Source of the DNA: a virus
Direction: 5' to 3' (one strand)
Length of the DNA stretch: 23,794 nucleotides
Virus record (IMG/VR): IMGVR_UViG_3300022602_000432
Location: 1 to 23,794 of that record
The notes under the pieces are model-generated. The model was not told the origin of the DNA, searched no databases, and was given only the letters and a program-made list of their open reading frames with translations. How positions within the stretch are numbered: position 1 is the first letter of the stretch; each line of letters opens with the position of its first letter. Below are positions 1-23,794 of this stretch, one piece after another. Made by a program: the position numbers and the translations under genes.

Positions 1-243
1 GAAGTCGAAAAGATGATGGCTGAGGTCAAGAATACTTTCATTGGAGAGTATGGTATAGGCGCTTGGGATACGATCCTTAGCGAAACCATCCGCATCAAGA
101 AGGAGCAGAAAGCTGCTGCTCTCATTGCTGAAAAGGAAAGGGCAGAGTTCATGGGCAATGTTCTTCTGTGGGGCTCTGTTGGCCTTCTGTTCTTCGTCGT
201 CGTCGCTTGCGGCTTGCTCGCGGCCATCGCCTTCGCTCACTAG
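1..243 (+). CDS. Small C-terminally anchored membrane protein, possible holin (5' end probably cut)
   Basis: The frame is open to the left edge. An ATG lies at 13 but no convincing ribosome binding site is visible in the 12 bases before it, so the true start may be upstream. Counted from 13 the product is 76 aa: a soluble, charged, probably helical N-terminal part with a Lys/Glu-rich stretch around residues 29-45, then one strongly hydrophobic segment at about residues 48-75 that ends the protein. It sits directly before an endolysin and a spanin pair, the usual place for a holin or an XhlA-like accessory lysis protein, which also carry a C-terminal membrane segment. The holin role is inferred from position and topology only; no family motif was recognised. 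Confidence 0.55.
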   Translation, partial: EVEKMMAEVKNTFIGEYGIGAWDTILSETIRIKKEQKAAALIAEKERAEFMGNVLLWGSVGLLFFVVVACGLLAAIAFAH

Positions 244-253
244 GAGCACTGAA

Positions 254-1018
254 ATGCAAATGAGCCAAGAAGGCATCGACGCCCTTCTCAAGAAATTTGA
301 AGGCTGCAAGCTCAAGGCATACCGGTGCCCGGCTGGCATCTGCACCATTGGCTACGGGCACACGTCTGCGGCTGGCGCCCCTGCGGTCACTGACGGCATG
401 GTCATCACGCAGCAGCAGTGCGACGACATCCTTCGGCGCGATCTGGTCAAGTACGAGACTGCGGTCCATGAAATGGTTGAGCAGCCCCTGACGCAGCATC
501 AGTTCGATGTGCTGGTGGACTTCGCCTACAACGCCGGTGTTGGCAACCTCAAATCATCGACCTTGCTCAAGAAGGTCAATGCTGGACAGTTTGACGCCGT
601 GCCCGCCGAGCTGATGAAGTGGACCAAGGGCGGCGGGAAGGTATTGGCTGGCCTCGTTCGCCGTCGTCAGGCAGAGAGTGCGTGGTGGCTTTCCCACGAA
701 ATGGTCCCCATGACAGCCGCCGCTGCCGCTGAAGTGGCAGATGCCGATGATCAAGAACAGAGGGTGTCCCCGGATGCTGTCTCGATCCCCTCAATGGCAA
801 CTAGCAGTCAGGGCAACGCCGCTATTATCACCGCTGGCCTTGGCGGGCTCGGAATGGCCAAGCAGGTGGCGGCCAATGCGCAGGATGCGTCCGACACTGC
901 CAATCAGATTATGGGCCTACTCGGCAATACCAATTTCCTCATCATGCTGGCGACCGTCGGGCTTGGTGGAGCGATCTGGTACTTCCGCAAACAGCACATG
1001 GAGGAGCATGGTGTTTAG
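254..1018 (+). CDS. GH24 endolysin (lysozyme) with C-terminal membrane segment
   Basis: Peptidoglycan-degrading lysozyme of the T4/P1/P21 type, 254 aa. The start at 254 is chosen because TAGGAGC lies just upstream; a longer open frame back to 125 would overlap the preceding gene and adds nothing lysozyme-like. The catalytic pattern E-x8-(D/C)-x5-T is present as E16, C25 and T31, within FEG ... TIGYGHT. The middle position is Cys, as in P1 Lyz, rather than Asp. The lysozyme domain covers about residues 5-150. A low-complexity Ala-rich stretch follows, then a hydrophobic segment at about 227-245 and a short charged tail ending the protein. There is no N-terminal signal or SAR segment. The C-terminal anchor is unusual and suggests a membrane-tethered endolysin. 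Its last codons overlap the start of the inner spanin gene at 1008. Confidence 0.9.
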   Translation: MQMSQEGIDALLKKFEGCKLKAYRCPAGICTIGYGHTSAAGAPAVTDGMVITQQQCDDILRRDLVKYETAVHEMVEQPLTQHQFDVLVDFAYNAGVGNLKSSTLLKKVNAGQFDAVPAELMKWTKGGGKVLAGLVRRRQAESAWWLSHEMVPMTAAAAAEVADADDQEQRVSPDAVSIPSMATSSQGNAAIITAGLGGLGMAKQVAANAQDASDTANQIMGLLGNTNFLIMLATVGLGGAIWYFRKQHMEEHGV

Positions 1019-1244
1019 TCTTCTCTTGAGCCCCTTGGGGCGTTACCTACTTCTGGGCGTAGCTATTGTCATGGTTGCGTTGGGAATTTATGGGAAGATC
1101 CGCGCCGATGCCGTCGCCGAAGTTGAGGCGGCTGCCGTTTCTGATGTTTTGAGGAGGACTGAAAATGCGGTTAAAGCTGGCGACGCTGTTGATGTTTCCG
1201 CTGATGGGGTGCGCAGGCCCGACGCTTACCGTCGCGACGAATGA
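1008..1244 (+). CDS. Inner-membrane spanin (Rz-like)
   Basis: A 78-aa protein starting at ATG 1008, which overlaps the end of the endolysin gene by 11 bases; GGAGGAGC immediately precedes the start. It has one N-terminal membrane helix (about residues 12-29) followed by a short, charged, Ala/Glu/Arg-rich periplasmic helix. This is the topology of the inner-membrane subunit of a two-component spanin, which fuses inner and outer membranes at the last step of Gram-negative lysis. It is short for an Rz protein. Identification rests on topology, position and the overlapping lipoprotein gene; no sequence family was recognised. Confidence 0.6.
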   Translation: MVFSLLLSPLGRYLLLGVAIVMVALGIYGKIRADAVAEVEAAAVSDVLRRTENAVKAGDAVDVSADGVRRPDAYRRDE

Positions 1245-1362
1245 AACCGTCTGCTCGGTATGGAAGGACGTGTCGTGGTCCGAAAAGGATACGACCGGAA
1301 CCATCATCGACATTAAGCAGAGCAATGCCCGCCGTGATGGGTGGTGCAACGGCGCGAATTAG
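1165..1362 (+). CDS. Outer-membrane spanin lipoprotein (Rz1-like)
   Basis: A 65-aa lipoprotein starting at ATG 1165 inside the spanin-like gene in another frame, with an excellent AGGAGG seven bases upstream. A signal peptide with lipobox LMGC gives the lipidated Cys16 and a mature chain of 50 aa. Two more cysteines (C30, C61) could form a periplasmic disulphide. The mature part contains VSWSEKDT and a later IKQSNAR, a pattern I recall from small lipoproteins in phage and prophage lysis cassettes. It would pair with the product of 1008-1244 to span the periplasm. The 80-base out-of-frame overlap is the classical Rz/Rz1 arrangement. Confidence 0.75.
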   Translation: MRLKLATLLMFPLMGCAGPTLTVATNETVCSVWKDVSWSEKDTTGTIIDIKQSNARRDGWCNGAN

Positions 1363-1392
1363 GTGGTATAAAACGGGCAACGCGGGGCTACC

Positions 1393-2166
1393 ATGACCAC
1401 AGGCCTGACTTACTCCACCTATGTCACGCAGATTGCGACGATGGCCGTCGTTGATCAGAACGACGCTGCGTTCCAGACAATTTTGCCCCAGATGATCACC
1501 TATGCGGAAAACCGCATCTATCGCGACGTGGACTTTCTCTTCACATCCACGTCGCTGCATGGCGTCACCTTTGTCCTGACACCCGGCAACCGCAACCTGT
1601 CTTTCAATATCAATCTCTCGTCCAATTCTGATGCCGCAACTGGCACCTTTGTTGTCAGCGAGCAAATCAACCTCTTGACTGACGCCAGCGGCAATGCCGC
1701 CAGCACAACGAACCCAGACGCCTGTGTCAGGACGCCCCTATTGCCCACGACGAAAGAGTTCCTCGACGCTGTCTATGGGTCTTCGTTGACGGCAAACTTG
1801 GACCAGCCCAAGTATTTCGTGCCCTTTAACGATACGCTCTTCTATGTCGGGCCAGTCCCAGATCAGGCCTACCCGGTCGAAGTCATCGGAACCTACCGCC
1901 CGAACAGCCTCTCGGCCACGAACACGGCGACGTTCATCAGCAACTACCTGCCGGATGTCTTCATCATGGCCTCCATGATCTACATCAGCGCCTACCAGCG
2001 CAACTTCGGTCGCATGAATGATGACCCGCAGATGGCGATTAGCTACGAGAGCCAGTATCAGGCGCTCTTAAAAGGATCCCTCGTTGAGGAGGCCCGCAAG
2101 AAGTTCAACTCGTCTGGCTGGTCTTCCCAATCGCCGTCGCCCATCGCCACGCCATCGAGGGGGTAA
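1393..2166 (+). CDS. Head-tail adaptor (SU10-type phage adaptor)
   Basis: A 257-aa virion protein. The N-terminal half is helical, with MITYAENRIYRDVDFLF at about residues 34-50, a pattern I associate with the adaptor family described from phage SU10 and related podoviruses, which sits under the portal ring. The middle is beta-rich, and the C-terminal third is helical (IMASMIYISAYQRNFGR at about 194-210), also seen in this family. It is followed three bases later by the nozzle gene, matching the virion order adaptor then nozzle. The assignment is from remembered family features plus order. The start has a GGGG stretch just upstream. Confidence 0.65.
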   Translation: MTTGLTYSTYVTQIATMAVVDQNDAAFQTILPQMITYAENRIYRDVDFLFTSTSLHGVTFVLTPGNRNLSFNINLSSNSDAATGTFVVSEQINLLTDASGNAASTTNPDACVRTPLLPTTKEFLDAVYGSSLTANLDQPKYFVPFNDTLFYVGPVPDQAYPVEVIGTYRPNSLSATNTATFISNYLPDVFIMASMIYISAYQRNFGRMNDDPQMAISYESQYQALLKGSLVEEARKKFNSSGWSSQSPSPIATPSRG

Positions 2167-2169
2167 TTC

Positions 2170-4470
2170 ATGCCCCATCAATCGCTCAAGCTGGTCCCCG
2201 GCGTTGATCAAAACCGTACCCCGGCCCTCAATGAGGTGGCCATTTCCTATTCGAACCTAATCAGGTTTGTCCCTGACCGTCAGGGCATAGGCCTTGTCCA
2301 GAAGCTTGGCGGGTGGACCCAGTTCTTTACGAACCCCATCAATTCCATTGTCCGATGCCTCTTGGCGTGGGAGGATCTCAATGGCGTCTCGTGGCTCGCA
2401 GCCGGGGCGGAGGCGTCCCTAAACGTGATCGCCAATGGCGGCCTGAAGGTAATTACCCCGCAGTCGGCCACATCTAGCGCAGCCGTTTCTTTTACAACCG
2501 TGGCGACGCCCACGCCCAGTTCGCTAGTCACCGTCAATTGGACAGGCAGCAACACAGATATTTATGACTCCGTGGACATTCGCACGCAGGTGAGCGTGGG
2601 CGGCCTTGTCCTCTTTGGCGTCTACCCCGTCGTGGCCACAATTACGGCCAATCAATTTCAAATTCAGGCCACAGATGTTTTCGGGAACCCGGCCTTTCCC
2701 ACGTCAAACGTCACGAATGGCGGCGCCGTCCCCGCCTTCTCACTTACCTCTGGAAGCGCAGTCGTCAGCGTGACGCTCAATGACCACGGCTATCAAGTTG
2801 GCGATGACTTCCCAGTCCTCGTTCAAACCGTTGTGGGCGGAGTGACATTTTACGGAAATTATACCGTCGCCTCAGTGTCGAGCGCCAACATATTCGCAAT
2901 CACAGCGTCTTCAAGCGCCGCGACGACGCCAACAATCTCCGCCAGCGGCACTGGATCAGTCGCGACGCTCACCTACGCCCCGTCCTACAACATCCCCGTG
3001 GGCAGCACTATCGTTGTGGCTGGCGTCACGCCTGCCGGATACAATGGCACCTATACGGTGACAGCGTCGTCTTCTGGCAGCGTTTCTTATGCCAACACCA
3101 CTACGGGCGCGATCACCGTCCCCGGAACGATCTTCGTCAGCGCGACGTCTGAAAATGCCGGTCTCGCGCAATTTACTTTTTACAATGGCATCGGCCCCCT
3201 TGGCGTCGGCACGGGGTATGGCGTCGGCGGGTATGGCTCTGGCGGGTATGGGTCGGGCGTTGCCCCCTCGGCCAATCCGCCCCTGCCCCCGATCACGACA
3301 ACGGACTGGACGCTGGATAATTGGGGATCAACGCTGCTTTCGTGCCCGCTGGATGGGCCAATTTACGAGTGGTCACCCATTCCCAACTCGGCAGTAGCAA
3401 CGATTATCCCGCAGGCGCCCAACGTCAACAATGGCATGTTTGTCGCCATGCCCCAGCGTCAAATAATTGCGTGGGGTTCGACGTTTAATGGCGTGCAAGA
3501 TCCGCTTTTGATCCGCTGGTGCGACATTGAAAATTACAACGTCTGGACCGCTCAAATTACCAATCAGGCAGGTTCCTACCGTATCCCCAAGGGGTCTCGG
3601 ATTGTGCAGTGCATTCAAGGCCCCCAGCAGGGCCTGATCTGGACTGACCTTGGGCTGTGGGCCATGCAGTACGTTGGCCAACCCTACGTCTATCAATTCA
3701 ACGAGGTCGGCACTGGCTGCGGCCTGATCGGGCGCCGTGCGGCTGGGTCTATGGGCGGCGTCGTCTATTGGATGGGCCAGAGCCAGTTTTACAAGCTCTC
3801 CGGGTCTGGCGTTGAGCCGATCTTCTGCCCTATCTGGGATGTGATTTTTCAAGATCTGGACACGACCAACCTCAACAAGATCCGCATCGCTGCAAATTCT
3901 CGCTTTAATGAGATCTCATGGTTTTACCCTACCAAGAGCGATGGCGGCGAGATCAATGCTTACGTCAAATACAACATTGGCCTGAACCAGTGGGACTACG
4001 GCACTCTCTCCCGCACGGCGTGGATCAATGAAAGCGTTCTGGGGCCGCCCATTGGCGCCGGTGTTCTCCCGGGAAATGCCAATAATTTCCTGATCCAACA
4101 TGAGACTTCGACTGACGCTGTCAGCTCGACTAATGACCCAATCGCCATGAACTCAAGCTTTGAGACGGGGTATTTTGCCCTGTCCGAGGCCGACGTGAAG
4201 GTGTTCATTGATCAGGTCTGGCCAGACATGAAGTGGGGATATTTCGGCGGGGCGCAGAACGCGACAGTCAAACTTACCTTCTACGCGACTGATTACCCCG
4301 GCCAGACGCCCCTGACCTACGGACCCTTTACCCTGACGCAGAGCACCACCTTTGTGACGCCCAGAATGCGGGGCAGGTTGGTGGCGATCAAGCTTGAGAG
4401 CAACGATATTGGCTCCTTCTGGCGCATTGGGAATATGCGGTATCGCATCCAGCAAGATGGGAAATACTGA
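2170..4470 (+). CDS. Tail nozzle / tail tubular B-like stabilisation protein
   Basis: A 766-aa structural protein, probably the tip (nozzle) of the short tail. The N-terminal region (NRTPALNEVAISYSNLIRF, then GWTQFF) and the later beta-propeller-like part (NVNNGMFVAMPQRQIIAWG, DPLLIRWCD) match the style of phage stabilisation/nozzle proteins of podoviruses. Residues about 105-333 hold three Ser/Thr/Val-rich beta modules with similar segments of the form GxYxVxxxxxNxFxI, which look like repeated Ig-like insertions. A Gly/Tyr-rich linker at residues 345-363 (four GYG) joins them to the conserved C-terminal part. The start lies three bases after the adaptor stop; the stop overlaps the next start by one base. 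Confidence 0.7.
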   Translation: MPHQSLKLVPGVDQNRTPALNEVAISYSNLIRFVPDRQGIGLVQKLGGWTQFFTNPINSIVRCLLAWEDLNGVSWLAAGAEASLNVIANGGLKVITPQSATSSAAVSFTTVATPTPSSLVTVNWTGSNTDIYDSVDIRTQVSVGGLVLFGVYPVVATITANQFQIQATDVFGNPAFPTSNVTNGGAVPAFSLTSGSAVVSVTLNDHGYQVGDDFPVLVQTVVGGVTFYGNYTVASVSSANIFAITASSSAATTPTISASGTGSVATLTYAPSYNIPVGSTIVVAGVTPAGYNGTYTVTASSSGSVSYANTTTGAITVPGTIFVSATSENAGLAQFTFYNGIGPLGVGTGYGVGGYGSGGYGSGVAPSANPPLPPITTTDWTLDNWGSTLLSCPLDGPIYEWSPIPNSAVATIIPQAPNVNNGMFVAMPQRQIIAWGSTFNGVQDPLLIRWCDIENYNVWTAQITNQAGSYRIPKGSRIVQCIQGPQQGLIWTDLGLWAMQYVGQPYVYQFNEVGTGCGLIGRRAAGSMGGVVYWMGQSQFYKLSGSGVEPIFCPIWDVIFQDLDTTNLNKIRIAANSRFNEISWFYPTKSDGGEINAYVKYNIGLNQWDYGTLSRTAWINESVLGPPIGAGVLPGNANNFLIQHETSTDAVSSTNDPIAMNSSFETGYFALSEADVKVFIDQVWPDMKWGYFGGAQNATVKLTFYATDYPGQTPLTYGPFTLTQSTTFVTPRMRGRLVAIKLESNDIGSFWRIGNMRYRIQQDGKY

Positions 4471-4826
4471 TGACGGCGAGCCTCACAGACATTCTCACAA
4501 CTCAGAAAAATGGCGTCGTCGCCATTAATAATCTTGCACAGGCGACTATCCGTGGGTTTGGCACTCAGACATCAATTACCGTCACAGCGGCTACGCTAAT
4601 CTATAATGGCCCCGGATACCTTGTGAGCTTCTCCATCGTTGTTGCGGGTTCGGGAGCTGGCACGATTAACAATGCCAGCACCATTGCAGGAGCGGCCGCA
4701 GCAAATGCTCTTTGCACTACACCGTTCACTGTTGGTGTATTCAAAACCGGACAGATTTTTTCGAATGGTCTCGTTGTCATTCCCGGATCCGGTCAGTCTA
4801 TCAACGTCACTTATTCGCCGGGGTAA
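4470..4826 (+). CDS. Small beta-rich virion protein of unknown role
   Basis: A 118-aa protein rich in Thr, Ser, Val, Gly and Ala, predicted mainly beta. There is no signal peptide or membrane segment. Its ATG shares the last A of the nozzle stop (TGATG), so the two are translationally coupled. Small proteins of this composition often follow the nozzle gene in environmental podoviruses, where they are annotated only as phage proteins. A virion role is inferred from position and composition. It could be a decoration or tail-surface protein. Confidence 0.6.
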   Translation: MTASLTDILTTQKNGVVAINNLAQATIRGFGTQTSITVTAATLIYNGPGYLVSFSIVVAGSGAGTINNASTIAGAAAANALCTTPFTVGVFKTGQIFSNGLVVIPGSGQSINVTYSPG

Positions 4827-4829
4827 TCC

Positions 4830-5405
4830 ATGCCACTTGCTAAAGGTTCCTCGCAGAAAACGATCAGCTCCAATATCAAGGAAATGGTCAACGCTGGCCA
4901 CCCACAGGATCAGGCTGTGGCCGCAGCACTCAATACTGCCCGGCAGGCAAAGGCTGCTGGCGGGCCTCCTGCGGCCCCCTATATGCCCGCCGCTAAGGGC
5001 ACGCCATATGGCAAACCGTCCAATGGCATCCACCTTGGTCCGATCCATAGCCCGGTTGCCGGGCGCACTGATCACCTGCCCATGCACGTTCCATCGGGCG
5101 CTTACGTGATCCCGGCCGACATCGTGTCATCGCTGGGCGAGGGGAATACGATGGCCGGGTATCGAGCGGTCAAGATGATGTTTAATGGCGCCCCCTACGG
5201 CGCCTATGCGGATGGCGGCACGGTCGGAGACCCTGTTCCTATTGTTGCCGCCGGTGGAGAATATGTTCTTTCTCCTGATGAAGTCATCTGGGCGGGCGGC
5301 GGCGACCTTGACGCTGGGCATCGAGCCCTCGACAAGTGGATCGTGGACACGCGCGCCGAAACCGTCAAGACACTCAAGGCGTTACCGGGTCCGAAGAAAG
5401 ATTGA
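4830..5405 (+). CDS. Phage virion-associated protein with duplicated GxYV...D.V motif
   Basis: A 191-aa protein. Residues 7-40 (SSQKTISSNIKEMV, then AGHPQDQAVAAAL) form a short helical module that recurs in many phage structural proteins. Residues 88-118 and 141-171 are an internal duplication, roughly 11 of 31 positions identical, each with G-x-YV-x3-D-x-V ... G-x-G ... AG-x-RA. A YADGG motif lies at residues 126-130 between the copies. The C-terminus is PKKD. The gene sits between beta-rich virion genes and the GNAT gene. No enzymatic motif is seen. It may be a scaffold or minor virion protein; the exact role is unknown. Confidence 0.6.
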   Translation: MPLAKGSSQKTISSNIKEMVNAGHPQDQAVAAALNTARQAKAAGGPPAAPYMPAAKGTPYGKPSNGIHLGPIHSPVAGRTDHLPMHVPSGAYVIPADIVSSLGEGNTMAGYRAVKMMFNGAPYGAYADGGTVGDPVPIVAAGGEYVLSPDEVIWAGGGDLDAGHRALDKWIVDTRAETVKTLKALPGPKKD

Positions 5406-5416
5406 GGGGGATCTCA

Positions 5417-5908
5417 ATGTCTGACGAACTGAAGGTATGGATAGGGCGGCCGGAAGACATCGACGACATGATGGAACTTTCCTTCGCCGCCTGCGATGAG
5501 AATGGCTTCGTGAAGCCTAATCCGACGCGCCTATTGGAAGAGATCTGGCCAGCACTGAACCGCGAAAAAGGCATCGTTGGCATCGTGGGCGTGCCGGGAC
5601 AGAAGCCTCAGGGCGCCATCCTTTTGAGGATTTGCCAGACATGGTATAGTAATGACGAGATCTTGGAGGAGCGGGCGGTGTTTATCCACCCCGACTTCAG
5701 GTCAGCCAAGGGCGGTCGCGCCCGCAAGCTGTGTGACTTCAGCAAAAAGGTATCGGATGAGCTTGGGATACCCCTCACCATCGGAGTGCTGTCCAATCAC
5801 CGGACGTCAGGCAAGATCCGCATGTATGAGCGCATCTTTGGGCCGCCATCTGGCGCCTATTTTCTCTATGGAACCCGCACCGGAGCTTGGAAACAAGCAG
5901 CCGAGTAA
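5417..5908 (+). CDS. GNAT-family N-acetyltransferase-like protein
   Basis: A 163-aa protein. The start at 5417 is preceded by GAGGGGG; a longer frame from 5336 would overlap the previous gene. The GNAT core is visible: beta4 at about residues 84-92 (ERAVFIHPDFR), then the acetyl-CoA loop S-A-K-G-G-R-A at 96-102 in place of the usual (Q/R)xxGxG/A, then a helix (KLCDFSKKV) and beta5 (LTIGVLSN) at 119-127. The size matches a single GNAT domain. GNAT-fold proteins often occur among virion genes of podoviruses, where they may be packaged or structural. The substrate is unknown, and acetyltransferase activity is family inference only. Confidence 0.7.
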   Translation: MSDELKVWIGRPEDIDDMMELSFAACDENGFVKPNPTRLLEEIWPALNREKGIVGIVGVPGQKPQGAILLRICQTWYSNDEILEERAVFIHPDFRSAKGGRARKLCDFSKKVSDELGIPLTIGVLSNHRTSGKIRMYERIFGPPSGAYFLYGTRTGAWKQAAE

Positions 5909-5924
5909 ACACTGAGGTAGCGCG

Positions 5925-8900
5925 ATGGGTGGCGGCGGCAAGGGCGGTTCAACTACTACTTCTTCGGTCCAGATCCCGCCAGAGGTTCTGGCGCGATATA
6001 ATGCCGTCAATGCGCAGGCGCAGGATGTGGCTCAACAGCCCTTCCAGCAATACAGCACCAATCCGAACGCCTTTGTCGCGCCTCTTACATCCACGCAACA
6101 GGCTGGTATTGCCAACACTAATGCTATGGCTGGCGCAGCACAACCCTACTATGCCAATGCTACAAACCAGCTTATGCAGGCCCAGCAGGGCGTCCAGCCA
6201 TACCTTGGCGGCGCCACAGCCGCCGCGCTGGCTGGAGGTCAGGCCGTCAATCCCAGCGCGCTGGACGTTAACCAGTACTTGAACCCGTACACGCAGGATG
6301 TCGTCAATGCGACGCAGGCTGCGATGAACCAGCAGCAGGGCCAGCAGCTTTCTCAGCAGCAGGGGCAGGCCATCAACGCCGGCGCCTTTGGTGGTGACCG
6401 CGCCGATTTGCAGCGCGCCGCGCTACAGGGACAGCAGAGCCTCGCTCAGGCGCAGGCCATCTCGCCCCTCTACCAGCAAAATTACAATCAGGCCCTTTCC
6501 ACTGCCCAGCAGCAGCAGGGCGTCGGCCTCGGAGCCGCGCAGGCCAACCGGCTGGCTACCCAGCAGATGGGGCAGCAGCTCGCGGCCCTTGGCCAGCAAG
6601 GCTACACTACTGGCGCCAATACAGCCCAGAACCTTGCCAGTCTCGGCACCAACGCGCAGCAGGCTGGCCTCGCCGGTGCGCAGGCGCAGATGGCCGCCGG
6701 TCAGGCCCAGCAGCAGACCCAGCAGGCCGGGTTGCAGGCCCTCTACAATCAATTCCAGCAGCAGCAAGCCTATCCCTTTCAAGTGGCTCAGTTCCTCGCG
6801 AACATCGCCGAGGGCACCGGTGCGGTGTCTGGCAACACGACGACGTCCACCACGACGGGCGGCGGCGGATTTTTCTCCGACAAGCGCCTCAAAGAAAACG
6901 TCCAGAAGGTGGGCAAGACCAACGATGGTCAGCCCATCTACCGCTTCAATTACAAGGGCGACCCGCGCACGCAGATCGGCCTCATGGCGCAGGACGTCGA
7001 GAAGTCTCACCCAGAGGCCGTTGGCCTCGCCGGTGGCTACAAGACCGTAGACTACAAGAAGGCCACGCAGGGCGCCGTGCGCAAGGCTGATGGTGGCGCC
7101 GCGACTGACAACGCCTATTCAATGGATGCCCCCAGCGCCCTCCTTCAGGACTCCGGCAAGGGCCTTGGTGCAATGCAGCCAATGGCATTGCCTCAAATGG
7201 TTTCTGGTGACGATGCAGTCCGCAACAATGCGGCCACTTTCGCTTCTCGGTTTGGAGACACAGGCGCCAATGCGGCTGATGTCGCGGCCATGCGTGCGCC
7301 TTCTGTTGCAGGACAGATCTCAGACCCGTCTCGCGCTGGGTATCAGGCCGAACTTGATACGTTGCTCAATGCCCCCAGCAATAGCAACCTTGGCTCGGGC
7401 CCCGGATACGTTCAAAGCCGCGCTAATGCAATCCGTGGCATTCTTGGGCAAAACACTGACCCATACAGCTCTCAGGGTGGCCTTGTTGGTTCGCCCGGCG
7501 CCTTTGCGCGCGGCGGCTTTGCGGGCGGTGGCTACACGGACCCGATGGGCATGTATCATAATGCGGCCCTCGAATATTACGGCCCGCAGGGGTCACAGAA
7601 TGCTGGCCTCGGCGCGATTATTGCGCAGGGTGGCGGCGGCGCCCGTTCTCTTGTCCCAGCTCAGGCACCTTACCGCCCGCCGCAGAGAGATGCTATCGCT
7701 GAAGCAAACCAGATGGCTGGCCTCGCCACGAATGGCGCCAAGTTCTATGACTGGGCTAAGGGCAAGTCGGCAACGTCTGGTTACAACAACAATTTCACCC
7801 CCGGCGGCGACAACAAAGACGCCGTCATTGATCTCAATACAGATCCAGATGTCGAGTCCATTGCCGATCGTGCGCGCGGTGGTTTGATTGCCCACCGTCC
7901 CCATCACAGCACGTCAGGCTTCGTTCCCTATGGCGACGGTTCTGACGGCGGATTTCTGTCCGGCGTCCTGCAAGATCAGTCTCAAGAGCCTCAGCATCAG
8001 CTTATGGGCGCGAAGTCCATGCCCACGCCGCCGCGCCCGCAATCAAGCCCCGTGGGCGAGGCTATGCAGGTTGCCAGCCTCGGCAAGGCGGGCAAGGGCG
8101 CCTATGACTGGGCGGCGAAGCAGCTTGCTGGCGGTGCTTCGCCTACTGGCGTAGTTGGGCCCACGGTCGGCGACAGCGTTGGCCTTGGCGGAGTTGAAGC
8201 GGGCGGTGGCGCGTTGGCTGGCGACGTTGGCGGCGGCACCGGCGCGATCCTTGGAGGTACAGGCGCCGACGTTGCTGGTGGAGCCGCAGCAGATGCGGCG
8301 GCTGGCCTTGGCGCTGATGCTGCGGTTGGCGCCGCTGCCCCGGAAGTAATGGCAGGCCTCGGTGCCGACGCTGGCGCCTCAATGCTTCCCGACCTCCTGT
8401 TTTTCTTGAAGGACGGTGGCGCTGTTCCGCACCGCAGACACTTTGAAACAAATGCAAATGTCCCCGTCGTCAATGGAGACGACGAGGACCAGACCACTGT
8501 CGTTGGCAAAGGCAACAAACTTCCCAAAGTTCCGGTTCCAGACAACCGCCCCGGCCCCGAAGACGCACTTGTCTCCAGCGCACCCGCGAGTACCCCCAAG
8601 GGCGGCGTCGCGCCCTCATCGTCCTTCTCCATGCCTGACTTTTCTGGCCTTGTGCCCGAGGGCGCGAAGGACACGCTTACCTCTGAAAATTTCTGGGTGC
8701 CCGCTCTGGCTGGCATTGGCTCAATGCTGGCATCTCCCAACAAGACACTTCTCGGCGCCGTTGGTTCTGGCCTCGTGGGCGGCACGACTGCCTACACGAG
8801 CCTTGAGAAGCAACAGAATGAGATGATGGCCAAGCGCCTCGAGATGATGAAGGGCATCTTCTCTGGCCCGTATTTGATGCCGGACGGGAAAACGCCTTAC

Positions 8901-10367
8901 TGGAAAATGGCGGGCAACCCTAACCCCCTGACGCAAGAACAGTATCAAGAGGCATCTAGTCGATACTTGGGCATTCCAACGTCAACTGGTCCCGCCTCTC
9001 CGGCCCCCGTAAGTTCGGCAGCGCGTGCGCCGTCCAGCTCTACCACGGAGCTGGCCAAGAGCGTTGTCGCCCAGCCCGCGCCCGCCATAAGCAAGCCGGC
9101 GGCACTTCCATCCACAACCGCGCAGCCTGCACCTGCGATGGCTCAACCCACTGCCACCCAGCCGGTAACTTCAGCACAGGAACCCGCCACGTCGCCAGTT
9201 CCTTCGGTCACTAGTGTCATTTCGGGCAGCGGCCCCACCGAGGCGCAGATGCGGGCGGCAGTCCTCGCCCCCGGGTCGCACGCCTTTGATGGCCTCCCCG
9301 CCTCGCAGGATCCCCGCATCCTGCTGCCAAAGATTGAAGCCCTCGACAAGCAAATCAATGACGCATCTGAGTTTGTCAAAACTGCCACCGCTCGGGGCAT
9401 GATGTCCCCCGAAATCCAGCAGCAGATGACGCAGCAAGAGGCGCTCGCTGCCCGCCTCCTGAAGCAGAGGGATGACCTCTCGAAGGCCGCTGAGGCATCC
9501 GTGCAGTCCGTGATCGGCATTCCCGTTGCGGCGGCGAGGAAGACTGCCGAGATCAATGCGGAGAATGCCGCCAAGATAGCTGCGTTGCCGGCGCAGAAGC
9601 AGGCTGAACTAAAGGCCACCCTTGAAGCCCGCGCATCTACCGATCCACTTGACGTCAAGAAGGCCACCGACACTGCAATTGCGGAGGCGCAGGGAAAGCT
9701 TCCGAGCGAGCAGGTTAAATATGCCTTCGAGCAAAACTACAATCGCCAGATGGCCGCCCAGAAAAGTGCGGCCGGCATGGCGGATGAGGGGCAGCAGCTC
9801 CTCAGTCAGGCCAATGCTTATATGTCTGCCGCGTTTGATAAGGATGGCAAGCCCCTCATCAGTGGTGGCCCGATGGGCAAGAAACTTGGCACGCTATCTC
9901 AATATCTGCAGCAGGCCGGATTTAGCCCCGAGTTCGCGCGCGACCTCACCGGGACGGACCCGAATGCGGTCGGTGCGGCTACGAAGCTCCAAACCACATT
10001 TGCCTCTGAGATGGCCCGCATGGACCTTACGAAGGCCCCAGCAGTCCGCGAGTTCTCGAACTACATGGCAACCAGTCCGGGCCCAGACTTGCCCGCCAAG
10101 ACGCTGCAGTGGCTCGTGAACAACGTCATCAAGCCCAAGGCTGAGGGCATGAAGGGCGCATACACCCACGTCATCGACATGGATCCGGGCAAGGACAACA
10201 TCGAGAAGGCCCTGTACAAGTACAAAGATCAGAACCCTTGGTTCAAGATTGGCACGCCGCCTCCCGGTGCCGGGACGGCAACGACCACGACTGCAATGCC
10301 GCAATTTACCGCCGCAGAATTAGCAGCCGAAAAACAGCGCCGCGCAGCCGCTCAGGGAGTTCAGTAA
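5925..10367 (+). CDS. Giant ejection-type virion protein with internal truncated S74-like motif
   Basis: A 1480-aa protein starting after GAGGTAGCGCG. Parts in order: Gly-rich N-terminus; Gln/Ala-rich helical region at about 20-310; an intramolecular-chaperone-like (peptidase S74) segment at 318-385 with S318-D-K-R-L-K323 and GLMAQDVEK; KADGG at 387-391; a long Gly/Ala/Pro-rich region with repeated ARGG, KDGG and GG motifs (Gly/Ala-rich at about 742-835); a glycine-rich hydrophobic segment near 924-965 that could insert into a membrane; a Pro/Ala/Ser linker; and a helical C-terminal third. The composition and the membrane-active segment resemble internal virion proteins ejected with DNA. The S74-like piece lacks the helical second half of a normal chaperone and is not at the C-terminus, so self-cleavage is doubtful. 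It may be a fusion of proteins that are separate in relatives. Confidence 0.65.
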   Translation: MGGGGKGGSTTTSSVQIPPEVLARYNAVNAQAQDVAQQPFQQYSTNPNAFVAPLTSTQQAGIANTNAMAGAAQPYYANATNQLMQAQQGVQPYLGGATAAALAGGQAVNPSALDVNQYLNPYTQDVVNATQAAMNQQQGQQLSQQQGQAINAGAFGGDRADLQRAALQGQQSLAQAQAISPLYQQNYNQALSTAQQQQGVGLGAAQANRLATQQMGQQLAALGQQGYTTGANTAQNLASLGTNAQQAGLAGAQAQMAAGQAQQQTQQAGLQALYNQFQQQQAYPFQVAQFLANIAEGTGAVSGNTTTSTTTGGGGFFSDKRLKENVQKVGKTNDGQPIYRFNYKGDPRTQIGLMAQDVEKSHPEAVGLAGGYKTVDYKKATQGAVRKADGGAATDNAYSMDAPSALLQDSGKGLGAMQPMALPQMVSGDDAVRNNAATFASRFGDTGANAADVAAMRAPSVAGQISDPSRAGYQAELDTLLNAPSNSNLGSGPGYVQSRANAIRGILGQNTDPYSSQGGLVGSPGAFARGGFAGGGYTDPMGMYHNAALEYYGPQGSQNAGLGAIIAQGGGGARSLVPAQAPYRPPQRDAIAEANQMAGLATNGAKFYDWAKGKSATSGYNNNFTPGGDNKDAVIDLNTDPDVESIADRARGGLIAHRPHHSTSGFVPYGDGSDGGFLSGVLQDQSQEPQHQLMGAKSMPTPPRPQSSPVGEAMQVASLGKAGKGAYDWAAKQLAGGASPTGVVGPTVGDSVGLGGVEAGGGALAGDVGGGTGAILGGTGADVAGGAAADAAAGLGADAAVGAAAPEVMAGLGADAGASMLPDLLFFLKDGGAVPHRRHFETNANVPVVNGDDEDQTTVVGKGNKLPKVPVPDNRPGPEDALVSSAPASTPKGGVAPSSSFSMPDFSGLVPEGAKDTLTSENFWVPALAGIGSMLASPNKTLLGAVGSGLVGGTTAYTSLEKQQNEMMAKRLEMMKGIFSGPYLMPDGKTPYWKMAGNPNPLTQEQYQEASSRYLGIPTSTGPASPAPVSSAARAPSSSTTELAKSVVAQPAPAISKPAALPSTTAQPAPAMAQPTATQPVTSAQEPATSPVPSVTSVISGSGPTEAQMRAAVLAPGSHAFDGLPASQDPRILLPKIEALDKQINDASEFVKTATARGMMSPEIQQQMTQQEALAARLLKQRDDLSKAAEASVQSVIGIPVAAARKTAEINAENAAKIAALPAQKQAELKATLEARASTDPLDVKKATDTAIAEAQGKLPSEQVKYAFEQNYNRQMAAQKSAAGMADEGQQLLSQANAYMSAAFDKDGKPLISGGPMGKKLGTLSQYLQQAGFSPEFARDLTGTDPNAVGAATKLQTTFASEMARMDLTKAPAVREFSNYMATSPGPDLPAKTLQWLVNNVIKPKAEGMKGAYTHVIDMDPGKDNIEKALYKYKDQNPWFKIGTPPPGAGTATTTTAMPQFTAAELAAEKQRRAAAQGVQ

Positions 10368-13300
10368 TGGCCGACATTACCCAGCTTTCAGATGCGGAGC
10401 TTGATCAGCTTCTAAATCCAACCCCGATCGCATCGGCGCCCGCTGACCTGTCTCAACTGTCCGACACCCAGCTTGACCGGTTGATGAATGCGCAAAAGCC
10501 TCTCGGAAATGTTCCGGGTCAGGGCTTGGAACAGGTTGCTCCGAAGGCTGCAGCGACATCGACAATTCTCGGCCTCTCTGACTACCCCGGCATGGTCGGC
10601 AACCTCGGGCAGGCGTGGGATGCCCTCACGGAGATGCCAACCCGTCTCCTCATCAAGGGCCTCAGCGCCGCTGGGGCGCTCCCTGAGGGGAAGAATGCCG
10701 AGGATTTCTTCAAGCAGGCGCAAGCGGTCTCCAATGCTGGCGCGAGCCCGGCCGAGAAAAAGGGATACGTGAATTATATCGCCGGCCTGCCATTCCCCAC
10801 AGGCGAGGGCGTCGCAGCCCCCATCTTGGAGAAAACCGGCAAGTATGAGCCGGAAAGCGCCGCTGGTCAGGTGGGCATGACCGGCTTGCGTACTGCTGTC
10901 GGTTCCATCGGCGCCGGTGGGTGGGCTCGTGGCATACGGGCACTAACTGAGGGAGCTGTCCCCACGAAGGTCGCCACGGAGGCCCTGAAGGGAGCCGCGA
11001 AGACTGCGCCGTCGGCCTTCGGCATCGGAGCCATCGCCGACACGGCCACGCAGCTCACGGGCGAGCCGACTGCTGGCATGTTGGCGGCTCACGTTGCACC
11101 AATCTTGCCCGCCCGTCTAATGAAGAGTGTATCGGCCTACACCGAGCCTACAAAGGCCGTTGCTGGTTCCCCAGAGGCGCAGCGTCAGGCTGACATCCAA
11201 TTCACCAATTTCGCGGAGAACCCTGAGGCGGCCCGCGCAAACTTGGCATTTCAGCCTAAAACTTTTGTGGAGGGGGCGCCTTTCTCGACTGGCGAAATCT
11301 CTGGCGATCGTGGTTTGCTGCAGGCGCAGGGCGTATTCGCCGACACGTCACCCCAGTTCGCCACCGACTTGAAGAGGCAACAGGGCGAGCGCAATGCCGC
11401 CAACGTCGGCGCGCTGCAGGGAATTGCGCCTCAGGACGCCAATCAAATGGCGCCAACTGAAGTCCTGACGCGCCGGGCCAACGATATTCAGTCCGCGCAT
11501 GAGGCAAATGTCAGGGACTTGACGGATCAGGCCCGCACCGAGGCGGCCAACATTCCGGCGGGTACGACGCCCGAAGACATTGGGCAGCGCCTGCGTGACC
11601 GGATCCTCGCGTCCGAGGCGGAGGCCGATCGAAATACCAGTGACCTCTACGGTCTTGCCGGCCAGAATGGTTTGACAGTCGTCGGCAAGCCGGTCGCCGA
11701 CCTTGCCAACAGCATTCAGTCTCGCATTGAAAGCTCAAAGAACCAGAAACCCTTGTCTGGCGAAGAAAAAGACATTTTTGATAAAGCGGCGCAGACCAGC
11801 GACGTCGAAAATTTTTCGGATCTTCATGATCTTGAAAAGAGGATCACCAACGAAGTAAGCCGAAACAAGCGGTCCCCTGAAGGAGACCCGGCAACGATTT
11901 CGCGTCTCACGCAATTGAAGGGCGCGATCCGCGACGTGATGAACAATTCTGCCGACCATCAGGCGGCCTATGAGCAGTCCCTCGTTGATCAGGGACAAAT
12001 GCAGCCACAGGACACGATGGCCTCCCGCCTGCAGCAAGAGGCTGATGCTTTCATGGCGCGCAAATACGGGGCGCAGGCACCGCCGGCCGCTCCTGCTGCC
12101 CCGCAGGAGCCCACGATGACGCCAGAGGCCGCTGCACGGTATACGGCGGCGAAGGCGGCCCATGCCACGCAGATGCAGACCTATGGGCAGGGCCCAGTCG
12201 CGCGCATCTTGGAGAACTTGGGCTTTAGCAATCAGTTCAAGATGCCAGCCTCTGGCATTCCCAAGTTGGCGTTCTCGGCGGGTGATAATGGCTACACCAA
12301 TGCGCAGGCCTTTCTGCGCGCGGCCAATGGCGACCCTGCGGCTATCTCGGCCCTTGAGGATGCCGCCACCATGCGCCTGCGCGAGCGCATGGGCCAGTCA
12401 GACACTTTGACACCCAGCGTTCTGAATGCTTGGCGCAACCAGCACGCCAACGCCCTGCGCGCCATCGACGAGGTCTCGCCGGGCTTCTCTTCACGCTTTG
12501 ACAATGCCGCCGCCGCGACCGCAGCCCTTGAGGACGTCCAAAGCTCTGGCAACAGGCTCGTCTCTCAGGCCATGCAGGGGGCAGCGCAGAAGTTCCTCGG
12601 GATTACATCCCCGGACGAGGTCGCGCCACGGGTCGGATCCCTGATCAACTCCGGCCCCACGGGCATCAATCAAGTTCTTGATGCAGCGGGGCGAGATCCG
12701 CAGGTGCTCAATGGTCTGCGCGCCGCAGGCGTGGATTACATGCAGCGCGCATTCGCCAATGCGGGCATCGAGGGCGGCGAGAACATCATGTCGGGCCCCA
12801 AGCTGACCAAGTTCTTGGACAAGAACACGGACGCCCTGACAGCCCTCTATGGTGCCGACGGCGTCAACACCATGCGCCAACTGGCCGCAAACTTTGAGCG
12901 CGCTCAGGACGCTTTATCAAGCCAGAAGACCGTGGGATCCCCCACGTTCACAAAACAGAAATTCGCCGAGCAGCTCCGGCCAGAGGGCCAGAAGGCCCCC
13001 GTGGGGACCGACCTCGTCATCTGGTACGAGTTCCTGCGCAACGCCTTAGCGGGCGAACCTGTTTCTGCGGGCATGGCTGCAGCAGCGGCTGGCGCGAAAT
13101 CTCTCTTCAATGCCGCCCGCGAGCGGGGCGTCAATAACATCAATGACCTACTTCATGAGGGTCTCTTAAACCCCGAAGTCGGGCAGGCCATGCTTCAGCG
13201 CGGCATCGACGCCAAGGGCCGCATCAATCAGGATGCGGTGCGTAACCTCGTGAAATCCCTCTCCATCAAGCAGCAGGCCCTCACAGGCTCGATCGCGGGG

Positions 13301-13498
13301 CAGAAGCAGCAGCAAGAGCGTCTTGCCCCGGAAGAGCGTTCTGGGGGCCGCATAGGCCGCGCCACGGGCGGGCCGGTGAACCTCATGGCATTGTCCAAGA
13401 CTGCCAAGAAGCGTGTCACGCAAAGCACTAAAGATCTCCTGAACGAGGACGACACGACGGTCGCCCGCGCACTGGAAGTCGCCAACCAGCACATCTGA
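10367..13498 (+). CDS. Large internal virion / DNA ejection protein
   Basis: A 1043-aa protein whose ATG at 10367 shares the last A of the preceding TAA stop. The N-terminus has two copies of a short motif, ITQLSDAELDQLLN (residues 4-17) and LSQLSDTQLDRLMN (28-41). The centre is long, charged, Ala-rich and helical or coiled coil (around residues 330-620). An Ala-rich, partly hydrophobic stretch lies near 885-920. The last 50 residues carry GRATGGPVNLMALSK and end TVARALEVANQHI, a C-terminal block I recall from many podovirus internal virion proteins. No lytic transglycosylase triad was recognised. It is expected to be ejected with the DNA alongside the product of 5925-10367. Confidence 0.65.
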   Translation: MADITQLSDAELDQLLNPTPIASAPADLSQLSDTQLDRLMNAQKPLGNVPGQGLEQVAPKAAATSTILGLSDYPGMVGNLGQAWDALTEMPTRLLIKGLSAAGALPEGKNAEDFFKQAQAVSNAGASPAEKKGYVNYIAGLPFPTGEGVAAPILEKTGKYEPESAAGQVGMTGLRTAVGSIGAGGWARGIRALTEGAVPTKVATEALKGAAKTAPSAFGIGAIADTATQLTGEPTAGMLAAHVAPILPARLMKSVSAYTEPTKAVAGSPEAQRQADIQFTNFAENPEAARANLAFQPKTFVEGAPFSTGEISGDRGLLQAQGVFADTSPQFATDLKRQQGERNAANVGALQGIAPQDANQMAPTEVLTRRANDIQSAHEANVRDLTDQARTEAANIPAGTTPEDIGQRLRDRILASEAEADRNTSDLYGLAGQNGLTVVGKPVADLANSIQSRIESSKNQKPLSGEEKDIFDKAAQTSDVENFSDLHDLEKRITNEVSRNKRSPEGDPATISRLTQLKGAIRDVMNNSADHQAAYEQSLVDQGQMQPQDTMASRLQQEADAFMARKYGAQAPPAAPAAPQEPTMTPEAAARYTAAKAAHATQMQTYGQGPVARILENLGFSNQFKMPASGIPKLAFSAGDNGYTNAQAFLRAANGDPAAISALEDAATMRLRERMGQSDTLTPSVLNAWRNQHANALRAIDEVSPGFSSRFDNAAAATAALEDVQSSGNRLVSQAMQGAAQKFLGITSPDEVAPRVGSLINSGPTGINQVLDAAGRDPQVLNGLRAAGVDYMQRAFANAGIEGGENIMSGPKLTKFLDKNTDALTALYGADGVNTMRQLAANFERAQDALSSQKTVGSPTFTKQKFAEQLRPEGQKAPVGTDLVIWYEFLRNALAGEPVSAGMAAAAAGAKSLFNAARERGVNNINDLLHEGLLNPEVGQAMLQRGIDAKGRINQDAVRNLVKSLSIKQQALTGSIAGQKQQQERLAPEERSGGRIGRATGGPVNLMALSKTAKKRVTQSTKDLLNEDDTTVARALEVANQHI

Positions 13499-13508
13499 GG
13501 GTTTTTCG

Positions 13509-14495
13509 ATGACCAGCACCTACACGACGAACAAGAAGATTGAGAAGCCCGCGTACAACGATTATGCCTCGAACTCCACGGGCTGGTCGGGGCCGATCAA
13601 TTCGGACTGGGACGTCATTGACTCCGCCTTTGGTGGCGTCACCAACAAGAACCCCACGGGCGTCGCTGCTGGCACCTATGCCCTTTCGACCGCCGAGTAC
13701 CAGAACCTCATCATCGTCTTTGGGACGAGCCTGACCGGCACCGCGACGCTTTCTGGCAACCTCGTCTATACCATCCCGCTGGGCGTGGGTGGCGAATGGC
13801 TCGTCTATAACAACACCACGGGCTCTTACACGGTCACGCTGGCGGTGGCTTCAAGCGGCGGCACTTCTGTGGCGCTGTCGCAGGGCACCCGCACGCTGGT
13901 CTATTCTGACGGCACGAACTTCTGGACGCTCTCGCCCCAGAACGTGGCCCCTCCCGGCGCCACCGGACAGGTCATCTACAATTCAAGCGGCGCGCTGACC
14001 AGCTCCGCTAACCTTACCTTCGATGGCACGACCCTGACCGCCAACACGCTGGCCGTGACCAATGGCATAACTTCTGGCGGCGCAATTACTGGCAACTCAG
14101 TCGCGGGCGGAACAGTCACGTCCAGCGGCTCTATAACGGCCACTGGCGGCATTAACGGCAACAGCCTGACCACGGCCGCAGACATCAATGCAGGCGGCGC
14201 AGTGACCGCCGCAGGGGCGGTGACGGCTTATTCCGACCGCAGCCTGAAGAAGGATGTCTCCACGATTAGGGATGCACTGAGCAAGGTCAATGCCCTGCGC
14301 GGCGTCCACTACACGATGATCAACACAGGCGAACAGAACATTGGCGTGATTGCTCAGGAGCTTCAGGAGGTTCTCCCCGAGGCCGTGCGAGACAACAACG
14401 GCCTCCTGTCTGTCGCCTATGGCAACCTTGTCGGCGTGCTCATCGAGGCCATCAAGGAACTTACCGAGCGCCTAAATGCTATCGAAGGTCGCTGA
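13509..14495 (+). CDS. Tail fibre/spike with C-terminal S74 intramolecular chaperone
   Basis: A 328-aa fibre. The N-terminal part contains NKKIEKPAYNDY and GPINSDWDVIDSAFGG, typical of short virion-attachment regions. The middle is a Gly/Ser/Thr repetitive beta shaft (about 150-235). The C-terminal 87 residues are an S74 chaperone domain: S242-D-R-S-L-K247 supplies the Ser-Lys pair, IGVIAQELQEVLPEAV follows, and the end has the expected helix VGVLIEAIKELTERL. In characterised members the domain trimerises the fibre and cuts itself off just before the Ser, here between Y241 and S242. GAGGG precedes the start by seven bases. This is the last plus-strand virion gene, and its end overlaps a minus-strand gene by 17 bases. 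Confidence 0.85.
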   Translation: MTSTYTTNKKIEKPAYNDYASNSTGWSGPINSDWDVIDSAFGGVTNKNPTGVAAGTYALSTAEYQNLIIVFGTSLTGTATLSGNLVYTIPLGVGGEWLVYNNTTGSYTVTLAVASSGGTSVALSQGTRTLVYSDGTNFWTLSPQNVAPPGATGQVIYNSSGALTSSANLTFDGTTLTANTLAVTNGITSGGAITGNSVAGGTVTSSGSITATGGINGNSLTTAADINAGGAVTAAGAVTAYSDRSLKKDVSTIRDALSKVNALRGVHYTMINTGEQNIGVIAQELQEVLPEAVRDNNGLLSVAYGNLVGVLIEAIKELTERLNAIEGR

Positions 14496-14712
14496 CCTTT
14501 AGGGGCTTGGGCGGCGCGAGGTAGCACAGCGCCCGGTGATCCGTGCAGTAGGGCGGCTTGATCACTGTCACGCCACAAAAAATGGCCCCGACGCTGTCGT
14601 CGGAGCCAATGACGTATCGGCACGAAAAGATCCGCAATTCTAATATCGTGGCGCCCTCGCGCTGTTGATATTGCGCTGCGTCAACATTGCCTGAAGCGGC
14701 ATCATCAGACAT
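14479..14712 (-). CDS. Hypothetical protein, Cys-containing, 77 aa
   Basis: The start is the ATG at 14712, with AGGA eight bases upstream and an eight-base overlap with the end of the DnaA-like gene (ATGTCTGA holds both start and stop). The product is 77 aa with Cys residues in FSCRYVIG, IFCGVTV, PPYCTDH and ALCYLAPP. These could bind metal, but the spacing is not a standard zinc motif. It is the last gene of the minus-strand cluster and converges on the fibre gene, overlapping its 3' end by 17 bases. No family recognised. Confidence 0.55.
   Translation of the reverse strand: MSDDAASGNVDAAQYQQREGATILELRIFSCRYVIGSDDSVGAIFCGVTVIKPPYCTDHRALCYLAPPKPLKVSDLR
14485..14499. terminator. Small inverted repeat at convergent gene ends
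   Basis: AAGGTC-GCT-GACCTT, a six-base-pair stem with a three-base loop, covers the stop codon of the fibre gene and lies just inside the end of the opposing minus-strand gene. The plus side is followed only by a short T run, so termination is weakly supported. Position between convergent operons is the main argument. Confidence 0.2.
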
Positions 14713-15199
14713 GATGTTCCTGCGCCTGTGGTTCCACCTGTGTGACATGGGCGCTTAAAACGCGCGACTTCCTCGTCTTGGGCTCATAACCCTCGACGAG
14801 GATTTTTTTGTGTTTGCGGATGGCATGCAGGGCCGTTGTGTGGTCCTTGTTGCCAATCATCCTGCCCACTTGAGACAGGGAAAATTTAAGCTCCACGCTC
14901 AGTCTGTAGGCCGCCTCTTGACGGGCGCGGGAGAACTTCCTTTTGCGGCACACGCCCCTGATGTCCGCAACCGAAAGCTCATATTTTTCCGCCACCTCAT
15001 TGAGGATAATGCGGGCGGGCGTTGGAGTACTCACTGACGGCAGGAAGATTGGCTTTGGTGGAGGAGCCGGCTCCGGCTCTGGAATAGCGATCGGCTCTAA
15101 GTGACCGACTAATTTTAATGTCGGTTTTTTGACAGTAGGGTTGTCAAGTCTTTGACGGACGGCTTTGTAGTGGGCGTGGAGTTCCTCAAGCGTTTTCAT
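14705..15199 (-). CDS. Stand-alone DnaA domain IV-like DNA-binding protein
   Basis: A 164-aa protein. Residues about 63-132 resemble the C-terminal DNA-binding domain (domain IV) of the replication initiator DnaA: ILNEVAEKY, a helix-turn-helix with SRARQEAAYRL, and the signature loop IGNKDHTTALHAI at 115-127, close to the DnaA signature GxRDHTTV. The AAA+ ATPase and other DnaA domains are absent. The N-terminal third is a short helix plus a Pro/Glu-rich linker (EPEPAPPPKP, 41-50). It probably binds DnaA-box-like sequences; whether it acts in phage replication or blocks the host DnaA is inference. AAGGA precedes the start, which overlaps the upstream stop by four bases (ATGA). Confidence 0.75.
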   Translation of the reverse strand: MKTLEELHAHYKAVRQRLDNPTVKKPTLKLVGHLEPIAIPEPEPAPPPKPIFLPSVSTPTPARIILNEVAEKYELSVADIRGVCRKRKFSRARQEAAYRLSVELKFSLSQVGRMIGNKDHTTALHAIRKHKKILVEGYEPKTRKSRVLSAHVTQVEPQAQEHHV

Positions 15200-15591
15200 T
15201 TCTTTTCCTTTCGCGCTTCAAGCATGGAGTCAAAGCATTTGGACGCTATCTTTTCAAACTCATCTTTTGTGACAGTTCCAAGCTTTGCGGCTTCATCCCA
15301 TGTTTCCGGCAAACCATCGTAAAATTCTAAAACAGTTGGAAATACCGTGCCATCTCCCTTTTTAGGTGGCGCAGGCAAAGGGCGACCAACAGGCTTAGGG
15401 CGCTCGTACAAACCCAATTGCTTCAACGTCTCCAGTACAACGGGACGATAAAACTCAGCACGCCCGCGTTGTTTTTTCCCACCATCGTTATCTCTTTCAA
15501 TCATGCGGGCCGCAGAACCTTCGCCGCTGTCAGCATCGACGCGAGCATTGTAAACATTCAAAAGTAGTTCATTAATTTCTTCTTTAGTCAT
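15196..15591 (-). CDS. Hypothetical protein, 131 aa
   Basis: A 131-aa soluble, charged protein of unrecognised family: an acidic helical N-terminus, a basic region (GGKKQRGRAEF), a Pro-rich segment (PVGRPLPAPPKKGD) and a helical C-terminus. The start at 15591 has GGAG seven bases upstream and overlaps the end of the preceding winged-helix gene by eight bases (ATGACTAA). The stop overlaps the DnaA-like gene start by four. Expression is therefore coupled on both sides. No function can be assigned. Confidence 0.6.
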   Translation of the reverse strand: MTKEEINELLLNVYNARVDADSGEGSAARMIERDNDGGKKQRGRAEFYRPVVLETLKQLGLYERPKPVGRPLPAPPKKGDGTVFPTVLEFYDGLPETWDEAAKLGTVTKDEFEKIASKCFDSMLEARKEKK

Positions 15592-15967
15592 CTTTCTTCT
15601 CCATCAGTTGCTTTAGCTTCGCTTTGTTCTCATCATCCAGATAGTAGCCGACGCCACGCCATGTTTTAATTTCGATGCCATAGGGCTTGAGGCGCTGGCG
15701 CAGTTTCCACACAGCCACCTTGGTGCGCAGGGTCTGGTGCATCTCGCCCTCATAGCGGTTGTACTTCCCGTGATCCTCAGACACATGGTCGAGATACGAG
15801 TAGGTCGCCATCGCGCGCTTGTTGATCGCCAGAAGCAGGGCAAGCTGTTGGCGGCTTACAACATTGAAGAGAACGCCGTCCACCTGCCCCATGTCTTCGC
15901 GGTATTGTTGGATCTCTTCCTCCAACGTGGCGATGCGGTCGCGGAGCTGTTGAACAAGGTCGCTCAT
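15584..15967 (-). CDS. Coiled-coil plus PhoB/OmpR-type winged-helix protein
   Basis: A 127-aa protein from the ATG at 15967; a GTG nine bases upstream is the alternative. ATG is preferred because it overlaps the stop of a 25-aa micro-ORF by four bases (ATGA). Residues 1-30 form a short coiled coil. Residues about 38-111 resemble the winged-helix effector domain of OmpR/PhoB regulators: TLRTKVAVWKLRQRL is the recognition-helix region and KTWRGVGYYL the C-terminal wing hairpin. There is no receiver domain. It is probably a small DNA-binding regulator that dimerises through the coiled coil; its target is unknown. The C-terminus is LMEKKDD, whose codons include the start signal of the next gene. 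Confidence 0.7.
   Translation of the reverse strand: MSDLVQQLRDRIATLEEEIQQYREDMGQVDGVLFNVVSRQQLALLLAINKRAMATYSYLDHVSEDHGKYNRYEGEMHQTLRTKVAVWKLRQRLKPYGIEIKTWRGVGYYLDDENKAKLKQLMEKKDD
15589..15606 (-). repeat. 18-bp coupling cassette, copy 1
   Basis: TGATGGAGAAGAAAGATG on the minus strand. It encodes LMEKKD at the end of the winged-helix gene and also supplies the GGAG site and ATG of the next gene. An identical copy is at 23777-23794 on the plus strand. Confidence 0.7.
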
Positions 15968-16041
15968 CCTCCCCACCCAATGACCACGTTAACGCAAATC
16001 AGCAGCATCAGAGCCCCCACGATCTTCAATTCCATATCCAT
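15964..16041 (-). CDS. 25-aa membrane micro-ORF
   Basis: Reading down from ATG 16041: 25 codons then TGA at 15964-15966. The product begins MDMELKIVGALMLL, continues with a hydrophobic stretch and ends GWGG. It is one membrane helix (about residues 6-22) with almost no soluble part. Its ATG shares one base with the stop of the upstream gene (TGATG), and its TGA overlaps the next ATG by four bases (ATGA), so it fills exactly the gap between two genes with coupling at both ends. That fit, plus the clean membrane helix, argues that it is translated. No family recognised. Confidence 0.55.
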   Translation of the reverse strand: MDMELKIVGALMLLICVNVVIGWGG

Positions 16042-16364
16042 CACTTAACTCCCTTCAATGCTGCATACCCGTGGCGCTTGATGCGCTCGTGAATGGCCTC
16101 GTCCTCAATGTGCTCAAAGGCGATGGCGATGATGTATCCCATGTGCCTCTGAAAGTTGTCGATGTAGTCGGCGGCCTCAATGCCATCAGGGTTGATCAGA
16201 AACTCGCGCTTCGTGCGGTACAGAGGATCAACGATTGCCTCAATGCGGCGAAGCTTTTCTTGGATGGTCGGCATGTCAGTCTCCATATCAATGTTGGTGA
16301 TGTCTTCACTCTGCAGCAAAGACATCACTAATTCACTAACGCGGACACGCAGACGCTGTACCAT
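16041..16364 (-). CDS. Hypothetical protein, 107 aa
   Basis: A 107-aa, mostly helical, charged protein with no recognised family (INPDGIEAADYIDNF in the middle, IAIAFEHIEDEAIHERI near the end). The ATG at 16364 lies 11 bases after the previous stop; AGGAGG is present but further upstream than usual, so an internal start (for example MSLLQSEDI) is possible. The stop overlaps the start of the 25-aa micro-ORF by one base. Confidence 0.6.
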   Translation of the reverse strand: MVQRLRVRVSELVMSLLQSEDITNIDMETDMPTIQEKLRRIEAIVDPLYRTKREFLINPDGIEAADYIDNFQRHMGYIIAIAFEHIEDEAIHERIKRHGYAALKGVK

Positions 16365-16375
16365 TATGGGACTGA

Positions 16376-16708
16376 TTACGCCTCCTGCGTGCTGAACTGC
16401 TCGACGAGGTCGCGCATGCCCGCATTGATTACCTCATCAGCGGGCGCCTTCATCATCGCAAACTCACCCGCAAAGGCGAGATAGTTGATGCCGTCAGCAT
16501 AATTATCGGGCTTCTCGGGCGCTTCTTTCATGCGTGCCAACTTCACGGAATGCAGGAATATGTTGGCATGGTATGACGACATGCCAACACCAGTGATCAA
16601 CTCAAATATGTCGCAGGCGCGGCCTGTAACGTCATGGATATTGCCATATTGCATCTCGCGATCGCGGAGGATGGAGATAGCGTCGCTGAGGATTTGCTTG
16701 TGGTCCAT
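16376..16708 (-). CDS. DUF6378-like phage protein
   Basis: A 110-aa helical protein. The pattern ILSDAISILRDREMQYG at residues 6-22, then LHSVKLARMK and PDNYADGINYLAFAGE at about 67-83, matches my memory of the DUF6378 family, small proteins common in phages. The helical pattern is somewhat MazG-like, but metal-binding acidic residues cannot be confirmed by eye and no nucleotide hydrolase role should be assumed. AGGAG lies seven bases before ATG 16708 and overlaps the stop codon of the preceding gene. Confidence 0.65.
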   Translation of the reverse strand: MDHKQILSDAISILRDREMQYGNIHDVTGRACDIFELITGVGMSSYHANIFLHSVKLARMKEAPEKPDNYADGINYLAFAGEFAMMKAPADEVINAGMRDLVEQFSTQEA

Positions 16709-16718
16709 ATCAATTCTC

Positions 16719-17735
16719 CTACTTGCGGGTGAGATTGGCGATGTTCACGAGCAGGGCGTCTGCCTTGGCGTGAGCTTTCTTGGCGTCATCTGACAGGGCA
16801 TTGTGTTTGACGGTGAATGCGTCGAGAGATTTGTTGATCTCCATCCAGAGGTCACGCATGGCGTTGATGGATTTATCAATCTCCTCTTTGGCCGAATTAA
16901 GCTTTTCAACTTCTATGGTAATCACATTGCCCCGCTCCGGGCCAAAGTTGTCTTCGCGAATGGTGCGAACCCACGCCAATGGAACATTGAGGCTCTTCGC
17001 CACTCGCTCGTCGTTCCAATCGCGATCGTATCCGCGCGTCTCGTCGAGGTAATGGCTGTCAATTTCGCTGAAGATGATGCGCCGGTCTTCCTTCGTCATC
17101 TCTTGCGGGATCTTGGGGTCAAAGTTCATTTCATTTACTCCATCATTCAATACAGGCTTTTGATCATCAAGTTTCGGCGCTGATTGATCAACTGAGGGGA
17201 TAGATTTTTGTTTGCGAGGCTCGCCAAAGAACCTCTTTAGTTCACTCTCGGCGATCACAAACACGCCCTTTTCATTTTTGACGCCTTTCAGGCGTCCCTT
17301 GCGGATATAGTCATACATCCGATCCATGTTTGACCAGCCAGCCTCAATGGCTTCTTTAACTGTGAAAAGACGGTCCACGGGCGTCTCCTGCGCGGCGGGG
17401 GGTTCTATGGACAAAGCTGGCGGGGTATTTTCAGAGAGTTTTTGAAGCTTGCTCAGATCTTTCAATTTCAATGTGATTGGCGTCACGGTTGCTTCAGGTT
17501 TTTTGAACTTGATCTTGTTGGCGGCAGTGCAGATGTTGCAAAAATCATCTCCTTCTTTATTGCCAACGGCCCAGCCACGCTGCCTGAATTTTTTGGCTGA
17601 TACCTCGGGCGGCAGAGATCCCGAGTGCGATCCGATACCAATCCTGTCTGTCTTGCCGCATTGCTTGCAGACTATCTTGTAAGCGGACGACCTGTGGTCG
17701 GCATCAAGGCTCGACCTCACGAAACTTCTGATCAT
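16719..17735 (-). CDS. Zinc-ribbon plus excisionase-like HTH DNA-binding protein
   Basis: A 338-aa protein from ATG 17735, chosen because GGAG is six bases upstream; in-frame ATGs at 17741 and 17747 are alternatives. Longer frames would run through the preceding gene. A zinc ribbon is suggested by C23-x2-C26 and C66-x2-C69. Residues about 122-172 (RLFTVKEAIEAGW, MYDYIRKGRLKGV) look like a MerR/excisionase-type winged HTH. A second HTH-like segment follows at about 215-265 (DDW-like WNDERVAKSLNVPLAWVRTIRE). The C-terminal 70 residues are a helical coiled coil. It is likely a DNA-binding regulator or recombination accessory; the target is unknown. It overlaps the preceding gene by 32 bases. Confidence 0.65.
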   Translation of the reverse strand: MIRSFVRSSLDADHRSSAYKIVCKQCGKTDRIGIGSHSGSLPPEVSAKKFRQRGWAVGNKEGDDFCNICTAANKIKFKKPEATVTPITLKLKDLSKLQKLSENTPPALSIEPPAAQETPVDRLFTVKEAIEAGWSNMDRMYDYIRKGRLKGVKNEKGVFVIAESELKRFFGEPRKQKSIPSVDQSAPKLDDQKPVLNDGVNEMNFDPKIPQEMTKEDRRIIFSEIDSHYLDETRGYDRDWNDERVAKSLNVPLAWVRTIREDNFGPERGNVITIEVEKLNSAKEEIDKSINAMRDLWMEINKSLDAFTVKHNALSDDAKKAHAKADALLVNIANLTRK

Positions 17736-18030
17736 ATCCATCTCCATGCTTAAAGAAGCGCCCCTTCTGGGCTGTAGTGATTGTGCCGAGTTCTTTGATT
17801 TTGCCAATGACGCGATAATTGAGCGCAGTGAACCCGACGCTGTAGTAGGGATCAACGCCCAGTGGCGCTTCTGGATTGCGATAGAACTCTTCGACAAGGG
17901 TGAACTCGCTTTTTTCCAAGGCCTTGCAGAACTCAGCAAGGTTCTTTGACGGGTGCTCACATGTGATCTGGTGAATGGGACCGCCACGGTGGGCTGGCAT
18001 GTTCATCGTGAGCAAAAACTTCAACGTCAC
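17704..18030 (-). CDS. Hypothetical protein, 108 aa
   Basis: A 108-aa protein with no recognised family. The sequence has a mixed alpha/beta look: TLVEEFYRNP in the middle and GKIKELGTITTAQKGRFFKHG near the end. The start is uncertain: GTG at 18030 has GGAG only one base away, TTG at 18024 has better spacing, and ATG at 18006 (MNMPAHRGG) has no clear site. Its 3' end overlaps the zinc-ribbon gene by 32 bases. It follows a 44-base gap containing a GC-rich hairpin. Confidence 0.5.
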   Translation of the reverse strand: MTLKFLLTMNMPAHRGGPIHQITCEHPSKNLAEFCKALEKSEFTLVEEFYRNPEAPLGVDPYYSVGFTALNYRVIGKIKELGTITTAQKGRFFKHGDGYDQKFREVEP

Positions 18031-18053
18031 TCTCCAGTTAATGATGGGGCGAG

Positions 18054-18069
18054 CCGGGGCCCGCCCCGG
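18054..18069 (-). repeat. GC-rich hairpin after the ssDNA-binding gene
   Basis: CCGGGG / CCCCGG, a six-pair all-GC stem with a four-base loop, five bases after the stop of 18075-18749 in the 44-base gap before the next gene. On the transcribed minus strand no T run follows, so it is not a standard terminator. A competing pairing GGGGC (18046-18050) with GCCCC (18063-18067) is possible. Confidence 0.5.
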
Positions 18070-18074
18070 TTTAA

Positions 18075-18749
18075 TTAGCCGAAGTCTTCTTCTTCCTCGA
18101 CCACGGCGGGCTTTGCCTTGGGGGGCGCTGCGCGAGTGGAGCCAGTGGATGGAGGAGACTTAGGCGCGGACATCGAGGGCTGGATGAACTTATCCGGCTG
18201 CGGTGCATTATCATTCAAGCCGTTGGGGCGCTTGACCCACCCGGCGATCTTGAACACCGGCTGGTAATTGGTGGACTTCTTGGCGCCCGATCCGCTCTCG
18301 ATCGGAACGGTATCGTCAAGCACGACCACTGGCAGCTTGCCGGCATTCTCAGCAACGCCAGCAAGGTAATCGTCGTGCAGGAGGTCGATGCCCTTCATCA
18401 TGGCCGCCGACGTGCCTGCCAACTCGCGGCAGTCACCACCACACTCGCCAGACAGCTTGATGGCCATGCGGATGCCGCGCTTGTGAGTATCAGACGGACG
18501 GTCGCCCATTGGCGTGCCAAAGTCCACCATCTGAAAGTCAGGAGCCGACCCTGCATTGAAGGAGATCCAGCCCACTTCGAGGTTTTCGAAGTCAAAGACT
18601 GCCTTGAAGTTGCGGGTAATGTCCACGGGCGTCGAGACACCATCTTCGCGGTCCACGCGGAAGAAACGGCCAGCACGGGCGTCGAACTTCACGATGGGGA
18701 GGAAGTCTGCGCCACCGCCGGTGCCGCCATAAGAGAAACCTAATGCCAT
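18075..18749 (-). CDS. Putative single-stranded DNA-binding protein
   Basis: A 224-aa protein. ATG 18749 is chosen because GGAG is nine bases upstream and the product opens MALGFSYGGTGGG, as I recall for this phage family; an in-frame ATG at 18893 has no binding site and would add low-complexity sequence. Residues about 16-175 are mixed beta (FLPIVKFDARAGRFFRVDR, FDFENLEVGWISF, YQPVFKIAGWVKRP), compatible with an OB-type fold. A Pro/Ser/Ala-rich linker follows, and the protein ends in the acidic tail VVEEEEDFG, like the protein-interaction tips of ssDNA-binding proteins. It neighbours a PD-(D/E)XK nuclease, as recombination pairs often do. The function is inferred from the tail, composition and neighbour. 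Confidence 0.55.
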   Translation of the reverse strand: MALGFSYGGTGGGADFLPIVKFDARAGRFFRVDREDGVSTPVDITRNFKAVFDFENLEVGWISFNAGSAPDFQMVDFGTPMGDRPSDTHKRGIRMAIKLSGECGGDCRELAGTSAAMMKGIDLLHDDYLAGVAENAGKLPVVVLDDTVPIESGSGAKKSTNYQPVFKIAGWVKRPNGLNDNAPQPDKFIQPSMSAPKSPPSTGSTRAAPPKAKPAVVEEEEDFG

Positions 18750-18880
18750 TTTTCCATACTCCAGATGCGCCTGTTTGGCCAGACGCTCGCCTTTGCCCAC
18801 ATGGGCGAAACTATTAGCCGCTACCGAGACCTCCCGGCACCCCCTGACATGCTGGCGCGGCTCGACCAGCAGGGCGTTTC
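18750..18880 (-). other. 131-base structured leader of the ssDNA-binding gene
   Basis: Non-coding gap between the nuclease stop and the ATG at 18749, long for this tightly packed cluster. It holds two inverted repeats: GCCCA-CA-TGGGC at 18795-18806, extended by TTT/AAA with one bulged base, and TGCTGG / CCAGCA separated by about ten bases near 18850-18871. The frame is open without stops from 18893, so an N-terminal extension cannot be excluded. Confidence 0.35.
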
Positions 18881-19633
18881 TTACAGACCCCATACGTCAA
18901 AGGCCGCTTTGCGGGCCATAGGGTCTGCGAAATAGAAGCTGTCCACCTCGGGGACGACAATTGAAGCAAGCTCCAAGGGATCGTCAGAGATCGACAGGAA
19001 ACGCTGGATCGTTAGCGCAATCTTCTCAAGAGCCAGCACATGCTGCGCCACATTTTCCAGATGGTACGTCGCAGACTTCTTGCCTGTGACATAGGTGAGA
19101 CGCGCATCGAGATTGTTGCCCCGCGCAGCGACATAGAGAGCAACCTGCCGTGCGTGGCTGGTGGAGATTTTCGAGGGAAGCGCATGCGAAGTTTTGAGGT
19201 CCGTGAGGATGCCATGATTTGCCCACTCGAAGTCATAGAATCCGATCATGGGGACCATCAGGCCCTCGATGTGGTATTCGATCTTGCCCTGCGTCGAAGT
19301 AGGCTGGCCATAGGGGCGCAACTCTGCGAGGCCCATTTTGACCATGTCGCCGATCGCGCCAGCCTCTTTTTCACGGCGGCTATCGCCTGAAAGTGCGGTG
19401 AGCTTGTCAAACTCCGCCTTGGCGATGGCGGCGCAAGTCTCGTCATCGGCGCCATTCACCAGTCCCTCGACGATACCGGCTTCAACGGCAGTGCCGCGAT
19501 AGGCGGCCGCCCCGACGGGGCTGCGCTTCTTCATGCACTTCTCAAGCACGAACATGGCGGGGCTATTCGTGAAGAGGTTGCAGGCTGATGGAGACAGGTG
19601 CTTGAGGTCGTGGACCTCGAAAGGGTTTTTCAT
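18881..19633 (-). CDS. PD-(D/E)XK nuclease (RecB/Cas4-like exonuclease)
   Basis: A 250-aa nuclease. It opens with LSPSACNLFTNSP (residues 13-25), the usual first helix of RecB-type nuclease domains, followed by GTAVEAG (47-53) with E51 where many relatives have His. The core is GFYDFEW with D134, then the D145-L-K147 D-x-K motif, then Q163 in RQVALY (motif QxxxY). All expected catalytic residues are therefore present. In phages such enzymes act on DNA ends in recombination or degrade host DNA. It is the first gene of the minus-strand cluster, transcribed from the divergent control region at 19634-19766; the probable ssDNA-binding protein gene follows. Confidence 0.8.
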   Translation of the reverse strand: MKNPFEVHDLKHLSPSACNLFTNSPAMFVLEKCMKKRSPVGAAAYRGTAVEAGIVEGLVNGADDETCAAIAKAEFDKLTALSGDSRREKEAGAIGDMVKMGLAELRPYGQPTSTQGKIEYHIEGLMVPMIGFYDFEWANHGILTDLKTSHALPSKISTSHARQVALYVAARGNNLDARLTYVTGKKSATYHLENVAQHVLALEKIALTIQRFLSISDDPLELASIVVPEVDSFYFADPMARKAAFDVWGL

Positions 19634-19660
19634 GTGTCACTCTCAATTTCAACTGTCATC

Positions 19661-19690
19661 AGGGTAGGCTGATTTGCAGATCGGCGTCAA
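19661..19690 (-). promoter_or_regulatory. Candidate leftward promoter
   Basis: On the minus strand TTGACG (19690-19685) is followed 18 bases later by TACCCT (19666-19661), with the nuclease ATG 28 bases further on. The -10 match is only partial. The left dyad begins three bases upstream of the -35. Confidence 0.35.
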
Positions 19691-19692
19691 CA

Positions 19693-19703
19693 GACAATTT
19701 GTC
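19693..19703. promoter_or_regulatory. Operator-like dyad 1 (GACA-ATT-TGTC)
   Basis: GACAATTTGTC has perfect arms GACAA/TTGTC around one base. It is nearly identical to the dyad exactly 33 bases to the right (shared AGACAA..TGTC), a spacing of about three helical turns. It lies just upstream of the leftward -35. The likely ligand is the small HTH protein encoded at 19888. Confidence 0.55.
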
Positions 19704-19714
19704 CTTTTCCAGAA

Positions 19715-19720
19715 TTGACT
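19715..19720 (+). promoter_or_regulatory. Candidate rightward -35 element
   Basis: TTGACT between the two dyads. No good -10 hexamer is seen 16-18 bases downstream, so the rightward promoter is only tentative. Dyad 2 would fall in its spacer. Confidence 0.25.
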
Positions 19721-19725
19721 TTGAA

Positions 19726-19736
19726 GACAAAATGTC
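19726..19736. promoter_or_regulatory. Operator-like dyad 2 (GACA-AAA-TGTC)
   Basis: GACAAAATGTC, extended by flanking A and T to AGACA/TGTCT, perfect arms of five bases. It is the second copy of the element at 19693, six bases right of TTGACT, a position where binding would block the rightward promoter. Confidence 0.55.
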
Positions 19737-19766
19737 TCAACCTCCGCAAATCACTTGGAGGGTATT

Positions 19767-19901
19767 ATGGCTGAAATCATCACGACCGTGCTTCTGTTCC
19801 TCGCCGGTTTTTCGGCTGGCACAATAATCTTTGTTTGGTTCATGTTTTTCGTGGGCCGCGCCTCAAACTTCATTGTGGAGACGTTTTATGGAGAAGACTG
19901 A
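19767..19901 (+). CDS. 44-aa membrane protein
   Basis: A small open frame starting at ATG 19767 with an excellent GGAGG five bases upstream. The 44-aa product has a very hydrophobic segment from about residue 5 to 29, rich in Phe and with small residues (FLAGFSAG), and a short C-terminal tail ending YGED. It is the first gene of the replication operon and overlaps the next gene by 14 bases. The strong binding site and coupling support translation. The role is unknown; early phage membrane peptides often act in exclusion or host takeover, but nothing in the sequence shows which. Confidence 0.65.
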   Translation: MAEIITTVLLFLAGFSAGTIIFVWFMFFVGRASNFIVETFYGED

Positions 19902-20088
19902 CTACGAGTGGGACTTGATCCTGCGCGCTGCGGAAAGGCTTGGCGTCAGCCGCCATGCCCGCGCGAAGTGGAAGAACAGGAAGATGGTGCCCCATCGGTG
20001 GCGCCCGCAGATCATTGCGGCCACGCGGGGCGTGGTTAATTGGGATCACTTCACCGCCCTCGACGAGGCAGCAAGGACCGCAGCGTGA
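19888..20088 (+). CDS. Small Cro-like helix-turn-helix protein
   Basis: A 66-aa basic protein from ATG 19888, with GGAG seven bases upstream. Residues about 12-47 (AAERLGVSRHARAKWKNRKMVPHRW) form a Cro/YdaS-like helix-turn-helix, with the K-W-x-N-R-x-x-V-P-x-R-W pattern common in small phage repressors. It lies next to two operator-like dyads in the divergent control region and is the obvious candidate to bind them as a dimer. Its end overlaps the RuvC-like gene by four bases (GTGA). Repressor function is inferred. Confidence 0.7.
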   Translation: MEKTDYEWDLILRAAERLGVSRHARAKWKNRKMVPHRWRPQIIAATRGVVNWDHFTALDEAARTAA

Positions 20089-20555
20089 TTTACATTGGCA
20101 TCGACCCGGGCCTGAATGGCGCCATTGCATTCTTCGACGTCGAGAAGGGCCACCTGTCTGTTGTGGACATGCCCACCTTCGAGGTGAAGCGGAACAACAA
20201 GTTGAAGCGCGAAGTGAGCCCCCACGGGATTGCCGACGTCTTGTCCCTGTCGCAGAAAATTTCGGACGTCGTCCTTGAGCGCGTGGGCGCGATGCCCGGT
20301 CAGGGCGTCACTAGCGTCTTCAGCTTTGGACGCAGCGTTGGCGTCATTGAGGGCATACTGGCGGCGGAGCATATCCCCGTGAGCATCGTCACTCCGCAGG
20401 CGTGGCAAAAGGCCGCAGGTGTGCGTGGGGGCAAGGATGGAGCCCGGCAGCGCGCCTGTGAGCTGTTCCCCAACTATGCGGGCCTGTTCGCCCGGAAGAA
20501 AGATGATGGCCGCGCAGACGCCGCATGCATGGCTTGGTATGCCGCAACACGTTGA
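20085..20555 (+). CDS. RuvC-like Holliday junction resolvase
   Basis: A 156-aa RNase H-fold nuclease with a GTG start at 20085, overlapping the previous stop by four bases; longer frames run through the HTH gene. The RuvC pattern is visible: D7 in IGIDPGLNGAIAF, E65 in VVLERVGAM with FSFGRSVGVIEGIL following, and D141 and D145 in DDGRADAACMAWY. The size is close to bacterial RuvC. Phage RuvC-like enzymes resolve branched replication or recombination intermediates before packaging. The next gene starts 13 bases after its stop. Confidence 0.8.
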   Translation: MIYIGIDPGLNGAIAFFDVEKGHLSVVDMPTFEVKRNNKLKREVSPHGIADVLSLSQKISDVVLERVGAMPGQGVTSVFSFGRSVGVIEGILAAEHIPVSIVTPQAWQKAAGVRGGKDGARQRACELFPNYAGLFARKKDDGRADAACMAWYAATR

Positions 20556-20568
20556 AATTGAGATGGAT

Positions 20569-22698
20569 ATGAGCTTGGCAATGTCGTTTGATCCAGACTT
20601 CGCAGAGCCCTCAGAGTGGGCTCGCATGTACCGCAGCGTCGGGATGCAAGTCGTCCCCGCCATGAGCCACAGGGAAAACAAGAACCAGTGGAAGCGCCCG
20701 GCGCTCCCGAAGTGGCGGGAGCTGGAGCACGAGCTGGCGCCCGACTTCACCTTTGAGCGTTGGTATGGCGAAACTGGCGAGCACGCACGCCGCGTCAACA
20801 TGGGCCTGATCGCGGGCGCCTGCTCGAACGGGATCTTCGTCGTGGATCTCGACCTGCACAAAGACGTTCGCGCGCAGGCGTGGTGGGACGACATGTTTCA
20901 CATGAAACGTGCCGCAGGCGAGCTGGAGACGGTCGAGCAAGAGACTGGCGGCGGTGGTGTGCAGCTCTTCTTCCGTGCGCCGCTCGGCTGGAATCCGCCC
21001 ACCTGCAAGACGAGCATTGGCGTGGACATCCGTGGGCAGGGAGGCTTCGCCATGATGCCGCCCAGCATGCATCAGAGCGGCACGCCATACCGGTGGAAGA
21101 TTGGCCACGAGCCGTGGGAGATGGACATTGCGGCGGCCCCGCAGTGGCTCTGCGATCAGATCACACAGCTCGCTATCGAGCATGGTGGCTCATCTGGTGA
21201 GAACCGTGTAACAGGCGAAAAAACTGCATCTCCAAATAAAGCTGTGGATAACTTTGGCAATATTGTCGATGGCCGCGAAGACTACATGACCAAGCTCGTG
21301 TGGGCGGCGGTCGTCGATCTTTACCGTGACGCGCCCATCCCGCCGTCGAAGGTGGAGAGCGAAACGGCCATGAATGACGCCTTCGTTACCTATGAGCGCA
21401 AGGTAAAAAGCCGCCTGCATGCCCCCGGCACCTCGAACTTTGATCTTCTTGAGCGAGAGGGTCGCGGGTTCAGCTTGTTCCGCCACAAGTGGACGCTGGC
21501 CATTGAGCAGTGGGACACCAAGGTGGCCGAGCACGCCAAGGTGGAGCGCCCTAGCCGCCCTTTCGATCAGGCCGGTGAGCCCGAGCCCGTCAAATTCTAC
21601 AAGGTTGATCCAGAAACCGGCGAACTTTTCACTGATGTAATCAAGCAGGCGGCTGCTGATCTGTTTGAGTTTCTCGACATCAAGGGCATTCGCGCGCTTC
21701 CCAAGCCCAAGTATCTGATCGAAAAGCTGATGATCGAAACCGGGCTCGGGTTCGTCTATGGCCCCCCGGGCTGCGGCAAGAGCTTCATCACCATTGGCAT
21801 GGGCCTGTCCATTGCCGCCCAGCGCACAGAATGGTTTGGGCGCGCAATCAAGAAGACCGGCCCGATCGTCTACATCTCCTCCGAGGGCGTTGGCGACATC
21901 GGCTTGCGCATTGACGCATGGGAGAAGGAGACTGGCGTCATGGCCGGAGACCTGCCCTTCTACCTGATCAGGCAGAACATCAACTTCATGTCTCAGGCAG
22001 ACGTGGAGCGCCTGCTGCGCACGGTTGCAGAGATCGCGAAGATCGTTGGCGAGTTCCCGGTTGTCGTCTTCGTAGACACCGTCAGCCGCGTCCTGCCCGG
22101 CGCCGACGAAAACCTCCAGAAAGACATGACCCTCTTCATTGGCGCCTGTGATGCCGTCCGCACGACCTTTGGGGCGACAGTCGTCGGCGTCCACCACACG
22201 AGCCGGGCGGGCAACCTGCGGGGGTCCACGGTCTTTGATGGCGCCGGTGACTTCCTCCTGAGCATTGAGCGCGAGGAGGGCGAGAGCATTGGCGAGATCC
22301 ACGCCCGCAAGATTAAGTCCGCCGAGGACGGCTGGCGCCAGCCCTTTGAACTCAAGAAGGTCGTCGTGAACGACATCACCGGCGAGGGCAGTCTCTACGC
22401 TGCGCAGGCCAATGCTCAGGCGACACCCAAGAGCGTCTGGCCCGAGAAGCAAGTGTGCCGAGACATGCTGAACGTGATCAGAGTGGCGTGGTTCGCTGGG
22501 CGGCCGCTCTCAAGTTATTCCCAGACCCGCAAGCAGGGGCGCTTCGCCTCGGCGGTACTGAGCGCGCAATTCGATCTCCCCGAAAAGGTGGTCGATATGA
22601 TGGTGGAGGCGTGGCTCTCCAACCAGATCTTGTCCTACGAGGTCGTGGACAAGAACACGAAAATGCAGGGCCTCAAGGTAATTGGATCAATCGACTAG
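20569..22698 (+). CDS. Prim-pol / RepA-like helicase replication protein
   Basis: A 709-aa two-domain protein. ATG 20569 is preferred, with GAG six bases upstream; ATG 20563 is also possible. Residues about 15-195 form a bifunctional primase-polymerase domain: the metal pair D93-x-D95 in IFVVDLDLHK, GGGGVQLFF at 127-135 where Gln132 stands at the usual His, and D153 in VDIRGQGGF. A linker at about 200-235 is encoded by AT-rich DNA. A RecA/AAA_25-type helicase domain follows: Walker A GPPGCGKS at 398-405, Walker B VVVFVDT with D503, then VVGVHHTSRAGNLRGS. The C-terminal 80 residues may be a small winged helix. It probably primes and unwinds at the phage origin. Confidence 0.85.
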   Translation: MSLAMSFDPDFAEPSEWARMYRSVGMQVVPAMSHRENKNQWKRPALPKWRELEHELAPDFTFERWYGETGEHARRVNMGLIAGACSNGIFVVDLDLHKDVRAQAWWDDMFHMKRAAGELETVEQETGGGGVQLFFRAPLGWNPPTCKTSIGVDIRGQGGFAMMPPSMHQSGTPYRWKIGHEPWEMDIAAAPQWLCDQITQLAIEHGGSSGENRVTGEKTASPNKAVDNFGNIVDGREDYMTKLVWAAVVDLYRDAPIPPSKVESETAMNDAFVTYERKVKSRLHAPGTSNFDLLEREGRGFSLFRHKWTLAIEQWDTKVAEHAKVERPSRPFDQAGEPEPVKFYKVDPETGELFTDVIKQAAADLFEFLDIKGIRALPKPKYLIEKLMIETGLGFVYGPPGCGKSFITIGMGLSIAAQRTEWFGRAIKKTGPIVYISSEGVGDIGLRIDAWEKETGVMAGDLPFYLIRQNINFMSQADVERLLRTVAEIAKIVGEFPVVVFVDTVSRVLPGADENLQKDMTLFIGACDAVRTTFGATVVGVHHTSRAGNLRGSTVFDGAGDFLLSIEREEGESIGEIHARKIKSAEDGWRQPFELKKVVVNDITGEGSLYAAQANAQATPKSVWPEKQVCRDMLNVIRVAWFAGRPLSSYSQTRKQGRFASAVLSAQFDLPEKVVDMMVEAWLSNQILSYEVVDKNTKMQGLKVIGSID
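21218..21264. other. AT-rich segment with a perfect DnaA box
   Basis: TGTGGATAA at 21243-21251, the complement of the consensus DnaA box TTATCCACA, lies in a 47-base stretch of about 32% GC inside the primase-helicase gene, where the protein has an inter-domain linker. It is the only perfect box noticed in the window. An origin role is a hypothesis. Confidence 0.4.
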
Positions 22699-22709
22699 AG
22701 GGGAACATC

Positions 22710-22958
22710 ATGGAATTTGACACCGAGCGCGTCGCACACGAGTGCGAAAAAACCATCCACCGCATGCGGATCGTCATGAAGGGCAAGGGCGGCCCCGTCA
22801 TCATGACCAGCCTCGCATTTCTCGTGGCCGAGGCCATCAACATAACGAGTGATGAGGCGAACTTCGAAAAGAACCTGCGCACCTTTACGGCCAGCGTGCA
22901 GGACATCATCGACACTGCCCGCAAGATCGAAGACATGAACGAAGGGGGCGTTCAATGA
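22710..22958 (+). CDS. Small helical protein, 82 aa
   Basis: An 82-aa protein from ATG 22710, with AGAGGGG six bases upstream; the open frame extends back to 22455 but inside the helicase gene. It is mostly helical and charged, with a hydrophobic helix (VIMTSLAFLVAEAI) in the middle and an acidic C-terminus. No family recognised. The stop overlaps the alpha-CTD-like gene start by four bases (ATGA), so the two are coupled and may act together. Confidence 0.6.
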   Translation: MEFDTERVAHECEKTIHRMRIVMKGKGGPVIMTSLAFLVAEAINITSDEANFEKNLRTFTASVQDIIDTARKIEDMNEGGVQ

Positions 22959-23326
22959 GCGCGTTGGATATTGAAGTCAGAGACATCCGTTTCAAAATTT
23001 CGTCGCGTCTGTGGAACTGCCTGATGGCGGAGAACATGGATACGCTCTCGGATGTCGTTAAACTTGAGGGCCGCGAGTGGCTGCGCGTCCCCGGCTTTGG
23101 GCGCTTGGCGCTGAAGGAGCTGGAAAGCTTTCTCGCCACCCAAGGCCTGCAACTCAAGAGTGGCCCGACGCCCTTCAAGGTGCGGGCCGCCGACAAGATC
23201 AAGAAGTTGAGGCAGGCCCTCATTGAAGTTGGCCGCATCAACAACAAGCGCGATCGCTTTAGCACCGAGATCGACCGCATCATTCTTGATGCGCTGGCGC
23301 AGGACGAAAACGATGACGCCGCGTGA
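22955..23326 (+). CDS. Stand-alone RNA polymerase alpha-CTD-like protein
   Basis: A 123-aa protein. Residues about 14-68 resemble the C-terminal domain of bacterial RNA polymerase alpha: ISSRLWNCLMAENMDTLSDVV, then LRVPGFGRLALKEL, then LATQGLQL. By alignment from memory with E. coli alpha, R18 corresponds to R265 and N21-C22 to N268-C269 (the DNA-contacting helix), and G49 to G296, while K298 and S299 are replaced by L51 and A52. No alpha N-terminal domain is present. The C-terminal half is a charged helix. It could bind UP-element-like DNA or compete for contacts made by host alpha. A generic helix-hairpin-helix DNA-binding role is the alternative. Confidence 0.7.
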   Translation: MSALDIEVRDIRFKISSRLWNCLMAENMDTLSDVVKLEGREWLRVPGFGRLALKELESFLATQGLQLKSGPTPFKVRAADKIKKLRQALIEVGRINNKRDRFSTEIDRIILDALAQDENDDAA

Positions 23327-23549
23327 GGTGATTCCGGCTGAGATCAGCGAGGAGGTGGAGGCTGAGGTCTCCACCGCCCTTCACAAGATGGTGGCGGATG
23401 AGCGACGCTATGCCGGCGACCGCATCGAGAAGCTGGAGGCGGCGCTGCGCGAACTATCGTGTAAATGTACTTCAAATTGCGATTGGGAACGTGGAGACAT
23501 CTGCCCTTCTTGGATCGCCTGCAAAGCACTGGAGGGGAAAGATGACTGA
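23313..23549 (+). CDS. Hypothetical Cys-rich small protein, 78 aa
   Basis: A 78-aa protein from ATG 23313, overlapping the end of the previous gene by 14 bases; the binding site is weak, so the start is not certain. The N-terminal 45 residues are an acidic helix with coiled-coil character (RIEKLEAALREL). The C-terminal part has five cysteines (C50, C52, C56, C64, C70), suggesting a small metal-binding knot. It ends GKDD, with the next ATG inside those codons. Confidence 0.55.
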   Translation: MTPREVIPAEISEEVEAEVSTALHKMVADERRYAGDRIEKLEAALRELSCKCTSNCDWERGDICPSWIACKALEGKDD

Positions 23550-23794
23550 TGACCTTTTGTATCGTCTGCGCGGCGTCATGTGTGGCGATGACCCTGCGAT
23601 TGAAGAAGCTGCCAATCGCATTGAACAGTTAGAAAAGGGCTTTGTTGACATTCTGTCTCAACAGCCGTTGGATTTGATCGTTGCAATGATCGCTAAGGCT
23701 TGTCTTGTGGGGGCAATAGATAAAAACGGCAAATATTGCTTTGTTGGTGATTTGAGGATTGTCGATGGCAAAGCATTGATGGAGAAGAAAGATG
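23542..23794 (+). CDS. Hypothetical protein, 3' end cut by the window
   Basis: The frame opens at ATG 23542, with GGAGGGG a few bases upstream, overlaps the previous stop by eight bases (ATGACTGA), and runs off the right edge after 84 residues. It begins MTDDLLYRLRG, then AIEEAANRIEQLEKGF, a helical pattern common in small phage early proteins. The last codons, LMEKKD, repeat the end of the winged-helix gene at 15584-15967, so the stop is probably within a few bases past the edge. Function unknown. Confidence 0.6.
   Translation, partial: MTDDLLYRLRGVMCGDDPAIEEAANRIEQLEKGFVDILSQQPLDLIVAMIAKACLVGAIDKNGKYCFVGDLRIVDGKALMEKKD
23777..23794 (+). repeat. 18-bp coupling cassette, copy 2
   Basis: TGATGGAGAAGAAAGATG, identical to the minus-strand copy at 15589-15606. 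It encodes LMEKKD here too and contains GGAG and an ATG at 23792 that probably starts the next gene beyond the edge. Confidence 0.65.

Follow-up and report, generated by a model that had tools for sequence, protein, structure and literature searches.

The window analyzed here, a 23,794-base linear fragment forming an IMG/VR virus record, encodes a 123-amino-acid protein that is a member of the alpha-CTD family, the C-terminal domain of the RNA polymerase (RNAP) alpha subunit RpoA, and that lacks the alpha-NTD, the N-terminal domain of that subunit. As the record is a linear fragment, this places the gene close to the right-hand end. The features referred to below are as follows.

20055 to 20555, + strand: RuvC-like Holliday junction resolvase (PHROG 1770, 2.2e-37).
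20560 to 22698, + strand: primase-helicase (Prim-Pol plus AAA_25), a conserved gene that served as the upstream anchor for locating sister phages.
22710 to 22958, + strand: 82-aa gene, predicted three-helix protein, conserved after the primase-helicase whether the alpha-CTD gene is present or not.
22955 to 23326, + strand: stand-alone alpha-CTD-like protein, whole open reading frame (ORF), 123 aa (Pfam, PDB and structure matches, dN/dS).
22955 to 23164, + strand: alpha-CTD domain proper, residues 1 to 70 (Pfam over residues 14 to 60, VIA-align over residues 1 to 70, alignment).
23165 to 23323, + strand: C-terminal tail, residues 71 to 123, with helices predicted at residues 78 to 96 and 104 to 120 (AlphaFold, low confidence; fold unassigned).
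23313 to 23549, + strand: "MTPREV..." gene downstream of the alpha-CTD gene; sister-phage versions are fused to other C-terminal pieces.

The identity of the protein is secure. The Pfam model RNA_pol_A_CTD (PF03118) matched residues 14 to 60 with an E value of 2.7e-7 and 30.6 bits (31.9 bits in another search), against a gathering cutoff of 23.8, and a phmmer search of the PDB returned the Caulobacter alpha-CTD 9zum as the top match (E value of 2e-6), with nearly all of the others also being RNAP alpha. An AlphaFold model of the 123-aa protein, based on 14 aligned phage sequences, had block-mean pLDDT values of 81 to 89 for residues 1 to 70 and of about 48 to 74 in the tail. All 50 matches listed by Foldseek against the PDB were RNAP alpha chains (28 matches overall had E values of <0.001), as were all 50 listed by VIA-align, with Z scores of up to 12.4; matches with Z scores of about 12 had rmsd values of 1.3 to 1.9 over 66 to 68 residues. 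A first-pass annotation had proposed a stand-alone alpha-CTD and had suggested an HMM search and a structure comparison as checks, with a better match to a generic helix-hairpin-helix (HhH) protein as the result that would count against it. Both checks returned an alpha-CTD, and generic HhH structures were absent from the structural matches listed. The generic model HHH_5 was not reported for the protein in a Pfam search with E values of up to 1, and in the relatives examined it scored below its cutoff and below PF03118. The alpha-NTD, which in RpoA serves dimerization and beta/beta' assembly, had no match in the 123-aa ORF, and the NCBIfam rpoA models fell far below their cutoffs.

The ORF begins with ATG, overlaps the stop codon of the 82-aa ORF by 4 nucleotides, and is immediately preceded by a G-rich, Shine-Dalgarno-like run. 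A 92%-identical homolog, conserved over the whole ORF, is present in two other viral contigs (L001/L023). Measured against this homolog, dN/dS was 0.22 in frame and 1.1 to 1.3 in the other two forward frames, which shows that this is a real gene under purifying selection; the value for the tail was 0.13, resting on few changes. These results bear on the reading that the similarity is due to chance or that the ORF is a decaying, functionless fragment of a captured rpoA. The domain is short, its identity to RpoA is about 30%, and a related viral protein in locus L139 keeps a residual piece of the alpha-NTD, as such a reading would expect. However, the in-frame constraint, the conservation of the whole ORF at 92%, and the alpha-CTDs above the Pfam cutoff carried by 15 of the 50 related records that were searched whole have already largely refuted it, and we consider it very improbable. 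No sigma-70-type promoter was found by a promoter scan of positions 19500 to 23794, and the ORFs read in the window included no gene for an RNA polymerase. A scan of bacterial genomes with patterns from close homologs gave no match within the reach of those patterns.

The alpha-CTD gene is an exchangeable accessory gene beside the replication genes. Eighty related phage loci were gathered by way of the primase-helicase, and co-occurrence was counted over 81 loci. Where the alpha-CTD gene is on the + strand, it usually lies directly 3' of the primase-helicase or of the 82-aa gene. The two small genes, whose coupling had led the first-pass annotation to suggest a pair acting on host transcription, turned out to occur independently, which does not support functional pairing: both were present in 6 of the 81 loci, the 82-aa gene only in 5, and the alpha-CTD gene only in 12, although some sister contigs are fragments in which the absence of a gene is not proof. 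In three sister phages (L018, L020, and L022), the downstream gene directly follows the 82-aa gene. Locus L018 aligned with the window over positions 20585 to 22922 (86.6%) and 23311 to 23416 (90.6%), and just 17 bp separate these stretches in L018, a clean absence of the alpha-CTD gene. Sister phages such as L018 can do without this gene. The 82-aa protein is conserved in ten sister phages (L014 to L023); it had no Pfam, NCBIfam, or PDB-fold match, the last of these for its predicted three-helix structure, which may nonetheless have a known fold. The neighboring RuvC-like resolvase and primase-helicase genes suggest an early, replication-region position for the alpha-CTD gene.

In several sister phages, the domain carries a different C-terminal end. 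Proteins joining a related alpha-CTD to a DUF551-like end were found in L014, L015, L017, L035, L047, and L053, where DUF551 scored above the cutoff in L014 and weakly in L035 and L053, the ends in L015, L017, and L047 being judged from sequence. The alpha-CTD domain of the window protein is about 42% identical to that of L014, and the alpha-CTD-DUF551 proteins of L014 to L017 occupy the same gene slot; however, the window protein ends in the helical tail instead, and DUF551 (PF04448) was absent from it in the Pfam search. The neighboring "MTPREV" gene (positions 23313 to 23549 in the window, and L015 to L018 and L022) likewise has a constant first part and a swapped C-terminal end, including DUF551-like ends. 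A published description of DUF551 (PMC10834534) presents it as a portable domain that accompanies sigma70, HTH proteins, YfdS, MazZ, and one Ea22 variant. Ea22, an early protein of lambdoid phages that promotes lysogeny, offers a partial parallel as a mosaic early-region protein with swapped end domains, one variant of which ends in DUF551. Nevertheless, Ea22 contains a coiled coil rather than an alpha-CTD, and DUF551 is shared with it by the sister proteins but is absent from the window protein.

The window domain has the fold of the bacterial RpoA C-terminal domain (for example, Caulobacter 9zum and Escherichia coli 1lb2 and 3n97), and aligned with E. coli RpoA it keeps the equivalents of R265, N268, C269, G296, and E302 (R18, N21, C22, G49, and E55 in the window protein, E. 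coli RpoA numbering for the former), whereas K298, S299, and N294 are replaced by L51, A52, and G47. It further differs from RpoA in being without the alpha-NTD and linker and in having the extra C-terminal helical tail. The residue pattern put forward earlier, with R265, N268, and C269 kept and K298 and S299 changed, was confirmed by the alignment. K298 and S299 are DNA-contact residues, and their loss may weaken or alter DNA binding. Position 261, a Glu in E. coli RpoA and part of the alpha-CTD surface that contacts sigma, is a Lys in the window protein; position 259 reads as either Asp or Arg, according to where the gap is put, and the acidic pair at 259 and 261 expected of the 261 determinant for sigma contact is not present. 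At the 287-type positions 285 to 287, the window protein has E-G-R rather than T-E-V.

A wider scan with a mixed phage/RpoA alignment recovered 80 viral loci with alpha-CTDs, and conservation was assessed over 55 nonredundant viral alpha-CTDs of <80% identity, 53 of which were aligned at position 265. The R265 equivalent was the most conserved position (52 of 53), and N268 was kept in 44. Mean entropy was 0.75 bits at the eight DNA-face positions, compared with 2.63 at the 261 surface and 1.90 over all positions, a statistic that is partly circular for the wide set since five of the eight DNA-face positions fall inside the scan patterns, which cover positions in the second half of the domain. 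In an independent subset of 12 sequences reached via the primase-helicase gene, R265 was kept in 11 and N268 in 10, and the eight-position DNA face gave a P value of 0.043. The test on positions 265, 268, and 269 alone was weaker (P = 0.057 for all sequences and 0.19 for the subset) because position 269 varies. R265 of the E. coli alpha-CTD is surface exposed and required for DNA binding (PMC11434276, PMC3828302). The near-invariance of an exposed residue that is critical for DNA binding is the best evidence that selection keeps this function, and DNA binding, which the first-pass annotation thought might persist, is likely a retained property. By itself, the conservation of R265 cannot tell promoter binding from other binding in the minor groove.

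The protein-contact surfaces behave differently. Conservation at the 261 and 287 surfaces did not exceed that of random positions (P = 0.94 and 0.64, respectively). This weighs against the idea that these proteins are protein-protein mimics, decoys that would substitute for the genuine alpha-CTD as binding partners of host activators or of sigma, as do the Lys at position 261 and the E-G-R at 285 to 287 of the window protein. The alpha-CTD is a docking hub for many activators, and 24 of the 55 viral sequences are acidic at both 259 and 261, but overall we regard such a decoy as improbable. The same lack of conservation at the sigma- and activator-contact surfaces would suit the main rival, a generic DNA-tethering module without a promoter role: the alpha-CTD would be merely a handy HhH-type DNA tether for the tail, DUF551, or other domains, acting in replication, repair, or antidefense with no particular effect at promoters. 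It would also fit the position of the gene right behind the primase-helicase in many relatives and the great variety of partner domains, which include DUF551, a protein annotated as a pyrophosphatase in Ruegeria phage vB_RpoS-V16, and coiled or other unassigned pieces on some viral alpha-CTDs. We consider this a real possibility but a rather doubtful one; the proteins match the RNAP alpha-CTD far better than they do generic HhH families, and some of the fusions point to promoters.

One of these fusions is the protein at L174:2734-3333, in which sigma-70 region 4 is joined to an alpha-CTD, both above their Pfam cutoffs, and N-terminal HTH-like segments at or below the cutoff are found in L109, L148, and L092. 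The region 4 fusion in L174 and the HTH-like segments in L092 and L109 are consistent with a promoter role. Small proteins combining sigma-70 region 4 and an alpha-CTD occur in L174, L176, and L177 (region 4 at 36.2 bits against a cutoff of 24.1 in L174), with a possible second HTH at the C terminus. None of the viral ORFs of the wider set had an alpha-NTD match, whereas the six reference rpoA genes did; the alpha-CTD protein at L139:3755-4237 keeps a remnant from the end of RpoA's N-terminal domain, matching RNA_pol_L at 21 bits (just below the cutoff), which suggests capture of an rpoA gene. In the cultured Ruegeria phage vB_RpoS-V16 (NC_052969; L178:2923-3789), the alpha-CTD opens a 288-aa protein annotated as a pyrophosphatase in one record and as an HTH-domain protein in another.

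Other apparent homologs in phage and plasmid collections (H1 to H3 and H34 to H47) were set aside, as those examined (L007, L008, and L011 to L013) proved to be genuine rpoA genes and the two from Acinetobacter phage MD-2021a (H1 and H2) are annotated as rpoA rather than being stand-alone proteins. The phage-labeled records of L008 (MT839982.1) and of H1 and H2 contain bacterial rpoA, with an apparent rplQ beside that of L008, so bacterial contamination is probable in these. On the 16.5-kb Yoonia plasmid NZ_CP150953, L007:15224-16393 is a full-length rpoA ORF whose 389-aa product has an unusual extension at its C terminus; the ORF is missing from that plasmid's gene table.

The reading that we tentatively favor is that the window protein is a detached, RpoA-derived alpha-CTD that would bind minor-groove DNA and modulate transcription at promoters, probably by competing there with the host alpha-CTD. 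Judging from its residues, the protein, related to host rpoA, would bind the AT-rich minor groove on its own. By occupying sites of the UP-element type, it may compete with the host alpha-CTD, or take its place, at certain promoters of the host or the phage, which would shift transcription toward the phage. Competition at such sites seems the most likely course because the protein has no tether to the polymerase and part of its sigma-contact surface is lost. Points against this reading are the replacement of K298 and S299, the dispensability of the gene in sister phages, and the lack of a sigma-70-type promoter in the region scanned. The tail (residues 71 to 123) probably dimerizes the protein or holds a partner, and the gene neighborhood suggests that the protein would act early in infection. 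A broader proposal, that detached alpha-CTDs form a general modular class of promoter-targeting phage takeover factors of which the window protein is a minimal member, seems to us somewhat unlikely; under that proposal, the fusions of sigma region 4 and alpha-CTD would be the extreme form, a free-standing copy of the upstream promoter-reading unit of the polymerase.

Matches in a viral structure library (E values of 6e-4 to 1e-2) included several proteins of phages that already bear the name "RNA polymerase, alpha subunit, C-terminal," and this kind of protein is therefore known to automated annotation. Examples are the stand-alone alpha-CTDs of an uncultured Caudovirales phage (A0A6J5QDR9) and of Rhodococcus phage Finch (A0A2P1JY10), whose tails differ from that of the window protein. 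The literature searched, which was mostly that outside subscription journals, yielded no work on stand-alone alpha-CTDs of phages. What makes the finding interesting is how widely, and in how modular a fashion, phages use detached alpha-CTDs, which are annotated already but unstudied in that literature. The alpha-CTD is the hub linking promoters and activators to bacterial RNA polymerase. A broad set of phage proteins reduced to this hub, preserving its DNA face but letting the protein-contact faces vary, would offer a simple route to redirect host transcription, and with dozens of homologs and the cultured Ruegeria phage vB_RpoS-V16 at hand, the question is directly testable.
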